From: Myrmaecium sp. VS I D KN 1
Lineage: Eukaryota; Ascomycota; Dothideomycetes; Valsariales; Valsariaceae
Assembly (NCBI GenBank): GCA_019775845.1
Contig: JADQAV010000053.1
Location: 1 to 64,000 of the forward strand
DNA: 64,000 nt
Reading direction: 5' to 3'
Shown here piece after piece: positions 1-64,000 of the stretch. Position numbers and translations under genes: made by a program. The notes under the pieces were generated by a model. That model was given only the letters and a program-made list of their open reading frames with translations. It did no database searches and had not been told where the DNA came from. Position 1 is the first letter of the stretch, and each line of letters starts with the position of its first letter.

Positions 1-974
1 CCCCCCCCCCCCCCCCACCTCTGCCACCTATTCACCGCTACGGAGTGGCGTCTTGCCGTTTCACCTTGCAGCGTGTGTGCGACCATCGCGCTGCCTGTTG
101 GAGGGGATGGGAAAAGGGGGAGGGGGAGGGGCGAGGAGGGAGAGGAAGGGCGGGTGGTTTGTCTCACCTCATGCGAGACGGTGTTGACGGATGCGGTGCT
201 CTCTGGTGAGGGCGCACGTATGGTGGTTATTTTACTTGCTCGGTGGTGGGAAGGGAAGAAAGTTTGTATTGTACGTACCGTAGTATTTTTGACTGCACCG
301 TTGGCATGCGCATACGAGTACGGGTAGGTAGTGGGTGGGCGATGCCGTAGGAGGTGAGTGAGTTTTTGACTACAGTCAGCAAAGTCAGCATCAGTCATGG
401 TAACTAGCTTTGCTGAGAGGAAGCTTTGGAAGAGGTATGGAAGCATGGAAGCATCAAAGAAGCAAAATGCTACATACAGAAGCATCTATTAGACCTATAG
501 ACCTTGCTTGCTATTCATTTCGTGGGATTCTATACTATAAAAATCACGACTGTAGTAAATATGACACACGATAATCATCAGGGGGAGATCTCACAGAAGA
601 GACGGGAGAAAGATGGTTTTGCGGGGCGGACCAGGCAACCAGGGAAGCCGTGCACGGGATTTCCAACCGGTACGGTTCGCTTCCATTTTTAACGGGCGCC
701 CTAGCATGCCCCGATTCGTCACCGCGCCAGGGTTCCCCTTGCCGCCCCTTTGTTGCGTTGCGCCATGCCCGAGCCGAGTCAAATGCCCATAAAGACCACC
801 TGTCCTCTCGCCCTTCCTTCACCAGCTCGAGCCTTCCTCCCCCATCTCGACCGACACTCATTCAACCCACCCGACCTTTCCCTAGGGACCTCCGACCGAC
901 CCAACCCACTTCTTCTCCATCGGCCCTTTCACCTGTCCCCCCCACCTTTCCATCTCCCTTCACCGTCTCCATGC
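1..974. other. Left edge and hacA 5' region
   Basis: No independent gene is supported. The window opens with a run of 16 C. A TATA-like stretch (ctataaaaatc) lies near 534-546. The last 200 bases are strongly pyrimidine-rich, as in a fungal leader. Several ATGs precede the likely hacA start, including a 28-codon upstream ORF at 706-792. Confidence 0.6.
706..792 (+). promoter_or_regulatory. Candidate upstream ORF in the hacA leader
   Basis: An ATG at 706 opens a 28-codon frame closed by TAA at 790-792, entirely upstream of the preferred hacA start at 975. A second upstream ATG at 971 overlaps the main start in another frame and ends at 1024. hacA leaders in Aspergillus are known to carry an inhibitory upstream ORF. 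That this one is transcribed is inferred, because the transcription start cannot be read from sequence. Confidence 0.4.
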
Positions 975-2095
975 ATGGCTTCACCTCCTGTTATGGATCA
1001 TTACCTCGCCATCCCCTCGCTTGAAGCGCTTGACGATTCTCTCGCGTCTTCCTTCATGGATCCGGCAGCTACCATCAAGATGGAGGATGTCTACGCTCCT
1101 TCAGTCTCACCGGCGCCACAATCCATGTCTGGTGCCGCCGCCGGTTCGATATCACTGCCTGCCTCATCTCCATCAGCAACACCTTCCACACAACAACCAC
1201 AACCCTCATCACAGTCGCGGTCAGCATCATCACCAACACCAGCGGCGACAAATACGGGGTCGACGTCGGAAGCGAAGCCGGTGAAGAAGCGCAAGTCCTG
1301 GGGTCAAATCCTTCCCGAACCGAAGACGAACCTTCCTCCTCGGAAACGCGCCAAGACGGAAGACGAAAAGGAGCAACGACGCATCGAGCGTGTCAAGCGC
1401 AACCGCCTTGCCGCGCACAACTCGCGCGAGCGCAAGAGGCTCGAGGTCGAACAGCTTCAGCATGACAAGTCGGAACTGGAGAAGCAGATCGCCGCCTTCC
1501 AAGACAAGATGAGGCTGATGGAAGCCGAACTTCAGTATTTCAGAAAGCTAATGCCCGACGCCGTCGCCCGTTTCGAGCCGAACGACCTCCCGTCCCTCCC
1601 GACGATGAACCCAACACAAGCCTCGTTCCCCTCACCCGTCTCCATGGCCAGCTTGGAGCCGTTGGACTCCCCCGCCACCAGCCCTTCGGAGTCGACAACC
1701 GGACCGTCAACGCCATCCCCTATGGAGGCCGCCCATGTTAAGTTCGAGAAGACGCAACATTCTGCTGCAATGTTGTGCGACCTGCAGTGTCTCTCGAGCT
1801 TCAACATGATGATCGGTCTTCGTTCTTCGTTGATGGTTTCCCTTCTCCTGTCGAGTGTACTCTCGATCCTGGCCACGCTGAACACTCTCTGTTCGACTAC
1901 AGCAATCTATTTCCCAAATCTCCCGTCGTTCTGGACAGCCAGACCTCGTTCTTCGAGGACTCGCTCCCCAAGACGGAGCCATCGGTCTCCCTTGCCGATC
2001 CATCCTGCGACTTTCCTGATCGCTTTGGCGAAGACTGTTTCAACATGCTCGCCGACTTGCGCGCACCCGTCTGCGACGAGCCTGGCACAGCGTGA
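975..2095 (+). CDS. hacA: HacA/Hac1 bZIP transcription factor of the unfolded protein response
   Basis: The master regulator of the endoplasmic-reticulum unfolded protein response. The segment KKRKSWGQILPEPKTNLPPR followed by KRAKTEDEKEQRR, the basic region (VKRNRLAAHNSRERKR) and a leucine zipper are the HacA signature. The active protein needs removal of a 20-nt Ire1 intron (1765-1784). Joining 975-1764 to 1785-2095 gives 366 residues and changes the tail to one starting SAVSLELQHDD, as in other fungal HacA proteins. Without splicing the frame runs on to 2300. No ordinary intron is needed inside the coding part. The start is uncertain: ATGs at 765, 783, 975 and 993 are all in frame. I prefer 975 because the sequence before it looks like leader. 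The family is regulated by Ire1 splicing and by its leader. Confidence 0.9.
1765..1784 (+). other. Unconventional 20-nt Ire1-type hacA intron
   Basis: Both borders match the Ire1 loop consensus CNG|CNGN: CTG|CTGC at 1764/1765 and CTG|CAGT at 1784/1785. The 5' site lies in a perfect hairpin (7-bp stem 1755-1761 with 1769-1775, 7-nt loop). The 3' site lies in a 7-nt loop closed by GAC/GTC (1779-1781 with 1789-1791). Each cut falls after the third loop base. Removal shifts the frame and restores the conserved HacA tail. It has no GT-AG ends, so the spliceosome would not remove it. Confidence 0.92.
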
Positions 2096-2300
2096 TGAAC
2101 GCGGTCTTCCCAAGCCCTCGAAGGTTGTGAGGATGGACGGTGACGATGACACGGTGGATCCGTCGTTGGTCAATGTCCTGTCGAACCACGTGAAACACTC
2201 TCCAGTAATACCACCGAGAGTGTACAGAGGAAGTCGACGCAGGTTCTCGCAACGTCTATCGGATCTTGCACCTTCGTTGGGAACAATAAGTTGTCATTAA

Positions 2301-3457
2301 CGGAGATTTTTCGTTCGGGTCTTTGGGTGGGGATTTGTCTTTTTGATGAGTGTGTGTGTGGACCATCCTGGTTGGTGGGTTCGCGCGAGAGGGCTTTATT
2401 ACCGGGCATCAGAGGAGTCCATGGAGGGTTCAAACATACACCGGGCGTTCTTTTTTTTTTTTTCCCAGGCAAAAGGGAGCCGCCGTTTTCTTCTGAAGGA
2501 GCGGTAAATCCATACCACTTTACGACTGTCACGTTTGTTTGTTTGTTTGTTTTTTTCCCAGGGGAAGGGAAAGGGGAAAAGAAAAATAGGTTATTTAGTT
2601 TTTTTTATATAAGGGCTTCGTGCCCGTTTACTTCACTTTACTTCTTTGTTTACTGTGTGGTTGGGTCTTGAGCGTCCCCTTGTCTTTGACTTGGGCTTGC
2701 AAGTATTTTCTGTGAAATAATAGGCATACATGATGCTGTACTGGTTGGTGATGGCTGGATCCTATATCAATTCAATATAGATGTGAATATGGCGCGTGAA
2801 TATCAATGGTTTTCGTTCGAGATATACCCACAACACCATTATATCTACGTATTGGCTCTCCTGGGCTATCCTCTGCTGCTAGTTGCTCATAATAGGAAGT
2901 TCAGGCTCAATAAATATAATAGTGAATGTAAACCGCATGAAGGCCTGTGGTGATTGATCTACATGGTTCATTTATGCCTCAGGCATCCAAGCGCACCGCA
3001 CCATGCGCATCTCGAGGTTCTAGGTGTGGTTCTCCCGGCACCCCGTATTTCGAACGTCGCTCAGTAGATCTTGTCCACTGTTCATCAACCTCACCTCAGC
3101 TACAGTACCTTACGTACTGCTTTACTACCTACGTACTTCCTCCGAGTCACGCTTGTCTTTTTGACTTTGCGTGTATACGCGGGTGGAGACACGCTTTTAC
3201 TCCTCCCTCTCTCACTCTTCCGGTTTTTGTTCTCCTCCCTTTGTCTCTGTTTAGATCTCGAGGACTCGTGCCTAAGGTTCTCTTTTCCTTCCTATGCAGG
3301 AAGAGCCAGGACAAGCGGTCAACGGTCTCCTTCTTTGATCCTCTTCTTCCTTTTCTGCCCCCTGCCTCTCCTGTCTCTCTTCTAGTTTCGCTTTTTTTCG
3401 CTTTTGTTTTATATTCTACTGCTTTCTACTCCTGTGAAGGCGGAAGGCTTGCAGAAG
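2301..3457. other. Intergenic: hacA 3' end and promoter of the next gene
   Basis: T-rich runs near 2452-2465 and 2536-2560, an AT-rich stretch at 2700-2950, and a pyrimidine-rich leader from about 3170. The motif GTACCTTAC at 3105-3113 recurs in other spacers of this window. No gene is supported. Confidence 0.5.
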
Positions 3458-4183
3458 ATGCTGGATTCTGGAAGCGGGACTGCGAAGGGGTCTTCTTCTA
3501 CTTCAACTTCCACTTCTGCTGCTCCTGCTATGGCGTCGGCTCCGGCTACAGCTCCCGGTGCGGCTCCGGCACCAGCTCTGGATGGATCAGCAGCCGCACC
3601 GCCCACGGCAACGACGACGACAACAACGACGGGGGAGTGGAACGAGGCGCGCTGCCGTGAGGGGCTGGCGACGGTGGAGCGGATGATGGGGCAGGTGCGT
3701 TTCTTCTTCCTTCTTTCTTACTCCCATCTTTCTTCCCATCTCTTCCACCCACCACACGCCTTCCAAACTGACCCCCAGACCCAGATCGACTCCCTCCGCC
3801 TCGCCATCCCACACATGCTGCGACCGCTGAAGGTCGACACGGGAACGGCGGGGGTGGATGACCCCGCCACGATGATGATGACGACGATGGGCGTGCCCTC
3901 GACCGCCAACGCGAACGCGGCCCCGCCCCCGACGCCGCAGCGGGTGTTTGAGGAGTTTGGCCGTGCGGTCCGGGGTGTGGTGGAAGAGCTGGCGGCGTTT
4001 CGGAAGGAGTGGCAGGGTGAGCGGGTGCAGGTGGTTTTGGAGAGGGGGAGGGAGGGCTCGCGGGAGGGGTTGGAGGTGGGCTTTGAGGTGCCGAGGTTTG
4101 GGTGGTTGGATGGGGGGGAGGGGGTGGAGGGGGTGAAGGAGGAGGAGGAGGATGGGGATGGGGGTGGTGGGAAGGTGGAGTAG
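3458..4183 (+). CDS. Unrecognised small protein with Ala/Ser/Thr-rich N-terminus
   Basis: Two exons, 3458-3694 and 3779-4183. The 84-nt intron starts GTGCGT, ends CCAG and has an ACTGAC branch-like site just before the acceptor. Because 84 is divisible by three the frame stays open through it, but the intron translation (rich in F, L, S and H) is clearly non-protein. The product is about 213 residues: an Ala/Ser/Thr/Pro-rich stretch, a predicted helical part (WNEARCREGLATVERM, then TQIDSLRLAIPHMLRPLK), a second helical part (FEEFGRAVRGVVEELAAF) and an acidic Gly/Glu tail. I chose the first in-frame ATG at 3458, because the longer frame upstream starts only with TTG. I do not recognise the family. 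It converges on the next gene, which ends 225 bases away. Confidence 0.6.
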   Translation: MLDSGSGTAKGSSSTSTSTSAAPAMASAPATAPGAAPAPALDGSAAAPPTATTTTTTTGEWNEARCREGLATVERMMGQVRFFFLLSYSHLSSHLFHPPHAFQTDPQTQIDSLRLAIPHMLRPLKVDTGTAGVDDPATMMMTTMGVPSTANANAAPPPTPQRVFEEFGRAVRGVVEELAAFRKEWQGERVQVVLERGREGSREGLEVGFEVPRFGWLDGGEGVEGVKEEEEDGDGGGGKVE

Positions 4184-4407
4184 TCGATTGGCTGGGCTTT
4201 GGCTTGGGGGATGGGAACAGGTTCACGGCATGTGCTACTATGGCGTTCACGGGACTGATGGAGGCTGAGGCGACTGCGATTCTTACGACTCTCTCTGCCG
4301 CTCTCTATCATGGTTGGGGAAAGATCAAGAGTCTATCTATACCTCCCGGATTCCCTTCGAAACACCCCCTTCCATTTCCACCGATACAGCCAGGTTTGGC
4401 GGGTCAC

Positions 4408-5106
4408 TCAATACCCGTAATAGCACCCCCACGGATACCACGCCCAGTACGGATTGGCGAAGTGGTACGGATAGGGCTGCTGCTGCTGCTGAGGCGGTAC
4501 CGGCTGCTGCTCCCACCACTGCCCAACAACATCCCTCATCGCCTTCGGCAAAGGAAACACGCCGCCGCCACCACCACCACCACCACCACCACCACCACCA
4601 CCGACCTTCTCCTCCCACCGCACATCCGACCACGAATCCCCATCCGGCCTGCCGAACCGCCGCGTGCGGAAATCGTACTTGTGGTCGTCCGGCCGAGCGG
4701 CCCAGGGCGCGGGCTTGAGACTGCGATCTTTCTCTTCCTCCTCTCCTTCCCCTCCTTCCGCCAGACCGGCTACGCCGGCGGCGGCGAGGTGATTCCAGCG
4801 CGACCAGCGGGCGCGCGAGGGCCGGCTACGCATGATGTCGTGCGGACGGCCCATGATGGCGAGGTGGATGTCAGGACCTTGGCCGGCGAGGATGTCTTGC
4901 AGCCTGCCCAGCTTTGAGGAGCTGCCGCTGCTGCGCTTGCCGTCTTTGGGCCAGATGAGGGCGTAGTGGGGTTTGAATTTCTTCAGACGTTTGGGGGGTC
5001 CGTTGGGGTTGGGGGTGGGTTGGGTCCAGCCGCGGGCTTGGATGTGGGAGGGTGGGTTGGGACTTGGGGGGTGGGGGACGGGGGCGTAGGTGAAGGGGAT
5101 GGCCAT
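4408..5106 (-). CDS. Unrecognised Gly/Pro/Gln-rich protein
   Basis: Single-exon frame of 232 residues starting at an ATG at 5106 and ending CYYGY. The N-terminus is Pro-rich. A more ordinary central part follows (GPPKRLKKFKPHYALIWPKDG, then KLGRLQDILAGQGPDIHLAI and RWSRWNHLAAA), then an acidic stretch, a run of 14 Gly encoded by a GGT/GGC microsatellite (about 4560-4602), and an aromatic tail (QWWEQQP, Gln run, YHFANPYWAWYPWG). The central sequence looks constrained, so I accept it as a gene. It has no domain I can name. The aromatic/Gln tail resembles low-complexity RNA-binding proteins only in composition. Confidence 0.6.
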   Translation of the reverse strand: MAIPFTYAPVPHPPSPNPPSHIQARGWTQPTPNPNGPPKRLKKFKPHYALIWPKDGKRSSGSSSKLGRLQDILAGQGPDIHLAIMGRPHDIMRSRPSRARWSRWNHLAAAGVAGLAEGGEGEEEEKDRSLKPAPWAARPDDHKYDFRTRRFGRPDGDSWSDVRWEEKVGGGGGGGGGGGGGGVFPLPKAMRDVVGQWWEQQPVPPQQQQQPYPYHFANPYWAWYPWGCYYGY

Positions 5107-5957
5107 TGTGTGGTGTGGATCGTGGGGAGGAGAGTGTCTTGCTCTGGTGTGTGGAGTTTTCTTTTTTTCTCTGCTTCGGTGGCTGGAGTTTTTTGACTCG
5201 TGTGCTGATCCGGATGGTATATATGTTCGTTGATTTACCTTGGACGTTGATATCTGTTATACATTTTGGTCGTACGGGGTTGACCCGTTTGTTTTTCCTT
5301 TCCTGGACGTGAGATGTCCGCGTATGCACCGGCCGGATGTTCATCCCTTCATCCCGGCGTGTCTGCGGTTGGTCCCCTGCCTGCTACAAACGGAGAGGGG
5401 GAATCGGGTGGGATGTGATGTGTTGGTTTGCGAAGGGGGGGATGCTTTGGACGGATTGTGTATAGTCAGTCCCTCGCGAGGGAGGGTATACGAAGTTGGT
5501 TCTGGCGGGCTATGATATGCGCTTTGGATGTGAAAGCATGTTGACAGGAGGTTCTTTTGCTCCTTCTCTGTTTTTTCTTTCAATGCGGATGCCCGTGCTG
5601 GTGTTGGGAGACAAAGCGTGAGCGGTGTATCCAGGGAGGGCTCCATAGCTGGATGGCAAGTGATGTGTGGCTGGTTACAGCCAGTGAGTTGAAAACATAA
5701 CGGCCAGTTCAAGCAAACTTCCATACATTCACATTCACATTCACATTCACACCTCCTCCATTTCCTCTGTGTATTCATGTGGTGACGTCGTGCCTCACTC
5801 CCGTTCCTGCCTGGCACCGCCGACCCGAAGTTCACCCAAGAAAAGTTCCAAACACGGTGCGTTCCAACAACACCAAAGCTTCCAGCCAGCAACAACCTCC
5901 GCGCAATTCGCTCGGAGCCCCCAACCACACTCCCTCGCCGCATCCACACCGCCCGTC
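5107..5957. other. Divergent promoter region between the 4.4-kb gene and nic96
   Basis: No gene seen. It contains a short (CATTCA)n repeat near 5725-5752 just before the nic96 leader. Confidence 0.5.
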
Positions 5958-8900
5958 ATGTCGCTATTCGGAAACGCGGGCTCAGGTGCTCCTTCGGGCG
6001 GCTCGCTGTTCGGCGCCTCCGCCGCGGCCACCTCTGGACAAACGGGCAGCTCGTTGTTTGGCACTGCGGGAGCTGCCAACACCGCACAACCCCAGCAACA
6101 ACAGACGACGACGAGCCTGTTCGGCGGACTGGGGAAGCCGCCAGCCAGCGGCGGCGCACCGTCAGGGACGACGACCGGCCTGTTTGGCAATACGGGTGCC
6201 GCAAACTCCACATCGCAACCGTCGTCCACACCGAGCTTGTTTGGCAACCTGGGCGGCCCTGCTCAGGCGAACAACACTACTACCACCACAAACACGCCCA
6301 ACCTGTTTGGCACGTCGACTACGGCGGCGCCGGCGACGTCGACCGGAGGCCTGTTCGGCCGTGTCGCACCCGCTGATCAGAAGACGACGACAACGACCAC
6401 TCCGGCGACGGGCGGCGGCCTCCTCGGTGGAAGCTTGTTCGGCGCCAAACCGGCTCAGCCTGCCACCACACAGCCTGCAACGGGTGGCGGCCTTCTCGGT
6501 GGGCTGGGTGCATCGATCGCCCCATCAGCTGGCCAGCAGCAGCAGCAGCAAGCCCAGACGCTCAAGAACCCGGGGCCGCTGGAACAATCGATCAACAACG
6601 GCGGCACGCAAAATGCTTACTTCGATCATCTGCTCGAGCGAGGCAAGAAGAGGGGCGGCCAGGTCAATGGCGGCGATATCGGCTTTGGCGAGTTGCCCAG
6701 CTTGCAGCTTGGCCTGGGGGATATTGCACGGAAAGTGAGGAATCTGGGCGGTGGCGGCCCCTCCGCTCAGCAAGCTGCCGCTGGCAAGGCTCGCGATACC
6801 AAAGCGTAAGTATGCCTGCGTGGACTTGGACGGACCGTGTGTGTGTGTGTGCTAACTGAGACAGTCACTACTTGCTTGCTGCGTCGGGAGTGACGACGGG
6901 TGCCACCCTTCGCGATCTGAACGCTTTCAATGCCTCCACCGGTCTGACAACGACCCCTGCGTTGAACTTGGATACCGATATCGATGGCTACCTCGCGAAC
7001 CTGCAATCGCAGTCGACTCTTGATTTGATTGCCGAAGGTCTAGAGCAGTCCAAACGCGACTTCGATGCCTTCCTTGAAAACAATGTTCAGATGGAATGGG
7101 ATAACCAGCGACGGCGTATCTACGAACATTTCGGCTTGGTCAAGCAAGGGGACAAGGAACTGCCTGGCAGCTCCACTGCTAGTCCAGCGGCAGGCCCGCG
7201 TGGAGCCTTTGGTCGCTCCAGCCGCCGTGGTAGAACCATGGCCGCATCGACAATGGGCGCATCGATGTCATTTGGCGCGTCTGGAATGGCCCGGTCTGTC
7301 ATCGGAACGCCATCGGGCAGGGGAGTCGCAGGCTCGAACGGCTTTGGAGACTCCGTCGACAAGGCTGCGGCACCGACCCAGCCGGGACCGGAGAACAGAC
7401 TCATGCGGGAAAAGCAAGAGAAATACATGGTCAAGGTTAGGGACCTCAATCTTTCGAGGCTTCACGGCAAGCTATTCCCTGTCTTGAAGGAATTCGCCGA
7501 CGTGGAAGCCAGCTCGTCGGTTAACGATAACTCGAAACTCGTCGGTGCATACCAGGCGCTCGTCAACATCATCGGCGAGAATCCGGCCGTGGAGGACCAG
7601 TCTCACCCCGGCGCCGTCAAGGAGCGTGCCTACCGCGATGCTTACCTCGATGAGCAGCCCAGCGCGAAGGGTGGCGTGGCACTTCGTAAGCGCATCCTTG
7701 ACGGCTCGCGCCGATGGTTGGAGGAGACCTTCTTCCGGAACATCGAGGCTGCTATTGCGAAGAATCCTCAGGAGGCGCAGGTTGGTGGCATACCGTCGGT
7801 TGTCAACCAGGTCCGTGGATATATCCGGCTGCAGGCTGCCCGTAAAGAACTCAGCGTTTCGACGGAGCATCTTCAAGAAGCCATGGGCGACTTCACATGG
7901 GTCTTGATCTACTACCTTCTTCGCAGTGGCAAGGTCGACGAAGCCGCCGCTTACGTTGCCGAGAATGAGCGGATAATCAAGAGCTTCAACCGGTTCTTCC
8001 CGCAGTTCATCAAGGATTATGCCAGCAGTGAGGACCGCCGACTGAACGCTCAACGGCAGACCCAGATACAGAATCTGTATCAGCAGTATACCAGGGTATC
8101 CCCTGAAAATGCCCATGACCCGTATCTGATTGCTTGTCTGAAGATCATCGGCCGGTGTGAACTGAGCAAGCGCTCCCTGGACAAGATCAAGCAGGATGCA
8201 TACGATTGGCTATGGGTGAACTTCAGCCTTGCGAGAGAAGTCAATCGGGTGGAAGAAGTTGCGGGCGAGGCCTTTGGCCTGGAGGACATCCGGACGACCA
8301 TTGTCGACATTGGCCAGCGCCACTTCCAGGGCCCCGAGGCTGCCAGCACATACGACGTTTTCTTCCAGCTTCAGATTCTGGCGGGGTTGTTTGAATCCGC
8401 CATCAATTTCCTCTACCAGCATAACTATGTGAGCGCGGTTCACTTCGCCATCGCCCTGGACTATTACGGTCTGCTGCGCGTGTCGGACCTCAACAATTCC
8501 CCGACCGAGATCCTCTCCTACAGCATCCGCCAAAAGCCTCAGATCTGCTTCGGCCGCATGCTGGGCCACTACACCCGTGATTTCCGCGCGGCGAAGCCTG
8601 AAGCGGCGACCGATTATCTCGCGCTCATCTGTCTCAACGCCGATCTTGAGGGCAAGGCGGGCGAAGAGCAGGCGGCGATCTGCCACGAGGCTCTCCGTGA
8701 GCTGGTGCTTGAGACGCGTGAGTTTGCCGAGCTGATCGGTGACGTGGACAACAAGGGCAACTACCTGGTCGGCGCGATCGCGAAGCGATTGCCGCTCCTC
8801 AAGTTGTCCAACCAGGACGAATTCCTCAAGACGATCACGCTGCAGGCTGCCTCGGTTGCCGACGATGCGGGCCGGACGAGCGATGCTGTTTTGCTGTATC

Positions 8901-9627
8901 ATCTGGCTCGGGAGTACGAGAAGGTGGTGGAGATCCTCTGCCGTGCTCTTTCGGACGCCATCTCCGTCGACCTCGGCCAGGAACACATGAAGCTGGAACC
9001 GGTCAAGCCGCGTGGGCACACGCAGCCGGCGGCGTCGACGGAAACGAGCTTGAGCATGGCCATGACGGAGGACCCGTTCGAGCTGGCGAGCGTCTTCGCG
9101 AGCTTCTACGGCAGCAACGCGCTGTACATGAAGCACGTCAAGCAGCAGACCCGGCAGACGATGAACCTGCTCCTTGAGATCAGCAAGGCGAAGAGGGAGG
9201 TCGAGGCTGGTCGATGGGCCAACGCGCTGGACGTAGGTTTTGTTTCTTTCTTGATTATTCCCAATCCTCAACCACTAACCCTTCTTCCCCTCCGCAGATC
9301 ATCCAACACACGCACCTCCTCCCCATCGACGCGGACGGCGACGTCGGCGCCATCCGGGCCGTCGCCCAAACCTTCAACCAGCTCGCCCCCGTCATCGCCC
9401 GCAACATCGGCCCCTTGCTCCTCTGGACGATCCGCGCCTGCGCCGCCCACCGCGACGGCCTCCTCCAGTCCGCCTTCGCCGTCAACAACACCAACCGCCA
9501 GCTCGCCGACCGCATGCTCACCGTCTCCCGTGACCTCATGGTTTTTGCCGGCCTGGTGCGGTATAAGCTCCCGCCCCGCGTGTTTGAGGCGCTAGCGGCG
9601 GTCGGGGGGGAGGTGGGTGCTTATTAG
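5958..9627 (+). CDS. nic96: Nucleoporin Nic96 (Nup93 family) with an N-terminal FG-repeat region
   Basis: A structural subunit of the inner ring of the nuclear pore complex. Three exons: 5958-6805, 6865-9232 and 9298-9627, giving 1181 residues. Introns are 59 and 65 nt with GTAAGT/ACAG and GTAGGT/GCAG ends and clear CTAAC branch sites. Residues 1 to about 190 hold nine LFG motifs (SLFGNAG, GLFGNTG and similar) separated by Gly, Thr and Gln. Next come the linker with LDTDIDGYLANLQSQSTLDL and a coiled-coil segment (GLEQSKRDFDAFLENN), then the long alpha-solenoid from about residue 450 to the end (for example DFTWVLIYYLLRSGKVDEAA and FGRMLGHYTRDFRAAKPEAA), typical of Nic96/Nup93. The start MSLFG is the first ATG followed by FG motifs; an upstream in-frame extension looks like leader. 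FG repeats on Nic96 occur in some filamentous fungi but not in vertebrate Nup93. Confidence 0.93.
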
Positions 9628-10673
9628 AGAGGGTGGGGGATGGTGGGGAAGTGGTGGGTTTTCGTTTCTTCTCTTTTTCTGCTTTTTTCTTTTCCACCGC
9701 GCTCTCGGCGGGGGTTGGCTTGTGTTGGTGTTTTTATGTACTACTACTTTTACTACTTTATGATGAAGAAATTTCTTTTGGGCCCTTTGAGTGTGTTTTC
9801 CCCCCTTCCTTAATTTGTCGCCAGATGACCAAGAACAGGGACGGTGTGTGGTCACATCGATCTTCTCCTGTTTGGGCTTCTTCTTCCATCTTTCTCCCTT
9901 CCTTTACGTCGGGAGGGGTGTAGCAAAAAAAGAGAAAGGCCAATGCAGACGACATAACAGAGGTCATTCTCCTGACCGATGGTCATTTCGTCTGTGATCG
10001 CAGCGTATGGAGTAGTACATATATCTGTCATGATTAAAGTCATTCCCATCTTTGCCGTCCTCGCCGTTCCTACTCTCCTCGTCACTCTCCTCCCCACTCT
10101 CCTCTTAAATCTCAACTCAGGCCAATCTAACACCCCACACCGCCTTCCCTCCCTCGAGCCCTTGAGCGGGTAACGTCAATCCCTTTTCTCTCTGCCTTAC
10201 TGACTCCCTGAATCCGTTTCCTCATATCCCTCCCTCATTGTCTCTTGGCACCGCGGAAAATATACCCGACGCCCCAGCAGCAGCAGGTAGAAAAGGACAA
10301 GGAAGGAAAGGGGGAATGGAGATGGACAGATAGATAGTAGGATCCGTTTCTGTTTAAGATCTCGCCCGGTCCCGTTCCGTGATGGTTCCAGGAGAGAAGA
10401 CAATGATGATGATAGGGATGGGAGTATACATGTATCCATCCATCCATCCCATTTATCCGATCGGTAATAACAACGACAACAACAGTAGAAGAAGAAAGAG
10501 AAATGAAACGCCACGTGCCTTTTTTCCTTTCCCTTTTCCTTTCCCTTTTCCTTTCCCTTTTCCCTTGTCCCTTTCCATTTCCCATTCCTTTCCCTTTCCC
10601 TTTCCCCATCCCCCTCCCTCATCCTCCCTCATTCTCCCCTAACAAACCCCCGCCGCCCCCAGAACGAACCCCA
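9628..10673. other. Convergent 3' region with pyrimidine repeats
   Basis: Between the 3' ends of nic96 and the RRM gene. It holds a tandem TTTCCC/TTTTCC pyrimidine repeat around 10517-10612. Long open frames here come from that repeat and show no protein-like composition. No gene is supported. Confidence 0.5.
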
Positions 10674-12214
10674 CTACCGCCGCTGCCAATACCGTCCCTG
10701 CCCCAGCCCCTGTCCCCGTCCCCTGCCCATCCCCCTCCCGCCCCCTCTCCGATCAGCCACAAACTCCCCATCCCCACCCCCTCGTCGTCGGGGTCCGCTC
10801 GGCGGCGCCACGTGCGCGGCTGCACCTGCGTCCATCTCAACTTGCATCGCCGCTGGGTCCTGATCCTGATCCCGCGGATCCCGTCCGTCCGAGGAACCGA
10901 CCAGGCGGTCGGATACGAGTCCGTAGTCCTCCCGCGAACGCGTGGTGCCGTTGGTGTAAGTCCGTCCGCCGCCGCTGGTGGTGCCGTTGCCGTTGCGGCT
11001 GATGTGGCTGGAGTCGAAGCCGTAGCGGCCGTCTTGGATGGCGGGGGCGGCGCGGCGGTTGTGGCTGTTGTGTTGTTGCTGCTGGGGGTGGGGGTTGCGG
11101 GTGTCGACGTCGGAGTGGTAGTAGTAGCCGTTGTTGTTGGTGGTGGTGTTATGGTGGTCGTCGATGGGGTCGATGTCCATGCCGGCATTGTCGTCGTCGT
11201 GGCCGTTGTTGGTGTAGGTGTTGTCTTTGTTGAAGCTGCGGGTGCGGTTGTCGGCGTAGTAGTAGGAGGTTGAGGAGGAAGAGGTGGGTGGGTGAGCGCG
11301 AGCGGAGGGGGCAGGGGCGACGGCGGCGGTGTTGCCCGCGACGGGCTCGTTAATGTAGACATAGAGAAGGCGGCCGTCGGCGCTGGGGAGAGGGGGCGAG
11401 TGTTAGTTTCAGTCCGGTTCATGCAGCTGGATCTTTTGAAGTTGAAGGGGCATGTACGTACCGCTTATTGTTAAACATATCCACGACGGCCTGAGCACCC
11501 TCACGGCGGGCGAAGACGATCTCGGCGATGACGGTGGGCCGTGTGCTCACGAGGCGACAGCTGAGCATCTCCCCGCCGTGCGGACCCATCACCTCGCGGA
11601 TGTCGGCCGCGGTCGTGTCCGGGGCGAAGTTGGAGGCGATCACGGTGGTGGCGCTGGCGCGACCGCGGACAGCGACGCCCTGGTCCAGCACGGCATCAGC
11701 GATGGCGGCGGTGGCGGCGGGACGGCGGGGAGCAGCATTCCGCGTTGTCGGGGCGGTGGTCTTGCGGATCGCGTGGGTGAGGCGCGAGTTGATGTTGGGT
11801 CGGAAGCCGGTCGGGGTGGGGTACTAAAGAGCAGAGTAGGTGAGCGATTGCGCGGTCGGTGGAGGGAGGGACGAATGTATGTGGTGATGTGTTACCTTGG
11901 GTCCGCCGCCGATGCGGTTGGCGAGAGCGGCGCCGGGTGCGATGGGCGCGGCGCGCGAGTTTCCGATACCTGAACCGGAGGCCTTCGTGGCCGGTCGTGT
12001 CTTGCTCTTGCCGAAGATTTCGTCGGCGAGCTCTTGATTGCGGCGCTGCTTTCGACCTGGGAGGAAGCTGTCAGCGCGTTTTCGTTCGGAGCGGCGAAAG
12101 AGTAGAGTGAAGAGAGGATGAATGGAGTGGAGAGTCGAGAGCAGTGAGCAGTGGAATATCCGTACCTTGTTTGATGAACTCGTCGAAAGACGGCATGACC
12201 TTGCCCTGCGCCAT
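10674..12214 (-). CDS. RNA-binding protein with one RRM domain
   Basis: Four exons on the minus strand: 12166-12214, 11896-12056, 11462-11823 and 10674-11382, joined in frame to 426 residues. The donors read GTACGG, GTAACA and GTACGT. The N-terminus MAQGKVMPSFDEFIKQGRKQ precedes a basic stretch (KQRRNQELADEIFGKSK). One RRM spans about residues 128-203: TTVIASNFAPDTTAADIREV for strand 1/helix 1, IAEIVFARREGAQAVVDMFN for the RNP1 side, and DGRLLYVYIN as the last strand. The final intron cuts the RRM. The rest is disordered: Asn/His/Asp-rich, then an RGG-like end (RGGGRGMGRGRGQGLGQGR). The layout (basic N-terminus, RRM, RG-rich tail) recalls mRNA-export adaptors of the Yra1/Mlo3 type, but that is inference and I give no name. 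Confidence 0.85.
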
Positions 12215-13236
12215 TGCAGAGTGAATAGCTCGAAAGCAGATGCAACGGTAGGAATGGGCGGGGTGAGAATGGATGTGCTGTGTGTTGGTTCGCAGTTGAA
12301 GGTCGGAGGAGGAAGAGGAGTCGGTCGGAGACTTATCGCGACGGTTTGGCGATCGGCGGAGCTGCTAGCTTACCCGGCGCATGTCCGTAGTTAAGGCAAG
12401 GTACCTTTCGTGCATACCTCCCCGCAACGCGCACCGCCACACAATCGACTGCCTCACCCGTTTGTCTCTTTGTCCGAGTGCAGTTACAGTAAGCATCGCA
12501 CACGACACTTCACTTGAGCACAGCAGAGAACTTGAAGATCTTGGGGAATCACAGGAATATAGAGCGGAGGAAACGCTGCTGAGACGAGATAGGCGCATCT
12601 AGAAACGGGACCTGGACAGATTGACAGCTTGAAGTCCTTGATGTCTGACCATCTTGCTTCGGGATATCTGTAGATGCACTTCGACCTTCCCATCAACCAC
12701 CCCAGCACACTCGCAGCGGTCTTGTAGGGCGACAAGATCACTCTGCACATATGCATGCCCAGCAGCCAGAACCCAGCACCTGTAGCAACCGGGCATGTAC
12801 CATAAGCCATAGGAAAAGACTGCGACAGACCAATTCACCCATGCCCGCTTCTCTCTGTCGCAGTAGCATCTACTGCAGCCAGCAGCCTTCTTGGTCCGTA
12901 GGTGAACGAAAACAGCCTGTCCCTTTCACCACGCTTAAAGTATCCGAACTACATGTTCTTCGGCAATCTTCCCTTCCACCTCTGCTCGGCGAATCGCAAC
13001 CCATCTGCGCATGTAACCCGATATCCTCCCTAATAACGCCTCTCTCCCCAACCCGGAAGGCAGAAGAGAGAAAAGAAAAAAGCCCCATTTTATTTTTGAA
13101 AGGACCACAAGACGCCGTGTTTGCATGCGCACCATTCCTCCCCCCTCTTCTTCTTGTGTCGCGGAAGACACTCCCACGAATCGCCCGATCTTGCCGTATG
13201 CTCGTTCTGCTGCCGCTTTTACCGCCCGCCCACATC
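12215..13236. other. Spacer between the RRM gene and rpb10
   Basis: About 1 kb holding the promoter of the RRM gene and the 3' region of rpb10, both minus strand. Scattered short frames in all directions show no recognisable protein. Confidence 0.45.
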
Positions 13237-13701
13237 TTACATACGGTTGCGCTGTCGCTGGAGCTCGCGCTCAGCGGGGTTGTACCTAGTTCCTTGTCAG
13301 CGGGCCGATGATCCCAGCCTTGCCTGCTACGACTTCGAAGCACCGAGCGCGGAAAGGGAAGGGGGAGAGCGTACTTGAGAAGCTTCTCGATCAGGTCGAC
13401 GTGGGTCATGACCATACGGCGGCAGCAGTAGCGGGTGAGGCCGAGTTGGTCGAGCGCGTCGCTGTGAGGCGGGTTAGAAGAGAGGATCTAGCGGTTTTCG
13501 GTGCGCTTCCGGGGAGGAAGGAGGTGGAGAAGAAGGAAGCTCACCCGTCGCTGGCGCCTTGGTCGAGGAGGGCGAGGTAGCGGTCCCAGAGGTCGCCGAT
13601 GACCTGGAGTGGTGCGAAGGTTAGTTTGGACAAAGAATTTCTGGGAGCCAGAGAGGTGCTCGTACCTTGCCGCAGGAGAAGCAACGGACGGGGATGATCA
13701 T
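13237..13701 (-). CDS. RPB10: Rpb10, shared zinc-binding subunit of RNA polymerases I, II and III
   Basis: A small core subunit (ABC10-beta) common to all three nuclear RNA polymerases. Four small exons, too short to stand out as open frames: 13666-13701, 13545-13603, 13375-13461 and 13237-13285, together 76 residues. It reads [20 protein letters not shown] at the start and ends [15 protein letters not shown]. The zinc hook is complete: C7 and C10 (CFSC) plus the vicinal C44/C45 of YCCRRM. Length and order match the family (70 residues in yeast). All three introns have GT-AG ends, and the codon split at each junction restores a conserved residue. Three introns in 231 coding bases is intron-dense compared with its neighbours. 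Confidence 0.96.
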
Positions 13702-14055
13702 GATGTGCGGATTTTAGGTGAGCAAGGAGATAGTGCTTCTTTCCTTCTCAGCGACGGCGCAGACGACAGACGGCGGCAAAGAGTGCTTGACGGTGGACGG
13801 TGGACAGTCGTTGTTGGTCGTTCCGTGACAAAAGTGAAAGTCGGACTTGAGGCTTCGGCTTCAGGCTTGGCAGACAGACCCTCGCCGCCTTTCAGTTTCT
13901 CCTCACCGCCTTTGGGAACCCGCTAGCGCCCGCGCCCCGTCGAAAAAAGTTGACGAGCTGCGACGGCCGGGAGCACTTCAGTTTATTCGTTCGCTACCCG
14001 TACGTGAACAGCGCCTGCACTTGTCTGTATTCCGGCGCTGGCCCCCCCAACAACA

Positions 14056-17000
14056 ATGTCTTCTCAGCAGGAGAAACTCGACCGGAAACGCAAGCGACTC
14101 TCCCGGGACAAGGTCGCTTCGGAAGAGCATACCCCGAAGCGTAGCAGGAAGGTTGACGGAGAGGGAGAGGCAGAGGAAGATGAGAAGAAGCCCGTGGTGA
14201 CCACGCCCTCGCAGCCGGCTGCTATGAAGGAGCAGAAGGAGACGCCCAAGGAAGCGCAGACGGATGGACATGATCATGCTAAGACGTCCAAGTCGTCGAA
14301 GCGACGAAAGCAACTTGCTGCCTCCGTCACTCAGACACCCAAGAAAGAACGGCCGTCGCAGCCGCAGCAGCAGCAGCAGCAACCTACGCAAACCGTGCAG
14401 AAGCGGACGGTGAAGACAGAGGAAGAGAACAAGAGCACTTGGGCCATTTCGGAGCCCGTTGGCGGTCGTTTCCTCCCGTGCCAGCCTCTGTTCCTCCAAA
14501 ATGAAAAGTATGCAGCCTTTGCGTGTGAAAAGAAGCTCGCGCTGACCTCCACGACCAGATATCTCGTCCTCGCGACCAGCCGCGCCGTTCACATCTACAC
14601 CACCGCCACATCCCTCCTCGCGCGGACCCTCACACCCAAGACCAAAGGCGGGGCCGTGTCGGGCTACGCGCTCTCTGCTACGAACCCTAACCACCTCTAC
14701 ATTGTGACCACGACCGGCCAAATCTCGCTCTGGGACTGGGACATCGGCAGCGTCCTCCGCTCTTGGGAAACTCAGGCTAAGATCCACGAGATTGCCACCG
14801 CGGCTCTTGAGACGCACGACGTCCTCTTCACCCGCGAGGGCCGCGACGGCCGTAAGGTAGTCATCCGGCGAGCTAGCCCTAGCACCAAGGCGCTGGATGA
14901 GGCGTCCATTATCGTTTCTGCTCCGTTGCCGTGCCAGGGTATTCAAGTCCTCCAAAACGGCGCAGTGGTCATTGCCGCACTCTCTAAAGGCGTGCTTGTC
15001 GGCAAGAGGACCGGCGAGTTTAAGGAGTCGTTGAAAGAGGTGAATTACGTGTGGCGCGAGCTGACGTCTCCGGAACAAATCACTTGCTTTGATGCCAGAC
15101 TCCACACGGTCGAGAGCGCGGATAAAAACCACAACCGTGCAGCGCCGGAGTCGTTGGATTTGGTGCTGGGTTCGGTGTATGGTGAAATTTATGTGTTCCA
15201 TGACATCCTGCGGAAATTGATCGCCGTTGAAAAGGCTGGAGCCTCGCGCGAGAGACTTCCGGATCTTGCTCCTCGTGTCATGCATTGGCATAGAACGGCT
15301 GTCGGTGCAGTCAGATGGTCGCTTGATGGTATGTGAAATGCCCTAGTATTCGAACTAAAACTAATAGATCTCCAGGAAACTACGTCCTCTCCGGCGGCAA
15401 GGAAACCGTGCTGCTGCTCTGGCAAGTCGACACGGCCAAGCGGCAGGACCTCCCCCATTTGATCTCCGCCATCGAAGGTCTTCACGTCGCCCCTTCAGGC
15501 GCGTCGTATGCCGTGCAGCTCGCGGACAACTCGGTCATGGTGCTCTCCACCACCGAGCTCCGCCCCACCACGCACATCGCCGGTCTGCAAGCACCCTACG
15601 TCCCCGGCACCGGCGCCTTCGAGTACCCGCAGGAGTCCTACCGGCCGGTGCCCGCGGCCGTCAACCCCCTCAATCCGACCGAGCTGCTTCTCGCGGTCCC
15701 GGCGTCCTCGAGCGGCGACCGAACATCTGCCGGTTCCTCCTACCTCGAGACCTTCAACGTAGCCACTTCACGGCACGTTGCCCGTCAAGCCCTGTCGCGT
15801 AACCTCGCGACCGTGGTCAACGTCCGGCCGAATAAGGGCGGCGACGGCAGCAGCAGCGCCTCTACCGCTGGCCCCCCGACCCTTACCGAACCCGATAACA
15901 CGCACCTCTGCCTCAGCCACGACGGGACCTGGCTCGCGATGGTGGAGACGTGGGCCCCGCCCGCGGCGGACCTGGAGTATTTGGCGACGGCCGCGGATCC
16001 GGCGGGCGCGGTGCTCGAAGAAGAGCGCGCCCGGCGCCGGGAGGTGCACCTCAAGTTCTGGCGGTGGACGGAGGGCAAGGGCGTGTGGAGCCTGGAGACG
16101 CGGATCGAGGCGCCGCACCGGGCGCGCAACGGGGGCCGCGCGCTGGACGTGCTGGCGCTGGTGGCGGATCCGAGCCGGGCGGGCTTCGCGTCGCTGGGCC
16201 AGGACGGCTGGGTGCGGGTGTGGCGGCCGAAGGTGCGGAAGGGCCCGACGGTCGGCGATGCGGTGGTGGTGGTCTGGACGTGCGTGGCGGAGACGGAGTT
16301 ACCCCGTGGCATCGGACGGTGGGAGGTGGATGAAGAGGAGGGGCACGACGACGCTCCGCATCTGCCTTGCCGCGCGGGTTCCCTGGCTTTCTCAGCGGAC
16401 GGCTCCTTACTCGCCGCCGCCGCTTCCAGCGGTGCCGCCACCTCCCAATCCTCCTCGCTCGTCCACATCCTCGACCCGGCAACCGGCACCCTCGTCCACG
16501 CGCTCGGCAGCTGCGGTCTCGCCCCGGCCATCCACGCCCTCGGCCTCGTCGGCCACCACCTCGTCCTCGTCGCGCCCGACCGGCTCACCGTCTGGGACCT
16601 CGTCGCCGACGCGCTGGCGTACACCTACGCCCTCCACGTCCCTGCGGCCCTGGCCCGCGCCATCCGTCTCGCCGTCCTGCCTTCTATTCCTTCCACGGCG
16701 GGAGCAGCGGTGGGAGAGGCATGTTTCGCCCTCGCCCTCCCCGCCCTCGGCGACCGCCGTGATGGCGGGCTCGTGAGCGTGTGGAGCCCGACGCGCCCCG
16801 CGCCGCTGTTTTCGTGCGAGACGCCTGGCGTGGTTCTTGCGTTGGCGCCGCGTGTGGGGCCGCTGGCGCCCCCGGGATTCGTCGTGCTTGATGCGGGTGC
16901 GGAGGTGCGTGTGCTTGCGCCGGCGTCGGCGGGGGTGGGGGTTGTGGGCCCGGTGGTGAGGGGGGGTGAGCGGTTGGGTGGGGCGGTGGCGGTGGAAGAA

Positions 17001-17267
17001 GAGGAGGAGGAGGTGGGTGGGGTGGTTGGGGAGGAGGAGGAGGAGGAGGTGAAGATGGAGGAGGAGGATGGCGATCGTTTGGAGGATGAGGAGAATGATC
17101 GGCCGGTTGTGAGGCCCGATATGCTGGCGCGTGTGTTTGAGGGGGCGGGGGTTGCGGGGAGTGCGCTGGGGTTGCGCGATATGTTTAGGGCGGTTGTGAG
17201 GTTGTATGGGCGGAGGCCGGTGTCTGTGGCGGAGGGGAAGGGGGGGGAGGTGCTGGTTAAGGCTTGA
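14056..17267 (+). CDS. NAN1: Utp17/Nan1 (WDR75-like), U3 small-subunit processome WD-repeat protein
   Basis: A component of the t-UTP/UTPA subcomplex that binds nascent pre-rRNA in the nucleolus for 18S maturation. Two exons, 14056-15328 and 15376-17267, separated by a very short 47-nt intron (GTATGT...CCAG), give 1054 residues. The N-terminus is a Lys/Glu/Gln-rich tail with basic patches (RKRKR, PKRSRK, KSSKRRK) fitting nucleolar targeting. From about residue 140 there are WD-type blades, including TTTGQISLWDWDIGSVLRSW, HRTAVGAVRWSLDG, NYVLSGGKETVLLLWQVD and FASLGQDGWVRVWRP. A short acidic block (about 16996-17100) precedes the C-terminus. Two tandem beta-propellers after a basic tail fit Nan1/WDR75. 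The assignment rests on this architecture and the blade sequences; another WD40 processome member is the alternative. Confidence 0.8.
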
Positions 17268-17982
17268 GGGCGTGGGGATGGGGAGGTCACTGAGGGAGGG
17301 GGAAGTGGTGGTTTGGACTTCTTTCTTTTTCAACTTTTTCTTTTCTTTTTTCCGTCTGTGAGTAGGATTGTAGGTAGTATAGGCAGTATCGATTGAGTTG
17401 TATCTGTATAAAACGAATGGGCATGGCTTCTTTTATGGAATGTGTATCATCTCCACGCATGCGCGAACAACACCAAGAATCACAAAAAGAACAACACCAG
17501 AAAGAAGCAAAGAAAAAAAAAAAGAACAGTGTATTCGATACCACCCATCCAACCAACCAACAACAATACCGACACACCACCACACGAACATACCCCATCA
17601 CCTGATCCTGCTATTCACCCCACCAAAATGGAGACATAAGAAAAAAAGAAAAAAACGTGGGAAACGACATTCCACCAAGCGGAAAGACTGAGAAAAAGAG
17701 ATGGGTGAGCTCCAATCTTCGAGCTCAAACTCACCCACACCCATCCATCCCCAGAAGCAGAAGAAAAGAAAAATAGACCGAAGGACGCTTGTCCAAGAAA
17801 GGGAATCAGAAAAGAGTAGAAAAAAAAGAGACACGGGTGGTGAGGAACCTCCGGGAAAAGAAAACGGAAAGACCGGACGTGTGACGTGACTACTCAAGCG
17901 TGAGTGACGGAAGAAAGGGGGCCAACGGGGAAAAGATAAAAACACCAAAAGAGAGATAAGAAAGAAAGACGTGAAGAGGTCG
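17268..17982. other. Convergent 3' region
   Basis: Between the 3' ends of the Utp17 gene and sip5. A-rich with CA and AAG runs. No gene is supported. Confidence 0.5.
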
Positions 17983-20807
17983 CTACTTCCCCCCAACACC
18001 CGACGTGCCATCAGCCGCTCCCACCACCGAGGTCCCAGCCGGCGGGAGCTCCTCATTCGAATCATCTTCACTGCCCTCCTCCGGCCTCACCGTCGCCACG
18101 CTCTCATCCAACATCTCCTGCTCCTGCTCCTCCGCATCCTTCAACAGCGGCTTCAAATCGCCCTCCACATCCTCGACCACCACGGGGGGAACAGCCGGCG
18201 AGGTCTCACCCTCCACCGGCGCCTCCGCATCCGCTCGCTCCTTTCCCTTCCCCGCATCCTCCTCCTCCGGCGTCGAGGGGCCCGAGCTCAGCGGCTCGGC
18301 CGGGGACGACACGGTCAGTTCCTCAATGTGACACACCTCCTCCTTATCCTCGCCCTCCTCGCGATCGCCGATGACCTCGGCCAGGCTGCGGAAGTTGAAC
18401 ATCGGCTCCGCACCAGGCGTGCCCTGATCGCTGGGCGTCACGCTGCTTTCGCCGTTGAGGCGGGTGCCGAAGCTGACGCTGCTGGCGTTGGGGCTGCGCT
18501 CGAAGGAGGACGCCGAGGCGTTGGGGTTGGTGCCGTAGCTGCCGGTGCCCCCGCGATGTCCGGGGTGGTGGAGGGAGTCGGCGTCCCCGTAGGTGGGGTC
18601 GTCGGTGAAGGAGGAGGCGGAGGAGCCTTTGGAGGCACTGCTGGTTTGGCGGAGGAGAGAGCGCTGGGTGGATTGCAGCTGCTGGTGTTGCTGACTCGAG
18701 GCGGAAGGGATGGAGGGAGAGAGCGAAGGCGACGACGTGGCGCTGCTATCGACAAGGGGAGCGGATGGTGTACCGGTGTTCACATCCGGTGACTGCTGCG
18801 GGGGGTGAGTACTGGAAGATTGTGCGTGTGTCTGGTTCTGTATCTGTGCCCGCGATTCTTCCAGGTGTCGTTGCGGGTCGCTTTTGGAAGAGGAGCTCGT
18901 GGGGAGATTATCCGGCCGGCCGCTTCGGTCCACGCCTTTGCCTTTGCCTTCGTAGGTACGTTCTGATTGTTCGTTCGACAAGGCTAGATTCAGATTCGAT
19001 CCAGATCCCCCAAGAAAGCCGCTCTTCCGGCTCGCCTTGTCCGCCTTCTTCGCTTCTTTAGCTTTCTTCTTCTCTTCTTTCTTGGCCTGCTTCTCAGCCT
19101 CCTTCTCCTCTTTTCTCTTCCGTTCCTCCTCAGCCGCGAGGCTCAACCGGATCGCCTCCATCATCATAAGTTCTTCCAGGTCCTCAAGTCGTGCGCGTCC
19201 GCGACTGTTTCGTCGACCGCCCAGAATATCTTCGGCGCTGCCATCTCGATCGCGATGTCGGCCACCGAAGGGCAGCACACTATGGTGACTACCTTCTCCG
19301 CGCGGGGTACCATGGCCACTGCTGCCAGGACTGTCATGACCAAACATTGTCCGCCTTCGTCGGCCAATCCCGAAGCCCCGACCCTCGGAAGCTTGCGCGT
19401 TGCCGAGCACGTACGCAGCATTGTGAAGCGCCGTGGCCGCTGCAGCCCGACGGAGCGCGTGAGCCCGTGCGTCCGAGAGCTTCTTCGCCCAGTCCGGTCG
19501 TACGCGATCGGTCGTGATGACCTGGGGCGCGGTCGCAGATAGCGAAGTGGTTCGTCTTCGATTGCCCTCGACCTTCGTGTTCAAAGATGTCGAAGACGAT
19601 ATGGCCGGTGGAGCGGACGCCAATGGATGAGTATGGCTCTGGTTGGCGTAAACAAGACCTCGCCGGAAAGGTGGTGGTTCATAAGTCACACCAAACTCTG
19701 GCTGTACGCAGAAAGGACACGCAGCCGGCTCTGATACCAGCTGGTTTTCTTCTAGCTCGTTTTGAGGTGCGTTAGGGTCCGCAGGCTCGTGATGCTCCGG
19801 AAGGTGCGGATCAGGCCGTTTGATCTGGACGAAGCATTCTGAACAGATGGGCTGATCACAGCAGCGCGTCTTATTGAGGTAGGGTGGATAATACAGAAAA
19901 CAAATCGGGCATTCAATGGCATCTTTGTAGAGGAACGCCTCGATACGTTGGCCGTTGACGTACGGGTCTTCCGGCAATTTGAGCTCTTCCGGTCTCATTT
20001 CACCTTGCGGGTTGCTCTTTCCCGTCGTGGCCAGCGCAGCGAGTGTCTTCGCCCTGTTGCGGAAGAAAGGACCGGATGAAGGCGAACCGCCAAGAGGTGA
20101 AGTTGGGGACGGAAGTGAGTTCGTCGGCTGAGGTGAAAGACTCCCGGATCGATCGGAACCAGTCGAACGGGTTCGAGCAGTGATGGGCACAGTGAGACTG
20201 TTGATATTGGACGGGTTGGCGTCCGTCCTAGCGGGGGGGTTGCGGAGATCGTCTGGGATTTCGTCAGCCGGAGGAATCGGCTTCCCTTGCACAGCCGCAA
20301 CAAGCTGGTGCTCCACCCAGGACTCCGAGTGGTCGTTCAGACCCTTCCAAAACGGCGCCAAACGACGTTCAATCTGAATGCGTTAGTATAAGAACGGATA
20401 ACATCATGAAACACACATACCATCAGCTGCCTGACAACAGCCTTGTTAAAGTCCTCAGGTCCGGTGTACGTCCCCAACGTGACCAAGAACCCTCCATCAA
20501 CATGCTCTTCCCTCATACTCCGCTCCCTTTCCTTTTCTCGAGCAACCCTCTCCTTCTCCAATCGTCGAGCTTCCCTCTCCGCTTTGGTCTCGCGTCGTTG
20601 CTCCAGAGTTTGCACATCCCTGTCGGCGCTGCTTCCGATCCCGAGAAACGACAGGTCCGGCCTGCTATGCCTTCCGCCGCGAGACGAGTAGATCGCGGCG
20701 GAGCGGTCGTTCGTTGCGGAAGGAGACGACGCATTGCGGACGCTGCCGGGTCTTGAATGGCCCCCGGATGAGCGGGGTCGCGACTCTTTGCCGGAGGTGT
20801 TGCCCAT
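17983..20807 (-). CDS. SIP5: Sip5, SNF1-interacting protein with a RING-like zinc domain
   Basis: Two exons, 20421-20807 and 17983-20373, joined by a 47-nt intron (GTATGT...TTCAG with ACTAAC), give 925 residues. It starts [13 protein letters not shown], so Gly2 is a possible myristoylation site. A charged helix ([20 protein letters not shown]) precedes the conserved block [40 protein letters not shown]. The zinc domain begins [18 protein letters not shown] (C284, C287, C300, C301) and continues with C306 and C309, ending with CPFC. This order is that of yeast Sip5, which binds the Snf1 kinase and the Reg1/Glc7 phosphatase. The remaining half is low-complexity Ser/Glu-rich sequence, with a Lys/Glu coiled coil ([20 protein letters not shown]). 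Much longer than yeast Sip5 (489 residues) because of that tail, as in other filamentous fungi. Confidence 0.88.
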
Positions 20808-22007
20808 GGCGAAACAGCTTCTGGCAGATATGAAAGATTGACCTAGCCGCTCGGATGCCGGCGCTCGAGTGTAGAGGTGGTGTTCTTAAAAGCAACCTGG
20901 ACGTGGGCGGGGTAGGTAGTTCTCTTCGGAAGAACGTGGTTCAGCCGAGCATGGATGAGACAGCAGACGGGGAAAGACGGGAGCACGGTTTTCGAGTGTG
21001 GATCAGATGAGCGCGATTGCTCCGGGGACGAGGGATACGGTCGTGGAAGGTGAACGAGCTGACGGGTCGCGGTAGCTGGGGGGGTTTGTCACAAGGTCAT
21101 GGTTCGACGGCGAGGACGATCAGCGTTGGGCGGAGATGCACCGGGCACGAGCACGCAGTGGAGTATCCGTACTTGACAACCGTCGCCCGCGGTCTTCTCG
21201 CGTGGAACGAACGTGTGGATGGAGGGAGGGAGGGAGTTGCGAGGAGAAATAACAGTAAAATGTCGGCAGCGGTGTGCTTGGATAATACGGCGGTCCAGCA
21301 GATGGATGTGGGCGGGCGAGGATGGATGGATGATGTTAACACCTCCGTTAAGTTCCATCAAGTTGCTCCCGTCCTGCCTGCCCCGGTCCGCCGCTCGCGA
21401 CTAGCCAAGAAGGGTCGAGGTCGGGGCGCAGCAAGGTGCGCCCTGCCGCTCGCGCTTACTGATCTTTAGGGTACCTTACATGTGATTTAGAGCATATGTG
21501 AATACAAGTAGGATATTTATGTATTTACTGATATTGTGCCTACCCGACGTATAATCATATGCCTAGGTAAGGTACAGTACTACTGTATGTAAATGTTCCT
21601 GATAGCTCGGCCATGTCTTCTATCATCCCTCACCATCCAGCCTCACCGTTCAAACGAGACGCTATCCTGCTCGAGACGTCAAGACATGAATCACTAACCA
21701 GCACGGTTCAAGCCGTCCAGCTTTCCTTTCCATATGTCTGCACCGTCCCCCACAAAGACTTTTTCAGCCAGATTGGTAGTAGAGAAGCTGATCGTTGATG
21801 AGAGGAGAGGAGAGGGCAGAGCGCGTCAATTTGGGAATGTCCTGACCGAGGGGATGGCGTAGGAGTGTTCATGATGAGTACACTTTGGGGAAGGAGTACC
21901 AAGCACGGCGTCGAGATAGATCAGATTGGTCTTCAGAGGCGGACAACAATCTATTCATTTTTTGGTCGTCCCTACCAACAATGCACACCGAACAAAGAGA
22001 TATCAAG
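20808..22007. other. Spacer with an AT-rich island
   Basis: Holds the sip5 promoter and the 3' side of the BADH gene. From 21471 to 21575 an AT-rich island sits between perfect 9-bp inverted repeats (GTACCTTAC and GTAAGGTAC). No gene is supported; a 150-codon frame at 21017-21469 has no protein-like features. Confidence 0.45.
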
Positions 22008-23528
22008 CTACAACTTGCAAAACACCGTCGCCACCTTACCCCCCATATCCACCAACGTCGACTTATTCCTAACCCAGGCCTCAATGCCCCTCCTCCCATT
22101 TTCAACCCCCAACCCGCTCATCTTCCACCCACCCACGCTCATCTCCGCCGGCGACTCGCCCCAGCTATTGATCCACGTGATACCAGCCTCAAGCTGATCC
22201 ACCACCCGATGCGCCAGATTAAGATCCTTCCCAAACACCCCCGCCGCAAGGCCCAGCTGCGTATCATTCGCCCGCTTCACCGCCTCCTCCACGGTCGAGT
22301 AGGTCAAGATGCTCATCACCGGACCAAAGATCTCCTCCCGCACGATCGTCATCTCGTCCCGACAATCCGTGAACACCGTCGGGCGCACCCAGAAGCCGTC
22401 CTTCAGCGCCGGCTTCACCCCCTCCGGCAGCTCCAGCGGCTCCAACCCGCCATACAGCAGCCGCGCCCCGTCCTGCTCGATCCCATGCCGGATGTAGCCC
22501 ACCACCTTCTCCCAGTGCACCTTCGACACCAGCGGGCCGAAGTTGGTCGCCGGATCCATCAGATCGCCCGCGCGCACATGGGGCATCTTTTCCAGCAACA
22601 CCCTTTCAAACTCCTCCTTCATCGTCTCCGGCACGAAGACCCGGGTGCCATTCGTGCACACCTGGCCGGTGGAGAAGAAGTTCGCCATCATGGCCCCATC
22701 GACCGCCTGCTCGACATCCGCGTCCGGCAGCACGATCAGCGGACTCTTCCCCCCAAGCTCCATGGTCACATACTTCATCCCGCCGGCCGCCGCGCCCGCA
22801 ACCTTCTGCCCCGTGCTCACCTGCCCGGTGAACGACACCTTCGCCACACCCGGATGCTGCGCCAGATACGCGCCCACCTGGCCATCGCCCTGGACCACAT
22901 TAAACACCCCCGCCGGCAGGCCCGCCCGGGTATACACCTCCGCCAGGAGGTCCGCATGCAACGGCGTAAACTCCGACGGCTTATACACCATCGTGTTCCC
23001 CGCCGCCAGACAGGGCGCCGACTTCCACAGCGCGATCTGGATCGGGTAGTTCCACGCGCCGATGCCGACGCACACCCCCAACGGCTCCTTCTTCGTGTAC
23101 ACCCACGCCTCCTCCCGCAGCGTCGCCGTCTCCCCGTTCAGCCCGCCGCCGCCGACCAGGTGCGCGAAGTACTCCAGCACGTCCGCCCCCGTCACCACGT
23201 CCACCGTGCTCGTCTCGCTGTACGCTTTGCCCGTGTCGTCCGTCTCGACCCGGGCCAGCGCGTCGTTGCGCTCGCGCAGCAGCGCGGCGGCGCGAAGGAG
23301 GATGCGGGCGCGCTCGGCGGCGGGCGTGGCGCGCCAGCTGGGGAAGGCGGCGGTGGCGGACTGGATGGCTCGGTCGATGTCCGAGGGTGAGGCGACGTGG
23401 ATGGTGGCTTGCGGTCGCCCGGTGGAGGGGTTGATTGATGAGAAGGTCTGCGATGAGCTGGCGGGCTGCGGTTTGCCGTCGTAGTAGAGGGCGCGGGGCT
23501 CGTAGGGTAGGTCTGCGGAGGACGCCAT
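22008..23528 (-). CDS. Betaine aldehyde dehydrogenase (ALDH9-like)
   Basis: Oxidises betaine aldehyde to glycine betaine with NAD(P)+, the second step from choline. Single exon, 506 residues, the normal ALDH length, starting [18 protein letters not shown]. All hallmarks are present: coenzyme-binding [18 protein letters not shown] (N160) and KPSEFTP, the [11 protein letters not shown] turn, general-base Glu257 in [10 protein letters not shown], nucleophile Cys291 in [17 protein letters not shown], and [10 protein letters not shown] near the end. The [13 protein letters not shown] stretch is characteristic of the ALDH9/betaine aldehyde group. It is divergently placed from choline oxidase across a 1.7-kb spacer, which supports the substrate assignment. 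4-Trimethylaminobutyraldehyde dehydrogenase is the alternative within the family. Confidence 0.88.
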
Positions 23529-25220
23529 GGTTGGATGGGAGTGCGATGTGCGGGGTGCTGAAGCGTTTAGGTGTTGGTTGTGTCGTGCACTGAGAAGGAA
23601 GCGTGGTATGCGATTCGCAACACTTATCGTCCCGTGCGGAGGTTGGGTTCAGTTCCAATTCCAAAGTCCGTCCAGCAATTCACAAAGAGGGGTCGTGGTG
23701 GTAGATGGCAGTGGTCGTCGTTCCGATAAACGGTGAGGATAGGATAGGTAGTGCAGCGGTGGCCCTTTCTCGGACGTACAATATCGCCTCGGCGCCACCT
23801 AATCGCCGCCCGCAAAACCGCCGACGGCGAGCTCGGATGCCGATGACCTCAGCGGTTGGCAGAAACTCCACCTGTGTGGGTGGACTGGGTGGGCGGGTGG
23901 AGGCAAAAGCACGAAAGGGGATCGGGATCGCAATTGCTAGGAGAGATGGAAGGGTCGCACGGCAGAAACTACTCCCACTCCGTGATGCAGGTGTAAGATG
24001 CAGCAGATGCAGGTGCAGCGCAGCTCTCCCAGCTCCGGCTTCTTCTTCTCCTTCTTCTCAGCGCGCGTCCGAAACCAGACAAGAGATCCAGCGTGGGCGG
24101 AGAATCTAGGGGGCGACTGATAACCACACCTCCGTGTGACGGGATCGCTTTTCCTCTTTTCCTCGGCGTTGTGAGTGCCTGAGGCCTTTTTTTTATGTTC
24201 TCCGGAGCGACTCCGCTGCAAGCAAGCCCTGGGCAAGACCCGCGGGAGTTGGGGGTGTCCTGAGGTCAGTTAATGGGGTGGGTTTAATGTACTGCCGTTT
24301 AGTGGAGGGAGGGACCGACTTACTTGGTTTGGATTAGTGGATTGCCGGTGTGAACTGAGTCGGGGGACCCTGACCGAAAAGTTCTCTCAGGTCTCTCCTG
24401 CGGTGCACCTGCATGGAACTTCTCTTTCTCGTGGCTCCGGGGTTAGGTAGGCAGTGAGGAGATGGGATGATGAGCCGACTTGATCTATCCGCAGAATGCG
24501 AATGGTGAGAGGTTCATCCTTTGTTATGAGAAGCCTTGCAGAGCTTGCTTCATATCCGTAAAGCGCAGCGGACCATCATATCTCTCATATCTTGACCGTA
24601 CCTGAAGATGGATATCCGTTCACGCTCCGGACTCCACCGACCTCGCGTCCTGGTCCCCCTCCGCTATCAAGGCTGAGCCGTTCTCGCTTGGCGACCCCCA
24701 GCGGACCTCGTATCCGCACACGCTGATTGGCCATCGGAGGGTGGAGCTAAGCCGAGCCGGCACGTCCGACTGCCTCAGGTTGCGAAGCTACCACTTTAAG
24801 GTGGAGAGCAAGTGCGCATGCGACACACCGCGTTGCTCACCGCATGAGAGTAGGTCGTGTGTCCGCAAGACCCTTGATATCCAACCTCTCTCTCTCTCTC
24901 TGCACATCCGCTCTTCGCTCGCTCGCAGCCACTTTTTTGTCTGATATTTATATTGGGACTCCTGCCATTCGGCCCGCCCCGAAACGTCTCTTTATCGGAT
25001 CGTGGCATCCATCTCGTCTTCTCCTTCACCTTTCCATCTCTCCTCTTCCTCCTTTTCCTCTTGCTCTCTCCCTTCTCCTCCTCCCCCTTGTCTTCCTCGT
25101 TTCCTTGCCTCCTCGTCTTCCAGATACCCGGTTGTACTGTATATCTCGTAGCATAGAGCGGGACCTATCGCATTCGAACTCTCTCGTTGCTTCTGTTTTT
25201 TTCCTCGCAGCCTGTGCATC
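23529..25220. other. Divergent intergenic region between BADH and choline oxidase
   Basis: About 1.7 kb between the two start codons, probably carrying both promoters. A (TC)n run lies at 24888-24901, and the leader before 25221 is strongly pyrimidine-rich. No gene is supported. Confidence 0.55.
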
Positions 25221-26897
25221 ATGACTACGTCTAACCTCCCCACCCACGGCACCACCGTCGAGCTTCCCGAAAGCGATGTCGACAAGTACGACTTCATCAT
25301 CGTCGGTGGCGGCACCGCCGGCTGCGTGATCGCGAGCAGGCTCACCGAGTACCTCCCGGAGAAGAAGGTCCTGCTGATCGAGGCTGGCCCCTCCGACTTC
25401 ATGGACGACCGCGTGCTTCTCCTCAAGGACTGGCTAAACCTGCTCGGTGGCGAACTGGACTACGACTACGGCACGACCGAGCAGCCCATGGGCAACTCGC
25501 ACATCCGCCACTCGCGCGCCAAGGTCCTCGGCGGCTGCTCCTCCCACAACACCCTCATCTCCTTCCGGCCGTTCAAGTACGACTGCGACGTCTGGGTGGA
25601 GAAGGGCGCCAAGGGCTGGGACTTCAACACCTTCACCCGCGTCCTCGACAACCTCCGCAACACCATCCAGCCCGTCCACGAGCGCCACCGGAACCAGCTC
25701 TGCCTCGACTGGGTCGACTCCTGCAGCAAGGCGCTCAACATCCCCGTCTGCCACGACTTCAACAAGGAGATCCGCAGCACCGGCGGCCTCAAGCCCTGCG
25801 TCGGCTTCTTCTCCGTCTCCTACAACCCGGACGATGGCCGTCGGTCGTCCGCCTCGGTCGCGTACATCCACCCCATCCTGCGCGGCGACGAGAAGCGCCC
25901 CAACCTGACCGTCCTCACCAACGCCTGGGTGTCCAAGATCAACGTCAAGGGCGACACCGTCACCGGCGTGGACCTCACGCTCCAGTCCGGCGCCAAGCGC
26001 ACCCTCACAGCCCGCTGCGAGACCGTCCTCTGCGCCGGCGCGGTGGACACGCCCCGGCTGATGCTACTCAGCGGCCTCGGCCCACGCGAGCAGCTCTCCT
26101 CCCTCGGCATCCCCGTCGTCGCCGACATCCCGGGCGTCGGCCTCAACCTGCTCGACCACCCGGAATCCATCATCATCTGGGAGCTCAACCGGCCCGTGCC
26201 GCCCAACCAAACCACCATGGACTCCGACGCAGGCATCTTCCTCCGACGCACGGCGCCCAACAGCGCACACGACCAAGGCCTCACCGCCGCCGAAGACGGC
26301 GACATCGTCGACCTGATGATGCACTGCTACCAAATCCCCTTCTGCCTCAACACCGCCCGCCTCGGCTACGACACCCCCATCGACGCCTTCTGCATGACGC
26401 CCAACATCCCCCGGCCCCGCTCCCGGGGGCGTCTCTACCTCACCTCCGCCGACCCCGCCGTCAAACCCGCCCTCGACTTCCGCTACTTCACCGACCCGGA
26501 CGGCTACGACGCCGCCACCCTCGTCGCGGGTATGAAGTACGCCCGTCGCGTCGCCCAGCAGGCCCCCTTCAAAGACTGGATCAAGCGCGAAGTGGCTCCC
26601 GGCCCCGCGGTCCAGTCTGATGAGGAGCTCTCCGAGTACGCCCGCCGCGTCGCGCATACTGTTTATCACCCCGCGGGAACCACGAAGATGGGCGATGTGA
26701 CGGTGGATCGCGAGGCGGTGGTGGATCCGGAGTTGCGTGTTAGGGGTTTGAAGGCTCTTCGAGTGGCGGATGCGGGGGTTTTCCCCGAGATGCCGACGAT
26801 TAATCCGATGTTGACGGTGCTGGGGGTTGGGGAGCGCGCGGCGGAGTTGTTGGCGGCGAGTTGGGGGTGGAGGGGCTTGCAGAGGGAGAGGTTGTAG
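25221..26897 (+). CDS. Choline oxidase (GMC oxidoreductase family)
   Basis: A flavoenzyme that oxidises choline through betaine aldehyde toward glycine betaine, producing hydrogen peroxide. Single exon, 558 residues. The FAD-binding Rossmann motif DFIIVGGGTAGCVIASRL is at residues 24-41. His109 in LGGCSSHNTLISFRP corresponds to the histidine that carries covalent FAD in bacterial choline oxidase. The second GMC signature AGAVDTPRLMLLSGLGP is present. The C-terminal catalytic pair is His in AHTVYHPAGTTKMG and Asn in PTINPMLTVLG. Sequence closeness to fungal CodA-type enzymes is stronger than to glucose or alcohol oxidases, for example in SFRPFKYDCDVW. The BADH gene lies next to it in divergent orientation. 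No signal peptide is visible, so it is intracellular, possibly peroxisomal, although the end QRERL is only a weak PTS1-like tripeptide. Confidence 0.9.
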   Translation: MTTSNLPTHGTTVELPESDVDKYDFIIVGGGTAGCVIASRLTEYLPEKKVLLIEAGPSDFMDDRVLLLKDWLNLLGGELDYDYGTTEQPMGNSHIRHSRAKVLGGCSSHNTLISFRPFKYDCDVWVEKGAKGWDFNTFTRVLDNLRNTIQPVHERHRNQLCLDWVDSCSKALNIPVCHDFNKEIRSTGGLKPCVGFFSVSYNPDDGRRSSASVAYIHPILRGDEKRPNLTVLTNAWVSKINVKGDTVTGVDLTLQSGAKRTLTARCETVLCAGAVDTPRLMLLSGLGPREQLSSLGIPVVADIPGVGLNLLDHPESIIIWELNRPVPPNQTTMDSDAGIFLRRTAPNSAHDQGLTAAEDGDIVDLMMHCYQIPFCLNTARLGYDTPIDAFCMTPNIPRPRSRGRLYLTSADPAVKPALDFRYFTDPDGYDAATLVAGMKYARRVAQQAPFKDWIKREVAPGPAVQSDEELSEYARRVAHTVYHPAGTTKMGDVTVDREAVVDPELRVRGLKALRVADAGVFPEMPTINPMLTVLGVGERAAELLAASWGWRGLQRERL

Positions 26898-27705
26898 GTT
26901 TTGGGGGGGTGAAGGGAGGGGGGGAATGTGTGATGTGATGCGGCGATGTGAGGTGATTGATTATCTATGTGTATGTGTATGTGATTCATGTACTTTTGCC
27001 AGGTTGTTACTCTGTATATATATTTCTATATAGCCATATCAATTAGGAATATCATAGACGCGGAATTTGCTCGCTTGGATCCAAGGAAAAAGGAACATTT
27101 CTTTATACATAGAGGAATGGAGTGTTTTATGGGTTTACGATTGGTTGATTGGTTGCGTCTTGCGCCTCGCGTGCTTCTAGCATCTTATCTCGGAATCCTA
27201 TTTACCTAACACCCCACCCCACCTGTTTTGCGCCGCTGACACCTTGATTCCTTAATCCGATCCCCGTCTGGACCCTTGGGATTATTTTCCGCTCTTTGTC
27301 TGGGCTTGCCCCACTTTACCTACCTCTCAGCTCAGCTCAGCTCTTTCTTACTCCTCCCTCTCTCTCTGTCGCTGTCTCTCCACGTCTCTCTCTCTTCTAC
27401 CTGTCTCTCTCCCTTCTCTCTCTATTTTGCCTTAGGTTCTCTCCTGGGCGGCTTCCTCTATCCTCGGTTCCGGTTTTCTTCACGCCTATACTAGCATCCC
27501 ACGGGTTGCTGCGGCTCGAGTCGGATTACGCACGTTTTGAAACCTTCCGCAGGTTTACTCCCATCGCCTCTGTTACGGAGACCGATATACTACCTCACCG
27601 ACGACTTAATCACCTACCTACCTACCGCGTCGCAAACCGCACTCGCCAACATCCTCTCCTCTCCGCTTGTCTACACCAAGTCCACATCAGCAGCAAACCA
27701 CAACA
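26898..27705. other. Spacer before the aldo-keto reductase gene
   Basis: AT-rich at 26990-27070 (3' side of choline oxidase), then a pyrimidine-rich leader with TCTC runs from 27340. No gene is supported. Confidence 0.5.
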
Positions 27706-29130
27706 ATGACGACTCCGACCTCAACCACCACCTCAACCACACCCCCCACCATCCCCCACCCCATCTCCCACCCCTTCCCCCCCTCCACCCCGCGCCCACC
27801 CCTCTCCACCGTCCTCCCCCCCCTCCTCTTCGGCACCGCCACCTTCAACCACCAATACAACGTCTCCCCCGACACGCTGCCCACCACCAGCCTCATCCAC
27901 CGCGCCCTCACCCACGGCATCCGCGCCTTCGACACCTCCCCCTACTACGGGCCCTCAGAATCCCTCCTCGGCGCCGCCCTCGCCTCCCCCGCCATCGCCG
28001 CCGCCTTCCCCCGCGCCTCCTACATGCTCGTCACGAAAGTCGGCCGCGTGGCGGGGTCGAGCTTTGATTACAGCGCCGCCTGGGTGCGCCGTAGCGTGCT
28101 CCGTAGCTGTCGCCGTCTGCGCACGGATTACCTGGATCTGGTGTACTGTCATGATGTGGAGTTTGTGTCGGTGGAGGAGGTGCTGGAGGCGGTGGGGGAG
28201 CTGCGGCGGCTGCGGGATGAGGGGCGCGTCGGGTGGGTGGGCGTGAGTGGGTTTCCGGTGGAGCGGTTGGTGGAGGTGGCGCGCGTGGTGCGGGAGCGCA
28301 CGGGCGAGCCCCTCGATGCGGTGATGAGTTATGCGCAGTGGACGGTGCAGAATGGGCGGTTGGGGGATGTGGTGGGCAGGTTTAAGGAGGTGGGCGTGGA
28401 GGTCGTGGTTAATGCGAGTATGCTTGGTATGGGACTGCTGCGCAATGATGGCGTGCCTGTCGGCGCGCTGGGCGACTGGCATCCGGCGCCCCGGGGTTTG
28501 CGGGAGGCCGTCGGTCGCGCGGCGGAGTGGCTGGGTCGCTTTGATGAGCGGCTGGAGGTCGTGGCCTTGCGGTGGGCGCTGGAGAGCTGGATCGCGGCTG
28601 GAGCGCAACTGGGCTCGGCGGGTCGGGTGGCGGGGGGTGTTGAGGTCGCTGAGGGCGAGGAGGCGACGGTGGAGGTGAGCAGGTTCGGGCGCCCGAAGAT
28701 GGGCGTGAGCGTCATGGGCGTGAGTCGCCTTGAGGAGCTGGAGAAGACGATGCGGGTGTGGCGGTGCATCCTTGATGGCCTCGAGCTGGATGATGACGCC
28801 GCGGCGGCCGCCGAGCGCGGCGGCTGGAAGCGTGCGAGGCAGTGGAGTCGCAATCGCCGGGAGGCGGTGGAGTTGCTTGCGGAGGGGGTGCGGGAGGTTT
28901 TGGGCGAGTGGAGGGATTTTGCGTGGGAGAGCCCGGGGCCGGGGTTTGTGAATTGCCCGCGGGAGACGCTGGAGGGGAGGGGGGAGGAGGATATGGAGGA
29001 GGAAGAGGAGCTTGGGGAGATGGGAGGGCTGGGGAAGGCTGAGAAGAAGGGGGTTGTGGAGTCGAGTCCGCAGCTGCGCCCGGTGCAGGGTGAGTCGGTA
29101 AAGGTGGAGATGGAGATGCCGAAGCGGTAG
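27706..29130 (+). CDS. Aldo-keto reductase, Ara2-like D-arabinose 1-dehydrogenase
   Basis: Single exon of 474 residues from the ATG at 27706; the open frame extends upstream only to a TTG. A Thr/Pro-rich leader of about 35 residues precedes the barrel. The catalytic tetrad is visible: Asp76 and Tyr81 in AFDTSPYYGPSESLLG, Lys111 in MLVTKVGR and His149 in DYLDLVYCHDVEFV. SGFPVERLVEVARVV, MSYAQWTVQN and NASMLGMGLLRNDG match the Ara2/L-galactose dehydrogenase branch, which makes the lactone precursor of D-erythroascorbate in fungi. The barrel is followed by an acidic tail of about 90 residues, an extension beyond the usual 335-400 residues. The strong Pro coding at the start makes the N-terminus uncertain. 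Confidence 0.82.
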   Translation: MTTPTSTTTSTTPPTIPHPISHPFPPSTPRPPLSTVLPPLLFGTATFNHQYNVSPDTLPTTSLIHRALTHGIRAFDTSPYYGPSESLLGAALASPAIAAAFPRASYMLVTKVGRVAGSSFDYSAAWVRRSVLRSCRRLRTDYLDLVYCHDVEFVSVEEVLEAVGELRRLRDEGRVGWVGVSGFPVERLVEVARVVRERTGEPLDAVMSYAQWTVQNGRLGDVVGRFKEVGVEVVVNASMLGMGLLRNDGVPVGALGDWHPAPRGLREAVGRAAEWLGRFDERLEVVALRWALESWIAAGAQLGSAGRVAGGVEVAEGEEATVEVSRFGRPKMGVSVMGVSRLEELEKTMRVWRCILDGLELDDDAAAAAERGGWKRARQWSRNRREAVELLAEGVREVLGEWRDFAWESPGPGFVNCPRETLEGRGEEDMEEEEELGEMGGLGKAEKKGVVESSPQLRPVQGESVKVEMEMPKR

Positions 29131-30032
29131 TTTGGGATGTGTGTCTCAGTAGTATTTACATATAGAGATCATGTATATGAATTTCCTTGCGTTTCATGTC
29201 TGGCGTTCAGTTGTATGTCTCTGGCTGTCTGCCCAACTGGCCTATTAAGGATATCCTCCTCAATTGCGTTGTGATTCACTCCGAAAACATAGGAATATAC
29301 GGCAGTAGTCACTCAAGGAAGCACCGCATCGCGCTCCATGTATAATTCACTCGCAGAAACCCTCCAGCGGTGTAAAGCAATACATATCAAAGTCTCCCTC
29401 CTCCTTCCACCACTAGACGCGGCTGCAGATCCGAATGGGGTAACTTCGGTATCAAAATACCAATCGTTGAACATCTGGAAGAGCGAATTCTACGAATCCA
29501 CCGACAGCACCCCAAACATGTCGCCCAATCACATGGTCTGTAGTTCCGAAAAAGGTAACTTTAAAAAGCACCGTCGAACGTCAGTCACAATCTTCACGTC
29601 GCCGGGTCATCAGGGTGTCAGCCATTCACACTCACTCTTGTCAGCCAATGAACGGCATTGAGAGTCCGGATGGGGTAGCTTCGGTATGACTGTATTGATC
29701 CTTGAACGTCGCGATGAAGAAGTGGCAACTCGTCAGATCTTCAGGTCCTCAGGTCTTCTTCCTGCAGTGCCGATGGTTAGCGGGCTTACTAAGCTTAGGA
29801 TAAGGCACCGACCTTCCTTATCGATTAGATCGTAAGGCGGCGAGCGGCCCCGGCCGTTACAACTTCATCCGCGACTGCGTCCTCGGCCAACCTGTGCAAC
29901 ACCCTTTTTCAGCAACGCTTCAACACCCCCGCGCATAGGCTAGCTATAGCAGCGGTACTTACGGAGGATTCCTCTTTCTCAATACCCCTTCTTCTTATTC
30001 TTCTTCCTCCCTTACCGCCACACACCTCCGCC
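29131..30032. other. Spacer with short imperfect direct repeats
   Basis: Holds two 23-bp copies of TCCGRATGGGGTARCTTCGG plus TAT (29430-29452 and 29665-29687), differing only by two A/G transitions. No gene is supported. Confidence 0.45.
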
Positions 30033-31166
30033 ATGGGCAACGACGGCGGCAGCATCCCCACGCGACGGGAGCTCGTCCGCGAAGCCGCAAAGCAACCCTC
30101 GCTCATGGAGATCAAGCAAGCCACCGCCGAAGCACAAGAGCACGGCTGGACCACCGACCCGCTCACGCACGAACCGCTCCGCGGGATCATCGTCGCCGAC
30201 GGCCTCGGCCGCCTCTACAACATGGAAAGCCTGGTCGACCAGCTGCTCGCGATGCGGGCGGCGAGTGCGACGGCGGATCGTCGGGTGGAGGAGCGCGCCC
30301 GTCTGCTCGAGGGCCGCGTGAGCAGCATCAAGGATGTGGTGGATGTGAAGTTCCAGCGGGTGGAGGGCGAGCGCGCGGCGAACGGGGCGGATTGCTGGGT
30401 GTGTCCTGTCTCGATGAAGCCGATGGGGGCGGCGGCGAAGGCGGCGTTTTTGGTGCCGTGTGGGCATGCGTTTGCGGGGAGTGCGATCAAGGAGTTGGGA
30501 GCCGAGGATGGGGGGGTGTGTGTTATGGTATGTTTCTACTTTGTCTTTTTGTTTAGCACCGTGACCGTGCGTTGTGTGTGGGCGAAGGTGCTGATGATGG
30601 GTTAGTGCAATTCGCCGTATGCGCCGAACGATGTGATACCCATTTTGCCGACGGATCCGTTGGATATTGCACGTCTTGAGCTCCGGCTTAAGAACCTGAG
30701 GGAACGCGGCTTGACGCACTCACTGCAGCCGGCGAAGAAGCAGAAGAAAAGTAAGAAGGAGAAGAGCAAGAAGGATAAGGGGGACAGCGAAGTCAAACAG
30801 GAAGATGGGTCCGATGACGTCGGCACCGAGACGAAGAAGCGAAAGCTCGAAAGCGACGATGGTGTGGCCAAAGCTGGCCGCCGTGAGGAGGGTGCCGAAA
30901 GCAAGAAGCCTAAGCAGAGCTCTAGAGAACCCTCTCCCACCGCGCCGCACCTCAGCACGACGGACGGGATCAAGAACAGTTATACGGCCATGCTCACCAG
31001 CAAGGTTTTGGCTGATCAGGAGCAGAAGAACAAGCAGCGGGCGTCGCAGATGAATGACAACCTCAAGAGCTTGTTCCACAAGAGCGACGATGCGCCTAGT
31101 CTGTCCAAGAGCAGTGACTTCATGACTAGGGGCTATTCCATTCCGCGTAATCAAGGCAAGCGATAA
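30033..31166 (+). CDS. RTF2: Rtf2, replication termination factor family protein
   Basis: Two exons, 30033-30527 and 30606-31166, with a 78-nt intron (GTATGT...GTTAG), give 351 residues. It starts MGNDGGSIPTRRELVREAAK, the conserved Rtf2 opening. A second conserved segment is WTTDPLTHEPLRGIIVADGLGRLYN. The degenerate C2HC2-type RING is CWVCPVSMKPM, then FLVPCGHAFAGSAIKEL, followed across the exon junction by CNSPYAPNDVIPILP. In fission yeast Rtf2 acts at the RTS1 fork barrier and in splicing; its human relative is removed from stalled forks. The C-terminal third is Lys/Glu-rich with basic patches (KKQKKSKKEKSKK, TKKRKLES) that look like nuclear signals and ends IPRNQGKR. Length is close to other fungal members. 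Confidence 0.93.
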
Positions 31167-31854
31167 ATCGGCAGGATGGGGATCTAGGTGTCGGATTCAG
31201 AAGGAAGTGCGAATACTCCATCCCTAGGGGAATGGGTGAAAGTTCAGTTGTCTGCAGGATGGATTTCCCTGGGCAATTAAGCTGGTTACTTTGGAGTTTG
31301 ATTGTCACGATTTTCACAACGGCCAGGGATGGATGGAGTAGCCCGCCGCGTATCCTTCTCATCGAACGATGTTGGACTTCTGCCGCGGCTTACAATTCGT
31401 CACCGGCTCAACGATGCGTTAAGCTCAGAGGAGGTGCGGTGTCCCGGATTACGCAATTTCGAGGTTGAAGAGCGCGCCGGGCTCTGGATAGACTTTTTAT
31501 CTGATCCATCCTTGGACCTCCTTTTTCCACTGCTGCAGAAGACTGATTTTGGCTTCGGCGGGTGGGGATCCACTCCTAATGCAGATGACCATGGTTGTGC
31601 CATACTTCTAGGTTTCAAAACTTGGTCAAACTTGTCCACGCCTCGAACATACGTCGCGCTGCGATGATATACACAGGCGCATTCCGAAGACGTCTGGCGA
31701 GGTACCGTGAGCATGTATCCTGGGTTCGCTCATCCCAACATTATGAGATAGGTATATAAAGGGGGGAGCGGGCCGGCATCCAAAAACTCACATCGAACTT
31801 TTCTTTTCGACATCGAATTCCTGTTTCGTTACTTCACACCTGAAACTCGCCAGA
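31167..31854. other. Spacer with the promoter of the secreted His/Lys/Asp-rich protein
   Basis: No gene seen apart from the TATA box annotated separately; frames here are short. Confidence 0.45.
31753..31760 (+). promoter_or_regulatory. TATA box (TATATAAA)
   Basis: A perfect TATATAAA lies 95 bases before the start codon of the secreted-protein gene, followed by a pyrimidine-rich leader. Strong TATA boxes are the exception in this window and suggest a regulated promoter. Confidence 0.6.
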
Positions 31855-32925
31855 ATGCGCCTGCCTTCCATCATCCTGTTCGCATGCCTGCTCTTTACCG
31901 TTGCTTGCCTTGCTTCTCCGGAGCCTAAGAAGCATCACGACCATAAGGAGGACGGGGTTGAGGAGCACAAGCACAAGGAACACAAGCACAAGCACAAGCA
32001 CAAGCATGACAAGAAGAAGGATGATGATGATAAAAAGGACGACAGTGACAGCGACAGCGACAGCGATGCCGAGTGGGTGGATATCAAGAAGCCCAAGCCC
32101 GTAAAGAAGCCCAAGTGGCAGCCCATCCCGGACCCATACCCTTTCGAGGACAAGCCGCTGTGGTCATGGGCTCCCTTCTGGAAGAACATCACCTACAACG
32201 AGGCCCGACTCCAGTACCTCTGTTTCAACACTCGGCTGGACGAATTCATGACGGTCCTCATCCACCATGCTCCCCGGGACCTGGACCTCGACTTCGACTA
32301 CGAGCAGTTCAAGCCGGTCCGCAACGCGGTCGGCATCCCCATCGTCCCCGCCATGATCCGACACAACTTTGCGAGCAAGAACATCGCCCGAGCCGGCCGG
32401 TGGGACAAGAAGACCCGATTCCAAGTGCTTCGCATGTTCGAGTGGGACATGTTGCACGCCGTAAGTCGCCGTCCTTTTCCCATGCCCCATGCCCATCCCC
32501 TCCCCTCCCCCGAACAAACGAAAGCATGATCCACGATGGAGGAGACTTCACTTAACGTTTTCCCCCTCACCCAACAGTGCAACGATCGCATCGCGGCGCA
32601 AGACTGCTACTTGTACCCGCACCAGTACCTCGCCCGGGTCGACCGGCTCCTGCCCGCGCCCAAGAAGAGCTACCACGACCAGATCGTTGAGGACCGCGTC
32701 CGGGCCGAGACCATGATCCAAGGGCTGCACTCCAACGGCCGCCCGGACTGGCCGCTGCCGCGCTACTTCGACCCGGACACCTTCAACCCGCTCGAGGTCC
32801 CGCCGGACATCATCCCGGATAACCCTGCGCCGGTCAACCCGAACCCGAAGGACGTCAAGAAGTATCGGTTCAAGTACAAGTTTGATCTGTTCATGACGGC
32901 TTATGGGCTTCCGTTGATGGCATAG
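31855..32925 (+). CDS. Secreted protein with a His/Lys/Asp-rich segment, function unknown
   Basis: Two exons, 31855-32460 and 32578-32925. The 117-nt intron starts GTAAGT, ends AACAG and has a CTTAAC branch-like site. The product is 317 residues. A clear signal peptide (MRLPSIILFACLLFTVACLA, cleavage near 20) is followed by a segment of about 55 residues made almost only of His, Lys, Glu, Asp and Ser: alternating Lys-His, then KKDDDDKK, then an SD repeat. The rest looks like a folded domain: FEDKPLWSWAPFWKNITYNE (one N-glycosylation site, NIT), LCFNTRLDEFMTVLIHH, FEWDMLHACNDRIAAQDCYL and a Pro-rich end. At least three Cys lie in the domain. The intron falls exactly before CNDRI. I do not recognise the family. 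His/Asp-rich stretches can bind divalent metals, but that is only compositional inference. Confidence 0.8.
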
Positions 32926-32938
32926 TGGTTTCGTGCCC

Positions 32939-33110
32939 CCTTTTTTTTTTCTTCTTCCTTTTTTCTTTCTTCTTCCTTTTTTCTTTCTTCTTCCTTTTTT
33001 TTCTTTCTTCTTCCTTTTTTTTCTTTCTTCCTTTTTTTTTTTTCCTTCTTCCTTTTTTTTTCTTTTCTCTCCTTGTTTCTTCTTATTTTGTCTTTTTCTT
33101 CTTCTAGGTG
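32939..33110 (+). repeat. Polypyrimidine tandem repeat
   Basis: About five imperfect copies of a 17-19-base unit of the form T(n)CTTTCTTCTTCC lie directly after the stop codon of the secreted-protein gene, probably in its 3' untranslated region. Copies differ mainly in T-run length, as expected from slippage. Confidence 0.75.
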
Positions 33111-34424
33111 AACGAGGAGGGCTTATTGGGATATCTGACTGTTGACCTTCCTTGTGAGGGACAAACGGGGAGTGAGGAGACTTTTGGTTTTTACTTTCAT
33201 TGTTTCCTTTTTGGTTCTTTTTTTTTCCTTTTCCTTTATTTCTCTCCTTCTATCTGCTAATCTCTTCTTCGGGTGTATCAAAGAAAAGGCAGAAAAAAAT
33301 AATAATAAAAGTGACACCATATATAAAAACCCTGCACGGTCAGAAAATCGGAATGAAAGGTGTGAGCACCTACTTCAAGTCAAACGTTCCATAGCGATAC
33401 TCTGCATGTCCTCTTTTCCGTCTTTCTACCGATGTAGGTTGATCTTCGAGTACACTTGCTTCACATCCACCGCAACGAGAGGTGAGAAGCTAGGTCGAGT
33501 CAGAAAGCCCCCCCCCCTTCCCCTTGTGGATGCCATATGTTTCAGTCTCATCCTCGTCATGCTTCAGCTACTGTAGGCTCACACACACACACTGTCTCTC
33601 CGGTACAGTACAGTACAGTACCCCTCGGGTTCGGGGTGCGGAAATCGGTTGCAACGTGTCCAGAGCCTATTCCCCTCTCCTCCCAGACTTTTCTCAGCTC
33701 GCCAGACAGTCCGTCCATCGTAACTGCATGGGTCGCCTTCCTGTCCAGCCAGCCCCCTCAGGACCGTGATGTGGACCGATGCAGTTTTGTTGCAGCGATA
33801 TGATGTGACCTAGTAGTACTACTTTACTGCTATACGTAGCCTAACGGAGTCTCAGGAGTTTCCAGGGAGCCTTTATGTTGCAGGAGCACCTCGTCGACAA
33901 CCTTTTCTAGACAGTCTGTTAACACTGCAGGCACTGATCTGTAGTAGTCAACGCTCTTTCTCTTCTTGCTACCTAGTCAAGAAATCGGCGAATCCTCGTT
34001 AAGGTATCCACTCTGAAGAGATGAGATATGCGAGTCATACTTACTTACCAACGAGCCGTCCCTTCCCTTCCCGTTCTTTATGCAGTCTACCGTAGTTGCC
34101 CATGTACTGTACCAACGCCGGTAGGAAAGGTGGCTTAGTTTAGCTTTGCAAGCATATGCATTGAAGTTAAACTCAACTAACTCACTCACTCACTCTTTAG
34201 GCAGCCGCAGCTGTAGGAGGAGCAAATTCTATCTGGGTGGCTGGAGTACTCACGGCGACCTGTATACTAACTTTGATACTAGGTATGAAGTATCGTTGCA
34301 ATTATACCCGCCTCCCCTAATCAAACCGCCTGGCGCTCTTGGACTGTCGAAGACGACGGGTATATGAATACGAGCGAGGGATAGCACACCCGGTACGCAT
34401 CGCAACGCTCGATTCACTCACCAC

Positions 34425-34434
34425 TTTATATATA
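34425..34434 (+). promoter_or_regulatory. TATA box (TTTATATATA)
   Basis: The sequence lies about 110 bases before the start codon of the second secreted-protein gene, at a fitting distance for a fungal core promoter. Confidence 0.55.
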
Positions 34435-34545
34435 CCATCGATACCCGCTTACAACATACTACTCATCCACTCAGCATCTCCTCTTGGTCCCACCGAGCAT
34501 ATCTCACAGACTGCGCAACGACAAACCGTCAAAAAAACTGTAACA

Positions 34546-35435
34546 ATGCATATCCCCAGCCTCTCCACCCTCCTCCTCTTTACCGCTGGATGCAGGTACG
34601 TACATAGCATACGAACCATCCATCCCAAACCTCCTAAGTCCCTCTTCATCATTTCCCCCAAAAACCAAAAACCTACAAAAGCAAAGACATAACTAACAGC
34701 CCTCCTAGCACCTCCCCTCTCTTCCTCCCCCCTACAACCAACATCACCCATCATCCCCATACCAACAACCTTAACACAACAACCTCCCTCCCCCCAATCC
34801 TCACCCTCCCCTCCTACGACCCAAGCATACTCGCCTCCTCTCGCGCCTCCTTTCCGTTCCCCTTCCCATTCCCATTCCTCCTCCGCCCCGAACTTCCCTC
34901 CACCACCAACCACCACCACAGCAAAAGCAACTCAACCGGTCACGCAGGACTGCGGCATCCAGCGGTGGGGAAAAGGCCCTCCTTCCCTTTCTTCCACCCC
35001 ATCTCCCACCACCAAAGCAAACGCCCCACCACCCGCCATTCATGCACCTCCTCTACCTCCTCCCCCTCCTCCCCCTCCTCAGCCTCTGCGGTAGCGGAGG
35101 AGAAGGTGAACCCCCCCTCCCCCCCCTACAAATTCCTCCTCCGCCCACACCTCCCCTCCATCTACCGACAGCGCAACGCCACTGGGCTGGAAGGGTTGAA
35201 GCGGTTTGGGGGAAGCAGGGGAAGCAGGGGAGGGGTTGCGAGGCCGGTGTTTAGGACTACTACTTCTCCGACGACGATCGAGAGGGGGACGACCACCACC
35301 ACCGCCACTACCACCACCACTACCGCGGCGGCGGCGGAGGGAAAGGTGGTGGAGGGGAAGAAGGGTGTGCGGCAGCGCAGGCAGTTGGTTGTGCCGTTGC
35401 TGCGGGAGGAGGAGTGGGGGGTTGTTAGGGGGTAG
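34546..35435 (+). CDS. Probable small secreted Thr/Ser/Pro-rich protein, unknown
   Basis: Exon 1 (34546-34595) encodes MHIPSLSTLLLFTAGC, a short hydrophobic leader. Exon 2 (34709-35435) continues in frame after a 113-nt GTACGT...CCTAG intron with an AACTAAC branch site. The joined frame is 258 residues, with the start at the first ATG after the TATA box. The body is low complexity: NITHHPHTNNLNTTTSLPPI, alternating FPFPFPFPF, Ser/Thr clusters, PPYKFLLRPHLPSIYRQRNA, then a Thr run and KKGVRQRRQLVVPLLREEEW. There are N-glycosylation-type sites (NIT, NTT, NST). A second in-frame acceptor 9 bases upstream (AACAG) would add three residues. No family is recognised. Long open frames are cheap in such skewed sequence, so I am moderately sure; the leader, splice signals and TATA box support it. 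Confidence 0.5.
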
Positions 35436-35828
35436 GGATGATGGTTTGCCTTTCTTTGTTTGTTTCTTTTTGGGCCTTTCGACGTGGGTTTGGGTTGGGG
35501 TTTGGAGTGGAAGAGGGCGAGGGCTTTGTTATGGGGTTTGGGTAGTCAAGGTGCTTGGGTGTCTTTTTATTATTATTTTCTTTATTATTTTTAATTTTTT
35601 TCTCTCTTGTTTTTGCCACTTTCAGGAAGCACCGTGAGCATGACTCGGATTCCGAGAGTGAAGTACGTACTTACTAGCAAAAAGGCGCCCTAGAGGAACT
35701 AAGGTATAGCAAATACCTCTCATTCAGATCGATCAGTTAGATACTTAACTCCTCATATCTCAAGACAGCAATAGCAATAACAATAGTACATAAGTACAAT
35801 CAAAGGACCAACCAGCCCTTCCCCCCCA
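35436..35828. other. Convergent 3' spacer
   Basis: T-rich, then AT-rich; the 3' ends of the secreted-protein gene and the acyltransferase gene meet here. No gene seen. Confidence 0.5.
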
Positions 35829-37928
35829 TCACCCCTTCCCCCTCCCCCGAGCCAACCTCACACTCGTCTCCCTCGCGCTTTCTCTCTGATACCCCTGCGC
35901 CTTCTGCCCCAAACCCTCCCCCTGCGCCTTCACCTGCCCCTGTCCCTGAACAAGTCCACCTTTTCTTCCCGTCGAAGAGGGCGGAGGCTTCACGACAACG
36001 CCATTCGCCAGTCGCACCGGTCCCGGCTCCGACACCGGCTCCGCACGATGACGATTACTGGCCTTGCCGCCGCCGCCGCCGCCGCTGAGGACGAGGCCGT
36101 TTGCGAGATGACGGCGGAGAGGGGGGTTTGTGGGGTTGTTGCTAGGTTGGGAGGGGGATTGGGGTTTTGGTTTGGGTTGAGCAGAGGGTTTTGCTTTCGG
36201 TGTCGGCTTGAGGTTCGTGGTGCGCCCTGCGGTAGCGGTGCGCGATGGCTTCGCAACCGTCGCCGCGGCTGCCGCACTCCCCCTGCCCTTCGCCATCGTC
36301 TCCATCCTCGCCAGCTTCGGGAGCGCCTTCCCCGGACCTTCCTTCCCATCCTCCCCCACCGCCTTCTTCTTCTTCTTCTTCTTCTCCTCCCTCCCCCACC
36401 GCGCCTGCTCCCCACACAACCCCATCAGCAAGCTCCCCCACTCCTCATCCCCGACCCCCAACTCCTTCAAATCAACCTTCCCACCCAGGCTCTTCAGCAG
36501 CGTCTCCACCTCCTTCCCGCCGCGACCCTGCGTCGCCTGCTTCAGCAGCGCGGGTAGTTGCTGCGCCATCAACTCGTCGGAAGCAAAGGGGAGCTCTTGC
36601 GGCGAGGCCCCGTACGCCATGAACACGGCGGTGCTGACGGCGGTGAGGGGGGTGAAGATCCGCAGGAACTCCTCCCAGTTGCCGGAGCGGACTTGGGTTT
36701 CGATGGCGGCGGCGTGGCGGGGGGGCGGGAGGAGGCGTGCTTTGGAGGAGGAGGAGGTGGTGGAGGCTGAGGATGCGGATGAGCGAGCCGGCAGCCGATC
36801 CCGCCAGTATTCGTCGGCGGGGAAACGCTGGTGCCGGGCGAAGTACTCGAGCAGGTAGTCCTTCTCGCGCCAGCGGTTGCGGAGCCAGACGTCGAAGGCG
36901 TGCTCGTCGTGGTGGGGCACGTCGGCGAGGCGGAAGCGGCGCCAGTGGATGTTGACGGCTTTCGGGGGCCGGCCCTCGAGGAAGGAGGATTTGAGGGTGA
37001 AGATGTCTTGGCCGTAGTGGCCTGGGGGGATGCCTTCGTAGGCGATGGTCGCGTCGTAGAGATACTCGGTCGTCGGGGCGAGTTGCTGGAGGCAGAAGCG
37101 CAGGCCGGTGGACCGTGGGAGGAGGAGGTGCTTCATGTCTTGCAGCCCTTGTTTGGATGCGTAAGCGGCGGATTTGGCTCGGGTGGAGGCGGAGAGGTTG
37201 GTGCCTTCGGGGAAGATGAGGAGCCACATGGGCTTGAGGGCGGGGGCGAGGTGGGCGAGGTGGGCGCGGAAGGTGGCCTGGTCGCGCTCCCAGTCGCGGG
37301 AGAGGAAGATGAAGTTGTAGAAGCGGGCGCCCCAGCCGATCAGCGGGACGTTCCGGAGCGACTCCTTCAGCACGATGTAGATGTGGCCGTGCTGGCCGGC
37401 CGTGTAGGCGATCCACCAGAGGTACAGCCAGTCGGTGTAGAGCTGGTGGTTGGCCATGAGGACGAGCCGGTCCGGGAAGGCGCACTTCAGGTCCCCGTTG
37501 GGCAGCTGGATGAGCTGGCCTTTCATGCTGGCGTCGCCGGAGACGCGCACGGTGGTCGGGGCCCACCATTGGGTGAGGCAGGTGATGAGGATGGCGAAGC
37601 TTTCCTTGGTGTAGGCCATGTAGCCTTCGTAGAACTGGGGGTCGATCAGCTTGAGGGGCGCGCCCATCAACTGGGAGGCGTTGATTCTGCATGGCAGTTC
37701 AGCATGATGAGGCGCATCGGCTGGGTGGTTAGGAACAGAGTCATCGGGCAGTACTCACGCCAGGATGCCGGAGAGGAAGGTCGAGGCGATGGTGAATGCT
37801 CGCTCAGCCTGGCCGACAGGGCCATGCTGTGGAGGACCGGCAGGATGGGGGACGTCGTCTTGAGGGCGAGAGAGACGGAGGCCCGCATCGGGACCCGCCT
37901 TGGGTTTCGTCGTCGAGGAGGGTGCCAT
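35829..37928 (-). CDS. Lysophospholipid acyltransferase family protein (AGPAT/LCLAT1/Cst26-like)
   Basis: A membrane acyltransferase of the PlsC superfamily that probably transfers acyl chains to a lysophospholipid (phosphatidate or phosphatidylinositol remodelling). Two exons, 37759-37928 and 35829-37686, with a 72-nt intron, give 675 residues. The catalytic motif NHQLYTDW has His137 and Asp142 (H-x4-D). The substrate-binding FPEGT motif is at 215-219, and the GWGARFYNFIFLSRDWERD block between them is typical of the AGPAT3-5/LCLAT1 branch. Hydrophobic segments flank the domain (ITCLTQWWAPTTV; LYLWWIAYTAG). A further hydrophobic segment (FTPLTAVSTAVFMAYGASPQ) follows the catalytic domain. The last 230 residues are Lys/Ala/Pro/Gly-rich and disordered, unlike the roughly 400-residue yeast Cst26. 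ATG at 37928 is the first in-frame ATG; the frame upstream begins only with GTG. Confidence 0.85.
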
Positions 37929-38478
37929 GGTGGTGACTTTCTCTTTCTCTTGTTCTTCCTCTCTCACTGGGATATCGACTGGATGATGCGAGCACTGCGG
38001 GCGGAACCGGGAATCATTGTTGGTTGGATGATGAAGTCGTCGGAATTCACATGGGAGGGAAAGATGAGGAGGAGGAGGATGAGGAGGATGAGAAGAGCAA
38101 AGAGTGAACGTCAGAAGGTGGACAGGGAACGTCGTCGTCGCATCGGCCTAGTCCATCATCCATCCATCCAGGTTGGAAATCCAGGCATCCCTGCAGCCTC
38201 GTCGCCCGAATGCCTCATATACCACCGCCACATCCCCCCATGACATCATCCGTACCAGCCTTCCCATCCCTACTCCTCTCTATCCTGTTTTCGCCCGTCC
38301 CGTCATTCCAAGCCTGTAAATTATGTAGTGAAGTAAAAGTATTCAGGGGCGAGAAAGTAACTCCTACTACTCACTCCCAGACCCTTTCTCTCCACCATCT
38401 CTCTCTCCCTCTCACAACTCTCCACTACCAACCAACCCTCCATCCAACCCCAAAGAGAGAAGACAAGCAAAAAAAGCC
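37929..38478. other. Divergent promoter region
   Basis: Between the acyltransferase start and the next plus-strand start. Contains AGG-rich and pyrimidine-rich stretches and no gene. Confidence 0.5.
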
Positions 38479-39158
38479 ATGCCCGCGCCCACCACCGCAA
38501 CCGCAACCCGACCCATCAACAGCGGTCCCAAATTCACCGGCAAAGCCACCAACGGCAAAGCCGTCATCAACGTCCGGAACAACAGCAACCTCAACAACAA
38601 CCGGCAGGCCAGCAGCAGCACCAGCAACACCAACAGCGTCATCCCGAACGGCGTCCCTCCTGCCCCCAGTCCCCACGCCTCCCCCTACCAGATCATGGCC
38701 TCCCGCATCGCCAACCGCGTCGCCGAGATGGCCGAGAACATCACCTTCGTCGAGCGGCAACGGTACGTCTTCCCTTCCTCCCATATAAAAAAAGAAAAAA
38801 AAAACCCCCCATCCTAACCCCCAACAGAGAGCCCCCCTCCGCTCCCTCCCAACCCCCGCGGCCCCTCCGACCCCGCAAACTCGAGATCCGCCTCCCCACC
38901 CAGGCGGACCCTCAACACCCAGATATCACCTTCTCGGCCGCTTTCCTGGACAACGCGCTGCGCAAGCTGCTGGACCTGCAGGCGCGCATGCTGGAGACGG
39001 CGCGGGAGGTCGCGGAGCAGCAGCAGCAGCAGCAAGAGGGGGAGGCGGCGGCGGGCGTGCCCGAGCACGTGAAGCGGGAGGTGTTCGCCCAGGCGGCCGA
39101 GCTGAGTCGCGTCATCGCGTTGATTTGTGCGGAGAAGGCGAGGGTGGTGGGGGTGTGA
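38479..39158 (+). CDS. Unrecognised small protein with a helical C-terminal half
   Basis: Two exons, 38479-38762 and 38828-39158, separated by a 65-nt intron (GTACGT...AACAG, branch CCTAAC), give 204 residues. The first 65 residues are Asn/Ser/Thr-rich and disordered. A conserved-looking helix (SPYQIMASRIANRVAEMAEN) spans the middle. The second exon has LEIRLPTQADPQHPDITFSA and then AFLDNALRKLLDLQARMLET, a likely coiled coil broken by a Gln run (5 CAG), ending HVKREVFAQAAELSRVIALI. I do not know the family. The helices and clean splice signals argue for a real gene. A small subunit of a nuclear complex would fit the look, but that is speculation. Confidence 0.7.
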
Positions 39159-39993
39159 TTGCTTTTTTGACTGGGTAGGGATGGGTGGGTGGATGGGATG
39201 GGATGATGTGTGTTGATGATGAGACGGTTCCCTTCTTCTTTCGTTGCTCTTCGATGCTCTGCACCCGGCGTGGATATGCTTGCTTGCTTGGCATTCGCTG
39301 TCTGTCCTCTGTTTTCTGTCTGTCTGTCTCTCTGTCTCTCGGTCGCATGAAGCTGTATTGTATCATATGTATCATCAACACCTCTGATTGATTTTCCGTC
39401 TCGTCGTAAGCATCCCACCATCATCACCATCATCATGCTTGTCGTTCTCGTAATCGTCGTCGTTTCGTCCTCACTTAACCCATCCCAGCCCATATCTCCT
39501 CTGAATCTCCGCCCAAAACGCCAAAGACACGAGGAAAAGGGGGAAGAAGAACCAAGAGAGAGGGAAGAAGAAAAGGAAAGGAGAGAAGGGGAAAAAAGGG
39601 GGGAGAAAAAGGGGGAAGAGACAGGAGAAAGCAGACCTGAAAGAGCATACCGATCCCAGGAAAGAAAGAAAGAAGAAAGGAGGTGGAAAAAGGAGATATC
39701 TCAGACAGGAACGCCAGAAAGCAAGTCCATGAAAAGAAGAGTAGAAAAACCGTGATGATGCGAATGAAACCAGAAAACCCCCAAAAGGAAAAACGCCGTG
39801 TACGTAACCATCTCTCCTCGCCGCCCCATGCCCCTTTACCTAAACCCCTTGACCGGACGACCGACGGAGCGTAAGAAGGAAGAGCTTGTTTCCCTTCCCA
39901 GGGTACCATGCCATACCATGCATGTCTCCTCCTCTATACTCCGACTCTTACTCTGTCTCCAAAGGCCAAACACCCAAACCCATCAACCACAAG
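39159..39993. other. Convergent 3' region
   Basis: Purine-rich (GAAGAA/GGGA) between 39520 and 39720. Open frames here follow the skewed composition. No gene is supported. Confidence 0.5.
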
Positions 39994-41204
39994 TCAACAA
40001 CACCCCCCACCCCTCCGGGCCCTCGCAGTAGCAGCAGCAGCAGCCGCCGCCGCACCCTCCCCATCCCCGCCCTCCGTCGTCGTCGTCGTCATCCATCCAA
40101 ACCCCGGCGTCCCAGCCGCCGACGTCGCCCCACCACCACCACCACCACCACCACCAGGAAACCCCAACCAACTCCGCCGCTTATCCCCAATCCCCAGTCG
40201 AAAGCTTCCATTTCCACTTCCCCCACCACCACCAGCATGATGAAACTCATCAAAATACCCCGTCGCAACAGCGCCAGCGGCAGACGCCCCAGCCCCAGCC
40301 GACACCCCAGCGGCGGGCGTCATCCCCGCCTGCTCCCGCTCCCACCGCTCCACCCGCCGGTTCCGCTGCTCGACCAGCTTGCGGGTGATGACCCGGAAGA
40401 CCTCCTCGACGCCCTCGCCCTCCTTCGCGCTCACCTCGTGGCAGCAGTCCCAGCCGAGGTCCTGGCCCCAGAAGCCGGAGCTGCGGGCGCTGGGCGGGCT
40501 GGCCATCGGGACCGTGGGGGTCGGGGCACCCCATGACGATGCTCCGCTAGCCGCCCCCTGGCTATTGCTGCTGTTACTGCTCGGCCCCCCTTGGGTTTGC
40601 GCGTGACTCGGATATAAGTTCTCGGCGACGTAGGCGATGCAGCGTTCGAAGGGGACCTGGCGCCGGCCCGGGTCGGCGGCGACGACGTCGGCCTTGGTCC
40701 CCACGACGTGCAGGACCACGTCGTCGCCCAGGTGCTGCCGCAGCTCCCGCAGCCACCGGCCCATCTCCTCGAAGCTGGCCGGGTCCGTGATGTCGTAGCA
40801 GAGCACGCCGGCGTTGGCGCCTGAAGGGGTGTTTAGTGGATGGAAGGAAAGGGAGGCGGGGGGGAGGGGGGAAGTGAGGTCTCTCCTCCTCTTTTTATTT
40901 TCTTTTAAGGTGACTTACCCCGGTAATACAACCGACTAATACTCCGAAACCGCTCCTGGCCCGCCGTGTCCCATATTTGCAAGCGGACGACCGTAGCAGT
41001 GTCCGCGTCGACGGCGCGCTTGGTCAGGAAGGACGCCCCGACGGTGGATTGCGAGCCCCGGCCGTCGATGAAGGCGTTGCGGACGTAGCGGTGCACGAGG
41101 GATGTCTTGCCCACCCCTTGTGAGCCGAGCACGACGATTTTGGCTTCGAGACTGCTGTTGTTGGTGGTGGTGGGAGTGCGGAGAGAGGGGGTTGATGGGT
41201 TCAT
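39994..41204 (-). CDS. Rab-family small GTPase with insertions and a Gly-rich tail
   Basis: A membrane-traffic GTPase. Two exons, 40919-41204 and 39994-40820, with a 98-nt intron inside switch II, give 370 residues, much longer than the usual 200-220. G1 is GSQGVGKTS (27-35), the switch I Thr lies in STVGASF, and G3 is WDTAGQERFRSISRLYYRGA (from 78), which marks the Rab group. G4 reads GTKAD where most Rabs have GNKxD/NKxD. G5 is SAK in CHEVSAKEGEGVEEVF. Between G4 and G5 is a Ser/Gly/Pro-rich insertion of about 50 residues, and after the domain a tail of about 110 residues rich in Gly, Ala and Thr. It ends GGGCC, a double-cysteine geranylgeranylation site. No specific Rab (Ypt52, Ypt7 and others) can be assigned from the sequence alone. 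Confidence 0.85.
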
Positions 41205-42061
41205 TGTGTGGGCTGTGGTTGTGGTGGTTCCTTTTGTCGTTGGTTGTCGTGCTCGTCGCCGTTGCTGTTGTGACCAGCGGTAGGTGCTGTAGGTACCCGT
41301 CTTGTTGTTGATGTTGTTGTGGCTGTGTTGCACTTGTAATCAAGGTATCTACCGTATCACCCAGATAAAGAAGACCTCGATGCGAAAGCGCGCTTAGCAA
41401 GCAGACGAGAAGCAGAAGAAGAAGGACTAGTATGACGGAGAAGCCAGACTCATAGCTGTTATGGAGGGAGAGAAAGAGAGAAGAAGGAGATAGTTATGAG
41501 AGAGGAGAAGTGAATCAAGGTCAGCTGAAGTGTCGTCGGTAGTCCTGAATGAATGATTGACGGACGAGAGCCGCACGCGATCAAAAAACAGGGTCCAACC
41601 GGGGCCCGGGCACGGGGTGGATTTAAGCGCGGCTGGCGGGGCGGAATGGAATGATGTGCATTGGCAAGCGAGGTGGGGATGATGGGGATCGGAATATTAG
41701 CTGTAACTACAGTAAATGTACCTACTTCAAGTTTTTTCTCATTGCGGACTTATCATATACTTACGTCGAATCATACCCCGATTTGTATATATTTCCTCGT
41801 TCACCCGTCCGATCATGGAAGAAAAATAGACGACCGACGACCGAGGAGCGACGGTAGACGGTCTATAATCACAGTAAAGGAAGTATATATATTAGTACAA
41901 AAGGCAGTCGATGGACTATAACGAATTGGATGAAAAGGTCTAAAGCTAATACCACCATAGATTGATCAATTATATATCCAGAACTCGCTTAAACTCCAAG
42001 GGTGTAAACAATCAACCAATCCACGCATCCACTCTAAACCGCACAAGAAATCTCTCCCTCC

Positions 42062-42097
<36 letters not shown>

Positions 42098-42143
42098 GAC
42101 ACATCCAAAAGCCAAGAAATCTACACCCACGTCCCATCCATAT
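41205..42143. other. Spacer with a (TC)n microsatellite
   Basis: Rab promoter, then AT-rich sequence (41690-41960) and the 3' side of the flavocytochrome gene. An uninterrupted (CT)n run lies at about 42064-42094. No gene is supported. Confidence 0.5.
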
Positions 42144-44002
42144 CTACAACTTCGCCTTCTGCTGCCCCAGCACCTGCGCCTCCTTATCCTTATTCTCGCG
42201 CAGCAGCCGCTCCTTCGGCCCGACGAGGGGATCGTACACGCTCAGGCCGAGGGTGTCGACGGGCACGCTGGCCGTGTGGAGCGACAGCCCGCGCGTGTCC
42301 ACCAGGGTCGGGTTGAGCTGGTCGACGCGCGAGCAGCCGAGCAGGCGCATGTTCATGACGAACTCATCCTGGAAGAAGGGGGGGGGGGGGGGAGGGGATG
42401 GGACGTCAGCGCCTGTTTCCTCCGTCAATACCTGCTAGAAAGAAGGAACGTACCTTCAACAACTGCATCGCCCGATCGACGCCCGGCAAGCCGTACGCGC
42501 TCATGGCGTACAGGAACGGCCGACCGATGCCGACGCCCTTGGCGCCCAGGCACAGCGCCTTGATGATGTCGGTCGCCCGGCGCACGCCGCCGTCGACGTA
42601 GACCTCGATGCGGTCCTGCCAGCCGCGCTCGCGCAGCGCCGGCATCACCTCGGCCAGCACCTCGACGGCGGAGCGGGCGAAGTCGAGCTGGCGGCCGCCG
42701 TGGTTGCTCAGCACCACGCCGTGCACGCCCGCCTCCACCGCCTTCAGTACGTCCTCCACCCGCTGCACGCCCTTGAGCACGACGGGCATCTTCGTGATGG
42801 ATAGAAACCAGGGCAGGTCCGCCCAGCTCAGGCTCGGGTCGATGAAGCTGCTGATCGCCCGCGCCGCCCCTTGCGACCGGTCCACCGCCTCGCCCGACCC
42901 GGCCTGCACGTTCGAGCCCACGTCCGCGAACTTGCTGCGCATGTCCTTCTCCCGCCGGCCCAGCTGGGGCGCGTCCACCGTGATGAACAGGCCCTTGCAC
43001 CCCCGCTTCTCCGCGTGCTCGACGATGCGCCGGGTGATGTCGCGGTTCTTATTGACCTGTAAGGAGGATGGTCAGAAGGGTCGTTCAGATGAATCAAACC
43101 TTCGAGGGAGGAGAAGGCACGAGAACGGAATGGTAAAAGAAAAAACGCACATAAAGCTGCAACCACTGCACCTGCCCCGGGCCCGCCGCGTCCATGATCT
43201 CGTCGAACGAACAGGAGGCCAGGGTGGGAATCATCTGGATGACGTTGTGCTTGTGCGCGCCGCGGGTGAGCACGACCTCGCCCTCCGGGTGGCCGAGCTT
43301 GCCGAGGGCGGTCGCGGTGACGTAGAAGGGAATGTCGACCTTGGTCCCCAGCATCGTCGTCGACATGTCGATCGTCTCCACGTCCTCGAGCACCTTGGGC
43401 CGGAACCAGATCTTGTGGAAGGCGGAATGGTTCTCCCGCATCGTCTAAAGGTTTCATCGCCGTCCGTCAGCTTTCTCTCATCACAAACAGAGAGGCAGGG
43501 ATAACAAGAGAAAGCGTCTGAAGTGAAGAAAGACAGCGAAAAAGAAAAGGCCTACAATCTCATCATCCGCCCCACTCGAATAATACGCCCACGCCGTCCT
43601 CTTCATCACCCTCCTCGCCACCGCCTCAAAATCCATCAAATTATAACACTGCTCCAAAATGGGCATGCGTCGAATCCGCTCCAGCCTCTCCTGCTCCTCC
43701 GGGTCCTCCTCCTTCGCCTCCGGCGCCGCCACCGTGTCCATGTCCACCTCGCCCAGGTGCTTGCTGCGGTCGAGGTACTTGTCCAGCGTGTCGGGCGGGT
43801 GGATCGGCTCGTACTCCTCCGTCGCGTCCCGGCCGGCGTATTTCAGGATGATCTTGGGTCCGCCTGGGTGCTCGGCCAGGAAGTCCGTCACGTCGTAGGC
43901 TCGCCCGTGGATGATCACCCAGCAGCTGGACCGGCTGTTGTGCTTGGCGACTTCGGCGCCAGTCAGCTTGACCGCTTGCTTGTTGGGCGGGTCGCGGTTC
44001 AT
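42144..44002 (-). CDS. Flavocytochrome b2-type L-lactate (2-hydroxyacid) dehydrogenase
   Basis: Cytochrome b5 domain fused to an FMN-dependent 2-hydroxyacid dehydrogenase. In yeast this enzyme oxidises L-lactate and passes electrons to cytochrome c. Four exons: 43556-44002, 43151-43444, 42454-43056 and 42144-42368, giving 522 residues. Heme ligands are His45 (FLAEHPGGPKIIL) and His68 (EPIHPPD). The FMN barrel begins at AVARRVMKRTAWAYYSSGAD. FMN contacts are FYVTATALGKLGHP and IPTLASCSFDEI. VVLKGVQRVEDVLKAVEAGV, the catalytic-base motif VVLSNHGGRQLDF and the phosphate-binding VYVDGGVRRATDIIKALCLG follow. The last exon is the C-terminal tail wrapping the tetramer. No mitochondrial presequence is visible before MNRDPPNKQ, so this may be a cytosolic paralogue or act on another 2-hydroxyacid such as mandelate. 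Confidence 0.92.
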
Positions 44003-45137
44003 GGTGGTATGTTTGGATGTGGTTTCGAGAAGAAGGCGGTGCGGATAGTAAGATAGTAAGTCGTTGGTTGTTTTGTCGTCGTCGGTGCGATGGGACTCGG
44101 AGGTACAGTAGGTATCTTTAATCTCCAAGGCACAGTATCTCTCCGTCCCAAGTATCGCGTCGCGAAATCAAGACGTCGTTGTCAGGCAATGGACGAACCG
44201 ATCCAATCCAATTCAACCCAATCAGAGTAAGCAAGAAGACCAAAGACGAAAGACGAAAGCCGAAGATAGATGATAGATGATACACGCAAATCGACCTCCA
44301 ACAAGAGCGAGTGCGAGTGCAAGAAAGACAGAGCTCGAGGAAGAGGTATGTACGGAGTAGAGGTAAAGACTCTCATCCAACTACCATAACCCCCGATGTC
44401 TCCACCAGCTTTCCCCGGATGATCGGGAACGGCAATGACGGGGGGGGGGGGGGAACCTAGGACCGGGGGAAGAAAGGTGGTAAGCAAACCCCCTGATTGG
44501 CCCGACCTCATCCGTTTTGCCTCGGCTTCTATTTGCCGGGTGGAGGTGTGCACGGACCCGTGCCGCGCCGCGGGTCGGTGGGCTTTATCCCGTTACCCCG
44601 TTACCCTGTCACTGCCTGTATGGCTCGCTCGGGGGGGATTGTCGCGAGGGGAGTGGCTGGGGAAGGGGATGGGAAGGGGTTTGTGTAGGTACTGGGATAT
44701 TGATATATACTCATACTGATATATATTTTTATACACACATCTCTCTTCTCTCTGTAGTCTATATATATAAATGGAATAATGAACAAGACGCACCCGCCTT
44801 TCTCCCCGCGGGCCTATTGTACTTATGTACATAATGCACCTAATATTACACAGAGAATCCTTATCTAAGAGAAAAGATGCCCCATGCCCTATGCCCCATC
44901 CAAAGCTCGCCAAAAGCGGAGGAAAGCCGGACGAGGAGGGAGATACAGAAAGTATTTACCCGGAACAGATGCGAAAGATATGCAGATACGATGCAGGAAG
45001 GATGCATATACGATGCAGCAGGCAAAATGCGAACAGATAGACCGAACCAAACCGAAAAAAAAAAGAAACGAAGAACAAGAAAAGCCTACTCAACCCCAAC
45101 TCCCCCTAATGCATCCTTCTCCTCATCCACCTACACC
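44003..45137. other. Spacer between flavocytochrome b2 and the MBL-fold gene
   Basis: Contains a G run of about 14 at 44440-44453 and an AT-rich (TATA)-like stretch at 44700-44770. No gene is supported. Confidence 0.5.
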
Positions 45138-46613
45138 TTACACATCATCCTCCTCCGCCGCCCTCCCCACCCCCTCCTCCTCATAAACCGAGCTACTCCC
45201 ATCCGCCACCACAGGCGGTACTCCCAACCTTCCCCCTTCCACCTCCTCCTCCAACCCCCCATCCCCATCCCCCTCCCCCTCCCCCTCCCCATCCCCCAAC
45301 ACCCCACCCTCCTCATCATACCCATGCGGATACTCAAACCCCAACTCCTCCTCCCCCTCCCCCTCCTCCCCCAGCCGTCCCTGCGCCACCGGCGTCGTCG
45401 ACGACGCAGACGCAGACATCGTCCGCACCGCCGGCGCAGTCGCGGTACTCCCCCCACGCTCCTTCTCCTCGACCGCACGGGCAAAATCCCCCAAAAACCC
45501 CCACCGACACATCTCCGCCCACCCGCGCGCCCGCCACGTGCTCAGATCCGCCGCGGGGAAAAACCCTCCCGCAGCCGCCGCGATGTCCAGGAAGCTCGCG
45601 TCGTGCGCCATGCATACCAGCACGTCGTCCCGGGCGTCGAACTCCGCCACGCCGGCCGTGGACCAGGCCTGCGACGCGGCCGCTGCCGCGTCGTCGTTGT
45701 CGTGCGGCGCGGCTCGGTAGTAGGGCGCGTCGACTTTTTCGCGCGGGTGCACGGCTTGGAACAGCCCGCCCGGGCAGACTTTGGGGAAGCGGCGGGGTAA
45801 GGGGGAGGGTTGGATGGCGCGGGGCAAGGGTCGGTAGGGGGAGGGACGGAGGACGGCCGGGTGGCGACCGGCGGCGTCGGCGGCGAGGAGGACGAACTCA
45901 TCCTGCGGGATGCCGTCCCGCTTCGCGCTGCGGACGCGGGCGAGCGCGCTCAAGTGCCCGGCCCCGGCCCCGCCGGCGCCGGGGGTGTCGAGCAGGTACA
46001 CGCTGCCGTCGCCGAAGAAGTCGAAGGCCTTGAACCGACCCACCCGGGGCGCGGCCGCCGTGAAGTGGATCTCCATCAGCTCGCGGCCGGCGTAATCAGC
46101 CTCGAGAACGGAGCTGTGGGGGTCGGCCGGGTAGCCCGGGCAGACGACGCGGCGGGTGGCGCCCGGGCCGACGACCAGCACGGTTGAGCTGGGGAAGCGG
46201 GCCGGGTTGCCGGTGCGCGCCCACGCGTCCGCCTGGCTCCAGATGACGGCGTCGATGTCCGTTCGGCGGATGCCGTGCGCTTCGAGCACGTCGACGACGT
46301 CCTGCTCCGTGCCGCCGCGCACGTGCCAGTCCGGTCGCCGGAGCAGGCGCTGCACGCGGGGCGGGAGGTTCTGGAGGTCTTTCCGCACGCCGAGGTCGAA
46401 GAGGATTTTGCGTTTGAGGGTTGGGTGTTCGATCAGGAAGGCGAAGCTGGGTGTGATGAGCCGGTCGTGGCCCGAGATGGGCGGGGAGAGGAAGGCCTGC
46501 GCGGGTAGGTCGAGTCGTGCGCCTGTGTCGATGATGGAGACGCGCACCGTGGCGGTTGAGGCGGGGATGGGCAGGTCGGGCGGTGGCTGCGGCGTGGCGA
46601 GGTAGGTTGACAT
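45138..46613 (-). CDS. Metallo-beta-lactamase-fold protein with degenerate metal site
   Basis: Single exon, 491 residues, starting MSTYLATPQPPPDLPI. The fold and subfamily (fungal MBL proteins near N-acyl homoserine lactonases) are recognisable from TVRVSIIDTGARL, SFAFLIEHPTLKRKILFDLG, VIWS at the start of the metal motif, FPSSTVLVVGPG, FKAFDFFGDGSVYLLDTPG, GHLSALARV and DDVLVCMAHDASFLDI. Where the family has HxHxDH the gene encodes Gln127-Ala-Asp-Ala-Trp-Ala132, so the binuclear zinc ligands are lost. The PGH histidine of the DTPGH motif is also replaced by PGA within a Gly/Ala run. The frame is otherwise intact, so this reads as a catalytically dead or re-purposed homologue rather than a broken gene. 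A Glu/Gly-rich acidic tail of about 85 residues follows the domain. The open frame also continues upstream of the ATG, probably as leader. Confidence 0.8.
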   Translation of the reverse strand: MSTYLATPQPPPDLPIPASTATVRVSIIDTGARLDLPAQAFLSPPISGHDRLITPSFAFLIEHPTLKRKILFDLGVRKDLQNLPPRVQRLLRRPDWHVRGGTEQDVVDVLEAHGIRRTDIDAVIWSQADAWARTGNPARFPSSTVLVVGPGATRRVVCPGYPADPHSSVLEADYAGRELMEIHFTAAAPRVGRFKAFDFFGDGSVYLLDTPGAGGAGAGHLSALARVRSAKRDGIPQDEFVLLAADAAGRHPAVLRPSPYRPLPRAIQPSPLPRRFPKVCPGGLFQAVHPREKVDAPYYRAAPHDNDDAAAAASQAWSTAGVAEFDARDDVLVCMAHDASFLDIAAAAGGFFPAADLSTWRARGWAEMCRWGFLGDFARAVEEKERGGSTATAPAVRTMSASASSTTPVAQGRLGEEGEGEEELGFEYPHGYDEEGGVLGDGEGEGEGDGDGGLEEEVEGGRLGVPPVVADGSSSVYEEEGVGRAAEEDDV

Positions 46614-47445
46614 GGCGGACGGACGGTAATGCGGATACGCGGGAGGACGCGTCGACGCTGGGAAACTATGAGGTACAGTAGGAATACAGGATGGAAGGAA
46701 GATGCGGAGGAAGAGGGATAAGAACGAGAAAGAAAGGAGGTAAAACGAAGCAAACGAGCGAATGCTACTACAAGAGCAATTGAGCGAAGAATGAGGCGGA
46801 TGGGGGAAGAAATTCAGGGGAAGGGGAAGGGGAAGGACAGGGCAAGCAGGAGGTCGAAGAGGCGGAGGAGGTCGGTTGGTGGTACGCCAGCTGTTGGCCG
46901 CCAAAAATAGATCGGCCGGGGCATGACGTCGCTGGTCCGGGAGACTGATGCCTGAGGCATTAATTGTGCGCAGCTCAACACCAAATGGCTGATTTATATT
47001 GTTTATGTATCTCTTCCCAAGTCGTAACGTAACGCTGGGCAAAAGGACCAAGGGTGCATCGGAAAAGTCGTGGCCCCGCCAGAATCAATCAGTTGACACC
47101 AGGCCTATATACAAGACCTTCGTACTGCCTTAGGGCTCTATATAAAGCGGATGAATATAAATAAATAATACTTTAGTATACTTAGACTCTCTATAGACCT
47201 CAAAACAGCCTTTAATTCAGAATTTTGTGATGATTTATATGGGCGGAAGGCCGCCAAGATGTTAGCTGGGCCATGACTTTCTCGATGCACCCTTGGACCT
47301 AAAGAGAGTGAAACGATTTGGTACATTCGTAACGGTAAGGAAAAGATGGCTAGAGGGATATCAATATAAAACGAAAGCGCCAGCAGAGGAAAAGAAATCC
47401 ACCCAACCCAAGCATCTCCAGCACACAGAACTCATCGCCATCACC
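46614..47445. other. Spacer containing the inverted-repeat element
   Basis: Promoter of the MBL-fold gene (GGGGAA repeats near 46810) followed by the AT-rich inverted-repeat element at 47045-47299 and the 3' side of the TMEM135-like gene. No coding gene. Confidence 0.5.
47045..47299. mobile_element. MITE-like element with about 32-bp terminal inverted repeats
   Basis: The left end, starting GGACCAAGGGTGCATCGG, matches the reverse complement of the right end, GGTCCAAGGGTGCATCGA. Pairing continues through AAAGTCRTGGCCC for about 32 bp with only four differences (one of them A/T, the rest transitions), then fades out by about 46 bp. The 255-bp interior is AT-rich and has no coding potential. 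Size and structure fit a non-autonomous DNA transposon (MITE). A target-site duplication is not clear, so the superfamily cannot be named; the mainly transition differences could reflect age or repeat-induced point mutation. Confidence 0.7.
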
Positions 47446-49229
47446 TCACTCACCCGCCTTCTCCTCCCTCTCCCCCCGATTCGCCTCGCCCTTCCCATCC
47501 CTCTCCCCCAACTTCCCCTCCCCCTCCACCTCCTCACCTACCACCCACCCCTCCCCCCTCAACCACCCCAACCACCCCCTCACACCCCTCCCCCCCACCA
47601 CCCACGGCCTCCCCTCAAACCCCGCCCCCAAAACCGCAAGACACACCACAAAAACGCCCACATCGCCCCCCCTCACGCCTCTCCACATTCCCCTCTTCAC
47701 GCCCGCCCGCCACGCACTCTCCACCGCCGCCCGCACCACATACCACACCACCCCTTGTGGACGCCGTCCCCTGCGCAACACAAACCCGACCCACCACCCG
47801 GCTAACGCCCCAGCGAGATATACCCGCCGCGTCGCCCACCTCGCCCCCAGGAAGCGGGCGAACAGACACACGCTCCCCCACGCCGTGCCGACGCCGCCGG
47901 CGACAGCGAGGGCGGTGCGGAGGATGCGGGCGGCGAGGGTGCGCAGGGTGGTAGCGACGGGTGCGGCGCGGGCGTGCGGTAGGCTGAGGATGCTGAAAAG
48001 GAGGGTTAGGATGCGGGTTAGGGGGGGGAGGAGGGTGAGGAGGTGCGTGAGCAGGGCGCGGGTGCAGGAGGGGTTGTGCGGGTGCAGGAGGGCGCAGGAG
48101 AGGGTGTGGTGGGCGGGGTGGGCGGGGCTGGTGATGGGGGTGATGGGGCTGAGGGTCGAGGGCAAGGGGGAGGGGTGGGAGGGGAAGAGGATGGGGGATG
48201 TGAAGGGTCTGGTTGGTGTTGGTTAGTGGGAAGTGTGGATGGAAGGATGGGGGGAGCTTACGGCCATTTAAGACGGGCGATCTCGGCGAGAGAGTCGAGG
48301 ATCTGGGTGGGTGTTGGCCAAGGGAGGTGAGCGGGGTACTGCGGCGGTCGGGGCTGGATGTAGGTCGGCGAGGTGGCGAGGAGGAAGGCGGTGATGGGCG
48401 CGGGCAGGCAGTCGCGGTCGAAGATGAAGGCGTGGAAGAGCTGGGCGCACGCGGCGGGCATGAGCAGCCCGCTGCCCGGGAACCACGACCGCCACCACGG
48501 CGTGCGCCCGAAGCCGCCCCGCGCCTCGAGCAGGTTGTAGGTGCACTCGAGCGCGCGGGTGAAGGCGTAGAGGGCGAGCGTGCGCCGGAGCGGAGAGGTT
48601 GGGGAGACGGCGAGGAAGACGCCGGCGAGGGAGGCGCCGATGGCGGGCGTGAGGCGCGAGGTCAGCGTTTGGGAGACGCGCGGGTTGCGCCGGCGGAAGG
48701 GACGCGCTTGATCGGTGAGGAGGGAGGCGCGGAGCCGGGTGAAGAAGCGGAAGAGGAGGCGGTAGAAGAGCAGGATGAGGGAGAAGGAGGAGGCTAGGCG
48801 GAGATGTGGCGCTTTGGCTTTGGCGGGCGAGATGCCGGCGCGAGTCCTGTCATGGTCAGCAGTCAGACATGAATCGGAATGTATGGATGGATAGAACCCG
48901 AGGAAACCATACTGCGCTCTGCTCCTAGCCAGCAGCTTACGAACGATCCACTCACACGCCTTCAACCCCGCGACGGTTGACACGAACACGCGCACCGACG
49001 CCCTGATGGCCGCGGCATTGTAGTCATCGGCTTTGGTGACGATGGCCTCGTACTGCGGCGGGTTCGGCGCGCGCTTCTGCACGGCCGGCGCGCGCGAGAG
49101 GAGGTACCGGTGGAGGAGCTTGTATTCGTCTGCGCTCACGGTGTAGCGTAGGGCGTTGCGCAGGACGGGGTCGATGGGGGTGGTTTTCGATGGAGGAGAG
49201 CTGCTGGATGAGCTGCTGATGGAGGCCAT
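47446..49229 (-). CDS. TMEM135-like multi-pass membrane protein
   Basis: Three exons, 48913-49229, 48262-48846 and 47446-48208, give 554 residues. The first intron (66 nt) keeps the frame, but its translation is non-protein and it has GTATGG...ACAG ends. The N-terminal half has the features of the TMEM135 N-terminal domain: SFSLILLFYRLLFRFFTRLR, LTPAIGASLAGVFLAVSPTS, YAFTRALECTYNLLEARG, PWWRSWFPGSGLLMPAACAQ, LFHAFIFDRDCLP with the typical FDRDC stretch, and ILDSLAEIARLKWP. The third exon starts PFTSPILFP and holds further hydrophobic helices (RILTLLFSILSLPHARA; TALAVAGGVGTAWGSVCLFA; VYLAGALAGWWVGFVLRRG; VGVFVVCLAVLGAGFEG), ending in a Glu/Lys tail. The human relative acts in peroxisome and mitochondrial biology; the fungal role is not established. 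Confidence 0.75.
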
Positions 49230-49769
49230 GGCGGTTTAGAGGGGGTGTGAGTAAGCGCTGAGCAGTGTAGGATCGTGTGGATTATTCCAAAGTCCGAGGT
49301 ATGTAGATAGGCAGTGTATCGAGTGAGTTCACATTTCCAGCGACGCCGCAGTCGTCACGGTTGAGTCCGTCCGGTCCGTTGTTGAAAGGCGTCTTTACCC
49401 GGTGCTGATGTTCCGCGGGGAAGAAGAAGAAGAGAAGAAGATGCAGCAATCCGTTGAATGACGAAGTGTGAGTGAGCGCGTTGGCAGCCACAGCAATCTG
49501 CCTAATCTAAAGATTACTCACTCTCGGACTGGGACAGCCTCGGCTCATCGCGGCGCGTCCTGATTGGGGAATCGAACCCGAGATTGCGATGATGATGCCA
49601 TGTGAAAACAAAACAAAGCTTCCACCGTAATGTAATGAAACATACGGAGTACACACCACCTAATCATCCATGTCCCCACCTCACCGGCCACACACCCCAC
49701 CGCGCGCCTTACATACAACCCCATCTCTATCTTCATCTCCCACCCGCAATCCCACCACCAACCACCACC
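49230..49769. other. Divergent promoter region
   Basis: Lies between two divergent genes. It contains an isolated B-box-like sequence on the minus strand at 49566-49579, without the rest of a tRNA. No gene is supported. Confidence 0.5.
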
Positions 49770-50936
49770 ATGCCACCAACAAAACGCCCACACTCCCCAT
49801 CCCCTACTCCCCCCCTCTACGCCGCCTCCCCCCCCCTCACCGACAGAAACTCCCTCTTCCTCGCGCACTACTCCCCCACCCAGCCCGCCTCCACCCTCGC
49901 CACCCACCCCCTCTTCACCACCGCCACCCACCGCATCACCGCCTCGCGGCAGCCCTCCCGCCAACGCACTCTGGGCCCAGGGGGTCCCCCGCTCTTCGCC
50001 GAAACCGCCGCCGACGACGGCGAGCGCGGCGCCGGCGCGGTCGCGCTCCGCACCCTCCGCGAGCTGGATGTGACGGGCGCGGTGTGCGTGGCGCGCTGGT
50101 ATGGCGGGGTTATGCTGGGGCCCGTTAGGTTTGGGCATGTGGAGAGGGTGGTGAGGGGGGCGGTGGGGGAGTGGAGGGCGAGGGTGGAGGGGGGGAAGAG
50201 GAGGAGGGGGGAGGTGGAGGAGGAGGAGGAGGAGGAGGAGAGGTTAAGGTTGGTGGAGGAGTTGGAGGAGAGGGATCGACGGATTGGGGTGCTGAGGGGG
50301 TTGTTGGGCAGGCTGAGGGGGGGAGGGGAGGGAGGGGGGAAGGTAGCGGGGATGGTGGAGTATGCTGCTTTGGATTTGCGGGCGTTGAGAAGGTTGGATC
50401 GGGCGAGGGATAAGACGGTGGAGTGGTTGTTGGGGGAGATTGAGAGGGTGGAGGGGGAGGGGGATCGGAGGGAGAGGGAGAGGGAGAGGGAGAGGGAGAG
50501 GGCTGCGGCGGAGGGTGAAGAAGTTCAGGTGGATGGTGGGGGGATTGAGGGTGGAGATAGGTCTGGTGGGGATGCTGGAGGGGCGGAGATGAAGGATGAG
50601 AAGGAAGCGAAGGCGGAGGAGAAGAAGGCGGAGGAGGAGGATGGAGAGGAGGCTGAGGAGGAGAAGAGGGAGGGGGAGGAGGAGGAGAAGAAGAAGGATG
50701 GAGACGGGTCAAACGCGCTCCTACCAGAGGCCGTGAAGCAGGTCCAACCAGCCACAGCAGACCAAGCTGCGGCAGAGCAAGCTGCGGCAGAGCAAGCTGC
50801 GGAAATCCCCAACGCGGACCCGGACCCCGCGCCGCCAACGTCCTCAGCACCCAGCGCCAGCCTCCCGCAGTCCATCGACACAGATCCAAATGCCCAACAA
50901 GCCGTCGCAGAAGGAGAAACGAGCCAAGGGGAGTGA
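49770..50936 (+). CDS. IMPACT/Yih1-domain (UPF0029) protein with a Glu-rich tail
   Basis: Single exon of 388 residues from the ATG at 49770. Residues about 25-150 form the IMPACT N-terminal-type domain, recognised by THRITASRQPS, the signature ADDGERGAGAVALRTLREL and CVARWYGGVMLGPVRFGHVE. In yeast Yih1 and mammalian IMPACT this domain follows an RWD domain and the protein binds Gcn1 to restrain Gcn2. Here there is no RWD domain before it, so this is the short fungal UPF0029 type. The second half is charged and repetitive: long Glu/Arg/Lys runs, a GAGAGGGA-type repeat near 50470-50500 coding Arg-Glu, then three EQAAA-like repeats. That half is probably coiled coil or disordered. It does not overlap the brf1 gene that ends opposite it. 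Confidence 0.8.
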   Translation: MPPTKRPHSPSPTPPLYAASPPLTDRNSLFLAHYSPTQPASTLATHPLFTTATHRITASRQPSRQRTLGPGGPPLFAETAADDGERGAGAVALRTLRELDVTGAVCVARWYGGVMLGPVRFGHVERVVRGAVGEWRARVEGGKRRRGEVEEEEEEEERLRLVEELEERDRRIGVLRGLLGRLRGGGEGGGKVAGMVEYAALDLRALRRLDRARDKTVEWLLGEIERVEGEGDRRERERERERERAAAEGEEVQVDGGGIEGGDRSGGDAGGAEMKDEKEAKAEEKKAEEEDGEEAEEEKREGEEEEKKKDGDGSNALLPEAVKQVQPATADQAAAEQAAAEQAAEIPNADPDPAPPTSSAPSASLPQSIDTDPNAQQAVAEGETSQGE

Positions 50937-51317
50937 AGAAAGGTCGGCATAGCGAGCGCCGATGTCAGAACGCGAAGACGAGGAGCGTAGGACGTTGAGT
51001 GAGTGTATAGACAATCAATGATGATGATATGATACCCGAAGGGATGACTATGGAGAGGATCATAAGTCCTGCCTGATCAATTGCTGTAGATAGTACCTAC
51101 ACCTTTTGTGCGTCTTCTCCGCATGGAACGCTCAAAACGAAGGGAAAGAATCGAGCAGATTTTCCAAGCCCGCTGCGCTTGTACGTAACCCGCCGGGCGT
51201 GCGGTGGGAAATAGAATCGAACCGCCAAATCTCCTTGCATGCATGCATGTATGCCCATATGACCCCCAAAAAGGAAAGAAAGGAAAAGAAAGGGAGTCCC
51301 CCGCACTCGAAAAAGCA
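50937..51317. other. Convergent 3' spacer
   Basis: Contains the 3' ends of the IMPACT-domain gene and brf1. No gene seen. Confidence 0.5.
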
Positions 51318-54069
51318 TCACTCGACCTCCTCATAATACTCCTCTTCCTCCTCAACCACCTCATCCTCTTCATCCTCCTCCTCATCCGCATCCCCTCTCA
51401 ACTGCGCCCGCCAATCATCCTCTTCCTCATCCTCCTCCACAATCTCCTCAACCTCCTCCTCCTCCCCACCAGCTGGTGGCGCCGCCGCCGCAGCCGTCCC
51501 CTCCTCCTCCGCTTCCCCAACACCCGCACGAGAAGCCTGACTTGCCTGCGTCAACGGCGGCGTACCCAATCCCCCTCCCATCCCAAAACCATCCGGCCTC
51601 TTCAAGCTCGCCAACCTCCCCAATCCACCCATCGTCTGCTGCTGCTGCTGAGACGCAGGCGGCGTAAGCGGCGCCGCCACGCTACTCCCCCGCCTCCGCA
51701 GGCTCCCAAGGCGAAAACTCGCGCTCTGCACGTCCGGCCGCGCGGCTCCGGGGGTGCCGCCGCGCTCGCTGAGGATCTCCGACACGGCTTCGGAGGGGGC
51801 GCGGCTGGTGGCGCGGGAGAAGAGGGGGCCGCTACCTCGAGCACCACCAGCTCCGCTGATGAAGGAGGGGGCTGGGGAGCCGCGGGCGGACCCGGAGGCG
51901 GAGGCGGAGGCGCTGGTTCCTTCCTTTTTGTTGTTCGCGCCGTAGATCGCGGTCAGGGCGTCGTAGTTGATATGGCGGGAGAAGCCCTTCGCGCGCTTAG
52001 CGAGCATGGCGCGAGAAGCCTCCGCGGCATTCGTGACGACAGGCGCGCCATCGGCGTCGAGCAAGCTGCCATCGCCCATGCGGGAGTACTCGCGCTTCTT
52101 CTGGCGGCGCTTCCGGCGCCGGCGGGCCGCGGCGGCCGCCTCGCCGTCGCCGTTGGCCTCCTCGAGCGTCTTCTTCAGCAGCTTCGCCTGCTGCGTCCGC
52201 AGCCAGTCCTCGTTGTGCGTCACCCAGATCCGCTCCTTGATCGCCACCTCCGCCGGGCTCAGCAGGCAGTTCGCGATCTCCGGGTCGTCCGCGAACTCGT
52301 CCGCCTCGATCTCCGCCCCCGCCCGCACCCGCGACTCCCCCCGCAGCTCGTCGGCCAGTGCCTCCGCCCGCAGTCGCGATCGCGCTTGGAACTCCGCGCT
52401 CTCTAGGTGCGGGTGCAGCTCCGGCCCGTCCAGGAGCTCCTCCATCTCGTGCTCCAGCTCCTCCTCCACCATCAGGTCCGCTTCGGTAATCACGGGCTTA
52501 GGCGCTTTGGTGTATTTGCGCTTTTTCTTCGTCGTCGTGGCGGCCGGTCCGGTGGCGGCGTCGCCGAGACCGATCGCTTCGGCGTCGTCGGCGGCCAGGT
52601 CTCCGTGCGCGATGTTGGCCGCGGCGATGAGGCTGGGGTCGATGGGGATGGCGGGAGGAGGAGCTGGGGGGTTGGGGATGACGAAGCCGTCCGCGTCGCG
52701 GCGAGTTTCCGAGGTCGCGTCAGTAGGGGTTGTTATAGCGGCATGGTCGTTGGCCTCGTCTGTTGGACCAACTTCAGATGGCCTCTCGTCACTCGGAGCA
52801 TTCTCGATCCGGGGGCGCTTGCTCGGTCGGTCCTCGTTACCATCTTCCGCAGCCTCCTCCCGCATTCTCCGTAGCTTCTCCTCCTTTTCCAACCGCTTGT
52901 AGATCGCCGGGGGGAGGGCGTCCGACTTCATCCTCGTGCTAAACTCGCGAAACTGCTGCACCGTCAGATTACCGCTCACCGTCCTCTTGAACTCCTCGAT
53001 ACGTTCCGCGATTGTCGTATCGGCGACCTTGACGATGTAGACGACTTCCCGGACCGACCGGCGGAAGTTGTTCATCCGCGCGGCGATGATGAGACAGGCG
53101 CCGCACAGGCCGGCCGGCTGACGACCTTCGATCATCCAGTCTCGCCGCATGCACTTCAGGATCTGGAGCGCATCGAACGCGACTTTGGACGTCTCGGAGC
53201 CGAACTCCAACTTGCGCGCGAACTTCATGATTAGCGGCTCGACGTCCAGTACCGGGGCCATGCCGTTCTTCGCTCCGGCCTCCTCCATGCACAACGCCTT
53301 GAGCAGGTCCTTGTAGACATCACCGAGCTGGAAGACATTCGTCTGTCGTAGTTGTCAGCCTTCTCCTCTTCTTTCTGAAGAGGACCAAAAGAGAAACCCA
53401 CTTGAATCTTCTCCGCCAGATCGATCAACAAGGTCGTGTTCCCCTTCTGTCGCCGGCACGCGCAGTACAGACACACCGCGACCACCATGCGCACCTTCCG
53501 TCCCGCGGTAAACTGCACGTTCGCCGCCAGCTTCCAGATCTGGAACGCCTGCTCCTCAATGCGCTCCTGGAGATGCAACGCGCCCGACAATTTACGAATT
53601 TCCTGCTGCGCTACAAAGCCAAGCCCAAGCCAATTAGCCAACGTGCACCGGTTTGAACGACGTTGCTCCCACACTCGAGAACCCGAAGAAGAAACTTACC
53701 AGTCCACTCGCTCTGCTCCCGACTCGACATGCCACCGCCAGCCAACCGGGCATTCTTGCCCAAAGTATTCGCATGCCGCTGGCCATCCCGAACCGCCGCA
53801 CCCTCCACCGTCGCCGCCCCCGCCGCGTTCTCCGAGAACTCGACGCGCATGTCGATGTCGATCTCGCTGAACACCGTACCGCAGGACATGCACACCCGGC
53901 TCTCGTCCACGTTCTGGATGTTGGGCGTCGCGCAGCATTTCGGCTGCTCTTTGCCTCGGCCACCGCCGCCGCTGGTAGGTGTGTGTTCTGAGGTTGATGT
54001 GAGGGGAGAGCGACCGGGGTTTTTGAGGGAGGCTAGTCGGCCCCCTCGGGGCCCGCTGGCGAGCGACAT
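51318..54069 (-). CDS. BRF1: Brf1, TFIIB-related subunit of RNA polymerase III factor TFIIIB
   Basis: Recruits RNA polymerase III to tRNA and 5S genes with TBP and Bdp1. Three exons, 53700-54069, 53402-53610 and 51318-53342, give 867 residues. The N-terminal zinc ribbon has Cys45/46 and C60-MS-C63 (PKCCATPN and VCMSCGTVFSEIDID). Two cyclin folds follow: RKLSGALHLQERIEEQAFQI with VVAVCLYCACRRQKGNTTLL, then VFQLGDVYKDLLKALC with MIEGRQPAGLCGACLIIAAR and FRRSVREVVYIVKVADTTI. The conserved linker KSDALPP follows. The second half carries the Brf1 homology block: DPEIANCLLSPAEVAIKERIW with WVTHNEDWLRTQQAKLLKK, KKREYSRMG and KGFSRHINYDALTAIYG, which binds TBP/DNA. A very acidic Glu/Asp tail ends the protein. 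Length is larger than yeast Brf1 (596) because of disordered inserts, as in other filamentous fungi. Confidence 0.96.
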
Positions 54070-55661
54070 GGTCGTTGTGTGTGCGGCAGAGGGATTGTGG
54101 GTTCTTGTAGCTTGCTCCTCGTGGGGATCGAGTGTGGAGCAAGGACAAGGCTGAGATTCGAGATGTGGAGGGATTCGGTCGGGGTGTGTGGTGGATGGGA
54201 GAATGCGCGAGGGTGGTGATGGCTGTGGAGGGGGGAAAGTTGGTACGGCGCGGAGTCTTGGCGCGGAATTTTTCTTTGGGTCGAGGTTTGTCGAGTTTGG
54301 CCGGTTGGGTTTGGGGTGCACCGGTGCATTGGCCTCAGGAATCCCTTAGGAGCGCTCGGTGTTCGAATCCGGGCTTTGTCACGGCCATTCTTGATATTTC
54401 TATGTGTGAATGGATACTTCAACCATCGGAGCATCGCCAGGACATGAAAATCGAGCTGAGGGTTGATGGAGGTTTCTATGCCTGCTAGATGAATTTTTTT
54501 ATAGTATGAGAGTAACCGTCAGGACTGCACAACCTCAGTGTTATTTCCTCTCCTAGACCTATGTCAAGCCGCTGGGGCAGAGAAAGATGGACGTCATCTA
54601 TCCATGGAAGTAGATACCGCATGTAACTGAGCATCAAATCCGCAAGAAGAATGCGAGGCATCGTCAAATTCTCAAGAGATACCTCTCATACGAAAAACCA
54701 TATCCTCGGAAAGAGTCTGAAGCCTCAGGCATAAAGGCTCTAAGGCCACAATGCTTCGAGACTCGAGAGCTCCAAGGCAGCGAACCGATGGTCCCCGAGC
54801 ACCCACCACTCACCGAACCGCCGCCTTCGCCCCCCGCCCGTTCCTCAACCTTGGAAGTTCCCCCGCATCGCCGCCCATCGCCCATCACAATCTCACTCCC
54901 TCAACCAGCTGCACATTTGCAGCGGCATGAATGGATCATGGTCCCGCGAATTGCATCCACCTCGCCTTCCACACCCAGCTCTTGTTCCCACCCTTGGTGT
55001 TAACGATGTGACACCCCCGCCCTTTCCCCCATGCAATGCAGATGCAGACGCGCATCGCAGGGAGGCAAGCAGACGCGGATGCAGGAAGGTAGACAGGCAA
55101 GCTTCTCATCACAATCCGCGTCGCACACTCTACCTGGGTAGTAGCTAGGTACTAGTAGTAGTTACCCCTTGCGACAAGCTTCCCCTGACATGCAGTAAGG
55201 TAAGTTAGGAGTACTGTAAATAGTGAACCTAAACCCTGGCACTCCATCCTCCCCGCCCCAGCCCCCCAGCCTCAAGCGGGCCCTCCACCCAACTCGGCCT
55301 CTCATCGACGTAAGGCAAAAAAGCTGCCAGGTGGAAGTTGGTTAACTTACCTAAGCATTTTCTTCTCCCCAGCCCCAGCCAGCACCTAAGGTTACCCCGA
55401 ACTCCCCCCAATCCCGCCCCTCTCTCCCCTCTCTTCCTTCCTCTTTTCTTCTCTTCTTCACCTCTCCTTTCCTCCTCACAGTCTTCCCCCGACCTATCAA
55501 CCACTCAATCGCAAAACCTACATCCCATCCCTCTTATCCATCCCATCTATCCAACCATAACAACGCCCCTCCATAGGCGTGGTATCCAGCGCGCAGCGCG
55601 AGAAAGAGAGCAGCAACTCCCAGCAAGCACAGCACGATACTTCTGAAGCCAAAAAGAGAAG
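54070..55661. other. Divergent spacer between brf1 and the acidic-protein gene
   Basis: A tRNA-like B-box at 54358-54370 stands without a foldable tRNA around it. TAG/TAC-rich sequence at 55140-55220 includes GTAAGGTA-type motifs. The leader before 55662 is pyrimidine-rich. No gene is supported. Confidence 0.45.
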
Positions 55662-56890
55662 ATGGTGACCCGTAAGCGCAAGCAAGAAGCTGCCGAGGCC
55701 GAAGAGGAGGAGGAAGAATTGCAGGCCCTTCCTTCTGATGACGAGGGGAGCGAGGAGGAAGAGTAAGTTCCTGTTGTTGCTGTTGTTCTCTTGAGTTCTT
55801 TCCCTGCTTTCTATTCTTTTCCCTTCCTTGGATTTGAGTGTTGTGATGGTTCCTCTTCTTCTTTCCTTTCGCCTATGATTTTTGCGGTTTAAGCGCAGGC
55901 AATTTCTACTTTCCTGATCCTCGCCTGCGATCCATTGTCCGGTGGGCACCGGCCGGTGTGAAAAAGAGAGGTTGCGAAGCTCCAGTCCCAGCTGAGCTGG
56001 AGCTGAGCTGGAGCTGAGCTCTCTCCTCAGCTCCTGAGGTGGATGGGTGCATGACGTCATGATTTGACCTCCACACCTTACCCGCCGCGCCACATCACAT
56101 CACATCGCATCTGCAAAAAAGCCCCTTTTCGAACGCGGTTCTATTTTTCATTGCGACTGCGATTTATGTTCTCTCTTTTCCTCCCTCTCTTCTATATATG
56201 GAGTGGTTATCTTTGCATGCGCTTTTCTGAGTTGGTTTGAGGGGGTTTTGCGGCGCGCGATGCGACGGTTGGGCTGAACGGAGCCGAGCTGAGCTGAGAT
56301 CCAATCCCTGGTTGGGCTTTTGCTATGTCAGAGGCTGGTTCTGGCGTCGCGCAACCATCGCGACGCGTTGTCTTTGGGTTTATGGTGTCATTCTGGTTGG
56401 ATTTGCTTGCTTGCTTGAAGATCTCGGTTTCTATTCTCTTTTCCCTCTACTTGCTCCTTCAACGACCGACCACTAAACTTCCCACCCTTTCAATAGATAC
56501 CAAGAATCCGGCTCCGAAGGCTCTTTCGATGATGAGGACGCCTCTGCATCCGAGGGAGATGAAGAAGAGGCCGAGGAGGCCGAAGCTCCTCGTATGTGCC
56601 CCCCATCTTTCCTTCGACTCTGACGACCTCTTACTAACCCGCCTAATCCCACAGAACCCAAGACGAAGCGCAGAAAAGTGACCAAGGAGGAAGAGGAAGG
56701 TGGCGAGGAGGAAGAAGAGGAGCCTGAAGCCGAAGAGACGCCTGCGGAAGAGGAAGAAGATGATGACGGGGATGAGAAGACGGAGGCGAAGAGTGGCCCG
56801 GCGGCGGCGGCGAAGGAGCGGAAGGGGAAGGAGGTGCCTAAGGAGGCTGATTTGGAGGAAGTGGAGGATGAGGAGGGTGAGGAGGAGTAA
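55662..56890 (+). CDS. Small, highly acidic protein, probably nuclear, unknown
   Basis: Three exons, 55662-55762, 56497-56591 and 56655-56890, give 143 residues. Donors are GTAAGT and GTATGT; acceptors are AATAG and ACAG. The first intron is 734 nt, about ten times the usual size here. It starts MVTRKRKQEAAEAEEEEEEL, continues LPSDDEGSEEEEYQESGSEG and a Ser/Asp/Glu stretch, then EPKTKRRKVTKEEE with a basic patch that looks like a nuclear signal, and ends in Glu/Asp runs (DLEEVEDEEGEEE). More than a third of residues are acidic. Such proteins are often histone chaperones or nucleolar factors, but I see no Chz or other defined motif and give no name. Confidence 0.7.
55763..56496 (+). other. Unusually long (734-nt) first intron with hairpin-forming repeats
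   Basis: GTAAGT to AATAG. It contains GAGCTG direct repeats at 55991-56020 and a perfect 9-bp hairpin, GGAGCTGAG (56010-56018) with CTCAGCTCC (56026-56034) around a 7-nt loop. Other introns in this window are 47-117 nt. Confidence 0.6.
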
Positions 56891-57749
56891 CTGCGTCCTG
56901 TCCCCGGTCTGCTTCTCCTAGGGATGTTGGGTTTCGGTAAATATAAGTATGGAGGACATCTGGTCTTGGTTTTGGATTCGTTGGATCTTCTTGGTAGGAT
57001 AATATAATATACGAACATCAACAGCGTTATTCACATCTCGATTTTCATAACGTCTCTCCTGAATGGGTGTTGTCTGTCTCGTCGAGTTCAGAGACTCTAT
57101 GAAGCCATGCGAGGAATATTCAAAATTACAAGATCTCCCATGCTTTCCATCATCCCGGTTTCCTTTCCGTCCAGCAGTAGATCTTCTTCCTCACCCCCAG
57201 TCCGTTTGGCTGGGCGGTCACCAAACTAAAGTAGCTGAGGGCCCCCTACGTAACCCACCCACGACGCAGCCGTGCATGACGTCACTCGGCACCCTCTCCA
57301 CCCCCCACCCCCAGACCACATGTGGACGTACACAACCTGGCAAAACCGACATCTTGCTTGGATCCCTTGCCTTTCTTTTTCCTCTTCTACTTCCTCTTCA
57401 CTCTCTTTTTTGTTTCCCTCTCACGTCCAAGGTTACACAACTTCGCGCCTTTTCTTTGGATTTGGAAACCCGCGAACTGGAGAAGGTGCTTGATATTACG
57501 TCCTACATTGACTGATCGAATCTGTATTCTTCTACCACTGGGGCACGAGAGGAGATATCCATAGGATAGGGGGAATTTCTTGGGACTCACTCTCCGCGAA
57601 ACTAACTCCTTAAGAGGAGGATCTTGACGAAGACACGGACGGGAGTTGAGAGAACTCACATATATTCCTATCCCGCAACTCCATCGCAACCCAGATATCT
57701 TCACGCCGCCATCGGAGGGAAAACCGAAGCACAACATACGAAAACAACC
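56891..57749. other. Spacer before the DUF3292 gene
   Basis: 3' end of the acidic-protein gene and promoter/leader of the next. A 150-codon frame at 57063-57515 has no protein-like features. Confidence 0.5.
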
Positions 57750-60009
57750 ATGTCCGCCGCCGAAGACCGCCGCGGGGTCAACTACCAAGACCTGCTCCCG
57801 GTGCCGGGCGAGACGGCGCCGGACCAGCCGACGACGGAGCAGCACACCTCCCTGGCCGACCAGCCGACGGAGTCGCACGCACTCGCGGTGCGGGCCGCCC
57901 AGGCCCCCGATGCTGAGCACCCCGTCGGCGCCGCCCAGGTCGACCATGATAAGGAGGTCGTTGACCTTGGATGGAACGAGCCGGATACGCTGCGGCCGAA
58001 GCCCCTTGTGGGTGGTCTGCCGAATGAGGAGCTTTGGGTGTTGGTTAGGCGGTTTAATAAGGTGTGTTGGGTTGCCTCCTTTTTTTTTTCCTTTTGGGAT
58101 GACGTTTGGGACGACGGTTAAAGGGCATGGGGCTGATGGTTGTAGCAAATGTACCATGTGAAACGGACGGCGTTCCCGCCGCCGGGTGGCCTCGACTTGA
58201 ATATCGCGGATGAGGAGGAGTTTAGCCCGGATAAGCTGCGGAGTAATGTGGAGAGGATGTATATGACGATTGTAAGTGGAACTTCTAGAGGACCAAAGAT
58301 CGATTGGGAGATCGTGTGCTGATATTTTGCGTGATTGTCAGGGCATCGGTATGATGGCGTTCGGTAAGCACATCGTGCGGCTCCGGTCTTGGAGGGAGAC
58401 GAAGCGGACGGCCTGGTTCTGCACGGCGTACTTCGCCGCGTGGATGTTTGACCTGATAGTCCCGCTATTCACGGCGATGGTACTGGTCTTGATTGCGTAT
58501 CCGCCGTCGCGAGAGTTCCTCTTCCCCCCTGTGCCCATCGCGCTGGTGGATGGCAAGTCTGGTGGCGTGCAGAAGCCGAAGGCCGGTGTGCTCGGCAGCC
58601 ATGACAGCGCGACCGGCGCTCCCGAGAACCACAAGGGTGAGGCGGTCGAGGCGGAAGCGTCGAACTTCGTCAACGGCATCGCCTCCGTCGCCCTCAGCAG
58701 CGCGACGGGCAAACACCCTCAAGGCGAGCCGGAGGACTCCGACACCGACGCACCCGTTCACGAGAAGGCTGTTCCGGATCCGACCACCATTGCCACGGTG
58801 GCCGCCGATTCCCAGTCCAAGGCCGCTGGCGGCAAGCCCCACGCGGCGCATGACAAGACCAAGGTGCCCATGGAGACGGCCATGTGGACGAAGATGCGGC
58901 CCGTCATGCACGGCCTGGCCGAGCTGACGGACACCTGGGAGCGGTTCGCCAACGCGCTCTCGCCCACGCCGCCCTTCCCCAAGAACGCGCACCGCCTCCG
59001 CCTCGCCGCCCTCGTCGCCCCCCTCTTCTTCGTCTCCCTCCTCACCACCTCGTACATGTTCATGAAGGGCGTCACCTTCGGCGTCGGCTTCGGCTTCTTC
59101 GGCCAGCCCGTGCTGGACCGCGGCCTCGCCTGGCTGAACCGCAACTACCCCAACTGGCAGAAGCTGCTCGAGATCCGCAACACCCTGCTCAAGGGCGTCC
59201 CGACCAACGCCCAGCTCACCATCACGCTCCTCCGGATCGGAGAGGCGAATAAGGCGCCGCTTCCGCCCCCGCCACGGTCCAACCTGCCGCCGCCGGAGAG
59301 GCCCGCCCAGCTGACGGACAAGGAGCTTCGCGCGACGGGCGCCGAACCCCCGCTCAACGCCAGCCCAGAAGAGCTCGACGCGGCTATCAGCCACGACGGC
59401 GGAGCGACAGCACACGCCACAGGCGGCGCCGACATCGACGCGGCCAAGAACAGCAAGGACACGACGCCGCACAAGAAGGGCAGCAAAATCCTCTCCTTCT
59501 TCAAGGGAACCACCAAGGCCTCCGTCACCACGGCCTTGGGCGCGGACAAGCTGAAAGCCAAAGCGGGCTCGGGCCCAGCCAAGGACCGCCTCGGCGTCGT
59601 CCCGCCCAAGGACGCCTCCGTCGTCTCCGGGCCCACGGAGTTCCCGGCCCGCTGGAAGGGCCACCGCGGCCACGTCTACCTCACCACCACCGCGACCATC
59701 CCCTGCGTCGCCTTCAGCCCGGCCTCCTCGATCGCGACAAAGGGCACCGTCGGCCGCGAGGATGAGATCCATCCCGTCTGGTCCGTCCCCATCGCGGAGA
59801 TCCGCGAGCTCAAGAAGATTGGCGGCTTTGGCTGGAAGGCGAAGCTGGTGGTGGGTTGGGCCCTGGATCGCGAGGTTGCGGATGGCTTGGAGATTGTGGC
59901 GGGTGAGGGGGAGAAGATGAGCACGTACCGTGTCACGGCGTGTCCGACCCGTGATGAGCTGTTTAATCGGCTGGTGGCGATGGGGCCGCAGAGGTGGGAG
60001 AGTTGGTAG
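57750..60009 (+). CDS. DUF3292-type membrane protein
   Basis: Three exons, 57750-58061, 58146-58271 and 58342-60009, give 701 residues, with GTGTGT/GTAG and GTAAGT/TCAG introns. The family is found in filamentous fungi and has no proven function; I recognise it from NEELWVLVRRFNKQMYHVK, GGLDLNIADEEEFSPDKLRS, AFGKHIVRLRSWRETKRTAW and FVNGIASVALSSATGKHPQG. Hydrophobic stretches are FCTAYFAAWMFDLIVPLFTA with MVLVLIAYPPSREFLFPPV (one or two helices) and LRLAALVAPLFFVSLLTTSY with GVTFGVGFGFFGQPVLDRGL. After a Pro/Ala-rich linker, the C-terminal part (FPARWKGHRGHVYLTTTATI, VWSVPIAEIRELKKIGGFGW, FNRLVAMGPQRWESW) has the look of a GRAM/PH-like lipid-binding fold. That last point is inference. Confidence 0.82.
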
Positions 60010-60504
60010 TGTGGTGAGGGAAGGGGGTGTTGGTTATGTTCCATCAATTGGTTCTTTGATTGCATGTATGATTTCTTTCGTCCGTGTTGTCGGTCGTGTG
60101 GGGTCTGCTTTATTTTCGCGTGTGTTTTGAGGGAGTTCAGGATGCATGTTGTCTTTCCTCCTTATGTACTCCTTTGCCCACGATGACTTGAGTACGTACG
60201 TATACACGTGTAGATGACCCTGGCCTTGGCTTTGGAATGAGACAAGATATAATGACCAATCAGTTAGTCATCAGTCAGGAAGTTGTTGAGTCAGTGAAAT
60301 CAGTGAGAGTTTATAATACTCATACAAGCTGTCCCCGAGAGAGTAAAGGGAAAAAGGACATCTAAACACACCGAAACGCCAAACCAATCCCTCCCGAATC
60401 CCAATCCAGGACCATCGGTCCGGTTCCTTTAGGATATCCATACAAAACGCCCTCTCAATCAGTAAAAAACCAAAGAAAGCACCACCACCTCCCTCCCTCT
60501 GACC
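60010..60504. other. Convergent 3' region
   Basis: The 3' ends of the DUF3292 gene and the kinesin gene meet here. No gene seen. Confidence 0.5.
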
Positions 60505-62940
60505 TCAACCCTCAGAATCATCCAACCCCAACCCCCCCATCCCCTTACTCACCCCCTCCTCATCAACCGCCGCCCACTTCCTCGCCTTCAACACCCTCAC
60601 CTTACCCCCCATCCTCCCACTCACCGTCCGCGTCGGTGTGCCCCCATTCAGCCCTTCCCTCTCCAACCTCTCAAGCCTACGTCTCAACTCCTCGTTCTCC
60701 CTCCTCAACCCCTCCACCTCCACCTCCTCCTTCCCATTCCCATCCTCAAAAACCTCCACCTCCACCCCCGTCTCCGCACCTCCTTCAACAGCAGAAACAA
60801 GCAGATCCGCCTTGCGATCCCAGAACGCCTCCGCGCGCCCGCACTCCTCGACCCAGCGCGCGTGCCAGCGGCGCCGCTCGCGGTCGAGCAGGCTATCCAC
60901 CTCCGCCGCCACCTCCGCCCGCACCGCGGCTTCGACCTCGGCTTCGACGTCCGTCAGCCGGGCCAGCGCGGCCGCCCAGCTGGCTTCCGCTTGTCGTCGG
61001 CGTTCGCGCTCGCCCGCGAGCTGGTGCCGGAGGGTGGCGAGCTCGGTGGTGAGTTCGTCGGTGAGGAGTTGCTGTTGCTGTTGTTGTTGGAGTTGGGATT
61101 GGGTGGGAGTTGGGCTCCGCGCGGCGCTGGCGCTGGGCACGCGTGTCCCCGGCCCCGCGAGGATGGCTTGGGTCACGCTGGGTACGCGCGGCACGGTGAC
61201 TTCTCGGGCCAGCGCCGAGTACCGTAGGATCTGGCTGGTGGCGTTGAAGTCGCCGCGGGCGTCGGCGGTGACGAGCATGATGGCCTTTTGCGCCGGACGG
61301 GCGGGGGTGGTACGTCCGCCTCCGGACGTCGAGGATGTTGTCGTCGAGGTGGAGGACGTCGGGAAGGAATTGCTGAAGAGCAACTCCGTGAGCTTGCACT
61401 GGCGGAACGGGACCACGGTCCCGCTGCGCGGGTTCGTCGGGTCCATGTCGGAGACCAGCTGCATGCACTGGCCCAGATACATGAGGCTCTCGTTGATCTT
61501 GCCGGCCTCGGCGAGCGTGCTGCCTGTCGTCTTCGCCGTCCGCGCGCGCTCGCTGCCGGCCAGGTCGACGATGGTCAGGGTGCTGGAGCTCCAGGGGCCT
61601 CCGGCGCTGCTACCACCGCTCCCGCGGACCCGCTTCTTCACCTCCACGCAGAAGAAGCCGTGGCTGCGGGAGCTGACGGCGTTCGCGCCCGTGCCGGCCA
61701 CCTTGCGCTCGAGCAGGCCCGTCTCGAGCACGGCGAGGGCCTCGTCGAGCGAGCCGCAGACGACCTTGCGCAGGCCCGCCACCACCTTGCTGCTCCCCTC
61801 CGTGCTCTTGAACAGCAGCGCCCGTCGCTTGTTCGCCGCCAGCTTGCTGATCGACGTCGACCCCGTGAGCAGGTCGAAGATGCGGTCGTTGTAGACTTCG
61901 TACATGGACACCACGATCGCGTATTCGGCCGTCGGGTCGGCGGGGGAGACGAGGTCCTCCGGGAGGGCAGGGGTGGTGGGGAAGTTCTGCGGTCGGGGCG
62001 GGGCGCGATGCGTGCGCGTCGAGGCGATGGAAAGGAAGGAGGTCGTCGTGTTGTCCTTTTTTTTGTCAGGCGATGCTTTAGCGGCGATGCTGCGGGTGAG
62101 ACGTTGGAAGACTTTGAGAGGAGAATGAGAGTGAGAGTGAGAGCTCGTCGGACGAGTGGACATGGTCCGTTGTTGATATGGAGATTCAGATTGCATTGAA
62201 GAAACCGGCATGGAAGCCTGACCAGGATAGAAAGAAGTCCGCACAGGAGAGCCATTCGCGGACTCCGGAAACGAGCCTGGAATATGACCTACCATCATGG
62301 GTGTTTGGGCGCGTGAATTCGGGCCCGCGCCACGCTCTTGCGTGCCATCGCCGTATATCATATCCAGGAACAAGCTGGCCGGGAAGAGCTGCGCCTCGGA
62401 GACATCGGCGGCAGCCAGGGAGGGAAAAACATGATGCGCGTTCGGCTGGACGAGCCGGTCGCGCGTAGCCTGGAAGAGAGCGTCGAGAGCAAGCTGAGTC
62501 AAGCCGCGCTGTGACTTCGTGCCGAGAATGGTATGACTCTGCGATACGCGTTAGCTTCACATATATCCCCCATTTCATCCCCTCATCCGCCACCATATAC
62601 ACACCTTCCCCGACCCCGTCACCCCCAACGTCGCCAACAACCCATCCCGCCCCTCCCGTCCCTCCCTGCCCAACACCCCCTCAATCAACGGCACCACCCC
62701 CGTGCCCCGGAACACATCCAGCTGCGACGCCTCCTCCTCAAACACCTTCGTGAACGCGAACCGCTCCACCGCCCGCTTCCGGTGGTCGTTCGACGGCGGC
62801 TTGATCGTGATGTGTGTGCGTTCGCCGCCCCCTTCCTCGACGTCTAGGAAGCGCGCGTTGCTTGCGGCGGGTGAGGGTCGCAGGCGCAGGTACACCTCGA
62901 AGAGCTGCGAGGTGCTTGGTTTGGGTGGGGGAGGCTCCAT
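60505..62940 (-). CDS. Divergent kinesin motor protein
   Basis: A microtubule motor. Two exons, 62605-62940 and 60505-62538, separated by a 66-nt intron that falls inside the P-loop (GVTGSGK|SHT, residues 106-115), give 789 residues. The motor begins FEVYLRLRPSPAASNARFLD. Switch I is NAVSSRSHGFFCVEV and switch II is DLAGSERARTAKTTG, followed by INESLMYLGQCMQLVSDM and VVPFRQCKLTELLFSN. Between RGLTQLALDALFQATRD and VSMYEVYNDRIFDLL lies an insertion of about 150 residues rich in Ser, Pro and Thr. This makes it unlike kinesin-1/3/5 and closer in design to kinesin-6 (KIF20/23, Klp9), though I cannot prove that class. After the motor come a coiled coil (ELATLRHQLAGERERRRQAE, LRRENEELRRRLERLEREG) and a short tail. 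Minus-strand start MEPPPPKPSTSQ is the first ATG in frame. Confidence 0.88.
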
Positions 62941-63490
62941 GGTGTCCTGCTTTCGTTTTTTATGTTGGGTGCAGGAGTACGTGCGTGGATGCGAGTGAGA
63001 GTGGACGAGTAGGGTGTGGTGGTCAGGCAGGAGGATGTATGTACATGGTGTGTCATTAAGAGGGTTGTGTCGCGCCGGGTTTGACGGTTGCACGGGGCAA
63101 CAATCTTATCGGGTTGGCAAACCATTGACAGCTTGCATGCCTGAGGCTCCCAGGGACTCACTACGTGACTACGTACTCTGGCAGTCTGCAGCCGTGAACT
63201 CTCACAAACACCAAGCGGAGCAAAACAACAAGTGTAAGGGTTGAGCAAGACAGGCTGTAGGGGCTCTTCTCTGTTGAGTAATGCTCTCGTGAAAAAGTCT
63301 CCCGCGGCATTTTCTTACTTTCTCTCGAAACAAAAGACCACAGCGAGGAAATACCGAAGTGCTATAAAAAGAAAATCATAGTCTATATATTCATTATTTT
63401 CATCTTACATATATCCTAGAGGAGATGCTACCCCGCCAGCGTGAAGGGTCCATCCGTCCATCCATTCACTCCATCTTTCTATCCCATCCT
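62941..63490. other. Spacer between the kinesin start and the FGGY kinase end
   Basis: Kinesin promoter, then the AT-rich 3' side of the kinase gene (63360-63420). No gene is supported. Confidence 0.5.
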
Positions 63491-64000
63491 TCACTGCTTC
63501 CCCCACCCCCCAACCGCCTCATCCACCAACGCCCTCCACTTCCGCTGACCCTCCATCAACTCATTAAACACCTTATACTTCGCCCTCAACAGCTCCTTCT
63601 CCCGCTCATCCTTACTCGGCCACACCGCCTTGCCCGGCTTACTCATGCGATCCATAATCTCCCACAAGCTCTCGCTCTTTCCCTGAGGATCCGTGCTCGC
63701 CGCCTTCGCGCCTAGCATCGCCGCGCCATGCACCACCGCCGCATGCACGTACTTCGGGATCAACACTGGCATCTCGCACGCCGTCGCGATGAGGTGCATC
63801 AGGATCTCATTCTGGCACTGCGAGCCAGACATGAAGATGCTGCCGATCCGGTGCCCGCTCGCGTTCATCGTCGCGACGATCTGGTGCGTCTGCAGCGCGA
63901 TGAACTCCATGGTCGCGTAGTACAGCAGCGCCAGCGCGTCCGCCGACCGGTCGTTGCTCAGCCCCACCACCGCGCCCCGCATCGCCGGGTCCGCGATCGG
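63491..64000 (-). CDS. FGGY-family carbohydrate kinase (YDR109C-like), C-terminal part
   Basis: The gene runs off the right edge; its start and most of its N-terminal domain lie outside. The visible 169 codons give the C-terminal ATPase lobe: DPAMRGAVVGLSNDRSADAL, ALLYYATMEFIALQTHQIVA, the FGGY motif IGSIFMSGSQCQNEILMHLI, MPVLIPKYVHAAVVHGAAML and the tail WRALVDEAVGGWGKQ. The GSQCQNEILMHL form is that of the eukaryotic FGGY/Ydr109c group, shown in human and yeast to phosphorylate D-ribulose; bacterial ribulokinase is a more distant relative. Confidence 0.88.
   Translation of the reverse strand, partial: PIADPAMRGAVVGLSNDRSADALALLYYATMEFIALQTHQIVATMNASGHRIGSIFMSGSQCQNEILMHLIATACEMPVLIPKYVHAAVVHGAAMLGAKAASTDPQGKSESLWEIMDRMSKPGKAVWPSKDEREKELLRAKYKVFNELMEGQRKWRALVDEAVGGWGKQ

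Follow-up and report, generated by a model that had tools for sequence, protein, structure and literature searches.

A hacA-type gene with two possible tails

The window, by which we mean the whole stretch of 64,000 nucleotides analysed here, begins at the first base of its contig, in a genome of 25.66 Mb distributed over 66 contigs. Near its start, on the plus strand, lies a bZIP gene of the hacA/HAC1 type with the following parts:

975 to 1764, plus strand: 5' exon of hacA, comprising the N-terminal part and the bZIP domain (open reading frame; PF07716)
1765 to 1784, plus strand: predicted Ire1-type (non-spliceosomal) intron of 20 nt (loop geometry; Rfam match)
1785 to 2095, plus strand: 3' exon in the spliced frame, C-terminal tail and presumed activation domain (coding score 0.198)
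1785 to 2300, plus strand: tail in the unspliced frame (open; coding score -0.10)

In the list of open reading frames the unspliced frame runs uninterrupted from an ATG at 765 to 2300; we assumed translation to start at 975, within the same frame. Upstream of the intron, residues 132-185 match the bZIP_2 domain (PF07716; 34.4 bits against a cut-off of 22.3, E 2.3e-8). As the original prediction had claimed, removal of exactly 20 nt (1765-1784) switches the bZIP frame to a different tail: the stop moves from 2300 to 2095 (stop codons at 2298-2300 and 2093-2095, respectively), and the product counted from 975 shortens from 441 to 366 amino acids. An ordinary gene caller would presumably report the 2300-ending form, the one whose frame is open in the genomic sequence. 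No conventional intron was found between 975 and 2500, where none of nine GTNNG[T/C] sites was accompanied by a branch-point match; the scan covered 5' sites of this pattern in that interval.

Twin loops at the predicted cleavage sites

The borders of the 20-nt segment lie within two small hairpins, both enclosed by a longer stem and by a match to a curated RNA family:

1734 to 1749, plus strand: 5' arm of the outer stem, a 16-bp stem that holds both splice-site hairpins together
1755 to 1775, plus strand: 5' splice-site hairpin with a stem of 7 bp and the loop CTGCTGC; Ire1 is predicted to cut after G1764 (RF04247 alignment)
1779 to 1791, plus strand: 3' splice-site hairpin, GAC-CTGCAGT-GTC, predicted Ire1 cut after G1784 (RF04247 match)
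1792 to 1808, plus strand: 3' arm of the outer stem, with one unpaired base
1736 to 1806, plus strand: match to Rfam RF04247, "bZIP non canonical Hac1/Xbp1 intron" (45.5 bits, E 7.4e-7)

The stem of the 5' hairpin, predicted to be a perfect one of 7 bp, was upheld both by reading and by script: CAACATT at 1755-1761 forms seven Watson-Crick pairs with AATGTTG at 1769-1775, or nine pairs in all when the adjoining G-U and C-G are included. It closes the loop CTGCTGC (1762-1768), whereas the loop CTGCAGT (1782-1788) of the 3' hairpin is closed by a stem of just 3 bp (1779-1781 with 1789-1791), shorter than the stem of about five base pairs described for Ire1 substrates in PMC3149027. Each loop is 7 nt long and matches CNG|CNGN, the consensus for cleavage sites as quoted in PMC8071499. 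The third bases of the two loops are G1764 and G1784, exactly where the original prediction had put the cuts. According to PMC4891664, Ire1 cleaves 3' of the G at position 3 of each 7-nt loop, a rule that leads to a predicted cut at G1764 and an intron of 20 nt. Five 20-nt deletions (1762-1781, 1763-1782, 1764-1783, 1765-1784 and 1766-1785) would yield an identical product, so reads lacking 1765-1784 could not by themselves fix the cut sites. A search of the organism's own genome with the 26-nt core of the element (1762-1787), allowing up to 3 mismatches, returned a single match.

The Rfam family is represented by an independent, curated covariance model with a gathering score of 41, which the hacA element exceeds. 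The alignment spans the full model (1-72 of 72) and places both loops in register; its gaps reflect a 3' stem that falls two pairs short of the model consensus. In a search of the whole genome the element at 1736-1806 was the sole match above the cut-off among the 73 of 1720 first-look candidates that were scored, a tally that is accordingly not exhaustive. A second candidate (contig C57, 277292-277370, minus strand; 20.7 bits, E 3.44) fell below the cut-off and was dismissed as insignificant. Matches to the model were obtained in 7 of 14 control prokaryote genomes, every one of them below the cut-off.

We also counted pairs of CNGCNGN loops whose starts lie 14-30 nt apart and whose 5' and 3' stems have no fewer than 5 and 3 bp, respectively, both in the window and on both strands of 300 simulated 64-kb windows drawn from a first-order Markov model of the same dinucleotide make-up. 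The window held one such pair on each strand, compared with 16 in all 300 simulations, or about 0.05 expected per window over both strands. None of the 300 simulated windows contained a pair with stems of 7 and 3 bp at a spacing of exactly 20. Under looser limits (3 bp for either stem, 14-60 nt) the window held two pairs on the plus and three on the minus strand, against 276 in the 300 simulations. The minus-strand pair found under the stricter limits (59283-59313; stems of 6 and 3 bp, spacing 24) lies antisense to an open reading frame matching DUF3292 and is probably due to chance.

Coding signal of the two tails

To score codon usage we relied on 13 other long open reading frames of the window, taken mechanically and amounting to 7418 codons. 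For the 203 in-frame control stretches, which come from these same training frames, the 5th percentile lay at 0.020 and the 1st at -0.060; for 406 out-of-frame controls the 95th and 99th percentiles were -0.137 and -0.028. The spliced tail (1787-2092) scored 0.198, and judged against these controls it appears to be coding in the spliced frame. The unspliced tail, at -0.10, fell below the 1st percentile of the in-frame controls, and the third frame scored -0.51 and contained five stops. In this gene codon usage measures coding only weakly, since the bZIP exon itself scored no higher than 0.103 and an antisense frame across the tail, interrupted by one stop, reached 0.041.

Folding of the hacA RNA around the intron

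The segment 1733-1810 folds at -31.5 kcal/mol (z-score -4.61), and none of 200 shuffled sequences folded as well. By contrast, the 5' hairpin alone (1755-1775), the 3' hairpin alone (1777-1793) and both together (1754-1793) do not stand out, being equalled by 15, 143 and 108 of 200 shuffles, respectively. The folding signal comes mainly from the outer stem, whose arms form 16 bp when both hairpins are present. Forcing the RNA into this twin-hairpin fold raises its energy by 2.1 kcal/mol over the minimum-energy fold of the model, in which the pair probability is 0.44-0.49 for six of the seven pairs of the 5' stem, 0.24 for the outermost one, and 0.013 for the 3' stem. A rival fold pairs 1751-1755 with 1787-1791, so that the exons are zipped nearly to the cut. 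After cleavage, exon-exon pairing is calculated at -29.4 kcal/mol, a value reached by none of 122 stretches of the gene with the same geometry. It is reasonable to suppose that Ire1 selects the twin-hairpin form of the RNA, and that zipping of the exons then helps to expel the intron and to bring the ends before the ligase. A comparable exon zipper has been proposed for XBP1.

The processing enzymes and the proposed switch

The genome encodes both enzymes that such a reaction calls for. An Ire1-type RNase domain is represented by one PF06479 match (E 8.1e-44), with a kinase domain in the exon directly before it. When the PF06479 protein was aligned to the solved structure of yeast Ire1 (2rio), the catalytic Tyr, Arg, Asn and His, the active-site residues named in PMC3149027, were all found to be kept. 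The ligase, kinase and CPD domains of a Trl1-type ligase (PF09511, PF08303 and PF08302) reside within one open reading frame, which matches a solved tRNA ligase (9r3w, E 5.8e-239).

The reading of the locus as an Ire1 splice switch is supported by the RF04247 match, the coding signal of the spliced frame, the bZIP_2 domain and the presence of both Ire1 and Trl1 in the genome. We consider it almost certain, judging from the sequence, that the element serves as the regulatory intron in a hacA/HAC1 gene of a filamentous ascomycete, spliced under ER stress by Ire1 and a Trl1-type ligase. In response to ER stress, the kinase/RNase Ire1 of the ER membrane would cleave the cytoplasmic hacA mRNA after G1764 and G1784, the 16-bp outer stem would keep the cleaved exons together, and the Trl1-type tRNA ligase would join them. 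The loss of 20 nt would fuse the bZIP domain to the tail ending at 2095, and the resulting HacA factor would activate the unfolded protein response. From features of the sequence we infer that splicing takes place in vivo, that it responds to ER stress and which bonds are cut, and from the gene itself that the fungus belongs to the filamentous ascomycetes; cleavage, ligation, their dependence on stress and the activity of the tail are likewise predictions.

Ire1 and the hairpins could be real and the excised piece nevertheless be 17 nt long, with the 5' cut after G1767. The 5' loop CTGCTGC does contain two CTG triplets, and either excision leads into the same downstream frame. In N. crassa, moreover, hac-1 has the same asymmetric CTGCTG/CTGCAG flanks and an intron of 23 nt (PMC4488935), which means that intron length varies among these fungi. 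Yet the rule that the G occupies position 3 of the loop (PMC4891664) picks G1764 and hence 20 nt, and the Rfam alignment sets both loops in register, which makes the shorter excision very improbable. We give still less credence, practically none, to the notion that the twin loops arose by chance or survive as a relic, with the unspliced protein that ends at 2300 doing the work. In its favour, the frame stays open across the whole tail without splicing, and the twin hairpin is not the minimum-energy fold. An open frame is unremarkable here, however, as 9513 of 20000 synonymous permutations of the spliced tail leave it open too. We rejected chance as the origin of the loops on the strength of the Rfam match, which lies above the gathering score, of the codon score, which places the coding signal in the spliced frame, and of the simulated windows, none of 300 having an equally good pair at the same spacing. 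The occurrence of both Ire1 and Trl1 in the genome argues in the same direction.

Comparison with known fungal introns

The HAC1 gene of V. dahliae has a 20-nt unconventional intron with twin stem-loops and CNG|CNGN sites (PMC8071499), an arrangement that recurs in the hacA gene described here. The same source gives 20-26 nt for such introns in filamentous ascomycetes. In C. fructicola, 20 nt are removed under DTT (PMC12162442), and in this species, in V. dahliae and at the present locus alike, excision of 20 nt from a bZIP gene leads (here by prediction) to a shorter protein whose C-terminus differs. PMC12310822 cites introns of 20 or 23 nt from T. reesei, A. nidulans, A. niger and N. crassa, and also reports the removal of 23 nt in M. 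thermophila. The closest likeness in the flanks is to N. crassa hac-1, which shares with our gene the asymmetric CTGCTG/CTGCAG pair, the change of frame and the shorter protein, but whose intron has 23 rather than 20 nt (PMC4488935). Other filamentous fungi are reported in the same paper to carry CTGCAG on both sides, unlike the pair found here. A further difference is the conventional intron reported for the genes of V. dahliae (53 nt), C. fructicola (49 nt) and M. thermophila (58 nt), whereas none is evident in 975-2300.

Fungal homologues were not confirmed among 248 pattern matches in the collection genome_contigs or 26 in viral_contigs, a result that says little because neither collection is intended for fungi. 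The literature searched yielded no printed copy of the intron sequence. The hacA intron is a further example of a published switch, and the element as such adds little to the literature. Its best use lies in correcting the hacA gene model and in prompting a comparative test of the unspliced tail.

A hydrophobic segment in the unspliced frame

Beyond the intron, the unspliced frame contains one further feature:

1824 to 1880, plus strand: segment resembling a membrane helix, encoded by the unspliced frame alone, with a Kyte-Doolittle value of 1.98 across 19 residues

The segment reads SSLMVSLLLSSVLSILATL and is followed about 20 residues further on by an arginine-rich stretch in the same frame. 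No segment of the spliced HacA protein exceeds a Kyte-Doolittle value of 0.70. Among synonymous permutations of the spliced tail, 1206 of 20000 reached the hydropathy of 1824-1880 (566 of these with the frame open), as did 623 of 20000 codon-order shuffles (228 open). In the 13 other open reading frames, none of 126 half-overlapping stretches reached it, and 9 of the 126 reached 1.6. The permutations average 1.47, so the composition of the spliced tail accounts for much of the hydropathy, and the statistics flatter the segment because it was noticed first and tested afterwards. As far as the sequence goes, then, the indication of selection on the unspliced tail is weak.

How the unspliced hacA mRNA meets Ire1 in filamentous fungi matters more than the intron itself. 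In animals, the HR2 segment of XBP1u brings its own mRNA to the ER (PMC9217131). Like HR2, the segment at 1824-1880 is hydrophobic, lies downstream of the intron and occurs in the unspliced frame only. The likeness between the two is one of hydropathy. By this analogy the unspliced frame might be functional, its hydrophobic segment docking the ribosome and the hacA mRNA at the ER membrane beside Ire1, an idea that we regard as unlikely. If true, where budding yeast relies on a 3'-UTR element, filamentous fungi would tether the mRNA through a protein, and splicing would free the hacA mRNA by shifting this tether out of the reading frame.

A study of A. fumigatus (PMC7580959) proposes that unspliced hacA has a role and, drawing an analogy to human cells, mentions targeting to the ER; with a concrete hydrophobic segment this idea becomes testable. 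The word "hydrophobic" is absent from PMC7580959 and occurs once, within a reference, in PMC4488935. The passages with this word in PMC4891664, and 12 of the 14 in PMC6627864, hold nothing on the HacAu of filamentous fungi. We have seen no report of a hydrophobic tether in a fungal unspliced HacA in the literature searched, which leaves out most subscription papers.

The region upstream of hacA

The 5' leader (600-974) shows no unusual structure as a whole, with a folding z-score of -0.09. Promoter motifs of the HacA type were not found upstream of hacA; two such patterns occur 2 and 3 times in the window, in each case from 8740 onwards, and these counts are no higher than in shuffled sequences. 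The leader of A. niger hacA carries an 18-bp inverted repeat (PMC6627864); an imperfect inverted repeat of 18 nt, 72% complementary, is present upstream of our gene at 623-640 and 731-748. In T. reesei and A. nidulans a short upstream open reading frame is lost on induction, according to the same source. Two short frames, of 43 and 59 amino acids, precede hacA here (561-692 and 613-792), and a third (971-1024) overlaps the assumed start codon at 975.
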